Origin: an uncultured Prevotellaceae bacterium
GTDB taxonomy: Bacteria; Bacteroidota; Bacteroidia; Bacteroidales; Bacteroidaceae
Assembly (NCBI GenBank): GCA_900315095.1
Contig: OMXS01000016.1
Location: 1 to 64,000 of the forward strand
Reading direction: 5' to 3'
Length of the DNA stretch: 64,000 bases
Shown here: piece by piece, positions 1-64,000 of the stretch
How positions within the stretch are numbered: the stretch's first letter is position 1
Layout of the letters: each line of letters starts with the position of its first letter
Position numbers and translations under genes: made by a program
The notes under the pieces: model-generated
Seen by the model: only the letters and a program-made list of their open reading frames with translations
Databases searched by the model: none
Told to the model about the DNA's origin: nothing

Positions 1-97
1 GCTTGCCACATATAACCTCGGTTACAATTGCAAGCTTCTCACTAAAACTGTACTTCATACACAAAAGTTTTATGTCTAACTTTTGGGGTGCAGTTCA
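1..97 (-). mobile_element. End of an IS3-family insertion sequence with the first codons of its transposase OrfA
   Basis: On the minus strand the segment starts at base 97 with TGAACTGCACCCC, followed by AAAAGTTAGACA, which resembles the terminal repeat of IS3/IS150-group elements. An ATG at 58-56 then opens a frame reading MKYSFSEKLAIVTEVICGK, like the helix-turn-helix start of an IS3 OrfA protein. The frame leaves the window at base 1, so the rest of the element, its OrfB and its other end are not visible. The call rests on the terminal sequence and these 19 residues. Confidence 0.72.
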
Positions 98-463
98 CCT
101 ACTAGGAGGAGGAAATATTCCGTATTAATCTGCGAAATCCAATCAACATGTAGGGGCGTACCCCTGTGTGCGCCCGTTTTACATCAACGTGGGGACTCCA
201 TTTGCGGGCGCACACGGAGGTACGCCCCTACAATTAAATCGCGGAGGAGGAAATACTCCGTATTAATCTGCGAAATCCAATCAACATGTAGGGGCGCTCC
301 CCCGTGTGCGCCCGTTAAAACCAGCGTGAGGAGTACGCCCCTACAATTTAAATCGTGAGAGGAGGAAATATTCTGTGTTAATCCGTGTAATCCGTGCCTA
401 AGGGGATAGAGCATAGAGATTAAACGTGTATTTCCGCGAAATCCGCGCCTAAGGGGGTAGAAC
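98..463. repeat. Gene-free interval built of interspersed GTAGGGGCG repeats
   Basis: No gene is seen. A segment of about 55 bp occurs twice in direct orientation (104-158 and 242-296). Each copy runs into GTAGGGGCG, the start of an inverted repeat. The first pair of arms is 150-176 and 205-231 (GTAGGGGCGTACCCC against its near complement). The second pair is 288-314 and a shortened right arm at 331-344. Related sequence recurs near 4541-4575. The right part carries phrases such as AATCCGTG that are common in Bacteroidales intergenic repeats. Confidence 0.75.
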
Positions 464-1651
464 TTACTTCAGCACACCCAGGTCCTTGCCCACCTTTATG
501 AAGGCAGCAATGCAGCGGTCGAGCTGCTCGCGGTTGTGTCCCGCTGATATCTGCACGCGTATGCGCGCCTGTCCCTTCGGCACAACGGGATAATAGAAGC
601 CCGTAACATAAATGCCCTCGTCCTGCATCTTGGCAGCATATACCTGCGACAGTTTAGCGTCGTAGAGCATCACCGCACAGATAGCGCTCTGCGTCGGCTT
701 GATGTCAAAGCCCGCCGCCATCATCTTATCGCGGAAGTAATTCACATTCTCCACGAGTCGGTCGTGAATCTCGTTGCTCTCCTTCAGCATCTTGAACACC
801 TCGAGCGAAGCGCCGATGATGCTTGGAGCAAGCGAGTTAGAGAACAGATACGGGCGCGAGCGTTGGCGCAGCAGGTCGATAATCTCCTTGCGGCCTGTAG
901 TGAAGCCTCCGAGGGCACCGCCAAACGACTTGCCCAGCGTTCCGGTATATATGTCAACGCGGCCGTATGTCTTGAAGAACTCGCTGACGCCGTGTCCCGT
1001 CTCACCCACCACTCCGGCAGAGTGACTCTCGTCCACCATCACCAGCGCATCATATTTCTCGGCCAGGTCGCATATCTTGTCGACAGGAGCCACATTACCG
1101 TCCATCGAGAACACTCCGTCGGTAACGATGATGCGGAAGCGCTGTGCCTGAGCCTCCTGCAGACATTTCTCCAGTTCACCCATATCGGCGTTGGCGTAGC
1201 GGTAGCGCTTAGCCTTGCACAGACGCACGCCGTCGATAATCGACGCGTGGTTCAGAGCGTCGCTGATGATAGCATCCTCTTCGGTGAACAACGGCTCGAA
1301 GACGCCGCCGTTAGCATCGAAGCACGCAGCATAGAGGATAGTGTCCTCGGTCTTGAAATAGTCGCTGATGGCAGCCTCCAGTTCCTTGTGCACATCCTGT
1401 GTGCCGCAGATGAAACGCACCGACGACATACCGAATCCGCGACGGTCCATCATCTTCTTTGACGCCTCGATGATTCTCGGGTTGTCAGACAGTCCCAGAT
1501 AGTTGTTGGCGCAGAAGTTCAGCACCTCTTTGCCGCCCACCTGGATGGCAGCCCTCTGCGGACTCTCTATGAGTCGCTCTTCCTTGTAAAGTCCTGCTTC
1601 TCTGATCTCCGTTAATGTTTTCTGGAGATGTTCTTTCATTTTTCCGTACAT
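464..1651 (-). CDS. kbl: 2-amino-3-ketobutyrate CoA ligase (glycine C-acetyltransferase)
   Basis: This PLP enzyme cleaves 2-amino-3-ketobutyrate with CoA to glycine and acetyl-CoA, the second step of threonine breakdown in the cytosol. The 395-residue length is normal for the alpha-oxoamine synthase family. Visible motifs are NFCANNYLGL near residue 45, the PLP-contacting DESHSAG at 207-213, and TGTLGKSFGG, whose Lys241 should form the Schiff base. The start at 1651 gives MYGKMKEHL; the internal Met at 1639 is an alternative. It is divergent from the threonine dehydrogenase gene that begins at 2243, so the two halves of the pathway face away from each other across a 591-bp repeat-containing gap. 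Confidence 0.95.
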   Translation of the reverse strand: MYGKMKEHLQKTLTEIREAGLYKEERLIESPQRAAIQVGGKEVLNFCANNYLGLSDNPRIIEASKKMMDRRGFGMSSVRFICGTQDVHKELEAAISDYFKTEDTILYAACFDANGGVFEPLFTEEDAIISDALNHASIIDGVRLCKAKRYRYANADMGELEKCLQEAQAQRFRIIVTDGVFSMDGNVAPVDKICDLAEKYDALVMVDESHSAGVVGETGHGVSEFFKTYGRVDIYTGTLGKSFGGALGGFTTGRKEIIDLLRQRSRPYLFSNSLAPSIIGASLEVFKMLKESNEIHDRLVENVNYFRDKMMAAGFDIKPTQSAICAVMLYDAKLSQVYAAKMQDEGIYVTGFYYPVVPKGQARIRVQISAGHNREQLDRCIAAFIKVGKDLGVLK

Positions 1652-2242
1652 AGTCTTTTGATTTATGGTTATTTTATTTATAGGTGTTTGCTGATGGGTG
1701 ATAGGTGTTCTTTTAGTCGCTTCGCTTTGTAAAAGCGCCCCCTATGGGGTCGAGCGGGCGGTTAGCTGTTTGTGGTTTGCCGTTTGCCAACAGCCAATAG
1801 CTAATAGCCGACAGCCAATAGCACTTCTTGCGAATCAATCCCCCTCAAACTCCCCCTTTCTTGAGACCCTTCGGGAACAAGCGCCCCTTTCAGGGTCGAG
1901 CGCTAAGAGGGAGAAATATACTGAAGCAGAGAAAGAACGCTCAGCACTCCGCTCTCCACCCACATTTCCTCCTCCTAGTAGGGGGAGGTCAGGAGGGGAT
2001 TGTCTCGCGAATGGGTTTTAAGCCAACAGCCAATAGCCAATAGCCAACAGCTAACAGCCATCACCCAATTCCCCCACAAAGTAAATGAAAAAAAACGAGA
2101 TAACGACCTTTCTAGGCAAAAAAATCACTTCATAACGAAAATTTTGTGCATTTTTATTTTAAAAAGTGATGCTATGTCGATTTTTTTTGGTTATTTTGCA
2201 GATGTAAATCTATACTATCAACAACATACCACTTGTTAAACA
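1652..2242. repeat. Divergent intergenic region between kbl and tdh with heptamer repeats
   Basis: No gene is seen. Two tracts are made of drifting heptamers of the CCAATAG/CCAACAG type, at about 1787-1822 and 2021-2061. Between them lies GC-rich interspersed repeat sequence (CCCCCTCAAACTCCCCC and GGGGGAGGTCAGGAGGGG). The last 150 bp before tdh are AT-rich and should hold its promoter, but I could not fix a convincing -33/-7 pair. Confidence 0.6.
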
Positions 2243-3202
2243 ATGAAAAGGATACTTGTAATTGGGTCAACGGGACAGATAGGCTCCGAACTCACAAGAG
2301 AGTTGCGCAAGCAATACGGCAACAGCAACGTAGTGGCCGGATATATCGTAGGGGCAGAACCGAAGGGCGAACTCAAGGAGTGCGGTCCGTCGGAGATTGC
2401 TGATGTCACCGACGGCGAGATGATTGCCAACGTGGTGAAGAAACACAACATCGACGCCATCTATAACCTTGCAGCCCTGCTCTCGGTGGTGGCGGAGTCG
2501 AAACCCAAACTCGCGTGGAAGATAGGCATCGACGGACTCTGGAACATCCTCGAGGTGGCCCGCGAGAACAACTGTCAGGTGTTCACGCCCAGCAGCATCG
2601 GCTCCTTCGGGCTCAGCACGCCGCACATGAAGACTCCACAAGACACCATACAGCGGCCGCTGACAATCTACGGAGTGTCGAAAGTGACCACCGAACTGCT
2701 CAGCGACTACTACCAGAAGAAATACGGCACAGACACCCGCTCGGTGCGCTTCCCGGGCATCATCTCGTACGTCACGCCTCCCGGCGGCGGCACCACCGAC
2801 TATGCTGTCGACATCTACTACTCGGCCGTGCGCGGCGAGAAGTTCGTGTGCCCGATAAAGAAAGGCACCATGATGGACATGATGTATATGCCCGACGCGC
2901 TGAGAGCAGCCATAACCATAATGGAAGCCGACCCTACGCGACTTATCCACCACAACGGCTTCAACATCACCGCAATGAGTTTCGCGCCCGAGACCATCTA
3001 CGCCGAGATAAAGAAACTGAAACCCGACTTCGAGATGGTCTATGACGTCGACCCGCTGAAGCAGAGCATCGCAGAGAGCTGGCCTGACAAGATGGACGAC
3101 ACCTGCGCGCGCCGCGAATGGGGATGGGCGCCCAACTATGACCTCCGCCGCATGACAATAGACATGCTGCATAACCTCGAGATAAAACTTGGGAAAAAGT
3201 AA
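2243..3202 (+). CDS. L-threonine 3-dehydrogenase, short-chain (epimerase-like) type
   Basis: The 319-residue protein has an N-terminal Rossmann motif, VIGSTGQIGSEL (residues 6-17), and the extended-SDR catalytic pair YGVSK, typical of the NAD-dependent epimerase family. The form found in Bacteroidetes oxidises L-threonine to 2-amino-3-ketobutyrate. The neighbouring, divergent kbl gene encodes the enzyme that consumes that product, which strongly favours threonine dehydrogenase over a sugar epimerase. The start at 2243 follows an AT-rich leader. A hairpin follows the stop at 3255-3285. Confidence 0.9.
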   Translation: MKRILVIGSTGQIGSELTRELRKQYGNSNVVAGYIVGAEPKGELKECGPSEIADVTDGEMIANVVKKHNIDAIYNLAALLSVVAESKPKLAWKIGIDGLWNILEVARENNCQVFTPSSIGSFGLSTPHMKTPQDTIQRPLTIYGVSKVTTELLSDYYQKKYGTDTRSVRFPGIISYVTPPGGGTTDYAVDIYYSAVRGEKFVCPIKKGTMMDMMYMPDALRAAITIMEADPTRLIHHNGFNITAMSFAPETIYAEIKKLKPDFEMVYDVDPLKQSIAESWPDKMDDTCARREWGWAPNYDLRRMTIDMLHNLEIKLGKK

Positions 3203-3254
3203 AAGACGATTGGACAATTGCACCATTTCGCTATTTGACAATTATCTCATAAGC

Positions 3255-3285
3255 AAGGGCACCGCCGTAAAGGGCAGTGCCTTTT
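3255..3285 (+). terminator. Probable terminator after tdh
   Basis: AAGGGCAC (3255-3262) pairs with GTGCCTTT (3278-3285), with one G-T wobble and a loop of about 15 nt, and runs into TTGTTGTTT. It lies 50 bp after the tdh stop. Confidence 0.6.
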
Positions 3286-3591
3286 GTTGTTTCGAGTTTT
3301 ACACAAGTGTTTCAACTCCCCTTAGAGGAGACCATCAACAATTTAAATCGTGAGAGAGGCAATACCCTCCTGACCTCCCCTTCTAGGAGGAGGAAATGTT
3401 CCGTGTAATCCCATCAACAATTTAATGATGGTATGTGATTTCAACCTCCCTCCCTACGGGGGGAGAGTCGGAGAGGGGTTTCCAATGAAGAGTCTGTACC
3501 CAAGCGTGATGTCGTCAGAGGCTATCCAAAGAATAAAATCTATACTTTTATTTGAGATTTTTTAGCCATCTTCTGCAATCCCTTTGTTTAA
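3286..3591. repeat. Interspersed GC-rich repeat sequence, no gene
   Basis: The segment holds blocks of the kind CCTCCCTCCCTACGGGGGG and phrases such as CAACAATTTAA and AGGAGGAGGAAAT that also occur at 98-360 and 4430-4580. No credible reading frame or structured RNA was recognised. Confidence 0.5.
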
Positions 3592-3858
3592 ACGGCATGC
3601 GAGAATTATGTAAAATAATTCGCACGCCGAGTCAACAAGTCAACAAGTCAACAAGTCAACAAAAGGGTTTTTAAGATTGTCATGATGGAAGACAGATGAC
3701 AGGTGAGAGAGCTGTGCTGTGATGTACAAAAATATATGTATATATAATTTATATTTTATATATATTATAATATATATAAAATATAAGAAATAAGACAAAT
3801 AAAATCGCGAGTTCGGAAAAGGGCATTTGTTGACTTGTTGACTTGTTGACTTGTTGAC
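3592..3858. repeat. Hairpin followed by inverted octamer arrays
   Basis: A hairpin at about 3592-3630 pairs CGGCATGCGA...AATTAT with ATAATTCGCACGCCG. Directly after it are four copies of the octamer GTCAACAA (3631-3662). The reverse complement, TTGTTGAC, occurs four times at 3827-3858. The two arrays can pair over about 32 bp around a 164-bp AT-rich interior with runs of TATATA. The reading frame on the minus strand across it is a product of the repeats, not a gene. Confidence 0.75.
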
Positions 3859-3941
3859 TTTCAATATGCCCTTCGAACGTTTTTTATAGTGTAAAAAAAA
3901 TGTTTACTTTTTCAATAAAATATGGGTATTTTTCAAAAATC

Positions 3942-4091
3942 TTCCGACCTATTTCCGACCATTCCCGACCTTTGCTGAAATGCCCTAAAACAAAGGGTTT
4001 CGCTACTTTTGGGACAAAATTTTCCGACCTAAAATGGTCGGAAGAAATTCGCGTTTTTTCTTGCAAAACGCTCTTCCATTTTGTATCTTTG
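3942..4091 (+). promoter_or_regulatory. TTCCGACC box cluster upstream of an orphan promoter
   Basis: TTCCGACC or its close variant TCCCGACC occurs at 3942, 3953, 3963 and 4022, with an inverted GGTCGGA at 4036. The first three starts are 11 and 10 bp apart, one helical turn. A good Bacteroidetes promoter follows: TTG at 4061-4063, 20-bp spacer, TATCTTTG at 4084-4091. No gene starts within the next 600 bp, so the promoter may belong to a lost gene or to a small RNA. Confidence 0.55.
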
Positions 4092-4756
4092 CAGTAAGAG
4101 AATTGAGAACGGGTAATCGATAATTGACAGCCGGCAGTCACTCATCATTTCCTCTCTCATCTCTAAACAATCGCTCGACCCCACAGGGGGCGCTCCGTAG
4201 GTGCTCAGGCGTAATGCGGAGTCCAAAGCGGAGCGACTAAAAGAAACTTAAACTCTAACTTATTATTAACCAACGCCCACTACACAAAATGTGACTCAAA
4301 CCTCTCCCTTGGGGAACCAACGGTCGCTGGTCAAAGGGAAAAGCAATTGGGCATAGGGTGGGCCTAAAACTTTAAACATTATGGCAGTACTTTACCAAGA
4401 CAATCGAGACAATCCCCTCCTGCCTCCCCCCGCTCGGCTCCGCCGCTTGCTAGAGCAAGAACTAGGAGGAAATATTCGGTGTTAATCCACGAAATCCGTG
4501 CCAAAAAATGTGCACGAACAATCCCTGCCACCTGATGGAGGTTCGGGCGCACACGGGGGAGCGCCCCTACAATTTAATGATGTACTCCCCTTCCTACGTG
4601 GGAGGGTTGGGGGAGAGACCGTTAGAGGCTTTTCGGGGGCTAAGTGATATACATTTGGGATGCCAAAAGGTATATCAGACAGAGTGTGAAAGGACATATA
4701 TTACACAGATTAAACTTTTTGCGACATTGCCCAAGAGAATTGTTGCTGTAATTTAC
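4092..4756. repeat. Repeat-rich leader before the glycoside hydrolase run
   Basis: No gene is seen. The segment carries several repeat modules that recur in this window. One is ACGGTCGCTGGTCAAAGGG near 4320, seen again near 9770, 25920 and 30467. Another is a block of about 110 bp at 4586-4700 that reappears inverted at 27584-27690. A GCGCACACGGGGGAGCGCCC piece near 4549 matches the repeats at the left edge. Confidence 0.6.
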
Positions 4757-4764
4757 TACCTTTG
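4757..4764 (+). promoter_or_regulatory. -7 box for the glycoside hydrolase genes
   Basis: TACCTTTG matches the Bacteroidetes -7 consensus TAnnTTTG and lies 35 bp before the ATG at 4799. The -33 element is not clear; candidate TTG triplets have atypical spacing. Confidence 0.5.
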
Positions 4765-4798
4765 CAACCATCTTTAACCCAAGACATACTTGCTACCG

Positions 4799-9692
<4,894 letters not shown>

Positions 9693-9708
9693 GTTCCCAC
9701 TCCTGTCC

Positions 9709-9831
9709 CCTAGGCCTCACCCCTGCCCCCTCTCCAAAGGGCGAGGGGAACTTTAAGGGGCGGGGAGACAACGGTCGCTGACCGAAGGGAATAGCAATTA
9801 TAAGCAATGGGTTCAAACAGTATATAATAAC
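9709..9831. mobile_element. Partial copy of the MITE-like repeat family
   Basis: 9709-9760 is nearly the reverse complement of 30301-30360. It is followed by the ACGGTCGCTGACCGAAGGG module and an AT-rich end, GGGTTCAAACAGTATATAATA. This end resembles the terminal repeats of the fuller copies at 24862-25095, 30266-30552 and 46341-46484. The left terminal repeat was not found. Confidence 0.5.
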
Positions 9832-9844
9832 AAAACATATAATA

Positions 9845-12217
9845 ATGAACAAGTTTTTATTCACAGCGCTCTTCACCTTAATGGCATTAGGTGCAGAGGC
9901 ACAAGACAGGCTCTATGCCGACGAGTTCCCGCTGGGTGACGTAACCCTGCTCGACGGTCCGCTGAAAAAGGCGCGCGACCTAAACATCAAGACTCTGCTG
10001 CAGTACGACTGCGACCGTCTGCTGGCTCCTTACCGCAAGGAGGCCGGACTACAGCCGAAGGCAAAGGCCTATCCCAACTGGGACGGTCTGGACGGTCATG
10101 TGGGCGGACATTATCTCACGGCGATGGCCATCAATGCAGCAACAGGCAACGACGAGTGCCGCAAGCGTATGGAGTACATGATCAGCGAACTGCAGGAGTG
10201 TGCCGACGCCAACGCCAAGAACCACCCCGAATGGGGCAAGGGTTATGTGGGAGGTATGCCGGGCAGCGACAGACTGTGGTCTACGTTCAAGCAAGGCAAC
10301 TTCGGCGTGTACTTCGGCTCGTGGGCTCCGTTCTACAACCTGCATAAGATGTACGCCGGACTGCGCGACGCGTGGCTCTACTGCGGCAACGAGCAGGCAA
10401 AGACGCTGTTCCTGGGTTTCTGCGACTGGGCCATCGACCTCACCGCAGGTCTCAGCGACGCACAGATGGAGAACATGCTGGGCAACGAGCACGGAGGCAT
10501 GAACGAAGTGCTGGCCGACGCCTACGCTATCACCAAAGAGAAGAAGTACCTCGATGTGGCCAAGCGCTTCTCTCACCGCCGTCTGCTCACACCTATGTCG
10601 CAGCGACAGGACTGTCTGGACAACATGCACGCCAACACTCAGGTGCCTAAGGTGGTGGGCTTCGAGCGAATATCAGAACTGAGCGGCAACGAGACATACC
10701 ACACCGCGAGCCAGTATTTCTGGGACATCGTGACGGGCGAGCGCTCGCTTGCATTCGGAGGCAACAGCCGACGTGAGCATTTCCCCAGCAAGGAGGCATG
10801 CACCGACTTCATCAACGACATCGACGGTCCCGAGACGTGCAACACAAACAACATGCTGAAACTGACCGAGGACCTGCACCGCCGCAATCCTGAGGCGCGC
10901 TTTGCCGACTTCTACGAACTGGCTACATTCAACCACATACTCTCGTCACAGCATCCCGAGCACGGCGGATACGTATATTTCACACCAGCCCGCCCGCGCC
11001 ATTATCGCAACTACTCGGCACCCAACGAGGCAATGTGGTGCTGCGTGGGAACAGGAATGGAGAATCACGGGAAGTACGGACAGTTCGTTTACACTCATGT
11101 GGGCGACGCCCTCTTCGTGAACCTCTTCGTGTCGTCGGAACTCAACTGGCGCGAGAAAGGTGTAACGCTGCGTCAGGAGACACAGTTCCCCTACGCCGAA
11201 ACAAGCAAGATAACGATAACAAAGGGCGGAGGCGCGTTCCCGCTGCTGCTGCGCTACCCGGGATGGGTGAAGCCCGGAGAGTTTGCTGTTAAGGTGAACG
11301 GCAAGGCTGTGAACATCTTCAGCGGACCTTCAAGTTACATCACAATAGACCGAAAGTGGAAGAAGGGCGATGTCATCGACATCACGTTCCCAATGCACAA
11401 CAGCATCAGTTATCTGCCTAACGTGCCGCAGTATATCGCGCTGATGCACGGTCCTATACTGCTCGGAATGAAGACGGGAACAGAAGACCTCGCGCACCTC
11501 ATCGCAGACGACAGCCGCTTCGGACAGTATGCCAGCGGAAAGAAACTGCCTATCAACGAGGCGCCTATCCTCATCAACGACGATATCGACGCAATAGCAT
11601 CACAACTGCAGCCCGTAAGCGGAAAACCGCTGCACTTCACGCTGAGCACCAAGACCGTAAACGGCATCAAGGGCGAACTGCAGCCGTTCTTCGAGATACA
11701 CGACAGCCGCTATATGATGTATTGGCTGGCTCTCTCGGAGAACAGTTATAAAGACTACCTCGCCGACCTGGCCAAAGCGGAACAGGAGCGACAGGCGCTG
11801 GAGGCACGCACAGTAGACAAGGTGCAGCCGGGTGAGCAGCAGCCGGAGACCGACCACAAGATGGAGACCGACCAGTCGTATACAGGCAACTCAAACGATG
11901 TGTTCTACCGCGATGCACGCGACGGCCACTACTTCAGTTACCTCATGCAGACGGGCGGCAACGAACAACTATCGCTGCGCCTGAAATACTGGGGTGTGGG
12001 CGAATGGAAGACTCACGAGTTCGACATCTTCGTAGACGACGTGCTGGTGAAGTCGGTAAACAATACAGGCAAGTACCGCATCTCTGAGTTCAAGTACGAG
12101 ACCTACCCGCTGCCCGCCGAAGTGCTCAAGGGCAAGAGTCAGGTGCGCGTTAAGTTTGTGGCTAAGCCGCACCGCCAGATTGGAGAGATTTATGAAGTCA
12201 GACTGGTAAAAGAATAA
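9845..12217 (+). CDS. GH127/GH146-type beta-L-arabinofuranosidase (DUF1680), exported
   Basis: The 790-residue protein has a signal peptide (MNKFLFTALFTLMALGAEA) and a DUF1680 alpha/alpha barrel starting VTLLDGPLKKARDLN. The zinc-thiolate centre known from HypBA1 can be matched: Glu330 and Cys332 in GPETCNTNN, and Cys399-Cys400 in MWCCVGTG, one Cys of that pair being the expected nucleophile. A beta-sandwich and an extra C-terminal domain follow, joined by a stretch rich in Glu and Gln near residues 650-680. It should release beta-L-arabinofuranose from side chains. It follows the GH2 gene after 223 bp of repeat DNA and precedes the next GH2 gene by 4 bp. Confidence 0.9.
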   Translation: MNKFLFTALFTLMALGAEAQDRLYADEFPLGDVTLLDGPLKKARDLNIKTLLQYDCDRLLAPYRKEAGLQPKAKAYPNWDGLDGHVGGHYLTAMAINAATGNDECRKRMEYMISELQECADANAKNHPEWGKGYVGGMPGSDRLWSTFKQGNFGVYFGSWAPFYNLHKMYAGLRDAWLYCGNEQAKTLFLGFCDWAIDLTAGLSDAQMENMLGNEHGGMNEVLADAYAITKEKKYLDVAKRFSHRRLLTPMSQRQDCLDNMHANTQVPKVVGFERISELSGNETYHTASQYFWDIVTGERSLAFGGNSRREHFPSKEACTDFINDIDGPETCNTNNMLKLTEDLHRRNPEARFADFYELATFNHILSSQHPEHGGYVYFTPARPRHYRNYSAPNEAMWCCVGTGMENHGKYGQFVYTHVGDALFVNLFVSSELNWREKGVTLRQETQFPYAETSKITITKGGGAFPLLLRYPGWVKPGEFAVKVNGKAVNIFSGPSSYITIDRKWKKGDVIDITFPMHNSISYLPNVPQYIALMHGPILLGMKTGTEDLAHLIADDSRFGQYASGKKLPINEAPILINDDIDAIASQLQPVSGKPLHFTLSTKTVNGIKGELQPFFEIHDSRYMMYWLALSENSYKDYLADLAKAEQERQALEARTVDKVQPGEQQPETDHKMETDQSYTGNSNDVFYRDARDGHYFSYLMQTGGNEQLSLRLKYWGVGEWKTHEFDIFVDDVLVKSVNNTGKYRISEFKYETYPLPAEVLKGKSQVRVKFVAKPHRQIGEIYEVRLVKE

Positions 12218-12221
12218 GAAT

Positions 12222-14465
12222 ATGAGACAAAAAGGTATGACAATCTTGCTTATAGCGGCAATGTTGCTATTGGCAGGCGAGATTTCAGCAAAGTCGGCAA
12301 AACTGCCTCGAAAGCAACTGCTCAACGACAAGTGGCAGTTCGCGCTCAACGACAGCGACTTCACACGCGCACGCAACGTGACGCTGCCACACGACTGGAG
12401 CATAGAGCAGCGCTTCGACGCCAACGCTCCTGCAGGCAACGACGGAGCCTATCTGCCTACGGGCAAGGGGTGGTACCGCCGCGTGCTCACTCTCGGCGAA
12501 GCCTACAAAGACAAGAAGGTGCGCCTATACTTCGAGGGCGTATATATGAACTCCCACATCTATGTCAACGGGCATCTTGCTGGCGGCTGGCCTTACGGTT
12601 TTTCTGGATTCTGGGTGGACGTCACACCTTATATTAAAATAGGGCAAAACGAGATAGTGGTCAGCGTGGACAACTCGCAGCAGAAGAACTGCCGCTGGTA
12701 CACGGGCTCGGGCATCTATCGCAACGTGTGGCTCGTAACCACACCAAAGACATATATCGACGACTGGAGCGTGCAGGTGGCCACACCCGACATCAATCAT
12801 GTGGAACTCTCTGCAACAGTAATCCGCGAGGACGGCACCACATATCCGCTGAAGCGCACCATAGAGGTGCAGCAGCCGCGTCTGTGGTCGCCCGACGACC
12901 CTTACCTCTATGAGGCTGAACTCGAGGTGCCTGGCACCGACCGCATCACCGTAACCTACGGCATACGCACCATAGAGTATGACGGAGAGAAAGGACTGCG
13001 CCTCAACGGCAAGCCCATAAAACTGAACGGAGCCTGTCTGCATCACGACAACGGAATACTGGGTGCTGCTGCCTACGACGATGCAGAGTATCGCAAGGCG
13101 CGACTGATGAAAGAGGCGGGATTCAACGCTGTGCGCACATCACACAACCCTCCGTCGGAGGCTTTCCTTCGTGCATGTGACGAGGTGGGACTGCTGGTCA
13201 TCGACGAACTTTTAGACGGGTGGCGCGAGCATAAGAACGAGAACATCTACGACTACTCCACCCTCTTCGACCAATGGTGGCAGCGTGATGTCGACGCTTT
13301 CGTGTGCCGCGACCGTCTGCATCCCAGCATCTTCTGCTGGTCAACGGGCAACGAGGTGATTGAACGCAAGAAAATTGAGATAGTGAAGACCGCTCACAAC
13401 CTGGCGGAGCGCATACGCGCCAACGATCCGCAGAAGCGTCCCGTAACATCTGCTCTTGCTGCATGGGACCGCGACTGGGACATCTACGACCCGCTGGCTG
13501 CCGAGCACGACATCGTGGGATACAACTACCTGATATTCCTGGCAGAAGGCGACCATCAGCGCGTGCCCAAGCGCGTCATCATACAGACGGAGAGTTATCC
13601 GCGCGACGCTTGGAACAACTACCGCCAGGTAATGAACCACTCATACATCTTCGGCGACTTCGTATGGACAGGACTCGACTATCTGGGCGAGTCGGGCATC
13701 GGACGTTACTACTATGAAGGCGAGACTCCAGGAGAGTCGTGGGAGCGCCCGCTCTATCCTTGGCACGCTGCCTACTGCGGCGATGTTGACTTCACAGGAT
13801 TGCGCAAGCCCATCAGTCACTATCGCTCTATGTTGTGGAATGAGAAAGGCGAGAGTCTTTTCCTCGCGGTGCTCGAGCCCGACGGATATTACGGCAAAGT
13901 GAAGACCTCAATGTGGAGCACTTGGCCCACACAGGAGAGCTGGACTTGGCCAGGATGGGAGGGTAAACCCGTCGTTGTTGAGGTGTACAGCCGCGAGCCT
14001 AAGGTGAGTCTATATCTCAACGGAGAGTTGGTTGGCGAACAAGCGACAAAGGAGATGAAAGCAACGTTCACGCTGCCCTACCAGCCTGGAACGCTGTGCG
14101 CTAAGGCTGGCGGCGAGCAGAGGGAACTGCAGACTGCTGGAGCGCCTGCCGCTATACGTCTCACAGCCGACCGCAACAGCATCGATGCCAACGGTCTGGC
14201 GTTCGTAACGGTGGAAATAGTCGATGCACAGGGACGCGTGGTGACGACAGCCGACAACCGACTCACGTTCAACGTAACAGGGAACGCTACTCTCCTTGCT
14301 GCAGGAAACGGTAACGGAAAAGACGAAGACCCGTACTTCGACAACCAGCATAACACTTGGCACGGTCGCGCCCTCGCCGTAATACGCAACAACGGAAAGC
14401 AGGGAAAGGCGACACTCAACGTCACCGCTAAGGGACTGCCCTCAGCCAGCATATCAATAAAGTAA
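12222..14465 (+). CDS. GH2 glycoside hydrolase (beta-galactosidase-like), exported
   Basis: The 747-residue GH2 enzyme has an N-terminal signal segment (MTILLIAAMLLLAGEISA), a jelly-roll domain, a short Ig-like linker, a TIM barrel and C-terminal Ig-like domains. The acid/base is Glu378 in STGNEV and the nucleophile Glu457 in IQTESYP. The barrel begins LNGACLHHDNG, a form common in shorter Bacteroidetes GH2 enzymes. The Ig-like domain between the jelly roll and the barrel seems about 40 residues shorter than in relatives I recall. The gene starts 4 bp after the arabinofuranosidase stop, so the two are translated from one message. Confidence 0.9.
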   Translation: MRQKGMTILLIAAMLLLAGEISAKSAKLPRKQLLNDKWQFALNDSDFTRARNVTLPHDWSIEQRFDANAPAGNDGAYLPTGKGWYRRVLTLGEAYKDKKVRLYFEGVYMNSHIYVNGHLAGGWPYGFSGFWVDVTPYIKIGQNEIVVSVDNSQQKNCRWYTGSGIYRNVWLVTTPKTYIDDWSVQVATPDINHVELSATVIREDGTTYPLKRTIEVQQPRLWSPDDPYLYEAELEVPGTDRITVTYGIRTIEYDGEKGLRLNGKPIKLNGACLHHDNGILGAAAYDDAEYRKARLMKEAGFNAVRTSHNPPSEAFLRACDEVGLLVIDELLDGWREHKNENIYDYSTLFDQWWQRDVDAFVCRDRLHPSIFCWSTGNEVIERKKIEIVKTAHNLAERIRANDPQKRPVTSALAAWDRDWDIYDPLAAEHDIVGYNYLIFLAEGDHQRVPKRVIIQTESYPRDAWNNYRQVMNHSYIFGDFVWTGLDYLGESGIGRYYYEGETPGESWERPLYPWHAAYCGDVDFTGLRKPISHYRSMLWNEKGESLFLAVLEPDGYYGKVKTSMWSTWPTQESWTWPGWEGKPVVVEVYSREPKVSLYLNGELVGEQATKEMKATFTLPYQPGTLCAKAGGEQRELQTAGAPAAIRLTADRNSIDANGLAFVTVEIVDAQGRVVTTADNRLTFNVTGNATLLAAGNGNGKDEDPYFDNQHNTWHGRALAVIRNNGKQGKATLNVTAKGLPSASISIK

Positions 14466-14485
14466 CTTTCATCATACTGACAAGC

Positions 14486-14566
14486 AACTACGGATTACCC
14501 GGACTACACGAATCGTGCAATAAGGACAAAGCAAAACGTGTAACTCGGGTAGTTCGTAGTTTTATT
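14486..14566 (+). terminator. Large hairpin ending the first hydrolase operon
   Basis: AACTACG (14486) pairs with CGTAGTT (14555-14561), ACCCG with CGGGT, and CACG with CGTG, giving a long interrupted stem that runs into TTTATTG. It lies 20 bp after the GH2 stop. Confidence 0.6.
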
Positions 14567-14647
14567 GTATCTCGCAAAGACCAACATAAGCAGACTTAAA
14601 TGCTTGTAAAAATGTTCGTTTTATTTGTCAAAACAAGAACTAAACAA

Positions 14648-14677
14648 TTGTCAGAAAAATAAATATATCTATCTTTG
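14648..14677 (+). promoter_or_regulatory. Promoter of the vitamin B6 operon
   Basis: TTG at 14648-14650, a 19-bp spacer and TATCTTTG at 14670-14677 match the Bacteroidetes -33/-7 pair. The ATG follows 23 bp after the -7 box, leaving a very short leader. Confidence 0.7.
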
Positions 14678-14700
14678 CAACCGAGAATACAGAGCGTAAC

Positions 14701-15588
14701 ATGAAAAAGAGAACACAACCGATACTGACAATCACAGGAAGCGACCCCACAAGCGGCTCGGGCATCCAGGCAGACATCAAGACGATGACGGCGCTGGGCG
14801 GTTATGCAATGACCGTAATCACAAGCATCACGGCACAAACCACCTACGGCATCCAGCAGTTCCACGATATTCCGGCATCTGTGGTGAAGGAGCAGATAGA
14901 GGCGGTGATGAACGACTTCCAACCTCGTATTGTCAAGATAGGAATGGTGCGCACGATAGAGACGCTTGAGGTTATTGTCTCAGCCCTGAGGAAATACCGC
15001 CCCGAACATGTCATCTATGATGCGGTTCCCGTTTCATCGCAGGGCGAGCAGATGATGAGTGAGAGTATGGCTGAAGCCATACGTCGTGAATTGCTGCCGC
15101 TGTGCACGCTGGTGCTGAGACTTGACGACAGAGATATGCACGGAATGGCGAACCGCTACGCCAGCGCGGTGGCTGTATATCTGAGCGAAGGAATGACGGT
15201 GGAGCAGGCACAGCAACGGGCACGCAAGTACATCAGCACGCAGATAGTGAGGACAAGCAACCTGGAGGGGCGAGGCGCAGAACTATACAACAGTTTCCTC
15301 GACCATCTGTCGGAGCATTACACGCAGAACCGCGATGTTCATTTCTACGCCGACCTACTGAACGTGAGCAGCCGTTATCTGGCACAAGTGACGCGCCGCA
15401 TAGGGGGAAAGGCACCAAAGGCGATAATAGACGAATATCTAGTGGAACAGGCGGAACGCCAACTGCTTTGCACGGATAAGACTGTACAGCAGACGGCTTA
15501 CGAACTGGGGTTCTCGTCACAGGCTCACTTCACGAAGTTCTTCAAGAAGATGAAGGGCGAGAGTCCGAAAGAATTCAGAAAGGGATAA
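14701..15588 (+). CDS. ThiD/PdxK-like pseudokinase fused to an AraC-type DNA-binding domain
   Basis: Residues 1-175 follow the ThiD/pyridoxal-kinase fold: [35 protein letters not shown] and the phosphate-side helix [10 protein letters not shown]. About 80 residues between LLPLCTL and that helix are missing compared with ThiD. The anion-hole motif GTGC/GTGD is replaced by GMAN (148-151), so phosphotransfer is unlikely. Residues 190-295 are a two-HTH AraC domain ending in [25 protein letters not shown] infer a regulator that binds a B6 vitamer or a pyrimidine through the dead kinase and controls pdxST, 29 bp downstream. A residual kinase function cannot be excluded. Confidence 0.85.
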
Positions 15589-15617
15589 CACATTTACACA
15601 AAATAAACATTAAAAAC

Positions 15618-16496
15618 ATGAGCAAAGAGAACAGACAAGAACTGAACCGCAATCTGGCGCAGATGCTTAAGGGCGGTGTGATAATGGACGTAACAACACC
15701 CGAGCAGGCACGCATCGCCGAAGAGGCGGGAGCATGCGCCGTGATGGCTTTGGAGAGAATTCCTGCCGACATACGGGCAGCAGGTGGCGTGAGCCGCATG
15801 AGCGACCCTAAGATGATTCGAGGTATTCAGGAAGCGGTGACTATTCCTGTGATGGCGAAGTGCCGCATAGGACATATTGCCGAAGCGCAGATACTGCAAG
15901 CGATAGAGATTGACTATATCGACGAGAGCGAGGTACTCTCGCCTGCCGATAACATCTACCACATAGACAAGACGAAGTTTGACGTGCCTTTCGTGTGCGG
16001 TGCAAAAAACTTGGGCGAGGCTTTGCGAAGGATTGCCGAAGGTGCCACGATGATTCGCACGAAAGGAGAGCCAGGAACAGGCGACGTAGTGCAGGCGGTG
16101 AGTCACATGCGACTGATGCAGAGCGAGATACGACGTTTGGTGTCGATGAGCGACGATGAACTCTACGAGGCGGCGAAACAACTGCAGGCACCATACGAGC
16201 TGGTGCGCTATGTGCATGAGAACGGTAAGTTGCCTGTAGTGAACTTCGCTGCTGGAGGTGTGGCGACGCCTGCTGATGCGGCACTAATGATGCAACTGGG
16301 TGCTGAAGGTGTGTTCGTGGGCAGCGGTATCTTCAAGAGCGGCAATCCCGCAAAGCGAGCGCAAGCGATTGTGAAGGCTGTTACCAACTACAACGACGCA
16401 AAGATGCTGGCGGAACTGAGCGAGGATCTCGGTGAGGCGATGGTGGGTATCAACGAACATGAAATAGAACTGCTGATGGCAGAACGCGGCGTATGA
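15618..16496 (+). CDS. pdxS: Pyridoxal 5'-phosphate synthase, synthase subunit
   Basis: PdxS makes PLP from ribose 5-phosphate, glyceraldehyde 3-phosphate and ammonia supplied by PdxT. The 292 residues match the family length. The active-site stretches are present: [34 protein letters not shown] with the Lys-equivalent region, [20 protein letters not shown] and [20 protein letters not shown]. It overlaps pdxT by four bases (ATGA), so the two subunits are translationally coupled. It follows the pseudokinase-AraC gene in one operon. Confidence 0.97.
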
Positions 16497-17038
16497 GAAT
16501 AGCGATACTATCTCTGCAAGGCGCTTTTGCCGAACACGAGGCGATGCTGCGCCAACTGGGTGCAGAGACCTTTGAGGTGCGCAAACTGTCCGACTGGCAG
16601 CAACCTAAAGATGGTCTCATAATACCCGGCGGGGAATCGACAACACAGATGAAACTGCTGCGCGAACTGGGGATGGCCGACGTAGTGAAGTACGCTATCA
16701 ATGAGGGTCTACCTGTCTTCGGTACCTGTGCAGGACTGATAATGCTCTCACAGTCGCACCTTGCAACTATGGACATCGAGGCTCAGCGCAACGCCTACGG
16801 CAGACAACTGGGCAGTTTCTCCACCGTGCACGAAGTGGCGGAAATAGGCAAAGACATCCCGATGACATTCATCCGTGCTCCTTTCATCAATCGTGTTTAC
16901 GGAAAGGCGCGAGAACTAGCGACAGTTGACGGGCGTGTCGTAGCAGCACGTCAAGACAACCAACTCGTCACAGCGTTCCACCCGGAACTGACCAACGACC
17001 TCCGCATTCACGACTATTTCCTAAGCATTATTGGGTGA
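16493..17038 (+). CDS. pdxT: Pyridoxal 5'-phosphate synthase, glutaminase subunit
   Basis: This class I glutaminase hydrolyses glutamine and channels ammonia into PdxS. The 181 residues contain [23 protein letters not shown], the nucleophile Cys in [10 protein letters not shown], and the His-x-Glu of the triad in AFHPELTND. The ATG lies within the pdxS stop overlap. The gene ends 240 bp before the GH31 gene, in a region with GGTGATG heptamer repeats. Confidence 0.96.
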
Positions 17039-17170
17039 TGGGGTGTTAGGTGATGGGTGATGGGTGATGGGTGTTGGGGGTCACAACTTTTTTCTTTTAG
17101 CCAACACCTATCACCCAACAACCCGCTCGACCCCATAGGGGGCGCTTTGCTTGCAAAGAACACCTAACAA
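17033..17170. repeat. GGTGATG heptamer tract and inverse partner
   Basis: From the pdxT stop, heptamers of the type GGTGATG/GGTGTTA repeat about six times (17033-17077). The inverse motifs CACCTATCACCC and CACCTAACAACC follow at about 17105-17180, so the region can form a loose hairpin. Part of it (CGCTCGACCCCATAGGGGGCG) also occurs near 1745 and 4175. Confidence 0.6.
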
Positions 17171-17235
17171 CCGCCCATCAACCGCCCTACAAAAAAATAA
17201 TTGGCAAAAGACACTCTTTTTTCAAGTATTATGAT

Positions 17236-17243
17236 TATCTTTG
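17236..17243 (+). promoter_or_regulatory. -7 box upstream of the GH31 gene
   Basis: TATCTTTG lies 36 bp before the GH31 start. A -33 TTG at correct spacing was not found, so the assignment rests on the -7 box alone. Confidence 0.45.
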
Positions 17244-17278
17244 CAAAGTCTTAGCAATCATACATAATACTAACTTTT

Positions 17279-19684
17279 ATGAAAAGAATCCTTTTGGCCA
17301 TAGCCGTATTGGGTTTGTTCAGTTCGTTGCAAGCCCAGAATGTCGTGAACTGGAATACAGGAAAAATGGACGTGAAGGTGGAATACTTCACACCATCCAT
17401 CGTGAGAATAGTAAAGACACCAACGGGCAGCGAGTCGCGCCAGCCGAGTCTGGTGGTGCTTGCAAAACCAGAAAACGTAAGCATCACGGAAAAGGGAAAG
17501 AGCGTGACAAGCGGACAACTGGAGGTGAGACTCGACCCGAAGACAGGAGCACTTACTTTTGCCGACAGCAAGGGACGCGTGCTGCTGAAGGAGAAGGACT
17601 GCACTATGGAACGACTCACAACAGGCGGTAATACCGGAGAGTATACCGTAGGACAGACTTTCACGTTGCAGAAGGACGAGGCGATATACGGTCTGGGCAC
17701 CTTCCAAGACGGAAAACTGAACCGCAGAGGAGCGCATAAACTGATGGAGCAGTCGAATCTGGAGGACTTCCAGAACGTCATCCAGTCGGTGAACGGATGG
17801 GGATTATACTGGGACAACTATTCTCCAACGCAGTTCGACGACGATGCCAACGGTATGACACTACGCTCCCAGGTGGGCGACCGCATAGATTACTACTTCA
17901 TGCTGGGCGGTTCTGCCGACGGCGTGATAGCACAGATGCGCCACCTCACGGGCGATGTGCCTATGTTCCCGCTGTGGACATTCGGTTATTGGCAGTCGAA
18001 AGAGCGCTACAAGACGAGTGACGAACTGCTGTCAGTAGTCAGCAAGTACCGCGAACTGCACGTTCCTCTCGACGGCATCATACAAGACTGGCAGTACTGG
18101 GGTTCCAACTATTTGTGGAACGCTATGGACTTCCTCTCTGAAGACTTTGCACAGGGAGCGCAGATGGTGAAGAAAGCCCACGACATGAACACGCACCTCA
18201 TGATAAGCATCTGGGCAAGTTTCGGTCCGATGACAAAAGCATACCGTCAGTTGGCAGAGAAAGACCTGCTCTTCAGTTTCCAAACCTGGCCGCAGAGCGG
18301 ACTCACCTCGTGGCCGCCGCGTATGGAATATCCTTCAGGAGTGCGTGTGTATGACGCCTTCAGCGCAGAGGCTCGCGACATCTACTGGCAGAATCTGAAA
18401 ACACTATACGACTACGACATCGATGCGTGGTGGATGGACTCTACCGACCCTGACTGCTTCTACCCTACCGACAAAGACTACGACCATAAGGCTGGCACAA
18501 ACGGCACTTGGCGCTCGCTGCGCAACGCGTTCCCGTTGGAAACCGTTCGTGGCGTGTATCAGAAGCAAAGGGAAGAATCATCAAACAAGCGCATATTCAT
18601 AATGACTCGCTCGTCGTTTGCAGGACAGCAGCACTACGGCTCGAACATGTGGAGCGGCGACGTGTCGTCTTCATGGGACATGTTGCGCAAGCAGGTGCCC
18701 GCAGGACTGAACTTCACGTTGACAGGCAACCCAAACTTCAACACCGACATCGGCGGTTTCTTCTGCTCAGCATATAACACCCGAGGTGCTGGCTCTGCTC
18801 CGCGCAACCCGCAGTTCCAGGAACTCTACGTAAGATGGATGCAGTACGGACTGTTCTGCCCGGTGTTCCGCAGTCACGGAGCCGACGCTCCCCGCGAGAT
18901 ATGGCAGTTCGGGCAAAAGGGCGAGCCGATATACGACGCAATAGAGAAAACCATCCGTCTGCGCTACCGCCTCATTCCTTATCTATATAGTACTGCCTGG
19001 CAGGTGACATCAGCCAACGAGAGTTACTTGCGACCGCTCATCAGCGACTTCGCACAGGACAAACGCGTGTGGGATATGGCCGACGAGTTCATGTTGGGCC
19101 GCAGCATCCTCGCTGCCCCGATACTGGAACCGCAATACACCGAGGAGCGCGTCATCAAAGAAGACGCTATGACAGGATGGGACAAGAAAGAAATCGCAAC
19201 TGACAATTCTGTCCAGAATGTCGATTGGAAAGCAAACAAATCCACTACGAAGTACCTGCCGCGCGGCACACGCTGGTATGATTTCTGGACAGGCAAAGCA
19301 TACAACGGCGGGCAGAACGTCACTCTGACCACCACTATCGACCGCACGCCGATATTCGTTAAGGCGGGCAGCATACTGCCGCTGGGCCCCGAGATGGAAT
19401 ATGTGGGACAGAAATCGTGGGAGAATCTCGAGATACGCATCTATCCTGGCGCCGACGGCACATTCACTCTCTATGAAGACGAGGGCGACGGATATAACTA
19501 CGAAAAAGGCGTCTATGCCACAATCCCGTTCCTATGGAATGACAGCAAGCGCACACTCACTATCGGACAGCGACAAGGCTCTTATCCCGGAATGCTCTCC
19601 AGCAGACAATTCACCGTCATTCTGCCCGACGGCAGCAGTTACAAGGTAAGTTACGACGGAACACAGCAGGACATCAAATTATAA
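17279..19684 (+). CDS. GH31 alpha-xylosidase/alpha-glucosidase, exported
   Basis: The 801-residue protein has a signal peptide (MKRILLAIAVLGLFSSLQA). It shows the GH31 order: N-terminal beta-sandwich, a TIM barrel with LDGIIQDWQYWG, the nucleophile Asp387 in WWMDSTDPD and the acid/base Asp461 in WSGDVSSSWD, then C-terminal beta domains. GH31 enzymes of this size with WMDSTDPD are often alpha-xylosidases acting on xyloglucan fragments, which fits the fucosidase, galactosidase and GH3 neighbours. Alpha-glucosidase activity is the main alternative. It is co-directional with GH3 16 bp downstream. Confidence 0.88.
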   Translation: MKRILLAIAVLGLFSSLQAQNVVNWNTGKMDVKVEYFTPSIVRIVKTPTGSESRQPSLVVLAKPENVSITEKGKSVTSGQLEVRLDPKTGALTFADSKGRVLLKEKDCTMERLTTGGNTGEYTVGQTFTLQKDEAIYGLGTFQDGKLNRRGAHKLMEQSNLEDFQNVIQSVNGWGLYWDNYSPTQFDDDANGMTLRSQVGDRIDYYFMLGGSADGVIAQMRHLTGDVPMFPLWTFGYWQSKERYKTSDELLSVVSKYRELHVPLDGIIQDWQYWGSNYLWNAMDFLSEDFAQGAQMVKKAHDMNTHLMISIWASFGPMTKAYRQLAEKDLLFSFQTWPQSGLTSWPPRMEYPSGVRVYDAFSAEARDIYWQNLKTLYDYDIDAWWMDSTDPDCFYPTDKDYDHKAGTNGTWRSLRNAFPLETVRGVYQKQREESSNKRIFIMTRSSFAGQQHYGSNMWSGDVSSSWDMLRKQVPAGLNFTLTGNPNFNTDIGGFFCSAYNTRGAGSAPRNPQFQELYVRWMQYGLFCPVFRSHGADAPREIWQFGQKGEPIYDAIEKTIRLRYRLIPYLYSTAWQVTSANESYLRPLISDFAQDKRVWDMADEFMLGRSILAAPILEPQYTEERVIKEDAMTGWDKKEIATDNSVQNVDWKANKSTTKYLPRGTRWYDFWTGKAYNGGQNVTLTTTIDRTPIFVKAGSILPLGPEMEYVGQKSWENLEIRIYPGADGTFTLYEDEGDGYNYEKGVYATIPFLWNDSKRTLTIGQRQGSYPGMLSSRQFTVILPDGSSYKVSYDGTQQDIKL

Positions 19685-19700
19685 TAATATAACAACAACC

Positions 19701-22295
19701 ATGAAAAGACTTTTAATCATTGCGGCGGCGGCAATGTTGCTGACAAGTGCGAAAGCACAAGTGAAGTACCCTTGGCAGGACACCAGACTGTCGAGGGCAG
19801 AGCGTGTGGAGAATCTCCTGTCAATGCTCACCCCAGAGGAAAAAGTGGGACTGATGATGAACAAGAGCATCTCGATAGAGAGACTCGGGATACCATCATA
19901 CAACTGGTGGAGTGAAGCATGTCACGGTGTGCGTCAAGGCGGCTACACCGTCTATCCGCAACCTATCGGAATGGCGGCAGCATTCAGCGAGGAACTGGTA
20001 TACAAGGTATTCTCGCAGGTAAGCGACGAGGCACGCGCCAACTGGAACCGCTCAGACCACAGCGTGAAACACGTGGGAATGGGCGAGATTTACTATCCAG
20101 GCAACCCGGAACTTACCTTCTGGTGCCCCAACGTGAACATATTCCGCGACCCGAGATGGGGACGCGGTCAGGAGACATGCGGTGAAGACCCGTACATGAA
20201 CGCCGTGCTTGGAGTGCAGACGGTGTTAGGAATGCAGGGCAGCAACAAAGATTACATCAAGACCCACGCCTGCGCAAAGCACTATGCCGTTCACAGCGGT
20301 CCCGAGCCTCTGCGCCACTCGATGAACGTGGAGCCTACGAACCGCGACCTGTGGGAAACCTACCTCCCCGCATTCAAGGCTCTGGTGAAGAAGGCCAACG
20401 TGCGCGAGGTGATGTGTGCATACCAGCGCTTCGAGGGCCGTCCTTGCTGCACCAGCGACCGACTGCTCATCGATATCCTGCGCAACAAGTGGGGATATGA
20501 CGGACTCGTAGTGACCGACTGCGACGCTATAAACAACTTCTACAACAAGGGACAGCACGAGACACACAGCGACCCGCTCTCTGCAAGCGTCGACGCTGTG
20601 CTCAACGGCACCGACCTCGAGTGCGGAAAGGTGTTTATGTGTCTGACCGAAGGACTGAAGAAGGGACTTATCAAGGAAGAAGACCTTGACGGCCATCTGC
20701 GCAAGACTCTGATGGGACGTTTCGAGTTGGGTATGTTCGACCCCGCCGACATGCTTCCTTGGGCAAAACTTGGTGAGGATGTCATAAGCAGCGAGGAGCA
20801 TAACGACCTTGCCGTACAGGCTGCCCGCGAGTCGATGGTGCTGCTTCACAACAACGGAGTGCTGCCTCTCTCGAAAGACATCAAGACACTCGCTGTAGTA
20901 GGACCTAACGCCGACGACGTGGAACTGATGAACGGCAACTACGGCGGCACGCCCACCGAGGCTCATCAGCACTCTCTGCTGCAGGGCATCACCAAAGCGT
21001 TGCCCGGCACCAAAATCATATACAACAAGGCATGCGAGCTGAACGACGAGTATAACACCGTTCACCACCTGCAGGACTTCAATAACGGACAAGGCGTGAA
21101 GGTGGAGATGTGGAACAACAAGGAACTTCAGGGCGCTCCTGCACACACAGCCTACTACAACGAACTTAACTTCTCTACATTCGGAGCATGGGGATTCGCT
21201 GAGGGCGTAAACAACGACTCGCTCTCAGTACGCGTGAGCGGACAGTACACAGCCACATTCACAGGCGAGATGAAATACACTCTCGCCACCGACAACGGCT
21301 ACATCCTGCGCGTCAACGGAGAGGTGGTTGAAGAGTCGAAGGGCGGCGGTCGTCGCGGCTTCGGTTTCGGCCGCAGAGTGGAATACAAGGGATTCCCCGT
21401 AGAACAGGGCAAGACATACAACGTGGAGATAGAATACCGTCGCGGCAACGGACAGTTCGCGATGCTGCGCGGCGACATCTGCGAGCGACGCCTTGCCGAC
21501 TTCACCGACCTCGCTAACGAGTGCAGCAAGGCCGACGCCATCATCATCATCGGCGGAATATCAGCACGCATGGAAGGAGAAGGCGGCGACAAGGCCGACA
21601 TCGAACTGCCAAAGGTGCAGCAGATGCTGCTTAAGGCGATGCACAAGACTGGTCGCCCCGTAGTGTTCGTAAACTGCAGCGGCTCGGCAATAGCATTCGG
21701 AAGCGTTGAAGGCGAGTACGACGCGCTGCTGCAAGCATGGTACCCGGGACAAGGCGGTGCGCAGGCACTCGCCGACGTGCTCTTCGGCGACTATAACCCA
21801 GGCGGAAAACTGCCTGTGACATTCTATCGCTCAACAGCAGACCTGCCCGACTTCATGGACTACTCAATGAAGAACCGCACCTACCGCTACTTCACCGGGC
21901 AGCCGCAATACGCATTCGGCTACGGACTAAGTTACACCACATTCAGCGTCGGCAAGGGTAAACTGTCAAAGAAGTCGATGAAGAAGAACGGCAACGTAAC
22001 AATCACCGTACCAGTAACGAACACCGGAAAGCGCGAAGGCACCGAGACCGTGCAGGTTTACGTGAAGTCGCTCGATGATTCAGGCGCACCGATAAAAGCG
22101 CTGAAGGGATTCCAGAAACTGTCGCTCAAGCCCGGAGAGACCAAGACGGCAACCATAAAACTTGACGGCGAGGCTTTCGAGTACTACGACGAGAACATCG
22201 ACGAACTCTCCGTGCGCCCAGGACGTTACCGTCTGCTCTACGGAACATCGTCACTCGACAAAGACCTGAAGTCATTCGACTTCGTCGTGAAATAA
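19701..22295 (+). CDS. GH3 beta-glucosidase/beta-xylosidase with inserted PA14 domain, exported
   Basis: The 864-residue enzyme has a signal peptide (MKRLLIIAAAAMLLTSAKA), a GH3 N-terminal barrel with the nucleophile Asp273 in VVTDCDA, and a GH3 C-terminal domain. The latter is interrupted by a PA14-like beta-barrel around residues 475-590 (YTLATDNGYILRVNGE). A fibronectin-III-like domain closes the protein (VPVTNTGKREGTETVQVYV). SWWSEACHGV near the N-terminus is typical of beta-xylosidase/glucosidase members. It would finish oligosaccharides left by the GH31 and GH2 enzymes. It starts 16 bp after the GH31 stop. Confidence 0.92.
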   Translation: MKRLLIIAAAAMLLTSAKAQVKYPWQDTRLSRAERVENLLSMLTPEEKVGLMMNKSISIERLGIPSYNWWSEACHGVRQGGYTVYPQPIGMAAAFSEELVYKVFSQVSDEARANWNRSDHSVKHVGMGEIYYPGNPELTFWCPNVNIFRDPRWGRGQETCGEDPYMNAVLGVQTVLGMQGSNKDYIKTHACAKHYAVHSGPEPLRHSMNVEPTNRDLWETYLPAFKALVKKANVREVMCAYQRFEGRPCCTSDRLLIDILRNKWGYDGLVVTDCDAINNFYNKGQHETHSDPLSASVDAVLNGTDLECGKVFMCLTEGLKKGLIKEEDLDGHLRKTLMGRFELGMFDPADMLPWAKLGEDVISSEEHNDLAVQAARESMVLLHNNGVLPLSKDIKTLAVVGPNADDVELMNGNYGGTPTEAHQHSLLQGITKALPGTKIIYNKACELNDEYNTVHHLQDFNNGQGVKVEMWNNKELQGAPAHTAYYNELNFSTFGAWGFAEGVNNDSLSVRVSGQYTATFTGEMKYTLATDNGYILRVNGEVVEESKGGGRRGFGFGRRVEYKGFPVEQGKTYNVEIEYRRGNGQFAMLRGDICERRLADFTDLANECSKADAIIIIGGISARMEGEGGDKADIELPKVQQMLLKAMHKTGRPVVFVNCSGSAIAFGSVEGEYDALLQAWYPGQGGAQALADVLFGDYNPGGKLPVTFYRSTADLPDFMDYSMKNRTYRYFTGQPQYAFGYGLSYTTFSVGKGKLSKKSMKKNGNVTITVPVTNTGKREGTETVQVYVKSLDDSGAPIKALKGFQKLSLKPGETKTATIKLDGEAFEYYDENIDELSVRPGRYRLLYGTSSLDKDLKSFDFVVK

Positions 22296-22356
22296 GGTCA
22301 TAAACATTGCCGAGCCCGTTGCTCTCATCGCAATCGGCTTATAGATACAAACGAGG

Positions 22357-22459
22357 GAACAAAGTTAATAACATAGTGGGACAAAGTCAATAAGATTGTT
22401 CAACAAAGTTATTAACTTTGTTCTTTCATTTGTCATCTTTTGCAAGACGATTAGGCATC
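22357..22459. repeat. 22-bp tandem palindromic repeats upstream of the DUF4143 ATPase
   Basis: Three 22-bp units start at 22358, 22380 and 22402. The third is a perfect palindrome with ten-base arms (AACAAAGTTA and TAACTTTGTT) around one central base. The outer units also pair over 16 bp (22357-22372 with 22408-22423). The phase continues at 22424 into a different unit, TTTCATTTGTCATCTTTTGC, and a piece of the next (GATTAGGCATC). The latter belong to the repeat type seen downstream of the ATPase gene at 24050-24168. Confidence 0.8.
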
Positions 22460-22602
22460 TCTAGAGTGTTTTATGACTATGTCACACAATCATCCAACTG
22501 AGATTTATGCAGACGTTGAATGGAGAAGAAAGTGGATGCCGTTAATCTAACGGATTGTTCAGATAGGTTTTCCTTTGAGAATCTCGGCATAATTCGGCTT
22601 CA

Positions 22603-22717
22603 AACCATTTAGAATTTCGGAAAATCCATATTACCGAACAAAACAAAGCCAAAACACCGAATAAAATCAATCCAAATTACCGAAAAATATTCGGCCAAAT
22701 TACCGAATATAAATAAA
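22603..22717. repeat. Four 23-bp iteron-like repeats before the DUF4143 ATPase gene
   Basis: Units beginning CCAAATTACCGAA or close variants start at 22626, 22649, 22672 and 22695, an exact 23-bp period. A degenerate fifth copy lies at 22603. Each holds TTACCGAA (CACCGAA in the second). The promoter -7 box TATCTTTG follows at 22725-22732. The position suggests operator sites, possibly for the ATPase itself or for an unlinked regulator. Confidence 0.8.
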
Positions 22718-22724
22718 AAAGTAT

Positions 22725-22732
22725 TATCTTTG
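22725..22732 (+). promoter_or_regulatory. -7 box of the DUF4143 ATPase gene
   Basis: TATCTTTG lies 29 bp before the ATG at 22762 and directly after the 23-bp repeat array. Confidence 0.6.
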
Positions 22733-22761
22733 CAGCGGATTTCTATAAAAGAAACGTCACA

Positions 22762-24009
22762 ATGTACAAAAAAAGGATTCTCGACAAGTTGCTTGAACGT
22801 AAGCTCAAAGGATGTGGGGCTGTACTTATGGAAGGACCCAAGTGGTGTGGTAAGACGACAACCTGTGAACAACAGGCAAAGAGTACGCTATACATGTCTG
22901 ACCCAGAACACAAAAGCCAATATCTTCGGTTGGCAGACATCAATATAAAGAAGTTGCTCGAAGGTGAAACACCAAGACTTATTGACGAGTGGCAAGTAGC
23001 CCCTAAATTCTGGGACGCGATACGATATGATGTTGACCACCGTGAGGGTGACGGCTTTTATATGCTAACAGGTTCATCAGTACCCCCAGAAGCGAAAAAG
23101 GATAATAAAAACGAAATAGTACATTCCGGGACAGGGCGTATTGCAAGATTGACAATGCGTCCAATGAGTCTGTTTGAATCTGGTGAATCTAACGGTGAGA
23201 TAAGCCTTGACGCATTATTTAAGGGTGAGACAGGGGGCCTTTATAGCGAAAACAGCCTTGACCTTTCACACATTGCTTATCTTATATGCCGAGGAGGTTG
23301 GCCCAAAGCCACTTTGCAAAGCGAGGACATTGCCCTTGATAGGGCATTAGAATACTTCGATGCCGTGACATATATCGATGCTTCGAAGGTGGACGGTGTT
23401 CAGCGTGATCCAGAAAGAGTCAAGAGGCTAATGCGTTCATACGCACGTCAGCAAGGTAGCCAGACAGCTCTTGCCGTAATAAGAGAAGACATGCTTGCCA
23501 ATGACAGCAGTACCCTCGACGAGGACATAGAAGACATGCACGCATGGAATCCCAACCTGCGCTCTAAGACAGCCATACGTACAAGCGACACGCGCTATTA
23601 TGTAGACCCATCAATTGCTACAGCAGCCCTAGGACTCGGGCCTCAGGATTTAATAAATGACCTTAATACGATGGGATTGTTTTTTGAGACCCTATGTGTA
23701 AGAGACCTGCGTGTATATGCCGACGCTTTGGACGGCGAGGTTTATCATTATAGAGACAAGACTGGGTTGGAATGTGACACCGTGCTTCATTTACGAAATG
23801 GACAATATGGGTTGATAGAAATTAAGCTCGGCGGCGATGAACTCATCAACAATGGAGCATCCGCATTGAAAACTCTTGCCGCCAAAATTGACACGACAAA
23901 GATGAAGAAGCCTTCGTTCCTCATGGTACTTACGGCTACCGGCGATTTTGCCTACCAACGAAAGGAAGATGGTGTGTTCGTCGTACCTATTGGTTGTCTG
24001 AGAAATTAA
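22762..24009 (+). CDS. AAA-type ATPase with C-terminal DUF4143 domain
   Basis: The 415-residue protein has a Walker A motif (GPKWCGKTT, about residues 25-33) and a Walker B-like LIDEWQ. A TGSS sensor-type motif and RMRPMSLFESGE (seen here as LTMRPMSLFESGE) are hallmarks of this family. The C-terminal DUF4143 half has a degenerate PD-(D/E)XK look (YGLIEIKLGGDE). Members are abundant, often horizontally acquired, and have no settled function. No partner gene is adjacent. The gene lies alone between 22-23 bp repeat arrays, which suggests an inserted unit. The start ATG at 22762 fits the promoter at 22725. Confidence 0.9.
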   Translation: MYKKRILDKLLERKLKGCGAVLMEGPKWCGKTTTCEQQAKSTLYMSDPEHKSQYLRLADINIKKLLEGETPRLIDEWQVAPKFWDAIRYDVDHREGDGFYMLTGSSVPPEAKKDNKNEIVHSGTGRIARLTMRPMSLFESGESNGEISLDALFKGETGGLYSENSLDLSHIAYLICRGGWPKATLQSEDIALDRALEYFDAVTYIDASKVDGVQRDPERVKRLMRSYARQQGSQTALAVIREDMLANDSSTLDEDIEDMHAWNPNLRSKTAIRTSDTRYYVDPSIATAALGLGPQDLINDLNTMGLFFETLCVRDLRVYADALDGEVYHYRDKTGLECDTVLHLRNGQYGLIEIKLGGDELINNGASALKTLAAKIDTTKMKKPSFLMVLTATGDFAYQRKEDGVFVVPIGCLRN

Positions 24010-24040
24010 AACAATAGTGCTGTGTGTAAAAAATGCTTGT

Positions 24041-24168
24041 GTTCTTTCATTTGTCATCTTTTGCAAGGCGATTTGTCATCTTTTGCAAGGTGAGTGGGCA
24101 CCTTTTGCAAGGCGATTGGGCATCTTTTGCAAGGCGATTGGACACCTTTTGCAAGGTGATTAGGCATC
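24041..24168. repeat. Five 22-bp tandem repeats of the CTTTTGCAAGG type
   Basis: Complete units start at 24050, 24072, 24094, 24116 and 24138, with a partial unit at 24160 that overlaps the 3' end of the DUF554 gene. The shared core is (A/C)(T/C)CTTTTGCAAGG(C/T)GA. Some units form a small hairpin, such as CACCTT-TTGC-AAGGTG at 24143-24158. The leader GTTCTTTCATTTGTCATCTT at 24041 is the same as at 22420. The ATPase gene is thus bracketed by direct copies. Confidence 0.85.
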
Positions 24169-24850
24169 AAATGAACGACTTGATGATATAAAAGAGAACC
24201 GGAAAGACCAATGCCGGCAGCATGTTTACTGTCTTGCAGTCCTTGATGTTGAGTATTGCGAGACCTGAAGAGATGAGCAGCAGACCGCCCACGATGGACA
24301 GTTCGGCCATCAGCGTCTCCGGGATGAAGTCGCTGCTGTTGAGGAAATAGGCCACAGCATAGATGGAGCCTTGCCAGCAGAAGAGCACCAGAGCGCCGAG
24401 CATGATGCCCCAGCCGTAGGTGGCTGCAAACACCGCGGAACTCACGAGGTCGAGAGTGGCGTTGGTGTAAAGGTAGGTGTTGTTCCCGTAAACGGCGCTC
24501 AAGACAGGTCCCACGATGCTGAGCGTGCCTATGCAGTAAAGCAGGCACGAGGTGGTCAGCCCCTCTGCCAGCCGCGATGCGTTGTGTCTGGCGGCATAGC
24601 GCTCTATCTTTCCCGCTATGTCGAGTTTGAATCCGATTACCGAGCCGAGCGCGATGCTCACGATGAAGAGCACAGGATACTGGCTCTTAGGGAGGTTCTG
24701 CACCGCCATGTTGGCGCCCAGCGCAAGCGTAACGATGCCCATAGCGTTGAAGAGGGCCGTCTGGATGGTGCTGTCGATGCGTCGGCGCATGATGCTTCCT
24801 GCCGTGCTTCCTATCACGATGCAGATGGTATTGACAATAGTTCCTAGCAT
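24167..24850 (-). CDS. DUF554 family membrane protein
   Basis: The 227-residue protein is almost entirely hydrophobic, with six to seven predicted membrane segments. It starts with the family signature LGTIVNTICIVIGSTAGSI and contains GANMAVQNL and GSVIGFKLDI. DUF554 proteins (YdfK/YqgA type) are inner-membrane proteins of unknown role, sometimes called putative transporters. The last codons run into a 22-bp repeat array. The neighbours are unrelated. Confidence 0.9.
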   Translation of the reverse strand: MLGTIVNTICIVIGSTAGSIMRRRIDSTIQTALFNAMGIVTLALGANMAVQNLPKSQYPVLFIVSIALGSVIGFKLDIAGKIERYAARHNASRLAEGLTTSCLLYCIGTLSIVGPVLSAVYGNNTYLYTNATLDLVSSAVFAATYGWGIMLGALVLFCWQGSIYAVAYFLNSSDFIPETLMAELSIVGGLLLISSGLAILNIKDCKTVNMLPALVFPVLFYIIKSFI

Positions 24851-24861
24851 TTTAATACAAT

Positions 24862-25095
24862 GTAATTATATATTATTTGCCCCCGTGACTAATGACTCCC
24901 CGCCCCTGTAGGGGAGGGGCAGGGGTGGGGTCAGTGTCTTTTATCCACACACAACTTTTTCCATATTTTTCTATTTTCTTCCTTAAAATCGCTGACCCCA
25001 CCCCTATCCCCTCCCCTACAGGGGCGGGGAAACATCACGTACGGAATCGTTCTGAACACAACATCATTTGTGGGGCCTAATAGTATATCGTTCCC
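24862..25095. mobile_element. MITE-like element, copy A
   Basis: The left end GTAATTATATATTATTTGCC and the right end GGCCTAATAGTATATCGTTC are imperfect inverted repeats. Inside are long GC-rich arms: CTCCCCGCCCCTGTAGGGG from 24896 and its complement ending near 25030. They flank a short AT-rich centre that includes GTCAGTGTCTTTT. No open frame is credible. Copies at 30266 and 46341 share the same plan. Confidence 0.65.
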
Positions 25096-25107
25096 TTAAA
25101 TAATGTG

Positions 25108-25830
25108 TTATAGTTTTCCCTGTTCACGGTAGCTGTAGTATGCTCCGTCGGTGACGATGACGTGGTCGAGCATGTAAAGCCTCATCACCTCGCATGCTTT
25201 CTTTACGCGCTCCGTGAGGCGGTCGTCGTCCTTGCTGGGACGTGTGTTGTTGCTGGGATGGTTGTGCACGAGCGCCACTATCGTAGCGTTGTTAAGCACC
25301 GCCGACTTCACTATCAGCCTCACGTCGACGGCCGTCTCGGTGATTCCTCCGCGCGAGATGCGCTCCGCCTTTATCAGTTTGTAGTTGTGGTTGAGCAGCA
25401 CTACCCACGCCTCCTCCACGTCGAGGTCCTGCATCTTGGGGCGCATGAACTGATAGATGGCATGCGCCGAGCCGAGGTCCTTGCGCTGCGCCACCTCCTC
25501 GCTCTGCCTGCGCTTGCCCAGTTCGCACGCCGCAAGTATTGATATCGCCTTCGCCTCGCCGATGCCTTTATAGTCCATCAGTTCCTTGATGCTCATCTTC
25601 CCCAGCGCGTTCAGGCTGTTGTCGCAGTCGCTGAGTATTCTTTTCATAAGGTCAACGGCGCTGTCCTCGGTGTTGCCCGAGCCTATGAGGATGGCCAGCA
25701 ACTCAGCATTCGTCAGCGTCTCCGCGCCCATCGCGGCCAGTTTCTCGCGCGGACGGTCCTCCTCAGCCCACTGGTTTATGCTTAGTTTAGAGTTGAGAGA
25801 TGAGAGTTTAGAGTTATTATCCTCTTTCAT
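25108..25830 (-). CDS. radC: RadC family (JAB/MPN domain) protein
   Basis: The protein has an N-terminal helix-hairpin-helix region (LTNAELLAILIGSG, MDYKGIGEAKAISILAACELG) and a C-terminal JAB/MPN domain. The metal motif is ALVHNHPSNNTRPSKDD. RadC was once linked to repair but its function is unresolved. I choose the Met at 25830 (MKEDNNSKL); a longer frame to 25908 exists but reads through repeat DNA. The first residues SKLSSLNSKLS come from a simple repeat (ACTCTAAACTCTCA type), so the true start could be still further in. Confidence 0.88.
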   Translation of the reverse strand: MKEDNNSKLSSLNSKLSINQWAEEDRPREKLAAMGAETLTNAELLAILIGSGNTEDSAVDLMKRILSDCDNSLNALGKMSIKELMDYKGIGEAKAISILAACELGKRRQSEEVAQRKDLGSAHAIYQFMRPKMQDLDVEEAWVVLLNHNYKLIKAERISRGGITETAVDVRLIVKSAVLNNATIVALVHNHPSNNTRPSKDDDRLTERVKKACEVMRLYMLDHVIVTDGAYYSYREQGKL

Positions 25831-25861
25831 GCCGTTATTTTGCATAGTGCTATATTGATTT

Positions 25862-25945
25862 AGGGGAGTATATACAATAACCCCCATTGCTAACGTCTCC
25901 CCGCCCATATAGGGGGCCCAACGGTAGCAGGTCGAAGGGAAAGCC
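25862..25945. mobile_element. Partial MITE-like element, copy D
   Basis: GGGGAGTATATACAATAACC at about 25863 resembles the left terminal repeat of copies at 30266 and 46341. It is followed by CTCCCCGCCC and the GGTAGCAGGTCGAAGGG module. The right terminal repeat is missing; the element stops before the end of the downstream gene. Confidence 0.45.
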
Positions 25946-25964
25946 TTGACTTATCTGAATATTG

Positions 25965-27362
25965 TCACTTAACGATTCTCTTCTTGCCGTTCTCAATCAC
26001 GATGCCCTTGTAACTGTCGTCCACTTTCTGTCCTGCGATGTTGTAGCGGGCGTTGCTGAGCGGCTGCTTGTCGCTGTTCACGCTTTCTATACCCGTGTTC
26101 ACTACATCCTGGCCGTCGCTGTTGTCGTCGCCCTCCACCCAGAGGCAAGAGAAGGCGTAGCGGTCCTGAATCTTAGCCAGGCGCGTTGCCTTGCCCGTAT
26201 TGATGTCCACCTCGTAAAGGGCGGTGTCATACTTGCCGTTGGTGCGCCATTCGCTGTCGGGCAGAGAGGTCCACGAGCCGCCTGCGCCGATGCCCTTTCC
26301 GCTGTTCACATAGCCGTTCCAGTACATCTTGTTGGGGTTGCTCTTTGCGAAGCATGCTGCCTGGCGGCGGTACTGCGACGCATAACCGGTGGCTCCCACG
26401 AGCGGTTCGTAACTGGTGTAGGTCTCCCCGTAAGCGTCTGTGCGCTCCACTTCCTGCCCAATCATGTTGCCCGTAGCGAGGTCGAACTCTATGAGTTGCG
26501 CTCCTGTAAGATTGCCGTACATGTCCACGAGGTGGTCGTCGTCGTCGCTGACCGTCACTCCCGATGTGCCGCCGCTGGTGAGCGCGAAGGCGCGTCCCTC
26601 TGAATTGATGGCGAAAGTCACGAAGTTATAGTAGTAGAGTCCCTTTGTTATGAGCGTCACCTCCATTGTCTCGGTGTTCAGCCTTCCGATGGCGTAGCCC
26701 GCGTCCTGTCCGCTTCGGCCCTCATACTGGTCGTCCTCGTCGACGAAATAGTCGGGGTCGCTGGTGATTTCGTCGGGCAGTTGCGCATTAGTCACATAGA
26801 AAAGGCCGTATATATGGTTGTCGATAGGGTTGAAAGCCATACCCGCCGACTCCAGCACCTTGTCCTCGCTGTAGTGCGGGAACTCCTTAAGCATCTTGCC
26901 TGTTGTGGCGTCCCAATGACGCACGACGAACATGTCCTCTGGCTCTGACGACTGAAGGTCGCGGCAGAACACCGTCCACAGTTCTCCGTTGGCGTACACC
27001 GCGCCTGAGTTTCCCATCATATTGCCAAAGCCAGTAACAAGCAGCGCCTTCTCGGGGTCGGTGAATGTGCCGCCGCTGTAGTATTCGCTGACAGGAATGT
27101 TAGGATACTGAACGGGCTCTATCTTAGTGGTGTTCACCTCCATTTCGTATATGCCGTTCTTCGATGCGAAGATAGCCTTGCCCACACCTGCGGGATCTAA
27201 CTGCGCAGGCAGCCATCCTACGTAATTCGACTTGTTTTCCAACTGGTCGCCGTCATCATAACGGTTGTTGTTCACCACGCCCTTAATAGTCACCTGACCC
27301 ATAACAGGCACGCACATCATGGCTGCAACAGCCATTACTAACAGTTTCATTGTTTTTCTCAT
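25965..27362 (-). CDS. Secreted protein of unknown function with a C-terminal NGKK-type tail
   Basis: The 465-residue protein has a signal peptide (MKLLVMAVAAMMCVPVMG). The middle is rich in beta-strand phrases on conversion of values over time (AGYAIGRLNTETMEVTLITKG, FAINSEGRAFALTSG), which suggests a beta-propeller fold. The last 45 residues (YNIAGQKVDDSYKGIVIENGKKRIVK, cited here in part) form a tail seen on many exported Prevotella proteins, such as the leucine-rich protein at 47330. I do not recognise a specific family or ligand. It stands alone, with GC-rich repeats on both sides. Confidence 0.8.
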   Translation of the reverse strand: MRKTMKLLVMAVAAMMCVPVMGQVTIKGVVNNNRYDDGDQLENKSNYVGWLPAQLDPAGVGKAIFASKNGIYEMEVNTTKIEPVQYPNIPVSEYYSGGTFTDPEKALLVTGFGNMMGNSGAVYANGELWTVFCRDLQSSEPEDMFVVRHWDATTGKMLKEFPHYSEDKVLESAGMAFNPIDNHIYGLFYVTNAQLPDEITSDPDYFVDEDDQYEGRSGQDAGYAIGRLNTETMEVTLITKGLYYYNFVTFAINSEGRAFALTSGGTSGVTVSDDDDHLVDMYGNLTGAQLIEFDLATGNMIGQEVERTDAYGETYTSYEPLVGATGYASQYRRQAACFAKSNPNKMYWNGYVNSGKGIGAGGSWTSLPDSEWRTNGKYDTALYEVDINTGKATRLAKIQDRYAFSCLWVEGDDNSDGQDVVNTGIESVNSDKQPLSNARYNIAGQKVDDSYKGIVIENGKKRIVK

Positions 27363-27787
27363 TTGTCTTGATTCGTTTTAATAAATGTAGTAAATAGTCC
27401 GAATGCACTCTTCGTCTTGCGCTCTAATACACACCCTTCGGGGAGACGAAAATTCATAGGTTCTATTATATTTGATTAATATTGTCTGCAAAAATAGCAA
27501 TAAGAAATGAGATTACAAAATTAAAGAATGACATTTTTATGTATTCATATGTAAATTGACTCTCGTCGATGAACGCGTGTGATGCTCTTTCGCACCTTGT
27601 CTGATGTACCTTTCAGCGCCCCAAATGTATATGTTTTAGCCCCCGAAAAGCTCCTAACGGCCTCTCCCCCAACCCTCCCCCGTAGGGAGGGGCATAGGGT
27701 AGGTTTAACCCTCACCACTACACACAAATGTGACTCAAACCCCTCCCTTGGGGGAGGAGCATAGGGTGGGTCTAAAACTTATGATAT
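27363..27787. repeat. Repeat-bearing intergenic region
   Basis: No gene is seen. The first 180 bp are AT-rich leader of the gene at 25965-27362. From 27584 to 27690 the sequence is the reverse complement of the block at 4586-4700. From about 27710 to 27785 it matches 4270-4375 in direct orientation (CACTACACACAAATGTGACT, GCATAGGGTGGGTCTAAAAC). These are therefore modules of a dispersed intergenic repeat. Confidence 0.65.
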
Positions 27788-28831
27788 CTACTTATAAAAC
27801 GTTTTCTCGAATGCTTGGAACTCGTCCTTCTTCAGCACGCAACGTTTCCACCACGACTCTATGAAGCCGAAGCCGTAGCCCATCAGTTGTGTGAATGCCG
27901 CAGGGATGGAGAGCAGCCCCACCTTCAGACTGCGGTTCTTGCGAGTGGAGTCGATGAAGATGACAAGACTGTACAGCAGTATCGGCGACAGGGCGGCAAG
28001 ACACACCATATACCACATGTGCCAGTTGGCTGCGTCGTAATGTATCAAAGCCCTTGCAACGGCTGCCAGCAGGACAAGCACTATCACACCTATGGTGAAC
28101 ACCGTAGGCAGCAGATGCACCAGTTTCATCGTTCCGGGATGACGTTTCTCAAGGTTTATGCGCGCTATGCCGCTGTTGTACACCTGACGGAAGAACTTGC
28201 GGAAGTCGGTGCGCCGCTTGTGCCACACCCACGCATCAGGAAAGAGACGCGGACGATAGCCTGCCTCCACGATGCGGTAGGAGAAATCGATGTCCTCGCC
28301 AAAGCGCATCTTCGTGAAACCGCCGAGTTTCAGATATACATCGCGGAGCACGCCCATATTGAACGAGCGGGGATAGAACTTGTCGAGACCTTTCTTCCCG
28401 CCGCGAATGCCGCCGGTGGTGAAGAACGATGTCATAGAATAAGAAATGGCTTTCTGCGTCGGAGTGAATGACTCGTGAGCGGCGTCGGGGCCTCCGAAAG
28501 CCTCTGTCGGGTTGCTTTCCAGTTCCTTGCTGACAGCGGCGAGATAGCCCTCAGGCACCACCACATCGCTGTCTAATATAATAAGGTATTCTCCGCGCGC
28601 ACGCTCGGCGCCGTAGTTACGTGTCTGGCCGGGCCCGCTGTTTGCCTTCTTGAAGTAGTGCAGGTCAAGCCTCCCCTCATATTTCTTGCAAACCTTCTCG
28701 CACGTCACGCTGCTCCCGTCCTCCACAATAAGCACCTCAAAGTCCTTCACGCTCTGCTTCGTGAGACTCTCCAGCAACTCCTCCACCTCGTCGGGACGGT
28801 TGAAAACGGGAATGATGAATGAAAAAAACAT
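27788..28831 (-). CDS. Family 2 glycosyltransferase with C-terminal membrane segments
   Basis: The 347-residue protein starts FSFIIPVFNRPDEVEELLESL, the usual GT2 nucleotide-binding strand. It has VEDGSS, the DXD-type LDSDVVVP near residue 92, and FGEDIDFSYRI, the acceptor-side ED motif. Two membrane segments lie near residues 245-265 and 275-300. It probably transfers a sugar to a lipid-linked or surface glycan at the inner membrane. No polysaccharide cluster surrounds it, so the acceptor is unknown. Confidence 0.88.
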   Translation of the reverse strand: MFFSFIIPVFNRPDEVEELLESLTKQSVKDFEVLIVEDGSSVTCEKVCKKYEGRLDLHYFKKANSGPGQTRNYGAERARGEYLIILDSDVVVPEGYLAAVSKELESNPTEAFGGPDAAHESFTPTQKAISYSMTSFFTTGGIRGGKKGLDKFYPRSFNMGVLRDVYLKLGGFTKMRFGEDIDFSYRIVEAGYRPRLFPDAWVWHKRRTDFRKFFRQVYNSGIARINLEKRHPGTMKLVHLLPTVFTIGVIVLVLLAAVARALIHYDAANWHMWYMVCLAALSPILLYSLVIFIDSTRKNRSLKVGLLSIPAAFTQLMGYGFGFIESWWKRCVLKKDEFQAFEKTFYK

Positions 28832-28988
28832 ATGAAGGTTGAATTTTGAAGGTTGAATTTTGATGTATTGCCTTCGGCAAGTGTTAAAGGGCGAATTTTG
28901 AGGGGTGAATTTTGAAGGTTGAATTTTGATGTATTGCCTTCGGCAAGTGTTAAGGGTGAATTATGAGGGATGAATTTTGAGGGATGAA
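28832..28988. repeat. Left flank of four-helix-bundle cassette 1
   Basis: A 40-bp segment starting GAAGGTTGAATTTTGATGTA occurs twice, at 28848-28887 and 28914-28953, and the rest is filled by GAATTTTGA(A/G)GG units. AAGGTTGAATT...TTTTGATGT is found again inverted at about 29425-29457. The four-helix-bundle gene is therefore bracketed by imperfect inverted repeats. Confidence 0.7.
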
Positions 28989-29354
28989 TTATGAAGTAGG
29001 TTCTTCTGATGAGGATTTCGTTATGGATACGAGGAGTTTCTTCAGTTCTTCGCAGTCTGGATAGATGGAGTCATATAGTCTCTGCTCTAAGACTCCTGTA
29101 TTTTTCAGCAGGTCAAGCCAGAATAAAGACTCGTTACTTTCCTTCAGGGCGACGTAAACCTTTGACCTGAAGTCTTTCTTGCTGATGGCACATTGTGCTT
29201 CCGCGTAGTTGGCTCCAATGCTTGTGCCGCTGCGGAACAGTTGATCGGCTATTCTGTGTTCGTGTTTTTCCTCGTTAAGGTAACGGCACAAATTCACTAT
29301 ACGAATAGCAAATGCCATACATTTCTCCTGCATTAATTTCCCAAAATCACTCAT
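28989..29354 (-). CDS. Four-helix bundle protein (23S rRNA intervening-sequence/S23 type)
   Basis: The 121-residue protein has the family pattern: a first helix with AIRIVNLCRYLNEEK, then IADQLFRSGTSIGANYAEAQCAIS, KVYVALKESNESLFWLDLL and LVSITKS. Such proteins form pentamers of four-helix bundles. They are encoded in rRNA intervening sequences or scattered through Bacteroidetes genomes, and their role is not established. It is flanked by inverted simple repeats and fills the gap between the glycosyltransferase and efp genes. A paralogue is at 44651-45049. Confidence 0.88.
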   Translation of the reverse strand: MSDFGKLMQEKCMAFAIRIVNLCRYLNEEKHEHRIADQLFRSGTSIGANYAEAQCAISKKDFRSKVYVALKESNESLFWLDLLKNTGVLEQRLYDSIYPDCEELKKLLVSITKSSSEEPTS

Positions 29355-29467
29355 AGATTTACCATGATGATACGAAAAAAGGCTGAATTACGTATTCAGT
29401 TCACTTCTTCCTTTTCACTCACGAAGTGACACATCAAAATTCGTAATTCAACCTTCTTAATTCTTTA

Positions 29468-30034
29468 TTACTCTTTCATGCGCTGCAGATAAGAACCGTC
29501 GCGGGTGTCTACCTGCACAAGGTCGCCCTCGTTGATGAAGAGAGGAACGCGGATTTCCACGCCAGTCTCCAGCGTTGCGGGCTTTGTAGCGTTTGTAGCG
29601 GTGTCGCCCTTGATGCCTGGCTCAGAGTGAGTAACGCGGAGCACGGTCTTCACAGGCATTTCTGCGAAGAGCACAGTCTCGGTGTCAGCGTCAGAAACCA
29701 CCTCCACGATGTCGCTCTCCTTCATGAAGTCAACACCTGTCACGAGGTCCTTAGCGATAGGAGCCTGGTCGTAGGTCTCCTGGTTCATGAAGATGTAGTC
29801 CTCGCCTTCCTTGTAAAGATACTGGTAAGGACGACGCTCGATGCGTACATCCTCGAGTTTCAAGCCTACCTGGAACGTGCGGTCGAGCACACGACCGTCG
29901 GTAACGTTCTTCAGTTTGGTGTTCATTACTGTGTTGCCTTTGCCTGGCTTACGATGCTGGAACTCGATGCATACCCAGATGCCTCCGTCCATGCGGATAG
30001 CGGTTCCCTTCTTAATGTCTTGTGAGTTGATCAT
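29468..30034 (-). CDS. efp: Elongation factor P
   Basis: EF-P relieves ribosomes stalled at proline runs. The 188 residues cover the three KOW/OB domains. The tip loop reads RKPGKGN, with Lys32 at the position that is modified in some bacteria. The C-terminal signature VRVPLFINEGDLVQVDTRDGSY is cited here only in part: LFINEGDLVQVDTRDG. It stands alone between a four-helix-bundle cassette and a duplicated upstream region. Confidence 0.96.
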   Translation of the reverse strand: MINSQDIKKGTAIRMDGGIWVCIEFQHRKPGKGNTVMNTKLKNVTDGRVLDRTFQVGLKLEDVRIERRPYQYLYKEGEDYIFMNQETYDQAPIAKDLVTGVDFMKESDIVEVVSDADTETVLFAEMPVKTVLRVTHSEPGIKGDTATNATKPATLETGVEIRVPLFINEGDLVQVDTRDGSYLQRMKE

Positions 30035-30069
30035 AACTATTTAATAATGTTTTATTTCCTTTCGGGGTG

Positions 30070-30099
30070 CAAAGTTACGAAAAAACGAGCGCAGAACAA
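30070..30099 (-). promoter_or_regulatory. Proximal efp promoter
   Basis: On the minus strand TTG (30099-30097), a 19-bp spacer and TAACTTTG (30077-30070) form a good promoter, 35 bp before the efp start. The same element is duplicated 84 bp upstream with its -7 box changed to TAACTTTA. Confidence 0.7.
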
Positions 30100-30224
30100 A
30101 AGAATTTATTCTTTTTTATGCCGAGTGATAGTAACTTCACGGTTTTCAGACCGTAAAGTTACGAAAAAACGAGCGCAGAACAAAAGAATTTATTCTTTTT
30201 TATGCCGAGTGACAGTAACTTCAC
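30071..30224. repeat. 70-bp tandem duplication covering the efp promoter
   Basis: 30071-30140 and 30155-30224 are identical except for one base. Each holds AAAGTTACGAAAAAACGAGC, the near-palindrome AAAAGAATTTATTCTTTT and GTAACTTCAC. The period is 84 bp. A weak third remnant (AAAGTACGGAAAAAC) follows near 30240. Confidence 0.85.
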
Positions 30225-30265
30225 CTCCTTTTTATGTAAAAAGTACGGAAAAACACTTATAATTT

Positions 30266-30552
30266 TGGCAACTATATACTATCAGACCCCATTGCAAACG
30301 ACTCCCCGCCCATTAAAGTTCCCCTCGCCCTTTGGAGAGGGGGCAGGGGTGAGGCCTAGGGGCAGGGGTGGGGTCAGTGTCTTTCTACACATAACTCCAT
30401 TTATCTCCTTCCTTTAATTACCGACCCCACCCCTTTCCCCTCCCCTGCATGGGCGGGGAACCAACGATCGCAGGCCGAAGTAAAAAACGATTGTCGGCAA
30501 GGCATTTTACGGAATACAATCCATAGTAGGGTCAAACAGCATATAATTACCT
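30266..30552. mobile_element. MITE-like element, copy B
   Basis: The left end GGCAACTATATACTATCAGA and the right end GGGTCAAACAGCATATAATT are imperfect inverted repeats. The interior has long GC-rich inverted arms around CTTTCTACACATAACTCC, shares 30301-30360 with 9709-9760 (inverted) and carries the ACGATCGCAGGCCGAAG module. It lies between the duplicated efp promoter and the serpin promoter. No coding frame is credible. Confidence 0.65.
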
Positions 30553-30592
30553 ATAATTTTGAACGTTTTCATGTGATTGAGAGCGATAAAGT

Positions 30593-30623
30593 TTGTTACT
30601 TCCCTTTATTATCATTATATTTG
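30593..30623 (+). promoter_or_regulatory. Serpin operon promoter
   Basis: TTG at 30593-30595, a 20-bp spacer and TATATTTG at 30616-30623 lie 22 bp before the serpin ATG. Confidence 0.65.
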
Positions 30624-30644
30624 CAGCAGGATAAATAAAAGAAT

Positions 30645-31949
30645 ATGAACATGAACAGTCATTTAAAAATAACAGTCATCCTGGGTGCACTCTGCCTGTT
30701 AACAATGTTGACGGGATGCAAAGGCACGCCACAAAAGGTAAAGGATGTGGTGGAGGATGCGATAGGTATAGAAGAGGACCAGACAACATTCTGGTTGAAT
30801 GAGGAACAGGAGAACATAGTACGCAAAGGCAATGAGTTCTCCATCAAATTATTCAGGAAGATTGCAGAGGAGGAAGGAAAAAAGAATGTCTTTGTCTCAA
30901 CCATTGGAATGTACTATTCGCTGAACATCATCAATAATGGTGCGTCAGGTCGTACCCGACAGGAGATATGCAATGCCCTAAGCATAGACACAACAGACAT
31001 CGACCGTGTCAACAAAATCTGCCGAATACTGATGAAAGGTCAGGAGAGAATCACTGAGAACAAAGAAGATGGTCCCTCGTCATATATGCGTACAACCATA
31101 ATATTTCAGGCGGGAAAGCATATTGACATAGACAAGTCGTTCCGGAAAGTTCTGGAAGATGACTATTCTGCTGGCATCATAAAGGGAGATGTCGATGCTG
31201 ACTGTCAACGCAAGATAGACGAGTGGTGCGCCAAGCATACAGATGGATTGCTCAGTAGTTTTCCCCTCACACAGCGAGACGACAGGTCGGCTAACTTGCT
31301 GGTGGCAAACTTCTTCAATGGGCGATGGGCTCAGAAGTTTTATAAAGAATACACGAAAGAGGAGCCTTTCCATGCTGGAACAAGCACAACGGTAAGCATG
31401 ATGAACATGACGGAAAGGGAGGAATTCTTTTCTTATGCGGAACTTAATGACTTCTCACTACTTAGAATACCCTATGCGGGCAGTTATCGTCTCTACGTCA
31501 TTCTTCCCAAGAAGGTCGATGGACTAAAAGCGTTGCTTCAGTCACTCGACGGGGAGAAACTTAGGACTGCCATAGGTCAGTTAAAGTCCTATGACTTTGT
31601 CTATGTCAAGATACCCAAGTTCGAGGTTGATTATTCTTTCAATGCGAACGATTATCTTTCATCATTGGGAGTCGGCAGGATGTTCAGTGACTCCGCTGAG
31701 TTGAATAGGATTCAGTCAGAACCGATGGTGATTAAGGATATCATACAAAAGACCAGAGTCATTCTTGACGAAGATGGAACGAGAGCAGGTGCCTTAACGT
31801 CAAGTTCATTTGCCACTTTGAGTGAGACGATGAATCCTACAAAGGCATACTTCTATGCAGACCATCCCTTTGCCTATATCATCGAAGACTCCTTCGGGAG
31901 TTACTGTTTCATGGGAACATTCTGGGGCAATAAGATTTCAGGCGAGTAA
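30645..31949 (+). CDS. Lipoprotein serpin (serine protease inhibitor family I4)
   Basis: The 434-residue protein has a lipoprotein signal with lipobox LTGC (Cys near residue 25). The serpin fold follows with NVFVSTIGMYYSLNIINNGASG, LLVANFFNGRWAQKF, MMNMTEREEFFSYAEL and the C-terminal PFAYIIEDSFGSYCFMG. The hinge DEDGTRAGALTSSSF has small residues at the P12-P10 positions, as in inhibitory serpins. The scissile bond probably lies in SFATLSETM. Surface anchoring suggests protection against host or competitor proteases. It is followed after 33 bp by a repeat-protein gene in the same direction. Confidence 0.92.
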   Translation: MNMNSHLKITVILGALCLLTMLTGCKGTPQKVKDVVEDAIGIEEDQTTFWLNEEQENIVRKGNEFSIKLFRKIAEEEGKKNVFVSTIGMYYSLNIINNGASGRTRQEICNALSIDTTDIDRVNKICRILMKGQERITENKEDGPSSYMRTTIIFQAGKHIDIDKSFRKVLEDDYSAGIIKGDVDADCQRKIDEWCAKHTDGLLSSFPLTQRDDRSANLLVANFFNGRWAQKFYKEYTKEEPFHAGTSTTVSMMNMTEREEFFSYAELNDFSLLRIPYAGSYRLYVILPKKVDGLKALLQSLDGEKLRTAIGQLKSYDFVYVKIPKFEVDYSFNANDYLSSLGVGRMFSDSAELNRIQSEPMVIKDIIQKTRVILDEDGTRAGALTSSSFATLSETMNPTKAYFYADHPFAYIIEDSFGSYCFMGTFWGNKISGE

Positions 31950-31982
31950 TAAATATTGAGTTAACCTTTAAAACTTAGAACG

Positions 31983-32438
31983 ATGATGAAAAGACTTTCT
32001 ATGATTCTTGCGATGCTTGCAGTTGTCGCAACAATCAACGCCACGAAGATTTATCACGGCAACAGCACATACGTGGGCAACGTGGTATATACTTGGGACG
32101 GCAAACACCTCTATCAGGGCAACACCACCTATGTGGGAAATATCCTATACACTTGGGACGGCAAACACCTCTATCAAGGCAACACCACCTATGTGGGCAA
32201 TATCCTCTTAACATGGGACGGGAAGTGCATCTATCAGGGCAACTCCACCTATGTGGGCAATGTTCTCTTCACGTGGAACGGCAAAAACTTGTTTCGCGGC
32301 AACACCACATACGTGGGAAACATACTCTGCACTTGGGACGGCAAGCATCTATATAACGGCAACAGCACATACGTGGGCAACATAACATATACGACCGACG
32401 GGCCCATACCGCCCGTAATCATGTCCCTGCTGTTGTAG
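31983..32438 (+). CDS. Secreted protein of six 20-residue GN-TYVGN repeats
   Basis: A signal peptide (MKRLSMILAMLAVVATINA) is followed from about residue 26 to 145 by six tandem 20-residue units of the form GN(S/T)TYVGN-hydrophobic-TWDGK-hydrophobic. The DNA repeats with an exact 60-bp period, and units 2 to 4 are nearly identical, a sign of recent expansion or gene conversion. The regular Tyr, Trp and Gly spacing suggests a beta-solenoid or beta-hairpin stack. The short tail ends PPVIMSLLL. I do not recognise a named family. It lies 33 bp after the serpin gene and is probably co-transcribed. Confidence 0.82.
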   Translation: MMKRLSMILAMLAVVATINATKIYHGNSTYVGNVVYTWDGKHLYQGNTTYVGNILYTWDGKHLYQGNTTYVGNILLTWDGKCIYQGNSTYVGNVLFTWNGKNLFRGNTTYVGNILCTWDGKHLYNGNSTYVGNITYTTDGPIPPVIMSLLL

Positions 32439-32466
32439 GAGACAAGAACGAGAGTCTCCTTACGGC
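32438..32466 (+). terminator. Possible terminator of the serpin operon
   Basis: GGAGAC at 32438-32443 pairs with GTCTCC at 32454-32459 over a 10-nt loop; it overlaps the stop codon and the T-run is weak. Confidence 0.4.
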
Positions 32467-32588
32467 ACAGATTACCAGACTCACATCTTTCTTATTTCTT
32501 ATGCATGTTTTCCCGTCAAATAATGCCGCGCTATTCACGCTAAATTAGAAAAAAACATAAAAGTTGATACTAAATTTCGCATATTTCT

Positions 32589-32618
32589 TTGGTAATTAAA
32601 AAGAAATGAGTAATTTTG
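32589..32618 (+). promoter_or_regulatory. rpmH promoter
   Basis: TTG at 32589-32591, a 19-bp spacer and TAATTTTG at 32611-32618 precede the rpmH start by 56 bp. Confidence 0.65.
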
Positions 32619-32674
32619 CACCCCGCAAATGAGCGAATCTCAAGAAATAACAACAAAATAAATAGATAAGAAAG

Positions 32675-32830
32675 ATGAAAAGAACATTTCAGCCCCACAA
32701 CAGAAGAAGAGTGAACAAGCACGGCTTCCGTGAGCGTATGGCTACAAAGAACGGTCGCAGCGTGCTGGCTTCTCGTCGCGCTAAGGGCCGCAAGAAGCTC
32801 ACAGTATCTGACGAACATCATGGCAAATAA
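32675..32830 (+). CDS. rpmH: Ribosomal protein bL34
   Basis: The 51-residue basic protein reads [20 protein letters not shown], continues with [22 protein letters not shown] and ends TVSDEHHGK; the family signature is complete. It is part of the large ribosomal subunit. The tail is a few residues longer than in E. coli. It is well separated from the PASTA gene, which has its own promoter. Confidence 0.97.
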
Positions 32831-32913
32831 GCCATTCTAACTTTGTATTAAAGTTAAAAACAGGGAGATGCATGCGTTTTAAGGCTGCTTCTTCCTGTTT
32901 TTTCATGTTTTTT

Positions 32914-32944
32914 TTGCATCTTTCATCTATTTATGTTACCTTTG
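32914..32944 (+). promoter_or_regulatory. Promoter of the PASTA-rluD-ddl block
   Basis: TTG at 32914-32916, a 20-bp spacer and TACCTTTG at 32937-32944 lie 20 bp before the PASTA gene start. Confidence 0.65.
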
Positions 32945-32963
32945 CCCATGAAATACAACCAAA

Positions 32964-33707
32964 ATGACAATATCTAAATTTTTCAAGAAGATATTCAGTT
33001 TCTACCTTTGGGGAAACATTTTCGCGATGATTGCTGTATTGGCTCTTGTTGCCATAGGAGTGCGCTACGGACTTGACCTCTACACTCATCACGGAGAGAA
33101 AATCGTCATCCCCGACGTGAAGCATAAGTCTTTTGCCGACGCCGAGAACATTCTTGACAAGGCAGGACTGAAGGTCGTTGTTAGCGACACAGGATACGTG
33201 AAGAGCCTTCCGCCCGACTGCATCCTCGAGCAAACGCCTGTGGCGGGGAAGATTGTGAAGTCGGGCCACGTCATCTATCTCGTGATAAACTCAGACACGC
33301 CAATGCTCACTCTGCCTGACATCATCGACAACAGTTCGTACCGCACGGCACGAGTGAAACTCATCTCGATGGGATTCAAGGTGGGCGAGCCGATGTATGT
33401 AAACGGCGAGCGCGACTGGGTTTACGGTGTGCTGTGCAACGGCAAGAGCATCGTCAGCGGACAAAAGGTGTCTGTTGAGGATATCCTTATAATACAGGTG
33501 GGCAACGGCATGCGCGATGCCAGCGACTCTGTGTTCGTCGACGACTCATACTACGAATACTATTACGAAGACTCGCCAAACGACTCTTCTACCATCAACA
33601 ACGGCGAGGTGGAGCAAAGCACCAACAGCGAAACAACAGAGCCTGCAGCACCAGCACCGTCGGGTGATGTAGATCAGTTCCAGGAGGTAACTGTTCCCGA
33701 TGTATAA
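32964..33707 (+). CDS. Membrane-anchored PASTA domain protein
   Basis: The 247-residue protein has one N-terminal membrane segment (residues 12-36) and then extracytoplasmic PASTA repeats: VIPDVKHKSFADAENILDKAGL, LPDIIDNSSYRTARVKLISMGF and a third degenerate unit. The tail is acidic and rich in Ser, Thr and Pro. PASTA domains bind peptidoglycan or its precursors. There is no kinase domain, which is usual for Bacteroidetes. Its 3' end overlaps the RluD-type gene by 8 bp, and ddl follows, so the block links wall sensing with wall synthesis. Confidence 0.88.
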   Translation: MTISKFFKKIFSFYLWGNIFAMIAVLALVAIGVRYGLDLYTHHGEKIVIPDVKHKSFADAENILDKAGLKVVVSDTGYVKSLPPDCILEQTPVAGKIVKSGHVIYLVINSDTPMLTLPDIIDNSSYRTARVKLISMGFKVGEPMYVNGERDWVYGVLCNGKSIVSGQKVSVEDILIIQVGNGMRDASDSVFVDDSYYEYYYEDSPNDSSTINNGEVEQSTNSETTEPAAPAPSGDVDQFQEVTVPDV

Positions 33708-34815
33708 GGATATGGAAGAACCTCTCGGCGAGGACGAGATGCTGACGTCTGCTATTGACGGCGACACCGACCTGCAGGACGAAGAACAGGATTCTCTCGA
33801 CGAGGAGCAGGACAGTCAACTATACGAGCATTTCAGGCTGGTGGCAGATGCTGGGCAAGTGCCTGTGAGGGTGGACAAGTTTCTCACAGAGCGCATGCAG
33901 CACCAGAGCCGCAACCGCATACAGAAAGCGGCCGAGGCGGGGTTCATACATGTCAACGAGCGTCCCGTGAAGAGCAACTACAAAGTGCGGCCGGGCGATG
34001 TGGTGACGTTGATGCTCAACCGTCCGCGCTACGACGACACAATAGAACCGGAGGACATTCCGCTTGATGTCGTCTACGAGGACGACCAACTGATGGTGAT
34101 AAACAAACCCGCGGGAATGGTTGTTCATCCAGGATGCGGCAACTATCACGGCACGCTGGTAAATGCTGTCGCCTGGCATCTTCGCAACATGCCTTCATAC
34201 GACCCTAACGACCCCGAGGTGGGGCTGGTTCACCGCATCGACAAGGACACCAGCGGACTCCTTGTGGTGGCGAAGACTCCAGAAGCAAAGAGCCGTCTAG
34301 GAGTGCAGTTCTTCAACAAGACCACTCACCGCTCATACAACGCGCTGGTCTGGGGAAACTTCGTTGAGGACAGCGGAACAATAGAGGGAAACATAGGCCG
34401 CGACGTGCGCGACCGTCTCCGCATGGATGTCTTCCCAAAGGACTCGGGCATAGGGAAGCCCGCCGTCACACACTACCGGGTGATGGAGCGCTACGGATAC
34501 ACCACTCTGGTGGAATGCATTCTCGAGACAGGACGCACCCACCAGATACGAGCACACATGAGGCACATAGGCCATCCGCTGTTCAGCGACGAGCGATACG
34601 GCGGCTGCGAGATACTAAGGGGCGAGCGCACAGCATCATACAAGGCATACATACGCAACTGCTTCGCCTTGTGCCCACGACAGGCACTACACGCGCGCAC
34701 GCTGGGATTCGTGCATCCCGCTACAGGAAAACAGATGGACTTCACCAGCCCGCTGCCCGAAGACATGCAGCAACTGATAGACAAATGGCGCGCACGACTA
34801 AACTCACAAGCTTAA
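33700..34815 (+). CDS. rluD: RluA/RluD family 23S rRNA pseudouridine synthase
   Basis: The 371-residue protein has an acidic N-terminal extension, an S4 domain (VRVDKFLTERMQHQSRNRIQ) and the catalytic domain with the active-site Asp in VGLVHRIDKDTSGLLVV. RTHQIRAHMRHIGHPLFSDE is also present. It isomerises uridines in large-subunit rRNA; assignment to RluD rather than another RluA-type enzyme rests on family resemblance. The Met at 33712 is an alternative start that would remove the overlap with the PASTA gene. Confidence 0.9.
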   Translation: MYKDMEEPLGEDEMLTSAIDGDTDLQDEEQDSLDEEQDSQLYEHFRLVADAGQVPVRVDKFLTERMQHQSRNRIQKAAEAGFIHVNERPVKSNYKVRPGDVVTLMLNRPRYDDTIEPEDIPLDVVYEDDQLMVINKPAGMVVHPGCGNYHGTLVNAVAWHLRNMPSYDPNDPEVGLVHRIDKDTSGLLVVAKTPEAKSRLGVQFFNKTTHRSYNALVWGNFVEDSGTIEGNIGRDVRDRLRMDVFPKDSGIGKPAVTHYRVMERYGYTTLVECILETGRTHQIRAHMRHIGHPLFSDERYGGCEILRGERTASYKAYIRNCFALCPRQALHARTLGFVHPATGKQMDFTSPLPEDMQQLIDKWRARLNSQA

Positions 34816-34841
34816 GAACTGAATAACAAGAAACTTATATA

Positions 34842-35834
34842 ATGAAAAACCTTAAAAGAAACATCGCCATAGTTTGTGGCGGAGACTCGTCAGAGCACGA
34901 CGTTTCTATGCGCTCTGCACAAGGACTTTACTCTTTTTTCGACAAAGAACGTTACAACGTGTGGATTGTTGACATGCGCGGACTCGCGTGGTATGTCAAC
35001 CTACACGACGGCACACGCACACCAATAGACCGCAACGACTTCTCTTTCAAAGAGAACGGGAAACTCGTGATGTTCGACTATGCCTATATCACAATACACG
35101 GAACACCGGGCGAGAACGGTATACTGCAGGGATACTTCGAACTGATACACCTGCCCTACTCCACCAGCGGCGTGCTCGTAGAGGCAATGACCTTCGACAA
35201 GTTCGTGCTCAACCAGTATCTACGCGGCTACGGGGTGAAGGTGGCCGAGTCGATGCTCATACGCAAAGGATACGAAGAACTGGTTTCCGACGACGAGATT
35301 GACGAGAAGATAGGCATGCCGTGCTTCGTGAAGCCTGCGGCTGACGGCTCTTCGTTCGGAGTGTCAAAGGTAAAGAACAAAGACCAGTTGGCTCCTGCCA
35401 TCCGTAAGGCACTTATGGAGAGCGACGACGTAATGGTGGAAAGTCTGCTCGAAGGCACCGAGATAACTGTGGGATGCTACAAGACACGCGAGAAGACAGT
35501 CATCTTCCCCGCTACCGAAGTGGTGACAAAGAACGAGTTCTTCGACTACGACGCCAAGTACAACGGACAGGTGCAGGAGATTACGCCTGCACGCATCCCT
35601 GAGGAAACGGCAAAGCGCGCAGCACAACTTACAAGCGCCATCTACGACATACTGCACTGCAACGGAATCATCCGCATCGACTATATCATCAGCAAAGACC
35701 AGGAGATATCGATGCTCGAGGTGAACACCACGCCCGGAATGACCGCCACAAGTTTCATTCCGCAGCAGGTGCGCGCTGCAGGACTTAACATCACCGACGT
35801 CCTCACCGACATCGTGGAGAATCAATTCAAATAA
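34842..35834 (+). CDS. ddl: D-alanine--D-alanine ligase
   Basis: The ATP-grasp enzyme of 330 residues makes the D-Ala-D-Ala dipeptide for peptidoglycan. Visible motifs are CGGDSSEHDVSMRSAQGLY, HGTPGENGILQGYFEL, FVKPAADGSSFGVSKV and IDYIISKDQEISMLEVNTTPGMT. It works upstream of MurF, which is encoded at 42787. It lies 26 bp after the rluD stop and 25 bp before the acyltransferase gene. Confidence 0.96.
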   Translation: MKNLKRNIAIVCGGDSSEHDVSMRSAQGLYSFFDKERYNVWIVDMRGLAWYVNLHDGTRTPIDRNDFSFKENGKLVMFDYAYITIHGTPGENGILQGYFELIHLPYSTSGVLVEAMTFDKFVLNQYLRGYGVKVAESMLIRKGYEELVSDDEIDEKIGMPCFVKPAADGSSFGVSKVKNKDQLAPAIRKALMESDDVMVESLLEGTEITVGCYKTREKTVIFPATEVVTKNEFFDYDAKYNGQVQEITPARIPEETAKRAAQLTSAIYDILHCNGIIRIDYIISKDQEISMLEVNTTPGMTATSFIPQQVRAAGLNITDVLTDIVENQFK

Positions 35835-35859
35835 TCCATCATTTAACACCCCAACCGCA

Positions 35860-37002
35860 ATGACATTATCCGATTTCGACGCGATACGTCCTTTCGAACC
35901 AGAGGAGTTGCCGGCAGCCTACGACCGGCTCGTTGCTAACCCGCAGTTCCGCGCAGTTGTGGGAATGCTCTATCCGCAGGTGCCTTTCGAGGCACTTGAG
36001 AAGAAGATGAGGGCCTGCAACACCAGCATGGAATTCCAACTCGCCTTCTGTTACGACTTTCTCGAGATGCTTATGGCTAAGGCGAGTCTCGGAATGGACA
36101 TCAACGTGGACGCGATTGACGTAAGCAAGCGTTTCACCTTCGTGAGCAACCACCGCGACATCGTGCTCGACTCGGCTCTGCTCGACAAACTGCTCGTCGA
36201 TGCGGGATTCAAGACAACTTGCGAGATTGCAATCGGCGACAACCTGCTGTCTCTCCCGTGGGTGAAGGACCTCGTGAGAATCAACAAGTCGTTCATCGTG
36301 GAACGCTCGCTTCAGCCCCGCGAGATGCTGCTTGCCAGCAAGCGTCTCTCTGAGTACATGCACTTCGTTATTCAGGAGAAGAACGACAATGTGTGGATAG
36401 CACAGCGCGAGGGAAGGGCAAAGGACAGCGACGACCGCACACAGCCCGCGATACTGAAGATGATGGCAATGGGCGGAACAGGTACTCCGTCGGAACGACT
36501 CCAACAACTGCACATCGTACCGCTGTCTATCAGCTACGAGTTCGACCCGTGCGACTTCCTCAAGGCGCGCGAGTTCCAACTGCGACGCGACAACCCGGAA
36601 TGGAAGAAGGGAAAGAACGACGATGTTGTGAGCATGCAGACAGGAATAATGGGATTCAAGGGACATGTGCACTATCATTGTGCACCGTGTATCGATGAGT
36701 ATCTACAGCAACTGCCTGCAGACACTCCGAAGACAGAGTTCTTCGATATCGTGGCAGCACACATCGACAGCGAGATTCACCGCAACTACCGCCTATATCC
36801 CTCAAACTATATCGCAGCAGACATGCTCGACGGCACCTCGTTTGCCAAAGAGGGGAAATACACCGAGGCCGACCGCCAGCAGTTTGAGGCATACTTGCAA
36901 GGACAGCTCAACAAGATTGACCTCGCGGACAAGGATATCCCGTTCCTACGCGAGCGCATGCTGACGATGTACGCCAATCCGCTGAGGAATAAAATGAAGT
37001 AG
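35860..37002 (+). CDS. Acyltransferase (PlsB/PlsC-like)
   Basis: The 380-residue protein carries an acyltransferase motif near residue 95, VSNHRDIVLDS, where His and Asp are five residues apart instead of the usual four. INKSFIVERS and IAQREGRAKDS follow as acceptor-binding blocks. It probably acylates glycerol-3-phosphate or a lysophospholipid at the inner membrane, although no strong membrane segment is present. It follows ddl in the same direction. Confidence 0.8.
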   Translation: MTLSDFDAIRPFEPEELPAAYDRLVANPQFRAVVGMLYPQVPFEALEKKMRACNTSMEFQLAFCYDFLEMLMAKASLGMDINVDAIDVSKRFTFVSNHRDIVLDSALLDKLLVDAGFKTTCEIAIGDNLLSLPWVKDLVRINKSFIVERSLQPREMLLASKRLSEYMHFVIQEKNDNVWIAQREGRAKDSDDRTQPAILKMMAMGGTGTPSERLQQLHIVPLSISYEFDPCDFLKAREFQLRRDNPEWKKGKNDDVVSMQTGIMGFKGHVHYHCAPCIDEYLQQLPADTPKTEFFDIVAAHIDSEIHRNYRLYPSNYIAADMLDGTSFAKEGKYTEADRQQFEAYLQGQLNKIDLADKDIPFLRERMLTMYANPLRNKMK

Positions 37003-37009
37003 TTAAAAA

Positions 37010-37085
37010 GGAGGCAGGTGGAGATATGGGACGAATGTGCAACAAAACTGTTGTCCTCTATCTCCCTCCACCGCACTTTATCTTC
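37010..37085. repeat. Copy of the GGAGATAGAGGACAAC dispersed repeat
   Basis: GTGGAGATATGGGACGAATG and, after a short interval, GTTGTCCTCTATCTCCCTCC form a loose inverted pair. The second piece is the reverse complement of 9668-9690 and matches 39288-39306. Confidence 0.55.
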
Positions 37086-37097
37086 CTTAAAAAACAT

Positions 37098-37772
37098 ATG
37101 CGACCAAAACAACTCCTCCCTATCCTCGCCTTTCTTCTTGCTGCCTGCACAACAGAGACTTACGACTCTGGTGACGGCAAGTACAGCATGATGCGTGCCG
37201 ACTTCGTGGAGACTCGCACCAACGGCGCGGGAGAGTTGTATTGCGCCGTCACCGACGAAGGCGACTCACTCTTACTTTCTCCCAAACGCACAGCGAAATG
37301 GGCAGCAACACCCGACTCTCTCTATCGCGCCCTGCTATATTATAATGTGCCGCAGACAGGGATTGAGGTGAAGACAATATCGCTGACCAGCATCCCCACC
37401 CCGTTGGTGCGCATGAAAGAAGACGTGAAGGAACAGCAAACCGACCCCGTAGTCTTCAACAGCGCGTGGATGAGCCGCGAGGGACGCTATATCAATCTCG
37501 GACTCTCGGTAAAGACTGGAGTCGCTGAGGGCGTTGACGAAAAGCAGACTATTGGGCTTATGTGCGACGAGATAACCACCGACAGCGAAGGGCACCGCCA
37601 CTATTCGCTCACCCTTTTGCATGCGCAGAACGGTGTTCCCGAGTATTACAGCGCCGAATTATTCTTGAGCATCGCCGACTATCGGCTGCCTGAGAAACCC
37701 GCCGAAGGCGACATCATCACAATAACAATCAACACCTACAAAGGAAAGACAGAAAGGTCTTTCCAATATTAG
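37098..37772 (+). CDS. NigD-like lipoprotein
   Basis: From the ATG at 37098 the protein starts MRPKQLLPILAFLLAACTTE, a lipoprotein signal with lipobox LAAC. The body (RADFVETRTNGAGELYCAVTDEGD, NSAWMSREGRYINLGLSVK, and NTYKGKTERSFQY at the end) resembles NigD-type proteins of Bacteroidetes, a two-domain family linked to outer-membrane cargo and of unknown function. A longer frame from 37026 reads through a copy of the GGAGATAGAGGACAAC repeat and is not preferred. Confidence 0.8.
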   Translation: MRPKQLLPILAFLLAACTTETYDSGDGKYSMMRADFVETRTNGAGELYCAVTDEGDSLLLSPKRTAKWAATPDSLYRALLYYNVPQTGIEVKTISLTSIPTPLVRMKEDVKEQQTDPVVFNSAWMSREGRYINLGLSVKTGVAEGVDEKQTIGLMCDEITTDSEGHRHYSLTLLHAQNGVPEYYSAELFLSIADYRLPEKPAEGDIITITINTYKGKTERSFQY

Positions 37773-37803
37773 TCTTGACTCAACACGTCAAACACATGCA
37801 TTC

Positions 37804-38012
37804 ATTTTTTAAAAGGGCATTAATCACATCCTCATTGATGCCCTTTCGCAAGCCCAAATACCATATTTCGCAACACGAAAGGACATTAATCGCGAGGTCA
37901 TCACTCATCTGTGAGGGCAACAAGAACGGCAGAAACGAAAACAAACAGGTCTTATTATATAGAAAATCAACTACGAATTTCACAGATTACCTGCAAAACC
38001 CGTAGTTGGTTG
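37804..38012. terminator. Two hairpins between the convergent NigD-like and ackA genes
   Basis: AAAGGGCAT near 37816 pairs with ATGCCCTTT near 37842. Further on, CAACTACG near 37969 pairs with CGTAGTTG near 38001. The second lies 25 bp from the ackA stop and could serve transcripts from either side. Confidence 0.45.
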
Positions 38013-38035
38013 TTTATGTGCTTTCTTACGAAAGG

Positions 38036-39138
38036 TTATTTCAGAAGATTCATGGTGTCGGTAGCAATCATCAACTCCTCGTCGGTAGGAATGACAACAA
38101 CCTTCACGCGAGAATCGTCGGCAGAGATGACAACCTCCTCGCCGCGTACTTTGTTCTTTGCCTCATCAAACTTGATGCCCAAGAACTCCATATCCTTACA
38201 AACCTCTGAGCGCATGCTAGTCTGGTTCTCACCTACACCAGCGGTGAACACCACAACATCGAGACCGCCCATAGCAGCAGCATAAGCACCGATGTATTTC
38301 TTTATGCGATAGAAATACATGTCCTGAGCCAGCTTAGCCTTCGGATCACCAGCCTTTGCAGCATTCTCAACGTCGCGCATATCGCTGGAACCGCCAGTAA
38401 GACCGGCCACACCACTCTGGTTCCCATCACCAGTCCTTCCAGCGGAGTGAGTCCCATAGACGTGTCGATGCACTTGCCATCCTTCACGGCTGCTATAGAA
38501 CCACCGTTACCCACGTGACAGGTCACCATCTTGGTGCCTTCGGCGGGGATACCGAGGAACTCGCAGGCACGGGCAGACACATAGCGGTGACTGGTTCCGT
38601 GAAAACCGTAGCGGCGGATGCCGTACTTCTCGTAGAGTTCATAAGGAATAGCATACATGTAAGCCTTAGGAGGCATAGTCTGATGGAATGCTGTGTCGAA
38701 GACACCCACCTGGGGCAATCCTGGCATCAGTTCCTTCACGGCGTTCACACCCTTCAGGTTAGCGGGATTATGCAGCGGAGCCAGATCAGAGCACTCCTCG
38801 AAAGCCTTGAGCACCTCGTCAGTAAGAATCACCGACTTGTTGAACTTCTCGCCACCGTGCACCATACGGTGACCCACAGCATCAATCTCGCTGAGGTCTT
38901 TTATAACACCGATTTCAGGGTCGGTAAGCAGAGAGAAGATGAACTTCACGCCCTCTGTATGCTCGGGGATGTCGTGCATTATCTGCTTTTTCTCACCGTT
39001 AGCAAGCTTTACTTTCACGAAAGCGCCGTCAAGTCCCACGCGCTCAGCGCCGCCGCTGGTCATCACACTCTTGTCGTCCATATTGTACAATGCGTACTTT
39101 ATTGAAGACGAACCACAATTTAAAACTAATATCTTCAT
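38036..39138 (-). pseudogene. ackA: Acetate kinase broken by an internal deletion
   Basis: Residues 1-241 are a normal AckA N-terminal part ([60 protein letters not shown]). Right after MGTR the frame turns into unrelated sequence and stops at 38302. The rest of AckA, from [17 protein letters not shown] to [17 protein letters not shown], continues in another frame to 38036. The segment corresponding to SGDxDP and about 30 residues is missing; the loss would be about 91 bp if the loop has the E. coli length. The junction is near 38414-38418. Its partner pta at 39861-40868 is intact. A real deletion and an assembly error both remain possible. Confidence 0.88.
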
Positions 39139-39162
39139 TGTTGTTTATTGGTTTATGAACAG

Positions 39163-39372
39163 AAATTATTATAATTAATATAATTATTCAACTTTCGAAA
39201 ACTCACTCGCCTAGTAAATAGGGGGAGACAGAAGAAGATAGTGGGAGATAAAAGACGTTAGTTTATCTGCAGGGCAACAGCACGCAAAGCGTTGTCCTCT
39301 ATCTCCGCCGCTGAATAGCGGCATATCTCCCTTTATCTTCATATATCTTCTTAACATGTCAAACTTGAGTTA
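39163..39372. repeat. Left flank of the GxxExxY cassette
   Basis: AAATTATTATAATTAATATA at 39163 starts a 23-bp segment (39163-39185) that is the inverse of 39811-39833 with one mismatch. The rest is a copy of the GGAGATA repeat family (39221-39355), with GTTGTCCTCTATCTCC and a small hairpin, CGCCGCTGAATAGCGGC. Confidence 0.65.
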
Positions 39373-39804
39373 TTATTCGCTGACATATTTTTTGTAGTTA
39401 TCTTGAGTAAGCAAGACAAACCTGTCGGTGGCTTGATTATACAGATATCGCTCTGCCCTCAGACTTCTCTCGCAAAAGTTCAAAAGTACACCTCTTTCCA
39501 TATGTGAGATGCGCATGTAATTGAACAATTGCGACCGATGTTCTGAAAGTATTTTTTCAACAGCCTTCAACTCAACTACTACCCCATGATAATAAAAGTC
39601 AGCATAATATACTTTCTCCATTAGATGGTCTTTATAGTAGAGTCTTAACTGTTTTTCTCTTTCGAAATCCATCTTGCGCTCATTCATCTCGATGGCCAGT
39701 GCCTCTTGATAAATAGGCTCCGACAACCCTCTTCCGAGTGTTTTGTGAACTTCTTGAGCAGCCCCAACAACTTCGTATATACTCTTATACTCTTCCCTTG
39801 TCAT
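39373..39804 (-). CDS. GxxExxY protein (PD-(D/E)XK nuclease-like)
   Basis: From the Met at 39804 the protein is 143 residues: MTREEYKSIYEVVGAAQEVH, then GRGLSEPIYQEAL with the name-giving GxxExxY motif, YYKDHLMEKVYYADFYYHGVVVELKAVEKI and LNFCERSLRAERY. The D-x-E/L-K pattern fits a minimal PD-(D/E)XK core. Function is unknown; such genes are dispersed in Bacteroidetes. It separates pta from ackA, which are normally adjacent, and lies between inverted AT-rich repeats. Confidence 0.88.
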   Translation of the reverse strand: MTREEYKSIYEVVGAAQEVHKTLGRGLSEPIYQEALAIEMNERKMDFEREKQLRLYYKDHLMEKVYYADFYYHGVVVELKAVEKILSEHRSQLFNYMRISHMERGVLLNFCERSLRAERYLYNQATDRFVLLTQDNYKKYVSE

Positions 39805-39860
39805 CGAAAAAATTATAATAATTATAATAATTTCTGTCAAGTTTATAACTTCTGTTTTTT

Positions 39861-40868
39861 TTACTTGGCATCCATTGCCTGACAAGCGGTGATGGCCACC
39901 ATCTTGTAGATGTCGTCAACAGAGCATCCGCGACTGAGGTCGTTCACTGGGCGAGCAATACCCTGAAGGATAGGACCGAGGGCAACAGCACCGCCAAGAC
40001 GCTCAACAAGCTTATATGCGATGTTACCAACTTCAAGGCAAGGCACAACGAGAACATTGGCACGACCAGCGATGTCTGAACCTGGAGCCTTCTTCTGTCC
40101 CACGCTGGGCACAAGTGAAGCGTCTGCCTGCAGTTCACCGTCAATCTTCAACTCAGGTGCCATCTCCTTAGCGAGACGTGTTGCCTCAACAACCTTGTCA
40201 ACAACCTCGTGCTTTGCCGAACCCTTAGTAGAGAAACTGAGCATTGCAACGCGCGGCTCCTCGAAGCCAGCCACCGACTTCGCTGTCTGTGCCGTACAAA
40301 CGGCAATCTGTGCCAACTGGTTAGCATCGGGCATAGGAGTTACAGCAACGTCGCCAATAACCAGAATACCGTTCTCGCCATACTGTGGAGTCTGAGTGAG
40401 CATAAGCATAGCTCCGCTGACACATGTGATGCCTGGCTGAGTCTTGATTATCTGGAGGGCTGGACGCAGAGTGTCGCCTGTCGTAGAGAGCGCACCGCTT
40501 ATCTGTCCGTCAGCATCGCCAGTCTTTATTATCATACATCCAAGATAGAGAGGGTTCTTCACCAGTTGGCGAGCCTCCTCTATGGTCATACCCTTCTTCT
40601 TGCGAAGTTCAGCGAGCAACTGGGCATACTCTTCGCTCTTCTCGCAGTTCTCTGGGTCTATGAGTGTTGCCTTGTCAATGTTCTTCAGTCCGAGACGGTC
40701 AGCCAGAGCATGTACTTTCTCAGGATTTCCAATCAAAATAAGGTTAGCAATGTCTTCAGCCAGCACACGGTCGGCTGCTGTCAGTGTACGCTCCTCCTCT
40801 GCCTCTGGGAGCACGATGCGCTGCTTGTTACTCTTAGCACGCGCGATGATTTGTTGCACTAAATCCAT
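39861..40868 (-). CDS. pta: Phosphate acetyltransferase
   Basis: The 335-residue enzyme interconverts acetyl-CoA and acetyl phosphate. It consists of the PTA domain only, as in many anaerobes: [63 protein letters not shown] and [17 protein letters not shown]. Its usual partner acetate kinase is downstream on the same strand but broken, so acetyl phosphate would have no AckA outlet in this genome unless another copy exists. Confidence 0.96.
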
Positions 40869-40947
40869 AGTAGATAAATTTTTAATTATTGTTTATGATG
40901 TGTTTATATAGTGTCTTCTGCTGTCTTCTTCATAGTGTGTTGGTGCA

Positions 40948-41715
40948 TCATTGCATCTCCTTTGTGAGCAGACTCTCAAAGTCTTCGGCCGAAAGGCGCA
41001 ACTGCATTTTCCCGTGAATGGCAACACTGATGCGGCCGGTCTCCTCAGACACCACAACTGCAACAGCATCACTCTCCTCGGAGATTCCCATAGCAGCACG
41101 GTGGCGCAGTCCCAGTTCTTTGGGGATATTCACATCGTGACTAACGGGGAGAATACATCCTGCTGCCTTTATCCTCTGCTTCGACACCACCATAGCGCCG
41201 TCGTGAAGTGGAGAGTTCTTGAAGAAGATGTTCTCTATCAATCGCTGACTCAGTCGGGAGTCTATCTTTTCGCCTGTCTCAACGATATCGTCGAGCGGTG
41301 TGACGCGTTCAATGACTATCAGCGCACCCACCTTTCCGCGCCCCATACTCATGCACGAACGCACAATCGTCATCACGCTTTCCTTGTCGACATTGCTCTT
41401 GCGTTTTCCGCCGCTGAAGAACTTCAGCAGCGCGCTAAAGCTCTGGTGAGCGCCCACATTATAGAAGAACTTGCGTATCTCGTCCTGAAAGATGATGATG
41501 AGCGCTATCACTCCCACACTCATAAGATTGTCCAAAATGGCACCGAGAAGTCGCATCTCAAACACACGACTCACAAAAATCCACATAATGAAGAACACTA
41601 TGATGCCACCGAACACATTGAGCGAGCGCGACGCCTTCATCACTCTGTAGATGTAATAGAGTCCAAGCGCCACCGCCACAATGTCTATTATGTCTTTTAT
41701 TCCAAAATCAAACAT
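40948..41715 (-). CDS. Membrane diadenylate cyclase (CdaA type)
   Basis: The 255-residue protein has three N-terminal membrane helices (residues 8-65) and a DisA_N domain. The catalytic motifs DGAMVV (residues 165-170, approximate) and RHRAAMG are both present. It makes c-di-AMP from two ATP at the cytoplasmic face. The gene follows folP by 10 bp on the same strand, an arrangement I recall from other Bacteroidetes, so the two are probably one operon. Confidence 0.93.
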   Translation of the reverse strand: MFDFGIKDIIDIVAVALGLYYIYRVMKASRSLNVFGGIIVFFIMWIFVSRVFEMRLLGAILDNLMSVGVIALIIIFQDEIRKFFYNVGAHQSFSALLKFFSGGKRKSNVDKESVMTIVRSCMSMGRGKVGALIVIERVTPLDDIVETGEKIDSRLSQRLIENIFFKNSPLHDGAMVVSKQRIKAAGCILPVSHDVNIPKELGLRHRAAMGISEESDAVAVVVSEETGRISVAIHGKMQLRLSAEDFESLLTKEMQ

Positions 41716-41725
41716 GCTTTTTGAG

Positions 41726-42613
41726 TTAGGAGTTAGGAGTTCCCGTTTTCGTCATCGTCATCGTTAATCGTATCGTTTCAACTGCCTCGCGAATATCATG
41801 GACTCGAAGGATGCGTGCGCCCTTCATCAGTGCAATAGTGTTCAGCACCGTTGTACCGTTGAGAGCCTCGACTGGTGTGATGCCAAGCGTGCGCCATATC
41901 ATCGTCTTGCGAGACAGTCCTGCAAGCACAGGCAACCCGAACTCTTGCAGCAGTTCCATACGCTGCAGCGTGTCGAAGTTCTGCTCCATCGTCTTGCCGA
42001 AACCGAAACCAGGATCAAGAATAATATCACGCTGACCACGAGCGCGTAGTTGTCTGATGCGCAAGGCAAAGAACTTCATAGTGTCTTCCAGCGATCCCTG
42101 ACTCGACATCAGTACATACGGCACTCCGCCGCGCCAACTCTCCTCAAGAACAGGGGCACAGTCGGCAGTCTCGTCGCTGTCAATATCGTTTGCTGAAGCC
42201 TCGCCACCATATGCGCCATCAGGATTGCCGCCACTGACATCATTGATGACGCCTGCGCCAAACTCCTCAACAGCCATTTTCGCAACGTCACGACGGAAGG
42301 TATCGACGCTAAGCACCGCATCTGGTTGCTGTCCTCTCACAACACGCAGCGCAAAACGCATGCGCTCCATCTCCTCTTCCTCAGACACCTGATCGGCACC
42401 TGGACGAGTGGAAAATGCGCCTACATCGATTATTCGCCCGCCGTCTTCTATTATTTCGTTGGCACGGGCAGCAATCTCTATCTCTGTCTGCTTGCGGCTC
42501 CCTTCATAGAAAGAATCGGGAGTGCAGTTGAGGATTCCCATCACCAACGGTTCCCTCAACGACAGCAACTTGCCGGAGATGTTCAGCGTATATTCTGCGA
42601 TATTGTCTTTCAT
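41726..42613 (-). CDS. folP: Dihydropteroate synthase
   Basis: From the Met at 42613 (MKDNIAEYTLNISGKLLSLR) the protein is 295 residues. It has the pterin-site motifs VMGILNCTPDSFYEG and IIDVGAFSTRPGADQV, NDVSGG, and DPGFGFGKTMEQNF. It condenses 6-hydroxymethyldihydropterin pyrophosphate with 4-aminobenzoate. A longer frame to 42778 crosses the promoter and is rejected. About 30 residues around NPDGAYGGEASANDIDSDE are an insert with low conservation. Confidence 0.94.
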   Translation of the reverse strand: MKDNIAEYTLNISGKLLSLREPLVMGILNCTPDSFYEGSRKQTEIEIAARANEIIEDGGRIIDVGAFSTRPGADQVSEEEEMERMRFALRVVRGQQPDAVLSVDTFRRDVAKMAVEEFGAGVINDVSGGNPDGAYGGEASANDIDSDETADCAPVLEESWRGGVPYVLMSSQGSLEDTMKFFALRIRQLRARGQRDIILDPGFGFGKTMEQNFDTLQRMELLQEFGLPVLAGLSRKTMIWRTLGITPVEALNGTTVLNTIALMKGARILRVHDIREAVETIRLTMTMTKTGTPNS

Positions 42614-42654
42614 TATTGAGTGGCCTGCAACGGCGTTGCAGTGTCTTTCATTTG

Positions 42655-42684
42655 CAAAAATACTATAAATCAACCATACTGCAA
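42655..42684 (-). promoter_or_regulatory. folP promoter
   Basis: On the minus strand TTG (42684-42682), a 19-bp spacer and TATTTTTG (42662-42655) precede the folP start by 41 bp. The divergent murF -7 box TATTTTTG is at 42751-42758. Confidence 0.65.
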
Positions 42685-42786
42685 AACTTTCAACACTATT
42701 TTTATTTAATTTAAGTTTCCAAAAACATCTCGTATATTGAAACTTTTTCCTATTTTTGCAGTCAGAAAGAGTAAACATAAGAAATC

Positions 42787-44184
42787 ATGGACATAAAAGA
42801 GATTTTCAATATCGTAAAGACACACATGCCGATAACCACCGACAGCCGAGACTGTCCAGAAGGAAGCGTGTTCCTTGCGCTCAAGGGTGAGACCTTCGAC
42901 GGCAACAAGTTCGCCGTGAGTGCATTGCAGAAGGGATGCGCTATTGCAATCGTTGACAATACAGACATCATCGGTACAAGTGGTGAAAAGGTGGTGTTCA
43001 GCGACAACGGCACCGCTGAGATTTCTCTCGAAAACGGCAGACAAGGCATGTTGATTCTCGTTGACAACACCTTGCAGACATACAAAGATCTTGCCCGCGA
43101 GCACCGCAGACAGTTCAACATACCAGTTGTGGGTGTTACTGGCACCAACGGAAAGACAACCACTAAGGAGCTTATTGCTGCCGTGCTGGGCGAGAAATAT
43201 AACGTGCACTACACCCGAGGCAACTTCAACAATGATGTGGGAGTGCCAAAGACGCTGTTCCAACTCTCCAGCGAGCACGAGATTGCAGTTATCGAGATGG
43301 GGGCATCGCATCCTGGCGACATAAAGACGCTGGTGGAGACAGTAGAACCCACATGTGGAATAATCACTAATGTAGGACGCGCCCACTTGCAAGGCTTCGG
43401 CTCCTTCGAGGGAGTGAAGCGCACCAAAGGTGAACTCTACGACTTCTTAATTGATAATGGACATTTGACAATTGATAGTTGCGCATCGCCTTCGCCTATC
43501 TTCATCAATGCCGACAATGCCGACCTTATGGAAATGGCTAAGGAAAGAAAGGCACCGAAATTGATAAAATACGGTAAGGACACAGCTGACGAGGTGACTG
43601 TACGCGGAAAAATCATCGACTGCGCACCGTTCCTGCACTTCTCTTGGCAAGCCGACGGCGGTGCAGAGCATGAGGTGAAGACCCATCTCATCGGCGCATA
43701 TAACATCGACAACATGCTGGCAGCGGCAACTATAGGACTGCATTTCGGCGTCAGCGAAGAACAGGTGTGCCACGCATTGGAGAACTACACGCCAACAAAC
43801 AACCGTTCGCAACTCACCGTAACCGCCCACAACCACCTCATAGTGGATGCTTACAACGCCAACCCAACGAGCATGAAGGCTGCCGTCGACAACCTCGCAG
43901 CGATGAACGTGCCCGCAAAAATGGCTATTCTTGGCGACATGCGCGAACTGGGTGAGGTGTCTGGCGAGGAGCATCAGCGCATAGTTGACCTGCTGAAGTC
44001 AAAAGGGCTCAACGATATCTGGCTCGTTGGCGAGGAGTTTGGCAAGACCGACTGCGCGTTCCGCAAGTTCAAGGACGTTGAAGAAGTGAAGTCCGCCATC
44101 GCCGAATGCCAACCGCAAGGCAAATACATTCTTATAAAAGGCAGCAACAGCATGCGTCTGTACACATTGCCCGAGGTTCTTTAG
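42787..44184 (+). CDS. murF: UDP-N-acetylmuramoyl-tripeptide--D-alanyl-D-alanine ligase
   Basis: MurF adds D-Ala-D-Ala to the UDP-MurNAc-tripeptide, the last cytoplasmic step of peptidoglycan precursor synthesis. The 465 residues show DSRDCPEGSVFLALKG, the ATP loop VTGTNGKTTTKE, EMGASHPGDI, YNIDNMLAAATIGLHFG and DAYNANPTSMKAA. Near residues 222-240 a stretch, LIDNGHLTIDSCASPSPI, looks like an in-frame insertion of intergenic-type sequence (TTGATAATGGACATTTGACA). It is divergent from folP. Confidence 0.95.
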   Translation: MDIKEIFNIVKTHMPITTDSRDCPEGSVFLALKGETFDGNKFAVSALQKGCAIAIVDNTDIIGTSGEKVVFSDNGTAEISLENGRQGMLILVDNTLQTYKDLAREHRRQFNIPVVGVTGTNGKTTTKELIAAVLGEKYNVHYTRGNFNNDVGVPKTLFQLSSEHEIAVIEMGASHPGDIKTLVETVEPTCGIITNVGRAHLQGFGSFEGVKRTKGELYDFLIDNGHLTIDSCASPSPIFINADNADLMEMAKERKAPKLIKYGKDTADEVTVRGKIIDCAPFLHFSWQADGGAEHEVKTHLIGAYNIDNMLAAATIGLHFGVSEEQVCHALENYTPTNNRSQLTVTAHNHLIVDAYNANPTSMKAAVDNLAAMNVPAKMAILGDMRELGEVSGEEHQRIVDLLKSKGLNDIWLVGEEFGKTDCAFRKFKDVEEVKSAIAECQPQGKYILIKGSNSMRLYTLPEVL

Positions 44185-44235
44185 TGTTGAGAACTGAAGG
44201 CTGAGGCATGAAAAAAAGAACAAAGCAAAAGAATA

Positions 44236-44553
44236 ATGACACCTGAAGAAAAAACCATGATAGAGGAGCGCATCGTGGATGTGCTGAAGACCGTTTACGA
44301 CCCTGAGATACCCGTGAACATCTATGATCTGGGCATGATTTACAAGATAGACATGCAGGAAGATGGTGTCCTGGATGTGGATATGACGTTCACCGCGCCC
44401 AACTGCCCAGCAGCCGACTTCATCCTTGAGGATGTACGAACGAAACTGGAAAGCGTGGATGGAGTGAAAACCGCTAACGTGAACCTCGTCTTCGAACCAG
44501 CATGGGACCAAAGCATGCTTAGCGAGGAAGCGAAGTTGGAACTGGGGCTTTAA
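44236..44553 (+). CDS. DUF59/MIP18 family Fe-S cluster assembly protein
   Basis: The 105-residue protein reads MIEERIVDVLKTVYDPEIPV, NIYDLGMIYKIDMQEDG and TFTAPNCPAADFILEDV, with the conserved Cys of DUF59 proteins (SufT, PaaD, MIP18) in APNCP. These proteins help mature iron-sulfur proteins. No suf genes are close by. The stop codon touches the left inverted repeat of the following four-helix-bundle cassette. Confidence 0.88.
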   Translation: MTPEEKTMIEERIVDVLKTVYDPEIPVNIYDLGMIYKIDMQEDGVLDVDMTFTAPNCPAADFILEDVRTKLESVDGVKTANVNLVFEPAWDQSMLSEEAKLELGL

Positions 44554-45096
44554 AATGTATAATGCAGAATGTAGAATGGAGAATTATGATTACTTTTGAG
44601 TGGTGAACGTTGCATTTTGATTATTAATGAACATTCTGATAATCTTTTAAATGTCTGGTATTATGGTATTACAGAGGAAAGAGAACATACTAAAGATTAA
44701 GTCGGAGAAATTCGGGAGCAGAATAGCGAAGATGTATTTGTATCTCACTTCTGTAAAGAACGAAACTGTAATGTCAAAACAGATATATAGGAGCGGGACA
44801 AGCATTGGGGCAAATATCGCCGAAAGCATCAATGCAGAGAGTAATTATGATTTCATTCACAAATTAAGCATTGCGCTGAAAGAAGCAAACGAGACGGAGT
44901 ATTGGCTCACTAATTTACATGAGAGTGGCTTCATAAACGATAAGGAGTTCAACTCCATAAATAGCGATAACGAAGAATTGATAAAAATACTTGTAAAATC
45001 AATAAAAACGAAAAAGGAAAGAATGGGAATAGACGACACAAAGAGATAGTTCTTGAAGGTAATCATAATTCTACATTCTACATCATACATTCTACA
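44554..45096. mobile_element. Four-helix-bundle cassette 2 with terminal inverted repeats
   Basis: The left repeat at 44554-44593 (AATGTATAATGCAGAATGTA then GAATGGAGAATTATGATTAC) is matched in inverse at 45059-45096 (GTAATCATAATTCTACATTC then TACATCATACATTCTACA). The unit starts at the base after the DUF59 stop and ends two bases before the LpxH start. The only gene inside is the four-helix-bundle protein. Confidence 0.7.
44651..45049 (+). CDS. Four-helix bundle protein (S23 type), second copy
   Basis: The 132-residue protein shows IYRSGTSIGANIAESINAES, FIHKLSIALKEANETEYWL and LVKSIKTKKE, the family pattern seen also at 28989-29354. The two copies differ clearly in sequence, so they are separate acquisitions rather than a recent duplication. 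It has an N-terminal VLQRKENILKIKSEKFGSRI and a basic C-terminus. Function unknown. It lies within inverted repeats between the DUF59 and LpxH genes. Confidence 0.87.
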   Translation: MSGIMVLQRKENILKIKSEKFGSRIAKMYLYLTSVKNETVMSKQIYRSGTSIGANIAESINAESNYDFIHKLSIALKEANETEYWLTNLHESGFINDKEFNSINSDNEELIKILVKSIKTKKERMGIDDTKR

Positions 45097-45098
45097 AT

Positions 45099-45866
45099 AT
45101 GAGAAATAACATTTATATATTAAGTGACGCGCACCTTGGTTCCTGGGCCATTGACCACGGGAGGATGCAGGAGAGGAGGCTGATACGTTTTCTCGACGAC
45201 ATCAAGGGGAAGGCGAAGGCTATCTACCTGTTGGGCGATATGTTCGACTTTTGGTACGAGTGGAAATACTGCGTACCTAAGGGTTACACGCGTTTTCTGG
45301 GCAAGTTGTCTGAACTAACGGACATGGGCATCGAGGTACACTACTTCACGGGCAATCACGACATCTGGATGTATGGTTATCTGGAGGAGGAATGTGGTGT
45401 CACCTTGCACAAGAAACCAGAGACTGTGGAACTATATAATAAAGTGTTCTATCTGGCTCATGGTGACGGGCTTGGCGACCCTGACAAGAAGTTCCAGATG
45501 ATTCGAAAGATATTCCACAACCGTTTGTGTCAACGGATGTTCTCAATGATACACCCTCGATGGTCGTTGTGGTTCGGTCACACATGGGCCAAACATTCGC
45601 GCATGAAACGCGCCGACGGCAAAGAACCTCCATATATGGGCGAGGACAAAGAGTTCTTAGTACGTTACACCAAGGATTACATGAAGAACCATCCCAACAT
45701 CGACTACTTCATCTATGGTCACCGTCACATAGAACTAGACATGATGCTAAGCCATAAGACGCGAATGATGATTATCGGCGACTGGATATGGCAGTTCACT
45801 TACGTCATCTTCGATGGAAACCACTTGTTCCTTGAGGAATATGTTGAGGGAGAAAGCAAAATGTGA
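45099..45866 (+). CDS. UDP-2,3-diacylglucosamine diphosphatase-like hydrolase
   Basis: The 255-residue metallophosphoesterase has all motifs of the LpxH group: SDAHLGSW, LLGDMFDFWYEW, FTGNHDIWM, LAHGDGLGDP and IYGHRHIEL. LpxH converts UDP-2,3-diacylglucosamine to lipid X in lipid A synthesis at the inner membrane. The enzyme is slightly longer than E. coli LpxH. A clear terminator follows the stop. The start is only two bases from the inserted cassette, so its original leader may have been displaced. Confidence 0.9.
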   Translation: MRNNIYILSDAHLGSWAIDHGRMQERRLIRFLDDIKGKAKAIYLLGDMFDFWYEWKYCVPKGYTRFLGKLSELTDMGIEVHYFTGNHDIWMYGYLEEECGVTLHKKPETVELYNKVFYLAHGDGLGDPDKKFQMIRKIFHNRLCQRMFSMIHPRWSLWFGHTWAKHSRMKRADGKEPPYMGEDKEFLVRYTKDYMKNHPNIDYFIYGHRHIELDMMLSHKTRMMIIGDWIWQFTYVIFDGNHLFLEEYVEGESKM

Positions 45867-45890
45867 ATTGAGAATCAGTTACCAAACAAA

Positions 45891-45918
45891 AACCGCCCTT
45901 TTAACAGGCGGTTTTCTT
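45891..45918 (+). terminator. Rho-independent terminator after the LpxH-like gene
   Basis: AACCGCC (45891-45897) pairs with GGCGGTT (45907-45913), followed by TTCTTTGTTT. Confidence 0.85.
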
Positions 45919-45970
45919 TGTTTATTAGTGTCGGGATGAAGCACATTTGACATAGAACGCCACGTTCCTT

Positions 45971-46005
45971 AAAAAACAAAAAGACAACATCAATGATGCT
46001 GTCTT
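45971..46005 (-). terminator. Terminator of tRNA-Pro
   Basis: On the minus strand AAAAGACAGCATCA pairs with TGATGTTGTCTTTT, followed by TGTTTTTTAAG. It begins a few bases after the tRNA 3' end. Confidence 0.85.
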
Positions 46006-46013
46006 TTAAGCAG

Positions 46014-46086
46014 TCGGGATGAGGCGACTCGAACGCCCGACCCCTACGTCCCGAACGTAGTGCGCTACCAACTGCGCTACATCCCG
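46014..46086 (-). tRNA. tRNA-Pro (CGG)
   Basis: The 73-nt cloverleaf starts CGGGATGTAGCGCAGTTGG. The acceptor arms CGGGATG and CATCCCG pair perfectly, the D arm is GCGC/GCGC, the anticodon stem CTACG/CGTAG and the loop TTCGGGA, giving anticodon CGG. The T arm carries TTCGAGT. The discriminator is A and CCA is not encoded. It has its own promoter box upstream (TACCTTTG, 46105-46098 on the minus strand) and a strong terminator. Confidence 0.97.
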
Positions 46087-46156
46087 ATTTGCGGATGCAA
46101 AGGTAGCAAGAAAAAATGAATTGCGTGCAATTTTAATAAGAAATTTAGATAAAAAC

Positions 46157-46187
46157 TTGCTCAGTCCACTTTTTTATACTACCTTTG
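46157..46187 (+). promoter_or_regulatory. tRNA-Phe promoter
   Basis: TTG at 46157-46159, a 20-bp spacer and TACCTTTG at 46180-46187 lie 34 bp before the tRNA. Confidence 0.75.
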
Positions 46188-46221
46188 CACCCGCTTTCGC
46201 ACAGAGAGCCACAACAACGAT

Positions 46222-46294
46222 GGTGCCTTAGCTCAGTTGGTAGAGCATCGGACTGAAAATCCGTGTGTCCCCGGTTCGATTCCTGGAGGTACCA
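46222..46294 (+). tRNA. tRNA-Phe (GAA)
   Basis: The 73-nt cloverleaf starts GGTGCCTTAGCTCAGTTGG. The acceptor arms GGTGCCT and AGGTACC pair with one G-T, the D arm is GCTC/GAGC, and the anticodon loop CTGAAAA gives GAA. The top pair of the anticodon stem is a T-T mismatch. The T loop is GGTTCGATTCC and the discriminator A; CCA is not encoded. Confidence 0.96.
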
Positions 46295-46300
46295 CACACC

Positions 46301-46338
46301 AAGGACTTGGATTCGTATAGATTCCAAGTCCTTTTATT
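46301..46338 (+). terminator. Terminator of tRNA-Phe
   Basis: AAGGACTTGGA (46301-46311) pairs with TCCAAGTCCTT (46323-46333), followed by TTATTTT. Confidence 0.9.
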
Positions 46339-46340
46339 TT

Positions 46341-46484
46341 GGCAATTATATACAATCAGACCCACAAGTAATGCAAGGCCAATATTGAAGCCTGCATGAA
46401 AGTTCCCCGCCCCCGAAGGGGAATTGTTAAAGGGACTCTTTTCCTACGCCATGCGCTCGATGGGGCCAAGTAGTATATAATTCC
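46341..46484. mobile_element. MITE-like element, copy C
   Basis: The left end GGCAATTATATACAATCAGA and the right end GGCCAAGTAGTATATAATTCC (first 20 bases shown in part: GGCCAAGTAGTATATAATTC) are imperfect inverted repeats. This is the shortest copy, 144 bp, with TTCCCCGCCCCCGAAGGGG inside. It begins right after the tRNA-Phe terminator. Confidence 0.65.
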
Positions 46485-46524
46485 TCTTTAAAAATTCTTC
46501 TCATGATGTGAAGAGCAGTTAAAA

Positions 46525-46657
46525 AGTGATGACAGTGTAGACCGTGTAGACCATTTTTACGCGTTATATGAAAAAAAATAAAAAATACAAGTGTGTAATT
46601 TATTATTTTTTTGTAGAATGTTTATAACAAGTATACACGGTCTACATCGTCTTCACT
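46525..46657. repeat. Inverted repeat with GTGTAGACC motifs
   Basis: AGTGATGACAGTGTAGACCG at 46525 and the piece ending at 46657 (GTATACACGGTCTACATCGT from 46631) are imperfect inverse copies over about 26 bp. The left arm holds GTGTAGACC twice in tandem. The centre is very AT-rich. No coding frame is credible. Confidence 0.6.
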
Positions 46658-46798
46658 TCTCCGTTTGTAAAAGACTGATAATCAGCATCAATGAAAGTGG
46701 CGAGTTTCCTCAAGTTTTTCCTTATTTAATGTGATAAATATGTTTTTTACCAAGTGTGCAATCACAAGTGTAATTGTCAGAAAATACAAGTGGGAGTG

Positions 46799-46882
46799 TC
46801 AGGAGTATCTCCTGAGGTGCTCAGGTATATATATCTGAGGTGGTCAGGAAGCATTCCTGAGGCGGTCAGGAGTATCTCCTGA
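46799..46882. repeat. Array of four small palindromes at 22-23 bp spacing
   Basis: Palindromes start at 46799, 46821, 46844 and 46866: TCAGGAGTATCTCCTGA, TCAGGTATATATATCTGA, TCAGGAAGCATTCCTGA and TCAGGAGTATCTCCTGA again. They are joined by GGTGC, GGTGG and GGCGG. All keep the TCAGG...CTGA arms while the centre changes, with paired changes in the stem of unit 2 (A to T and T to A). Confidence 0.85.
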
Positions 46883-47011
46883 GAAGACCACACACAAAGG
46901 GCAACAACTCCATTTATTATTCGGGAAATTACATACCATTAGCCCCACAATGGGGACAACCGCCAATATAACGTCAGCTCCCGCACACACTACCAGAGTA
47001 TAGATTTTGCT

Positions 47012-47048
47012 ATAAAATAACGGGATCCGCATAGTTGCGAATCCCGTT
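47012..47048 (-). terminator. Terminator of the leucine-rich protein operon
   Basis: On the minus strand AACGGGAT (47048-47041) with TCGCA pairs with TGCGG and ATCCCGTT (47026-47019), followed by ATTTTATAGC. Confidence 0.75.
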
Positions 47049-47091
47049 AACACAATTAACTCAAAAGAGTATATTTCTTGCGTAAAACTGC

Positions 47092-47316
47092 TTACCAGTT
47101 ATCATCATCAACGATGACATCATTGCCTTTGGACTGTGAGTTCAACTCACCATCGTCGTCCTCTGTTGGATCATGCTGATACCAGTCAGGATTCTGATAG
47201 GGATTGTTGCCTGAGTTGTCACTGATTTCTCCCTCGCGTCCGCCTTTGCTTCCGCAAATCATTGACGATGCTTCCAAATAGATTATCTCCGTAACAGGAG
47301 CCATATATTTTTTCAT
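47092..47316 (-). CDS. Small acidic protein with MKKYMAPVTEII-type leader
   Basis: The 74-residue protein begins MKKYMAPVTEIIYLEASSMI and then CGSKGGREGEISDNSGNNP, ending in an acidic tail (DVIVDDDNW). Short proteins with a similar leader, a Gly/Ser-rich middle and an Asp-rich end are common in Prevotella-like genomes; their role is unknown, and the pattern recalls a leader plus core. It starts 13 bp after the leucine-rich protein stop and ends before a clear terminator, so it is the second gene of that operon. Confidence 0.7.
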   Translation of the reverse strand: MKKYMAPVTEIIYLEASSMICGSKGGREGEISDNSGNNPYQNPDWYQHDPTEDDDGELNSQSKGNDVIVDDDNW

Positions 47317-47329
47317 TGTCTTGTCCTCC

Positions 47330-50300
47330 TTATTTTACGAAATATTTCTTACCGTTAATGATATAGATACCCTTTGGCAGACCCTCGAGAGAGGTAGAGC
47401 CGCGACGAACCACCTGTCCGTTGATGCTCACCACGATATCCATGTATTCTACCTTAGCGCCTTCCTCCTGTGCTTTCTCAATAAGGGTCACGACGTCATC
47501 TTGGTCAATAACCTCGCCAAGGAAGTCTTCGTCAAACGCCATATCAAATCCTTTTGAAGAAGCAGTTTTGCCATCCAATTCGCTCTCGACACCTGCTACG
47601 GCAGCATCATTAGGAATCACGATAGCAGTGAACTGAGTCCATACACCACCCTTACGAGTTGAGGCCTGACCTTCAGCAGGATTCTCTGCCACTTCACGAT
47701 AGTACTTAGGCAATGCAGTGCCCTTGCGGCCAAGGAAGTAAGCATTCTTCGGGATGAAGGTCTTCCATTTCTCAGCATTCTGCACCCAAGTATCATGAGC
47801 TGCTGCTGCTGTATTGTATTCAGCCAATGCGGTTTGGTACGCTGCTTGCGCTGCATCAGGATCGTATGTATTATATGCATTCCATGCAGTCTGATTGGCA
47901 TTGTAAGCATTCCATTCTGCTTGATTAGCAAGGTACACTGCATAGTCGCTGGCGTAACTAATGCTCTTGTTGAATGTTTCCTTGCACCAATTAAAAGCAG
48001 CTTCGGCATCCGGTCCGCTACTAGCATTCCAGTAATTAAAACCATGAGCAGTGAGCAAAGAACTAAAGATATGGAATTGAGCATTATAAGCATTCCACTG
48101 TGGAGTACCATCATTGAAGTTAGCGGTTATCAACTCATTTATACCATACCACGGTCCACGATTATGCTGGTCTTGTCCATCTGTAAGAAGAGATATCAAT
48201 TCTTGTTCCTCAGCTGTCAGCGGTGTAGGCGCAGGTATCGTCTCTGTCGGTGCTGTCAATGTCTCGGTAGGCATCGGTGGAGCTACGGGCTCTACTGGCT
48301 TCTCAGGTACCAGAGGCTCATTACCTATAGCTTCCTGTGCATCATCCCTATATTCTTTGGCGTTACCGATGAAAGTATAGGTCTGTCCAGCATATTTTGA
48401 ATAAGCAGCCTGATTGAAGTTATCTTCGGTCTTTGCAACACCAAGATCAACAGTACGCTTCTGAGCCTCAAAGATGTTGGCCCACTGTGTCATAGGCTTC
48501 CAAGATATACCGGAGAAGTCGCAACGCTTGGGGTTACCAATTGAAGTACCAATAGCAGGGTGAATCATATATGGATGTCCAGCTGTTGCCAGAATACCAT
48601 CAATCATGATTGCCTGATCCTTATTAGCATTTGATTCTGAAATAGAGCTACCAGGAGCAAACGTCTTCGTCTTGTTTGAAGAAAGGAAAGAACTAACTTG
48701 AGAGTGGTGATATTCTACTCCTTCTTTACTGCGATAAATATTGTAGGAGAACTTGCTATCTGGATCCGTTTCACGTCCAATTACTTCATATTCGTTACCT
48801 TCGCTATCTCGGTAATAAGTTATTGCAACATTATTGAAGTGTAAGATCAGTTTCTTAGAAGTACCAGCTTCTTCATCAGCCTCCTTGACTTCCACACCGC
48901 TGAAGTCAACGATATTGAAGGTCTCGTTGAAGGCAGCAGCCAACTGCTCGTCAGTGAGGTCAAATGGGAAACACATCGTGTACCACACATCTTCATATTT
49001 TTTAGTATAGACATCACCACCGGGATCAGTCGTGAACTCCTTCATGAGCATAAACTGTGCCCAACCGTCGCGGGTATATTTACCTTCTCCAATAGTACCG
49101 AGGTCGGCACCTTCCACATTTGAACGCTTATACATGTCACTACGGAAAGGAATACCATAGCCATCAGTAGTTGTTCCCTCATAGGTGGAACTTATCTGTG
49201 CTCTTACGGCATCTGCAAGTTGCTTTGGATAATGGAACACAGGGATACCATTCACATGAGTGTAATAATACTCTGTTGCTTCATCCCAAGTCATTTGCTC
49301 AAGCAGTGCCTTCTGAGGAGTATCAGGAATACCATCCCATCCGTCAAGGTGCATGTGATAGAAAGTACTGTTACCATCATAATTACCGAAACCGTTACCA
49401 GCTTCACTAATACCAGCAGACCAGATAAGAGGTATCTTTGCTGGATCGGTGGTAGTGAGGTAGATGTCGGTAAACGGACAGAGTCTGAATGCTTGTTTGC
49501 CTATCTTTTCCACATTCTCAGGAATAGTAATACTATTCAGTGCCAAGCAATTATCAAAGGCGTTGTTGCCTATGTTGATTAGTGTCTGCGGCAGACGGAT
49601 TGACTCCAAATGCTGACTGTTAAAGAAAGCTCCATTACCTACTGATACGATACCTTCGGAAAGGGCGATGTGCTTCATACTCTTACATTCATTGAACGCA
49701 CGGTCACCAACGTAGCAGTTGCTTAAACCACCAGCAAAATCAAGGTCTTCCAAGAAGTCACATTTCAGGAAAGCACCTCCATGGATGCGCTTCGTGCCAC
49801 TTCCAATAACAAGATGACGAATGCGAGCCCACTTACCACATTCTTCTTCAAGGTCGGTATAGCAGTCGGGAATGACCAAAGTTTCAAGAGGAACGCAATT
49901 TTCCTCAGCCTTGTTAGCATCGAAAGCACTTTGTCCATACAAGGCGACATAGCCTGTTTTGTTCGCAGACCCCAAATCATTAAGACAACGATATGGAAGA
50001 TTGGTCATGTTGGTATCTGGTAATTTGATATCAACAACTCCGGTCTGATATTGTGAGAAATAATAGAAAGAGTTGGATGAAGTGGTGTTGGCAACCAGAG
50101 CCCCGTCGCAGAAAGGATCGTCATAATTGTAATAAGCCGCATTTGTAGCAGGAATCGTGCAATTAGCAAAATGAGCTCCAGTGAAATCCCACTCTGCACT
50201 GGTTCCATAACCGAAATTAGGAGTACCTGTAGCACCATTGCTTACGAGGTCTTTCTCACCATATTCACCAGCCATACGAATCTCACAGACATCTGTGGGT

Positions 50301-50923
50301 GGATTACCCGAAACAGGGATGTTCATCTGGGTAATGAATGGTGTCACATTATTGGCCTCCCACGAATAGAGAGCTACAGCAGCATAGTTACCACCATCTT
50401 TTTTTGCTTTTGTGTTGTCATAGGCACCCACCATTTTCAGGGCGCTGTTATTAGTCTTCAACGATGCCATTGCCTTTACATCATCAGCACTGGTCATGTT
50501 GTTCGGCAGGCGCAGATACTGTAAACCGCTCATGCTCATTCCTGACAATGTAGAAACGCTTTCAACAGAAGCCTTACTTAAATCCATTGTCGTGAAATGT
50601 CCAAGAGCAGGCACGTCTGAGGAATTTTTTAAAGCCGAGAAATCGTCTTCATTAAGTCCATCAGCACCTGTTTCAATTCTCAAAGCGGCAGGAGTGCCTT
50701 CAGCACCGATACCACCTAAGGCAGGATCAGCGTCTTTTGTCTGATTGATAAAGACGGCCAAACCACCAGGCTGATTGACTTTAATCCGAACGTGATCATT
50801 TAAGATGTCATACTCTCCCGTATAGGTATTACCATCTACGGTGTAGCTCCAATTGACAGGAGCTGCCCACGCACCTATAGATACGCAGACACACATCATT
50901 ACAAAAAGTAAAAATCTTTTCAT
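47330..50923 (-). CDS. BspA-type leucine-rich repeat surface protein
   Basis: The 1197-residue protein has a signal peptide (MKRFLLFVMMCVCVSIGAWA). BspA-like LRR_5 repeats lie around residues 340-500 (CYVGDRAFNECKSMKHIALSE, SVGNGAFFNSQHLESIRLPQ, NIGNNAFDNCLALNSITIPE). A domain follows with WYTMCFPFDLTDEQLAAAFN, then a Pro/Thr-rich spacer near residue 850 and a helical stretch with repeated WNAYNA. The end, GLPKGIYIINGKKYFVK, is a tail frequent on exported Prevotella proteins, perhaps for type IX secretion. A role in adhesion is possible but not shown. The small protein at 47092 is downstream in the operon. Confidence 0.88.
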   Translation of the reverse strand: MKRFLLFVMMCVCVSIGAWAAPVNWSYTVDGNTYTGEYDILNDHVRIKVNQPGGLAVFINQTKDADPALGGIGAEGTPAALRIETGADGLNEDDFSALKNSSDVPALGHFTTMDLSKASVESVSTLSGMSMSGLQYLRLPNNMTSADDVKAMASLKTNNSALKMVGAYDNTKAKKDGGNYAAVALYSWEANNVTPFITQMNIPVSGNPPTDVCEIRMAGEYGEKDLVSNGATGTPNFGYGTSAEWDFTGAHFANCTIPATNAAYYNYDDPFCDGALVANTTSSNSFYYFSQYQTGVVDIKLPDTNMTNLPYRCLNDLGSANKTGYVALYGQSAFDANKAEENCVPLETLVIPDCYTDLEEECGKWARIRHLVIGSGTKRIHGGAFLKCDFLEDLDFAGGLSNCYVGDRAFNECKSMKHIALSEGIVSVGNGAFFNSQHLESIRLPQTLINIGNNAFDNCLALNSITIPENVEKIGKQAFRLCPFTDIYLTTTDPAKIPLIWSAGISEAGNGFGNYDGNSTFYHMHLDGWDGIPDTPQKALLEQMTWDEATEYYYTHVNGIPVFHYPKQLADAVRAQISSTYEGTTTDGYGIPFRSDMYKRSNVEGADLGTIGEGKYTRDGWAQFMLMKEFTTDPGGDVYTKKYEDVWYTMCFPFDLTDEQLAAAFNETFNIVDFSGVEVKEADEEAGTSKKLILHFNNVAITYYRDSEGNEYEVIGRETDPDSKFSYNIYRSKEGVEYHHSQVSSFLSSNKTKTFAPGSSISESNANKDQAIMIDGILATAGHPYMIHPAIGTSIGNPKRCDFSGISWKPMTQWANIFEAQKRTVDLGVAKTEDNFNQAAYSKYAGQTYTFIGNAKEYRDDAQEAIGNEPLVPEKPVEPVAPPMPTETLTAPTETIPAPTPLTAEEQELISLLTDGQDQHNRGPWYGINELITANFNDGTPQWNAYNAQFHIFSSLLTAHGFNYWNASSGPDAEAAFNWCKETFNKSISYASDYAVYLANQAEWNAYNANQTAWNAYNTYDPDAAQAAYQTALAEYNTAAAAHDTWVQNAEKWKTFIPKNAYFLGRKGTALPKYYREVAENPAEGQASTRKGGVWTQFTAIVIPNDAAVAGVESELDGKTASSKGFDMAFDEDFLGEVIDQDDVVTLIEKAQEEGAKVEYMDIVVSINGQVVRRGSTSLEGLPKGIYIINGKKYFVK

Positions 50924-51250
50924 TTTGTTGATATTATTTTGTTTATTGTTGAATTATTAAATTCTATTGGGGCGGCATGAGAGCATACGAGATGCCGGCA
51001 CACCTATTTATTATGTGCGTATGATGTGACAAATGGGAAACAGGAGCCGCTTATGAAAGCACAAAGTGCTGGTAGATACAATGGTTAAGTAACTGGGCTG
51101 ACGCTCCCAAAAGTCGAAGGTTCCAAGGAAAAGGGCTGACGCGTCTCGCGACTTCGTCGCCCTAAATAAACTTTTTACGTTACTACAAAATGATCCTCAC
51201 GGACTAACTGTAATACAATACTAACGTCTCCCAAATAAAAGGAGACTAAA
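50924..51250 (-). promoter_or_regulatory. Long, structured leader of the leucine-rich protein gene
   Basis: Read on the minus strand, the 327 bases before the start contain hairpins GTCTCC...GGAGAC (51243-51223, approximate) and GCGAC-GAA-GTCGC (51159-51147). GCGTCAGCCC occurs twice, at 51142-51133 and 51104-51095. GC content is well above the surrounding AT-rich DNA. No frame is credible. I infer an untranslated leader, possibly with a regulatory fold; no known riboswitch was recognised. Confidence 0.4.
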
Positions 51251-51460
51251 ATAACTCGGCGGCAAAATTACAAATTTTAAGGCATATAAAAAAAAAAAAA
51301 CGGTTTTGTGGCGTTTTTTGTATGTGTTTAACATTAAATAACACTATGTAAACGATTTCGGTTAAATATTTATGCGATTATACGCTATCCAACTGCTAAG
51401 TTTCGGCTACCTGAAAGTGCTATTATGCCGTAAAGAATTTATGAAAGAAATTACAAAAAT

Positions 51461-51752
51461 GACCTCACCACCTCACTTTTTTACTTGAAATGCCAGTATT
51501 TATTAGGGTTACAGAGAGTGAGGTGTTTTGTAAAGACCTCACTCAACAGGTCACTCAACAGGTCACTTTTTTATATGAGGCTCATAAACATCAGAAACTT
51601 TTCGTAAACAAGAAATAACGGAGATATCTATATTAAGAAATTAGTAGGGAGGTGTTAAGGGAGGTGTTGAGTGACCTGTTTGACAAACACCTCCCTCATG
51701 AATAAGCCTGGAAACAAAGGGAATTCGAGAGAAAAAGTGAGGTGGTGAGGTC
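51461..51752. repeat. 292-bp nested inverted repeat with GAGGTGGTGAGGTC arms
   Basis: GACCTCACCACCTCACTTTT, starting at 51461, is perfectly inverted at 51732-51752 over 21 bp. A second, imperfect pair lies inside: 51513-51566 against 51664-51697, with GTGAGGTGTTTTGT and AACAGGTCACTCAACAGG. The interior is AT-rich and has no credible frame. Its plan is like that of 46525-46657 although the sequence is different. Confidence 0.7.
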
Positions 51753-51958
51753 TTTTTTCAATTTCACTTTATATATGAACGAGAAGCGAATCATTGGTTT
51801 ATGAGAAATGAATGATATATCAACGAGAGGTCAAATGATGCTTTGTCGCATTCCATTGAATGCTATATGGAAGCGCGGTTTAATTGTTTATAATTGCCAA
51901 TATGAAACATTTTTTAGAACTTTTTCTACAAAATGTTTCTTTCTTGATATTTTTTATC

Positions 51959-51966
51959 TATCTTTG
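51959..51966 (+). promoter_or_regulatory. -7 box of the GYF-CD225 genes
   Basis: TATCTTTG lies 65 bp before the start at 52031; the -33 element is unclear. Confidence 0.5.
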
Positions 51967-52030
51967 CATCACAGATACGAAAATGATTTAAAAGTAGATT
52001 GACAATAATTAATAACAAAACCTTTTTGAT

Positions 52031-52651
52031 ATGGAATATTACATTGTATTGAATGGTGTGAAAGAAGGACCATTCGCGCTTGAAGAACTCAAAGCAAAGG
52101 GAGTGACAGAAAGTACATTAGTATGGAAGAACGGTCTTACCGACTGGGTGAAGGCTAACACTCTGCCAGAGGTGATGCAGGCTCTCTATACAGCACCTGC
52201 TGCACCGCAACCACAGGCAGCTCCTGTTCCACCACAGCCGCAGCCAGCACCAATTCCACAGCCTGCTCCTGCACCAGAACCAGCACCCGCACCACAGCCT
52301 GCTCCACAGTATCAGCAGCCAGCACAGCCCAAGCCACAGGTTTCTCAGGCTAAGCCACAAGCAGCACCTGCAGGTCCTGCTCCTGACGACTATCAGCAGA
52401 AGAACCTCATCCTTGCCATCGTAAGCTTCATTTGCTGCGGCGTCATCGGTGCCATCTTCGCTATCCTCGGCTACATCGCTGGTGGCGAGGTGAAGAAGTT
52501 CTGGATGCTCGGTCAGACAGAAATGGCAGAGAAGAAGGCTGCAGATGCCAAGAAATGGTTCAAGATTGCCATCATCGTTGATGTTGTTCTTGCCGTTCTC
52601 ATCGGTGGTATCTATGCGCTGAACATCGCCCTCACATTGATGAACTCATAA
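52031..52651 (+). CDS. GYF_2 (DUF4339) and CD225/dispanin domain membrane protein
   Basis: The 206-residue protein starts with a GYF_2 domain (MEYYIVLNGVKEGPFALEEL, TLVWKNGLTDWVKAN). A linker of about 60 residues made mostly of Pro, Ala and Gln follows. It ends with a two-helix CD225/dispanin unit (NLILAIVSFICCGVIGAIFA; the second helix is IIVDVVLAVLIGGIYALNIA). GYF domains bind proline-rich peptides, so the protein might interact with itself or with its paralogue. The role of bacterial CD225 proteins is unknown. The next gene, a paralogue, starts 107 bp downstream. Confidence 0.87.
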   Translation: MEYYIVLNGVKEGPFALEELKAKGVTESTLVWKNGLTDWVKANTLPEVMQALYTAPAAPQPQAAPVPPQPQPAPIPQPAPAPEPAPAPQPAPQYQQPAQPKPQVSQAKPQAAPAGPAPDDYQQKNLILAIVSFICCGVIGAIFAILGYIAGGEVKKFWMLGQTEMAEKKAADAKKWFKIAIIVDVVLAVLIGGIYALNIALTLMNS

Positions 52652-52758
52652 AAGCAGTACGTTAAGTGCCGAGTGTTAAGCGGAAACTTTTTTCCGCAAC
52701 ACAAGGCACTTGACAATACATAAAACCTCTCCCCCGCGGAGAATAGAAGGGCATATAC

Positions 52759-53307
52759 ATGGAATACTATGTTATCATAGATGGAAGAAAATGCGGACCG
52801 TTCTCTCACGAGGAGTTGCGCAGCAAGTTTGTAACGCCGAACATGCCTGTATGGCGTGAAGGTATGGCCGATTGGGCTCCTGCGAGCAGTCTCGCCGAGT
52901 TAAGTGACGTGCTGCAGCCAGCACCGACACCGCCGCCTGCATACAATTACGGTGGTGCTCAGCAACAAGAGGAACCGAAGCGACGCAAGCGCGAGTTCAT
53001 ACCGCCGATGCCCGATGACTACAAGGCATCCAATATCTTCCTGATAGTGTTTGGTTTTTTATGTTGTCAGACGTGCTTTCTTGGTTCCATCTTTGCCCTC
53101 ATCAGTTACATAAATGCCAACGAGATGACCACGCTCTACACAATGGGGCAGTACGAAATGGCTATGAGCAAGGCTGCCACAGTGCGTAAGATGCACAAGT
53201 GGGCTATATGGTCTAACGTTATCTTCATCCTGCTCGCTGTTATTGGCATAGTGGTATATCTATTGTTCATGGGCGGACTTGTAATGTTGTCAAGTCAATA
53301 CCAATAG
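52759..53307 (+). CDS. Second GYF_2-CD225 membrane protein
   Basis: The 182-residue paralogue has the GYF_2 part (MEYYVIIDGRKCGPFSHEEL, MPVWREGMADWAPAS), a much shorter linker with PAPTPPPAYNYGG, a basic stretch EEPKRRKREF and a two-helix CD225 region (NIFLIVFGFLCCQTCFLGSI). Compared with the first copy the proline region is reduced, so the pair is not functionally equal. It ends 5 bp before the DUF2752 gene and is probably translated with it. Confidence 0.86.
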   Translation: MEYYVIIDGRKCGPFSHEELRSKFVTPNMPVWREGMADWAPASSLAELSDVLQPAPTPPPAYNYGGAQQQEEPKRRKREFIPPMPDDYKASNIFLIVFGFLCCQTCFLGSIFALISYINANEMTTLYTMGQYEMAMSKAATVRKMHKWAIWSNVIFILLAVIGIVVYLLFMGGLVMLSSQYQ

Positions 53308-53312
53308 TACAG

Positions 53313-53696
53313 ATGACGGCTAAACGCAGGAAATATATCGGAATATTGACGGCAGCGGTGCTTCTTACACTTGCTGCCGTCTATTTCTTTTTCGACCCAA
53401 ACACAGAAGGAGTGTTCCCGAAGTGCGCTTTTTATGTTCTGACAGGGTGGAAATGCCCCGGTTGCGGTTCCCAGCGTGCATTGCATGCATTGCTTCATGG
53501 CGACATCACGGGTGCCTTCCACATGAACATGTGGATTCCTGTTGCCGCGATATATATTGTTTTGGTGATGATTGCATTGTTTTTCAGCAATCGAAACAGT
53601 CGTTACAGCAAGATAGTTACCAACGATTATTTGTTCGCCACATTCCTTCTCTTTACTATTGCTTGGTTTGTGCTGCGTAATGTTTATGGTGTTTGA
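53313..53696 (+). CDS. DUF2752 membrane protein
   Basis: The 127-residue protein has three hydrophobic helices and the DUF2752 signature GWKCPGCGSQRALHALLHGD, with two Cys that could bind metal or form a disulfide. Function is unknown. DUF2752 genes often accompany CD225-type genes in Bacteroidetes, as here, and this favours a common membrane complex. Confidence 0.87.
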   Translation: MTAKRRKYIGILTAAVLLTLAAVYFFFDPNTEGVFPKCAFYVLTGWKCPGCGSQRALHALLHGDITGAFHMNMWIPVAAIYIVLVMIALFFSNRNSRYSKIVTNDYLFATFLLFTIAWFVLRNVYGV

Positions 53697-53754
53697 TTTC
53701 ATAGACAAGAACCGATGCACCGTTATTCGACGCGGTATCGCTACACTTAATATG

Positions 53755-54000
53755 AGGAAAAACAAAAACCGCCCGTTGTCCTCTCGGATAACGGGCAGCA
53801 ATGTCCTTTGGTCTCTTTTAGACAAAGGGTCTATGGCCAAACATGAAACCCTCACGGGCAGATATCAGGCAGAGACCAATTTTCTCAATAAAATGTTTAA
53901 AAAAACTATTAACTATTATCAATGATATCTATATTGCCTGTCTTCTATCAATTAAATCATTCAATAATATGATTTACTTGTTCTTCTGCATGCGCAAAGT
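53755..54000 (-). ncRNA. Candidate small RNA with its own promoter and terminator
   Basis: On the minus strand TAACTTTG (54003-53996, approximate) follows TTTTAATTGC, a plausible promoter. About 230 nt further on, GCCCGTT...AACGGGC (53793-53767) and GGTTTTTGTTTTT form a strong terminator. Between them are a hairpin AAATCAT/ATGATTT and an outer stem TGGTCTCT/AGAGACCA. The latter encloses GGGTTT/AGACCC. No frame is convincing. It might be a 6S-like RNA, but I could not confirm a family; the SRP motif is absent. It lies between convergent DUF2752 and ComEA-like genes. Confidence 0.45.
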
Positions 54001-54103
54001 TAAGCAATTAAAATTGCAAACGCCACTTTTTTCCTAATTTTCGGCATATAAAGTCGATATTTTCTCGTATGTTTACAAATAAGTGAAACAAATGTTACAC
54101 TTT

Positions 54104-54988
54104 TCAGAACTGCAGGTATGGAATTAGTCTTTTGATGTCGGCTTCTGTAAAATCAGAAATCAGTCGCAAATCAGCTGCAGAACGCAGCGGACCATGCAGG
54201 CGACGACTCTCTACAAGCGCACGTGCCTGATAAAAGTTGAGGTATGGATGTTGTTTCAGTTGATTGAGCGAGAGGTGGTTAACGTCGAGTTTCTTCACTT
54301 CACTATTGCCCAAAACGATATATTGCAAAGCCTCCGGCGGTATGCCTTTGATATCAAGCAACTGGTTTACATCAACATAACCGCCAAGTCGATTGCGGTA
54401 GTTAACTATCGCTCGGGCATAACCGCTCCCTATCCCAGGCACCCGTTTCAACATCGTGGTATCGGCAGTGTTGAGTGCGATATGCTCACCAAAGGATAAC
54501 TTCACAGGGTATCGCAAAGAGTCTTTTGGCGTACTTGACTTTTCTGTCTCGGATATCAATGATGAAGCAGGCTGATAGTCGGAAGAGATTTTTATATATG
54601 GTTCCAAACTCTTATACTCTTCTTTGCCGAGTCCATACATGCGGGCAAAGTCTCCGGGTTTACGAAACCTGCCGCCTTTTGCCCTGTACTTGTATATGTT
54701 TCTTACAATGAAAGGTCTTAGCCCCAGTCTTAGCAACTGCGTGCTGTCTGCTGTGTTTGGATCAAAGGCAAAGCGCTCGGCTTTCTTCTCTTCTACATTA
54801 TAATATATATGCGCGCGCGAGGCGCTATGTCTCTCACCACGACCCCAGTTGCTTTGGAAAGCGGCAGTATCCTCAGGCACAACCTCCGTGTAGTCTTCCT
54901 TGCTACCTACCTTTTTCCCAATAAGGAATGCTGCGATTGCAATGAGACATACAAGTATTATGATGCTGTCGTTACGAACGGGTTTCAT
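54104..54988 (-). CDS. ComEA-like helix-hairpin-helix protein
   Basis: The 294-residue protein has an N-terminal membrane segment (SIIILVCLIAIAAFLIGKK). Three HhH blocks follow: FDPNTADSTQLLRLGL, LNTADTTMLKRVPGIGSGYA and KLDVNHLSLNQLKQHPYL. It should be anchored in the inner membrane with the DNA-binding part outside the cytoplasm. In transformable bacteria ComEA binds incoming DNA; in Bacteroidetes this role is only inferred. Its leader has four GATAATT heptamers (54989-55017). Confidence 0.87.
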   Translation of the reverse strand: MKPVRNDSIIILVCLIAIAAFLIGKKVGSKEDYTEVVPEDTAAFQSNWGRGERHSASRAHIYYNVEEKKAERFAFDPNTADSTQLLRLGLRPFIVRNIYKYRAKGGRFRKPGDFARMYGLGKEEYKSLEPYIKISSDYQPASSLISETEKSSTPKDSLRYPVKLSFGEHIALNTADTTMLKRVPGIGSGYARAIVNYRNRLGGYVDVNQLLDIKGIPPEALQYIVLGNSEVKKLDVNHLSLNQLKQHPYLNFYQARALVESRRLHGPLRSAADLRLISDFTEADIKRLIPYLQF

Positions 54989-55033
54989 GATAATTGATAA
55001 TTAATAATTGATAATTGACAGAGAGTACGATAT

Positions 55034-56062
55034 TTAGTTCGCTAGGGTTAGTGACTCTAGAATCTCGTCCTCGGTGGAGAGGTTGAAGTCGCCTGGGATA
55101 GTGCCTTTCAATGCGGCGGCTGCGAGTGAATAGTCGAGGAAGAACTGCGGATCTTCGGGATGATGCAGATGTGAGTGAATCATCGCGGCGGCAAAAGCAT
55201 CACCAACACCCATAGGGTCGATAATCTGCGGAATGTCGAGTATATGAGTGTGATACATAGTGCCGTCTGCAAGGAGCACACCTGTAAGGGTGTGATGGTT
55301 GGAACTCACCTGATTACGTATGCCGATGAGTATCTTGCGACATCGTGGAAACTGCTGGTGCAAGGCGTCGAGCCAGTCGGCATAAGCGGGCAAGTCCATC
55401 TTATAATCTGAGGAGAGCGCTGTGAAAGGCACTTGCGGATGCCCAGACACCACATACCACTCAATAGCGTCACCAAAGATTATATCACTATACTGCATCA
55501 GACGGTCGAGTGTCTCATGAGGATTCGCACCAGAATATTTCCAAAGGTTCTTGCGATAGTTGATATCGCACGAGATGGTAATTCCCATCTTGCTTGCCAT
55601 CTCCACGCCCTCGAAAGTGGCATCGGCAGCACCTTGAGAGATTGCGCATGTGATGCCTGAGCAATGAAGAACAGCAGCATCCTTAAGTGCTTCTTGCCAA
55701 TCAATCATCCCAGGTCGCAGTTCAGAGAACGATGACCCTTCACGGTCGTAGGCCACACGAGAATTACGCAATGCTGCAGCCTCCTCGAAATAATAGGTTC
55801 CAAGGCGACGACCGCATGTGAGGATATGACGCGTGCTGACACCATATTCCTGCAGCGACTGCCGTGCTGCGCGCCCCACATCGTTGTCGGGAACAGCAGA
55901 GACATATTCCACCTCGTCTCCCTGCATGGCAAGACTCACGGCAACATTTGCTTCCGAACCGCCGTATTTCCCAATGAACCTGTTTCCTTGACTAAGTCTG
56001 AGGCAGTCTGGCTTAGAGAAGCGGAGCAATATCTCTCCGAAAGTAACCACCTTGTTTTTCAT
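55034..56062 (-). CDS. kdgK: 2-keto-3-deoxygluconate kinase (PfkB family)
   Basis: From the Met at 56062 (MKNKVVTFGEILLRFSKPD) the protein is 342 residues. It has the PfkB signatures GKYGGSEANVAVSLAMQGD and DPMGVGDAFAAAMIHS, the latter with the catalytic Asp. The FGEILLRF start is typical of KDG kinases, which phosphorylate 2-keto-3-deoxygluconate from pectin or uronate breakdown. The frame reaching 56320 runs into the neighbouring symporter gene and is not the start. No KDPG aldolase is near. Confidence 0.85.
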   Translation of the reverse strand: MKNKVVTFGEILLRFSKPDCLRLSQGNRFIGKYGGSEANVAVSLAMQGDEVEYVSAVPDNDVGRAARQSLQEYGVSTRHILTCGRRLGTYYFEEAAALRNSRVAYDREGSSFSELRPGMIDWQEALKDAAVLHCSGITCAISQGAADATFEGVEMASKMGITISCDINYRKNLWKYSGANPHETLDRLMQYSDIIFGDAIEWYVVSGHPQVPFTALSSDYKMDLPAYADWLDALHQQFPRCRKILIGIRNQVSSNHHTLTGVLLADGTMYHTHILDIPQIIDPMGVGDAFAAAMIHSHLHHPEDPQFFLDYSLAAAALKGTIPGDFNLSTEDEILESLTLAN

Positions 56063-56169
56063 ACTGCAATGCTCGTTTAGAGAATGTAAAGGTAGAAAAA
56101 GATATCGGAAAACACAAAACATTAACATTTTTTGTGCTACCGATGACGATAAAGAAGATGTAGAAAGGG

Positions 56170-57513
56170 TTAGATTAAATTGAACTGATGCAGGAAAATG
56201 ATAAAGATGGCGATGGGACACACGAACTTCACCAGTATCATAAGCACCTTCAAAAGGGGCACGCGCAAAGTGCCGCCATTGGTTATTTCGTCGATGATTG
56301 TCTGCTTCGGCATCACCCATCCTACATATATGCAGGTAAAGAATCCCCCTGCCGTGAGCAGGATATTTGCAGAGAGAAAATCAAAGAAATCGAACAGCGA
56401 CTTACCGAACAATTGCAACTGAGGCACGGCTCCGAGCGAGAGAGAGCACAACGCGCCTGTTATCATAGCAAAGAATGTTACGAGCCGTGCGGCACTCTTG
56501 CGTTTCATGCCGAACTCCTCCGACACAAATGCCGTGGGCGTCTCGTGCATAGAGATGATGGAAGTGAGAGCTGCAAGGACAAGCAGAAGATAGAAAACTA
56601 TACTTACCACATAACCTAGCCAAGGCACAGAGGCAAAGGCCTGCTGAAAGACATTGGGCAGAGTGATAAATATGAGCGAAGGGCCGCTGTCTGCCTCGAT
56701 GCCCACAGAAAATGCGGCAGGAAAGATGAGGAGTCCGCTGAGTATTGCCACAAGGGTGTCGATTCCTGCTATCTGGAACGCAGAGCGCGTGAGATTGACA
56801 TGCTTTCCGAAATAACTGGCGTAGGTGCAGAGGCAAGCCATGCCTACCGACAAAGAAAAGAACGCCTGTCCAAGTGCCTCAAGTAAAGTGTTGTGAGTAA
56901 CCTTGGAAAAATCGGGACGCAAAAGGAACTCCACACCTTTCATCGCTCCAGGAAGCATGAGAGAGCAAACGACAAGCACCAGAAGCAAGACAAAGAGTAT
57001 AGGCATCATCAGTTTTGACGCCCTTTCAATGCCGTGCTGCACGCCGTGAATGATGACATAGTGAGTGACTACCATGAACACCATAGTCCACATGATGGGT
57101 TTCACAGGGTCATTAGAAAACTCAGCAAAGTATTCCTTGAAGAATTCGGCATTACCGCTGAGATGACCGACAATAGAGGCAAAGGCATACTGCAACGTCC
57201 ATCCAGCCACAACACTGTAGAACCCCATGATGATGAAACCGGTGAAGACTCCCATATAGCCCACCATCTTCCAAGGCATGCCGCCGTATGCACGCGAAGC
57301 ATTTGCCTGAGCGCGACGACCAATAACGAACTCGCACAGCATGGCAGGAACACCGAGCAAAAAGATGCAACAGAGATATATGATGATAAATGCGGCACCA
57401 CCATTCTCTCCAGCCTCATAAGGAAAGCGCCAGATGTTACCCAAACCTACCGCAGAACCTGCAGTGGCAAGGATTATACCTATCTTTGATGCGAAATTGC
57501 CGCGTTCTGACAT
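56170..57513 (-). CDS. Neurotransmitter:sodium symporter family transporter
   Basis: The 447-residue protein has about eleven membrane helices. It starts NFASKIGIILATAGSAVGLG, then NIWRFPYEAGENGGAAF, the TM1 sodium-site region of NSS proteins. In bacteria these carry amino acids, often tryptophan or tyrosine, together with Na+. It follows a close paralogue by 18 bp (57532-58893); the two are a tandem duplication that has diverged. Confidence 0.92.
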   Translation of the reverse strand: MSERGNFASKIGIILATAGSAVGLGNIWRFPYEAGENGGAAFIIIYLCCIFLLGVPAMLCEFVIGRRAQANASRAYGGMPWKMVGYMGVFTGFIIMGFYSVVAGWTLQYAFASIVGHLSGNAEFFKEYFAEFSNDPVKPIMWTMVFMVVTHYVIIHGVQHGIERASKLMMPILFVLLLVLVVCSLMLPGAMKGVEFLLRPDFSKVTHNTLLEALGQAFFSLSVGMACLCTYASYFGKHVNLTRSAFQIAGIDTLVAILSGLLIFPAAFSVGIEADSGPSLIFITLPNVFQQAFASVPWLGYVVSIVFYLLLVLAALTSIISMHETPTAFVSEEFGMKRKSAARLVTFFAMITGALCSLSLGAVPQLQLFGKSLFDFFDFLSANILLTAGGFFTCIYVGWVMPKQTIIDEITNGGTLRVPLLKVLMILVKFVCPIAIFIIFLHQFNLI

Positions 57514-57531
57514 TACACTATGATGTTTGAA

Positions 57532-58893
57532 TTATACAAGTCCGAACTGATGCAAGAAGATAAAGACCACCAGTACAGGACATATGTATTTCAGTAGGAA
57601 AATGACCGTGTGGAAGTGCGGAGTGCGCAGAGTGCCCCAGTTGCTCAGTTCGTCACGCACAATCTTATGGTCGACATACCATCCCACAAATAGACATGTG
57701 AAGAAACCGCCTACCGTGAGACATATATTAGCAGTGAACCAGTCGAAAAGGTCGAAGAGCGACATGCCAAAAGCCTGAAGCCACTCTCTGCCGCCAAGAG
57801 ACAACGAACAGAGGGCACCAACAACAATACAACCCACCGACACCATTACCGCAGCTCGCTTACGGCCCACCTTAAGCTCCTCAGAAAGGAAGCTCGTGCA
57901 CACCTCATGTAGAGAGATATTGCTAGTAAGGGCGGCAATAGAAAGCAACAGATAGAACGCTACACTGACAATATATCCCAGCCACGGAATGGAACCGAAT
58001 GCCTGCTCAAAAACATTAGGCAGAGTGATGAATATGAGCGATGGTCCTGAGTCGGGATTGACACCGACAGAAAGTGCCGCAGGGAAGATGAGCAGGCCAG
58101 CAAGTATTGCCACAACAGTATCTATTGCAGCTATTTGCATTGCCGAATTAGTGAGGTTTGTCTCACGCTTAAAATAACTGGCGTAGGTACATATGCAACC
58201 CATCGCTATGCTGAGCGAATAGAAAGACTGCCCAAGAGCCTCTATGAAAGTGCTGTGGTTTACCTTTGAAAAGTCTGGTTTGAACAGGAACTCTATACCT
58301 TTGGCCGACCCCGGTAGTGTGACAGCACATATAACAAGTACCAAAAGAAGTATGAAAAGCACAGGCATCATTACCTTTGAGGCTCGTTCGATGCCCTTCT
58401 GCACTCCGTGAACAATGACAAAATGTGTCATGCCCACAAGAAGAATCATCCATATTATGGGCTTTATAGGATTGCTGGAAAAGTCAGCAAAATACTGCTT
58501 AAAATACTCTGGTGTGCCATGCATTTTACCTGTCAGCGAGGCAAACATATACTCGAGAGTCCATCCTGCTACTACACCATAGTATCCGATGATAAGTGCT
58601 GCGGTGAGAACACCAAGATAGCCGACATATTTCCATGCCTTGCCATTGGCAAGAATAGTGTATGCACGAGCTGTGTTTGCCTGGGCATGACGACCAATGA
58701 TGAACTCACAAAGCATCACTGGAAGTCCCATAAGCAAAATACACCCTATATATATAATAATGAAAGCGGCACCACCGTTTTGACCGCAGATGTATGGGAA
58801 ACGCCAGATGTTGCCCAAGCCAACGGCTCCGCCAGCAGTGGCAAGTATCACACCAAGTTTCGATCCGAAATTACCTCGTTCCTGATTTGACAT
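57532..58893 (-). CDS. Neurotransmitter:sodium symporter family transporter, paralogue
   Basis: From the Met at 58893 (MSNQERGNFGSKLGVILATA) the protein is 453 residues with the NSS motif VGLGNIWRFPYICGQNGGAAF. Helix pattern and loops match the downstream paralogue closely. The longer frame to 58971 crosses the promoter region, where TAATTTTG (58933-58926, minus) is a likely -7 box. Substrate unknown; an amino acid is expected. Confidence 0.92.
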   Translation of the reverse strand: MSNQERGNFGSKLGVILATAGGAVGLGNIWRFPYICGQNGGAAFIIIYIGCILLMGLPVMLCEFIIGRHAQANTARAYTILANGKAWKYVGYLGVLTAALIIGYYGVVAGWTLEYMFASLTGKMHGTPEYFKQYFADFSSNPIKPIIWMILLVGMTHFVIVHGVQKGIERASKVMMPVLFILLLVLVICAVTLPGSAKGIEFLFKPDFSKVNHSTFIEALGQSFYSLSIAMGCICTYASYFKRETNLTNSAMQIAAIDTVVAILAGLLIFPAALSVGVNPDSGPSLIFITLPNVFEQAFGSIPWLGYIVSVAFYLLLSIAALTSNISLHEVCTSFLSEELKVGRKRAAVMVSVGCIVVGALCSLSLGGREWLQAFGMSLFDLFDWFTANICLTVGGFFTCLFVGWYVDHKIVRDELSNWGTLRTPHFHTVIFLLKYICPVLVVFIFLHQFGLV

Positions 58894-58991
58894 GTTTTTT
58901 ACAAACTTTCTGTTAGTATCGGGTGCAAAATTATAAAAAAAATAGTACTTTTGCATCAAAATCAGAAGCAAAAGTGACTAATTACGTTCAA

Positions 58992-59381
58992 ATGATAAAA
59001 AAATACCCGATATCGTGGTTGTTAATCGTCACGATATGGGTGTTGTGCTTCATCGATGTTCCCGAGACACCGCTCGACAATGTGTCACTTATCGACAAGT
59101 GGGTTCATATTGTCATGTATGGCGGTACTTGCTCGGTGATATGGCTTGAGTATTTGCTCAAGCACAAGAAATTATCACCATCGAAACTGCTTATCTTCGC
59201 TGTTATTGCACCTATTGCTATGAGCGGAGTTATAGAATTGCTGCAGGCATACTGCACCGGTGGACGTCGCAGTGGTGACTGGATGGACTTCGCCGCCAAT
59301 ACGGTGGGAGTCATTCTTGGCGCTGGTGTCGGAATTCTTCTGGCATGGTGGCGCGCCAAAGCAGGTAAGGCCTCTGTCTAA
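58992..59381 (+). CDS. VanZ-like membrane protein
   Basis: From the Met at 58992 (MIKKYPISWLLIVTIWVLCF) the protein is 129 residues with three or four membrane helices and the VanZ signature pieces DKWVHIVMYGGT, IELLQAYCTGGRRSGDWMDF and AANTVGVILGA. VanZ-like proteins have unknown roles outside teicoplanin resistance. A -7 box TACTTTTG is at 58946-58953. Its 3' end overlaps the convergent CYTH gene by 71 bp. Confidence 0.86.
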   Translation: MIKKYPISWLLIVTIWVLCFIDVPETPLDNVSLIDKWVHIVMYGGTCSVIWLEYLLKHKKLSPSKLLIFAVIAPIAMSGVIELLQAYCTGGRRSGDWMDFAANTVGVILGAGVGILLAWWRAKAGKASV

Positions 59382-59826
59382 GGTAGGAGTTATAAAACCG
59401 TCTGTCGCCAGTCACTTCAGGACCGATGAAATCTGGTTTCTCGAATGCCTCGTTCTCATCGCCCAGTTCCACCTCGGCAAACACCAGTCCTTCGTTGTTG
59501 CCATAGAACTCATCAACCTCGAAAACATGCCCTTTGAAAGGCACGAGATACCGGCGTTTCTCCACAACCCCAGGTTCGCATATCTCCATGAGATGTTCCG
59601 CCTCGTCAAGGGTTATTTCCTTCTCAAACTCATAACGAGAGAGTCCGCCGTTCTTTGAAGGCCCCTTTATGGTGAGGTATCCACGGTCATCACGAACCCT
59701 CACTCTGACAGTGCGCCCTCCCCCACTTAGGATGTAACCCTGCTTAATGAGGCTGCTTGACTCTGCCTGCTGTTTGAATCCATCACCTTTAACAAGGAAC
59801 TTGCGCTCTATCTCAAATCCACTCAT
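59311..59826 (-). CDS. CYTH domain protein (triphosphatase-like)
   Basis: The 171-residue protein has the defining EIERKFLV (ExExK) at residues 4-11, then RVRVRDDRGYLTIKG, YEFEKEI and FAEVELGDENE, which build the triphosphate tunnel. CYTH enzymes hydrolyse inorganic triphosphate or thiamine triphosphate; the substrate cannot be told from sequence. The C-terminal 24 codons overlap the VanZ gene on the other strand. It follows the small membrane protein and prfB on the minus strand. Confidence 0.9.
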   Translation of the reverse strand: MSGFEIERKFLVKGDGFKQQAESSSLIKQGYILSGGGRTVRVRVRDDRGYLTIKGPSKNGGLSRYEFEKEITLDEAEHLMEICEPGVVEKRRYLVPFKGHVFEVDEFYGNNEGLVFAEVELGDENEAFEKPDFIGPEVTGDRRFYNSYLRQRPYLLWRATMPEEFRHQRQE

Positions 59827-59959
59827 GGCAAATAATTATATGAATGTGGAATTAAGAGTTGTCGTCATTAGCAATTAACAATGAATAATTTAAATTTATG
59901 AATTGTTCATTGTCACAGCAATAACACAACATTCTTTATTCCACATTCGTAATTTACAA

Positions 59960-60100
59960 TTAACTGAAAGCAGCAACATAAATAAGGGCTAAAATGGCAA
60001 CGAGCACGAAAGCCCCGAATATCCATTTCACCACTGTCTGTGCCTGTTTCTCTTGCTTCGCCTCACGGGCAGCACGCTGTTTTTTTCTTTTCTGGCTCAT
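59960..60100 (-). CDS. Small single-span membrane protein
   Basis: The 46-residue frame reads MSQKRKKQRAAREAKQEKQA, then QTVVKWIFGAFVLVAILALI and YVAAFS. A highly basic N-terminus with heptad-like spacing precedes one hydrophobic helix, so the N-terminus should stay in the cytoplasm. I do not recognise a family. It lies 49 bp after prfB in the same direction, and the codon pattern looks real, which supports a genuine gene. Confidence 0.6.
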   Translation of the reverse strand: MSQKRKKQRAAREAKQEKQAQTVVKWIFGAFVLVAILALIYVAAFS

Positions 60101-60149
60101 AATTATTATCTTTTTAAGGTTTTATATTATTACTTGTTTGTTTCACTTT

Positions 60150-61271
60150 TTATTCCTCGTCGGTCACGGGGAACTCCATGAGGTATGCCTTGATGAATTC
60201 GTCTATCTTTCCATCCATCACACCATCGACATCAGATGTTTGATAGTTGGTGCGGTGATCTTTCACGCGGCGGTCATCGAAGACATAACTGCGGATTTGC
60301 GAGCCCCACTCTATCTTCTTCTTACCGGCCTCTATCTTCGCCTGTGCCTCCAGTCTTTTCTTCATGGCACGGTCGTATAGTTGTGACTTTAGGAGCAACA
60401 AAGCTTTCTCCTTGTTCTTCGGCTGGTCACGCGTCTCGGTGTTCTCAATGAGTATTTCCTCTTCTTCACCAGTGTCAGGGTCGGTGTACCAATAGCGTAG
60501 GCGCACTCCCGACTCCACCTTATTGACGTTCTGACCGCCAGCACCACTGCTTCGGAAGGTGTCCCAAGAGAGTTTTGCAGGATCTACATACACCTCGATA
60601 GTATCATCGACGAGTGGCGACACAAAAACAGATGCGAATGAAGTCATACGCTTGCCCTGTGCATTGAAAGGAGATACACGCACCAAACGGTGAACTCCAT
60701 TCTCGCTTTTCAAGTATCCATAAGCATACTCGCCACCCTCAATCTCCATCGTTACACTTTTGATGCCCGCTTCGTCGCCATCTTGAAGGTTCGAGATGCT
60801 TACCTTATAACCATGAGCCTCTGCCCAACGCATGTACATTCGCATGAGCATCGAAGCCCAGTCCTGACTCTCGGTACCGCCTGCACCAGAGTTTATCTTC
60901 AACACGCAGTCCATCGGGTCTTCCTTCTGGCGCAGCATGTTCTTAAGTTCCAGTTCCTCGATAGCGGCAATCGCCTTAGCATAGTCCTCATCTACCTCCT
61001 CCTCTGTCACCATATCCTCATGGTAGAAATCAAATGCCAACTGCAGTTCGTCGGCCATCTGGCGCACCTGCTTATAGCCATCTATCCATCGTTTGATATC
61101 TTTCACCTTCTTCATCTGCACCTGCGCGCGTTTCGGGTCATCCCAGAAGTCTGGTGCCTGCGTGCGCAGTTCTTCCTCCTCATATTCCATCTTCTTGCGG
61201 TCGATGTCCAAATATTTGTTCAGGTCATCGGCACGCTGCAACACATCTTTCAGTTGTTCTGCTGTTATCAT
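60150..61271 (-). CDS. prfB: Peptide chain release factor 2
   Basis: RF2 reads UGA and UAA. The 373 residues include the SPF anticodon-mimic region in VRVSPFNAQGKR and the catalytic GGQ in GAGGQNVNKVESGVR. The well-known programmed +1 frameshift near codon 25 is absent: the site reads KYLDID in one frame (AAATATTTGGACATC), without an in-frame UGA. The gene is therefore not self-regulated in that way. It begins 11 bp after the acyl-CoA synthetase stop. Confidence 0.97.
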   Translation of the reverse strand: MITAEQLKDVLQRADDLNKYLDIDRKKMEYEEEELRTQAPDFWDDPKRAQVQMKKVKDIKRWIDGYKQVRQMADELQLAFDFYHEDMVTEEEVDEDYAKAIAAIEELELKNMLRQKEDPMDCVLKINSGAGGTESQDWASMLMRMYMRWAEAHGYKVSISNLQDGDEAGIKSVTMEIEGGEYAYGYLKSENGVHRLVRVSPFNAQGKRMTSFASVFVSPLVDDTIEVYVDPAKLSWDTFRSSGAGGQNVNKVESGVRLRYWYTDPDTGEEEEILIENTETRDQPKNKEKALLLLKSQLYDRAMKKRLEAQAKIEAGKKKIEWGSQIRSYVFDDRRVKDHRTNYQTSDVDGVMDGKIDEFIKAYLMEFPVTDEE

Positions 61272-61282
61272 AATTGTGGGTT

Positions 61283-63091
61283 TTACTCCTCGTACATCTT
61301 TTCTATCTCTGCGGCATAGTTCTTGTTGAGCACGCGGCGCTTTATCTTCAGCGTGTTTGTAAGTTCTCCCGCCTCCATCGTGAAGTTATGAGGAATCAGC
61401 GTGAAGCGCTTTATCTGCTCATAACTTGCCAACTGCTGCTGCAGGGTGTCTATGCGTTCTTTCAACATGGCCATGATTTGCGGGTTCTGACATAAATCCT
61501 CTCGTTTGCGGAAAGGAATGTCATTCTCTCTGGCATACTCCTCAAGCAGCACAAAGTCGGGCACTATCAGCGCTGAGACAAACTTGCGCTGGTCGGCGAT
61601 AACTGCTATCTGGTCGACAAATTTATCTACAAGCAACTTCGACTCAATCATCTGAGGCGCAATGTACTTGCCGTTAGATGTCTTGTAGAGTTCCTTGATG
61701 CGCTCCTTCAGGAACAACTCACCGTCCTTGAGATATCCCGCATCTCCTGTTTTAAAGAAACCGTCTTCAGTAAACGACTCCTTGTTCAGCGCATCGCGTT
61801 TATAATATCCCTTTGTGATAGTTGGACCTTTAAGCAATATCTCATCATTCTCTCCTATCTTTATCTGCAGACCGCCGATAGGTCTTCCCACGCTGCCAAT
61901 GGTGTAAGGCTCGCCCTTATGGTCATTAGACACAGTGGCAAGGCTCTCTGTCAAACCGTAACCCACCATCATTCCGATGCCGATAGAATGGACAAACTCT
62001 TCAACCTCTGTGCTCACGTATGAACCTGCAGTAGGGAAGAAATTGGCATTCTCAAGCCCCAACTGCTTGCGCACGAGTGAGAACACCGTTCTGTCATACA
62101 TCTTGTATTTAGTTGTCAATACGAGCGACGGTCGTTTTCCGCGACTTAGGCATTCTATATTATATTTTCTGCCCACTGCCAGCGCTTGCTTGAACAAGCG
62201 ACGTTTGAAGGCACTCGACGATTCAATGCGCTCGCGCACTCCTATATATACCTTCTCCCAAAAGCGCGGAACAGCACTCATGCACGTTGGATGCGTCTCA
62301 CGCATAGACTGTTGCACTTCCTTAGGATAAGTGTTCACGATAATTGTGGCACCTTGAGTGAGACTATAGAAATCCCATGCGCGTTCAAAAATATGAGTAA
62401 GCGGAAGGAACATCATCACGCGGTCTTTCTCTCCGACAGGCACAGCATGACTGTTGGCCTCAAAGGCTGCAGAGAACTGTCCATGTGTAAGCATCACTCC
62501 CTTCGAGTCGCCTGTGGTGCCGCTGGTGTATAGAATGTTGGCGAGGTCGTCATTATTGGCCTGTTTGTAGAGGTTCTCCACCTCTGTTTGCCGTGGGTTG
62601 TTCTCGCCCAGTTTCAAGAAGTCATCAAAATAAATGGCGTTAGCGTCATGCTGCTTCATGCGCACCGAACGATCGAAAACAATTATCCTCTCCAGTGTGG
62701 GACACAACGGAAGAACTCGCTGAGCCTTATCATACTGTTCTTGCTCACCAACAAAAAGGAAGCGAATCTGAGCATCGCTGACTATATACTGTATCTGTTG
62801 CTCACTGCTTGTGGCATAGAACGGTACCGTAACAGCACGAATTCCAAAAGCGCCGAAGTCGGTGAAGAGATACTGCACACAGTTCTGGGCAAAGACGCCA
62901 ACATTCTCTTGTACACCGATGCCGAGATTTAGCATGGCGTTAGACACCTGACTCACTGCCTTGGAAAAATTAATCCATGACAAATTTTTCCACTTCAGAC
63001 TGCCGAAATCGCGATAAATGAGCACTGTCTTATCGCCGTATTTCTTAGCCTGCTGGTGTATAAGCACCGAAAGATGACATTTTGTCTGCAT
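61283..63091 (-). CDS. Long-chain fatty acid--CoA ligase (AMP-binding)
   Basis: From the Met at 63091 the protein is 602 residues of the ANL superfamily. The ATP motif is ILYTSGTTGDSKGVMLTHGQ, followed by YGLTESLATVS, FKTGDAGYLKDGELFLKERI and GKYIAPQMIES. It activates fatty acids to acyl-CoA with ATP at the cytoplasmic membrane. The frame to 63133 has extra N-terminal residues that overlap the promoter region. It heads a minus-strand run with prfB. Confidence 0.92.
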   Translation of the reverse strand: MQTKCHLSVLIHQQAKKYGDKTVLIYRDFGSLKWKNLSWINFSKAVSQVSNAMLNLGIGVQENVGVFAQNCVQYLFTDFGAFGIRAVTVPFYATSSEQQIQYIVSDAQIRFLFVGEQEQYDKAQRVLPLCPTLERIIVFDRSVRMKQHDANAIYFDDFLKLGENNPRQTEVENLYKQANNDDLANILYTSGTTGDSKGVMLTHGQFSAAFEANSHAVPVGEKDRVMMFLPLTHIFERAWDFYSLTQGATIIVNTYPKEVQQSMRETHPTCMSAVPRFWEKVYIGVRERIESSSAFKRRLFKQALAVGRKYNIECLSRGKRPSLVLTTKYKMYDRTVFSLVRKQLGLENANFFPTAGSYVSTEVEEFVHSIGIGMMVGYGLTESLATVSNDHKGEPYTIGSVGRPIGGLQIKIGENDEILLKGPTITKGYYKRDALNKESFTEDGFFKTGDAGYLKDGELFLKERIKELYKTSNGKYIAPQMIESKLLVDKFVDQIAVIADQRKFVSALIVPDFVLLEEYARENDIPFRKREDLCQNPQIMAMLKERIDTLQQQLASYEQIKRFTLIPHNFTMEAGELTNTLKIKRRVLNKNYAAEIEKMYEE

Positions 63092-63130
63092 AAGATTACT
63101 CCTTATTCTTGGTTCATTCCTCTCACTTTG

Positions 63131-63161
63131 CAAAAGTAAAAAGAAATTGTGAAAAATGCAA
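63131..63161 (-). promoter_or_regulatory. Promoter of the acyl-CoA synthetase gene
   Basis: On the minus strand TTG (63161-63159), a 20-bp spacer and TACTTTTG (63138-63131) lie 40 bp before the start at 63091. The divergent -7 box TATCTTTG at 63192-63199 serves the deacylase gene. Confidence 0.6.
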
Positions 63162-63270
63162 AATATTAATCGTGAAAAACCATATTTTCATTATCTTTGC
63201 AGCAGAAAGCAAATTTAATCTTAAAAGAACGCCCATAACAAGGGACAAGAACAATTATATTCAGAGTGCC

Positions 63271-64000
63271 ATGAACAGGGAAGAATACGTGAAAAATGCA
63301 GTTTCACTGCTGGAAAAACTGATTGCCACACCATCGGTAAGCAGAGAAGAAAACCGTGCAGCCGACCTTATGGAGGAAGAACTGAGACAATACGGCTTCA
63401 AAACGATGCGAGATGCCAACAATGTATGGGCGATGGCAAAGGATGTGGACACACAAAAACCGACGCTTTTGCTCAATGCCCATCTTGACACAGTAAAGCC
63501 TGTGTCATCATGGACACTCAACCCTTATCACCCCGATATCGTTGATGACAAACTCTACGGGTTGGGAAGCAACGACTGCGGCGGAGGACTGGTGTCACTT
63601 CTTCAGGCCTTTCGCTTTCTTACAAGCCATGAACAACCATACAATCTCATATATCTTGCTACCGCAGAGGAGGAGGTGACAGGTGCAAACGGTATGCGAC
63701 GTGTTTTGCCGAAACTACCTAAAATCGACGTTGCCATCGTGGGAGAACCTACAGGAATGCAGCCAGCAATAGCAGAGAAGGGGCTAATGGTGCTCGACAT
63801 CATAAGCCGCGGGCAGTCGGGACATGCTGCACGAGGCGAAGGAGTGAACGCTATTTATGAAGCAATGGAAGACCTAAACTGGCTCTGCACGCATAAGTTC
63901 AAGAAGGTTAGTCCACTACTCGGGCCCACATTGATGAATGTCACGATGATAAATGCCGGTACACAACACAACGTGGTGCCCGACGAGTGTCACATAGTGG
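63271..64000 (+). CDS. M20 family deacylase, acetylornithine deacetylase-like (truncated by window end)
   Basis: The 243 visible residues start MNREEYVKNAVSLLEKLIAT, with metal-site motifs LLLNAHLDTVKP, GLGSNDCGGGLVSLLQAF and YLATAEEEVTGANGM, then VGEPTG and the dimerisation domain SGHAARGEGVNAI. In Bacteroidetes this type fits ArgE, which releases ornithine from its N-acyl form; succinyl-diaminopimelate desuccinylase is the alternative. No other arg gene is in view. The gene runs off the right edge without a stop. Confidence 0.85.
   Translation, partial: MNREEYVKNAVSLLEKLIATPSVSREENRAADLMEEELRQYGFKTMRDANNVWAMAKDVDTQKPTLLLNAHLDTVKPVSSWTLNPYHPDIVDDKLYGLGSNDCGGGLVSLLQAFRFLTSHEQPYNLIYLATAEEEVTGANGMRRVLPKLPKIDVAIVGEPTGMQPAIAEKGLMVLDIISRGQSGHAARGEGVNAIYEAMEDLNWLCTHKFKKVSPLLGPTLMNVTMINAGTQHNVVPDECHIV

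Follow-up and report, generated by a model that had tools for sequence, protein, structure and literature searches.

The window analysed here is a stretch of 64,000 nucleotides, and the feature of interest within it is an operon in which a gene for a ThiD-like kinase domain fused to an AraC-type DNA-binding domain precedes pdxS and pdxT, the genes for the two subunits of pyridoxal phosphate (PLP) synthase (Table 1). This order had been described in an earlier, sequence-only reading of the same DNA, and all three open reading frames were found in their places and identified by both Pfam and NCBIfam. The fusion gene is separated from pdxS by 29 nt, and pdxS and pdxT overlap by 4 nt. Glycoside hydrolase genes with no evident tie to vitamin B6 flank the operon, GH2 before it (12222-14465) and GH31 after it (17279-19684), and the DNA 3' of pdxT (17039-17180) carries GGTGATGGGTGATGGGTG repeats, with a partly complementary copy further downstream.

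Table 1. Genes and predicted regulatory elements of the pdxST operon in the window
Feature	Position	Strand	Basis or remark
Predicted operator box 0, TTGTAAAAATGTTCG	14604..14618	+	Upstream block; third half-site, by eye, 20-21 bp before box 1
Predicted operator box 1, TTTGTCAAAACAAGAAC	14624..14640	+	Best PWM match in the window; sole match in the genome with fewer than 3 mismatches
Predicted operator box 2, ATTGTCA	14647..14653	+	Overlaps the -33 promoter region; 23 bp from box 1
Predicted -7 promoter element, TATCTTTG	14670..14677	+	TTTGCA at one column in the ungapped site alignment of relatives
Putative regulator: eroded ThiD-like domain and AraC-type DNA-binding domain	14701..15588	+	295-aa ORF; Pfam, NCBIfam, alignment and model
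pdxS, PLP synthase lyase subunit	15618..16496	+	NF003215, 512 bits (cut-off 395)
pdxT, PLP synthase glutaminase subunit	16493..17038	+	TIGR03800, 198 bits (cut-off 106)

The proposal that half of a ThiD-type kinase had been joined to a complete AraC domain was confirmed by Pfam, by NCBIfam and by sequence matches in the structure database. The Pfam profile Phos_pyr_kin matches the window ORF with an E-value of 7.4e-47, the best stretch covering profile positions 1-123 of 246 and a second piece positions 190-238, and HTH_18 is covered from position 1 to position 79 of 80 (E 1.2e-22, 80.4 bits). The ThiD-like domain takes up about residues 1-190 of the protein and the AraC-type domain about residues 196-295, the latter being the C-terminal domain of some 100 residues with two helix-turn-helix motifs that is the hallmark of the AraC/XylS family. 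The solved structures nearest residues 1-140 are those of ThiD enzymes, which also match weakly over a second stretch at a GMAN motif, and from about residue 196 the matches are to AraC domains. The GntR-type wHTH and the aminotransferase-like domain of the MocR-type regulator PdxR gave no match in the window protein with Pfam or NCBIfam. The NCBIfam model for ThiD, TIGR00097, scores 157 bits, below its cut-off of 205, and the B6 kinase models score 80 bits; since the sequence is thus nearer to the hydroxymethylpyrimidine phosphate (HMP-P) kinase than to the B6 kinases, the ancestry of the pocket appears to lie on the thiamine side.

The substrate-side motifs GSD, GIQAD, TxQ and KxGM are all present in the window protein, as the sequence-only reading had it. 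The catalytic motif GTGC of ThiD enzymes is replaced by GMAN, also as claimed: HGMANRYAS stands at the position at which 32 of 35 ThiD controls have HGTGCTLSS, and GTGC itself is found in all 35, a set pre-selected for GTG and for a length range, which leaves only the count of the Cys unbiased. One figure had to be corrected. The missing segment had been put at about 80 residues, and it comes to about 62, as 13 residues lie between P133 and H147 in the window protein and 74-78 in 28 of the 35 ThiD enzymes (range 65-97). In ThiD this stretch bears much of the ATP side, and the window protein does not have the full-length ribokinase fold with that side intact.

A comparison with known structures, also suggested at the outset, was made with an AlphaFold2 model of the window protein (mean pLDDT 90.4, pTM 0.74; alignment with 57 relatives), and in Foldseek the model resembles both ThiD and pyridoxal-kinase structures. 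The matches include the ThiD structures 7r8y, 4jjp and 1jxi (HMP-type ligand) and the ThiD-type pyridoxal kinases of B. subtilis and S. aureus, the latter with pyridoxal, and the C-terminus of the model matches AraC-type domains, 3lsg and 6swi among them. A further match, 4ywr, is the ThiD of A. baumannii in a non-covalent complex with a ligand whose name begins with "pyridox", which we take to be pyridoxal phosphate. This structure suggests that a ThiD-type pocket can hold a B6 vitamer.

The window protein has many relatives, and 75 distinct fusions from the fetched loci were compared with the 35 ThiD enzymes. The fusions were chosen by a regular expression and de-duplicated, whereby L054, L084, L106 and L116 dropped out, and L192-L197 were fetched later; in L054 and L116 the motif was seen, likewise without the Cys. 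The catalytic Cys is present in none of the 75 fusions and in all 35 controls, and neither GTGC nor GTGD occurs anywhere in the 75. On the substrate side, GSD (13-15), D25 and HG (147-148) are kept in 75 of 75, K79 in 74 and Q46 in 70, and the retention noticed in the window protein thus holds for the family. The spacer between P133 and H147 comes in a graded series: 73-80 residues in 19 fusions, 90 and 117 in two, 26-51 in 16 and 13-19 in 38. The short-spacer state requires three changes on a tree built without the spacer stretch, two of them forced by well-supported branches; the tree was built rapidly, was rooted arbitrarily and has some branches that are long. The recurrence of the same fusion in 75 distinct sequences excludes chance, and catalysis would have been lost early, because the full-length fusions also lack the Cys. 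The simplest reading of these sequences is an early loss of catalysis, after which the ATP half was shed more than once and the substrate side retained. An eroded ATP side next to a kept substrate side is the pattern expected from a switch of catalysis to ligand sensing.

A survey of Bacteroidales for the same fusion, which had been recommended, found it tied to pdxST both within the family Bacteroidaceae and outside it. In a sample of 301 Bacteroidaceae genomes, pdxS is present in 59, and at least 51 of these 59 carry the fusion (52 copies among the matches listed), which leaves eight pdxS-bearing genomes with no fusion among the matches listed. In all 51 fusion genomes among these matches, pdxS shares a contig with the fusion; 46 of the 52 copies lie within 1 kb of it and all within 7.4 kb, and 48 are upstream on the same strand, two divergent and two convergent. 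None of the 242 Bacteroidaceae genomes without pdxS has a fusion among the matches listed, in which a weak fusion could be missed. All 22 genomes sampled from the genus of the window have either both fusion and pdxS (16) or neither of them (six). Among loci taken from named records, which partly overlap those of the genome sample (e.g., L076 and L056), pdxS lies in the fetched stretch of 28 of 34; the six in which tblastn did not find it are L087 and L099, which stop at a contig end, and L094, L095, L100 and L116. The order sample of 295 genomes gave a match spanning the whole junction in six, the window's own included, the other matches being AraC domains, and all five fusion genomes outside the family have a copy beside pdxST. 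A phylum sample of 345 genomes at E 1e-40 gave a match in the window's own genome only. In the eight fusion-less genomes, no replacement regulator beside pdxST was obvious by eye in the ORF list, in which shadow ORFs hid pdxS in some loci.

A few fusions depart from this arrangement. Those of the Paludibacteraceae/Colimorpha type, namely L094, L095, L100 and L194 (the last a second copy in genome G318, with no pdxS within the fetched 11 kb), have no pdxST in the fetched stretch and look unlinked; they may have another target. L094, L095, L099 and L100 group in a single clade, in which the spacer has 26 residues; L100 keeps an operator-like site, and the gene downstream encodes a kinase that bears a weak likeness to thiamine kinase (67 bits against a cut-off of 299). 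The fusion of Palleniella muris (L116), with no pdxST in its stretch, has a gene for a fucose permease on its upstream side and, some 3 kb downstream, one for a pyridoxamine kinase (NF005491, above cut-off). At L167 (genome G259), the full fusion (3344-4444) lies 7 kb from pdxS, an AraC-domain remnant of the same kind (11292-11627) stands directly before pdxS, and a frame between the two is, by eye, a probable transposase; the arrangement looks like an insertion-linked duplication.

The DNA ahead of the fusion genes was searched for a shared operator motif, as had been advised, and conserved repeats were found. If a site that scores above 15 and leaves room to either side is counted as strong, 50 of 73 upstream regions have one, or 45 once near-copies are removed; the consensus of the strong sites is TTTtnTTTgTCAaAAanGGAACantATTTtGtca. 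Its two TTTGTCA boxes repeat in direct orientation at a distance of 22 bp; in the window an additional base separates boxes 1 and 2, and the distance is 23 bp. The second box of the consensus falls on the -33 region, and the TTTGCA of the -7 element follows at an unvarying interval; the window's version of that element, TATCTTTG, we take to be of the Bacteroidetes TAnnTTTG type. Further upstream lies another conserved block, TTntncAAAntG, which was outside the position weight matrix (PWM) used for anchoring; averaged over 25 columns, its information is 0.35 bit per column, and none of 300 random-offset sets exceeded 0.08. By eye this block reads as a third direct copy, 20-21 bp off, and is also open to an inverted reading. 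Direct repeats about 21 bp apart near the promoter are what AraC/XylS half-sites look like, and the sequences argue strongly that the fusion protein would bind the predicted operator.

The window's own site is the top PWM match in the 64 kb, narrowly, at 12.3 against 10.9 with the window left out of training, and it scores below the sites of close relatives; box 2 is indistinct in some relatives (e.g., L040 and L044). In the host genome, the window's 23-bp pattern has one match without mismatch, and the next matches have three mismatches. A wider regulon in the host was considered and rejected: the 22-bp pattern has seven matches, all with two or three mismatches, against seven for a reversed control, and the 23-bp pattern has 20 against seven, with the operon site alone having fewer than three mismatches. 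Tandem units like TTTGTCATCTTTTGCAAGGCGA lie in non-operon DNA of the window (22424 and 24045-24165) and include the best false match of the 22-bp pattern scan; their likeness to an operator is probably chance.

The most telling test came from loci in which the fusion has moved or no longer shares a transcript with pdxS. The first PWM scored its own training sequences; the window and the split loci were left out of training for the relocation test. For L049, L050, L102, L045, L052, L103, L107 and L047, training included the region on the fusion side and excluded the tested one on the pdxS side. Each region was set against 200 randomised versions made by first-order Markov sampling. The pdxS upstream region beat all 200 in 13 of 22 cases, the regions being partly non-independent, as the near-copies L171/L172 and L049/L050 are among those 13, and in none of eight fusion-less controls. 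At L171/L172, L165, L166 and L169 (the fusions of L165 and L166 being L048 and L053), the motif is missing upstream of the fusion and a match lies 84-185 nt before pdxS; at L062, L072 and L075 the site lies between fusion and pdxS; and at L049/L050 there is a site before each. L168, L170 and L051 narrowly missed, their scores being reached by 5, 3 and 5 of the 200 randomised versions; on the pdxS strand, L102 and L047 (18 and 8) and the divergent loci L045, L052, L103 and L107 (6, 61, 66 and 179) fell short. Upstream of the fusion of the later-fetched L192, a site scores very high, at 42.7. Once the fusion has left the head of the operon, the site usually remains with pdxS.

With a ThiD-like domain in the protein, thiamine has to be considered as well as B6. 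The host genome, 99.98% complete, holds no second ThiD, no ThiC and no PdxJ, and has one weak TMP-TENI match; a pyridoxamine kinase is encoded elsewhere in it. As PdxJ is missing, PdxST is the only recognised de novo B6 route of the host, and with ThiD, ThiC and PdxJ all missing, thiamine sensing makes little sense there. Across relatives, thiamine linkage was gauged from the position of ThiC, which at E 1e-20 is matched in 24 of the 51 listed fusion genomes and unmatched in 27; of the 24, 19 have it on a contig other than that of the fusion, and in the remaining five it is over 300 kb from the fusion. Genomes G056 and G092 have a separate ThiD match, some 1 kb away from ThiC. It had been reasoned that relatives found mostly next to thiamine genes and never near pdxST would speak against a role in B6 control, and the opposite was observed, with the fusions tied to pdxST and ThiC distant. 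A thiamine regulator was rejected for the host, and is unlikely elsewhere.

It is probable, in our judgement, that the fusion is a pdxST-specific regulator of the AraC type, with a dead, ThiD-derived kinase as its sensor, a B6 vitamer as its ligand, and activation of the operon by the apo form. The sensor would be a ThiD-type kinase that has lost its catalytic residue and kept its substrate pocket, with most of the ATP side gone in the window's lineage. Subunits, probably joined via the kinase domain, would set their AraC domains on the tandem half-sites, the last of which overlaps the -33 element of the regulator-pdxS-pdxT operon. The bound ligand would most likely be a B6 vitamer, PLP first, and its binding would end the activation exerted by the ligand-free form, giving product feedback. 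Within this scheme, PLP or pyridoxal as the ligand and dimerisation through the kinase domain are suggested more tentatively, as is activation when B6 is low, which is drawn by analogy. AraC-type activators usually have one box at the -33 element and others farther upstream. An apo-activator switched off by PLP is proposed because the half-sites fit that layout and because PdxR offers a precedent, these regulators, as described in the available part of one study, activating pdxST without PLP and being switched off by it (PMC5320631). The idea of an enzyme turned into a sensor for B6 control, with which the sequence-only reading had begun, gains support at the level of sequence from the lost Cys, the kept pocket, the linkage to pdxST and the predicted operator. 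A broader proposition, which we favour on balance and hold with less assurance, is that these proteins form a new Bacteroidales family of B6 sensors in which an emptied ThiD active site binds PLP and controls AraC-type activation of pdxST, and whose relatives preserve stages of an erosion in which the ATP half was lost independently at least twice.

Among the alternatives, the one that departs least from this scheme keeps the regulator and the class of ligand and reverses the sign, the fusion being a repressor or an activator that needs its ligand. A protein on box 2 could block polymerase at the promoter, and genomes alone cannot tell the sign; the layout of the boxes is nevertheless typical of AraC-type activators, and the precedent of PdxR, in the available part of its description, is activation by the apo form (PMC5320631), so that we regard the reversal as unlikely. 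A sensor of HMP or HMP-phosphate, the ancestral ligand, which would couple B6 synthesis to thiamine precursors, is distinctly improbable. The kinase part is closest to ThiD HMP-P kinases and the retained motifs are those of the ThiD substrate side, yet the host has neither ThiC nor a separate ThiD, ThiC is unmatched in 27 of the 51 listed fusion genomes and remote from the fusion in the others, and no riboswitch is among the Rfam matches of the window at gathering score.

The two remaining alternatives are far less credible. A bifunctional protein, regulator and working kinase at once, might be imagined from the 19 of 75 fusions with a ThiD-like spacer and the two with a longer one, but the catalytic motif and its Cys are lost in all 75 and the window form is without most of the ATP side; on these sequences an active kinase is very improbable and was rejected. 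Least credible of all is a functionless, decaying fusion that lies beside pdxST by chance. Recurrent deletions in the kinase half would agree with decay, but the AraC domain and the pocket motifs are conserved in open frames, the operator is conserved and, in most split loci, remains with pdxS, and throughout the genus the fusion and pdxS occur together or not at all.

The conversion of enzymes into sensors is already known, from the MocR regulators and, reportedly, from archaeal ThiR, and AraC regulators are common. ThiR is said to be a thiamine regulator made of an HTH and a ThiN domain; like the fusion, it would be a one-component regulator with a vitamin enzyme domain reused as its sensor, and it differs in the enzyme, the vitamin, the DNA-binding domain and the domain of life. 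With one-component regulators of the AraC family, the fusion shares a complete C-terminal double helix-turn-helix and tandem half-sites abutting the promoter, whereas the usual N-terminal sensor of that family has a cupin-like fold and that of the fusion is a former kinase. With the ThiD and ThiD2 (PdxK) kinases (1jxi, 2i5b, 4c5l, 4ywr), it shares the fold and the substrate-side motifs; these enzymes have the catalytic Cys and the ATP-side segment, both gone in the window form, and the fusion has gained the AraC domain. MocR-type PdxR, as far as the available part of its description goes, is likewise an enzyme-derived sensor next to pdxST with direct operator repeats and likely PLP feedback (PMC5320631). 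It consists, however, of a GntR domain and an aminotransferase-like domain (a fold-type-I PLP enzyme) in place of an AraC domain and a ribokinase/ThiD fold, and the fusion, unlike PdxR, in most cases precedes pdxS on its own strand (48 of 52 copies).

In the portions of the literature examined, regulators of the PdxR (MocR) type are the only ones described for pdxST. Searches of an open-access collection found no ThiD-AraC fusion, no ThiD-derived sensor, no AraC-type or other non-MocR regulator of pdxST and no graded erosion of a kinase, in keeping with the initial remark that no characterised regulator of this build was known for pdxST. If the preferred reading is true, Prevotella and its relatives possess a regulator devoted to B6 that acts at a defined operator, and the fusions are a rare graded record of an enzyme becoming a sensor. 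An experimental hint comes from the available text of a study of P. bivia grown in a triple-species biofilm, in which the ten genes raised most include pdxT, pdxS and one annotated as an HMP/HMP-P kinase, with fold changes of 3.43 for pdxT, 3.03 for pdxS and 2.68 for the "HMP kinase" gene, PREBIDRAFT_RS05120 (PMC11410844). The last is probably the fusion gene, and if so, its annotation as a "bifunctional hydroxymethylpyrimidine kinase" (PMC11410844, same text) would seem to be wrong for such proteins and could mislead calls of thiamine and B6 prototrophy.
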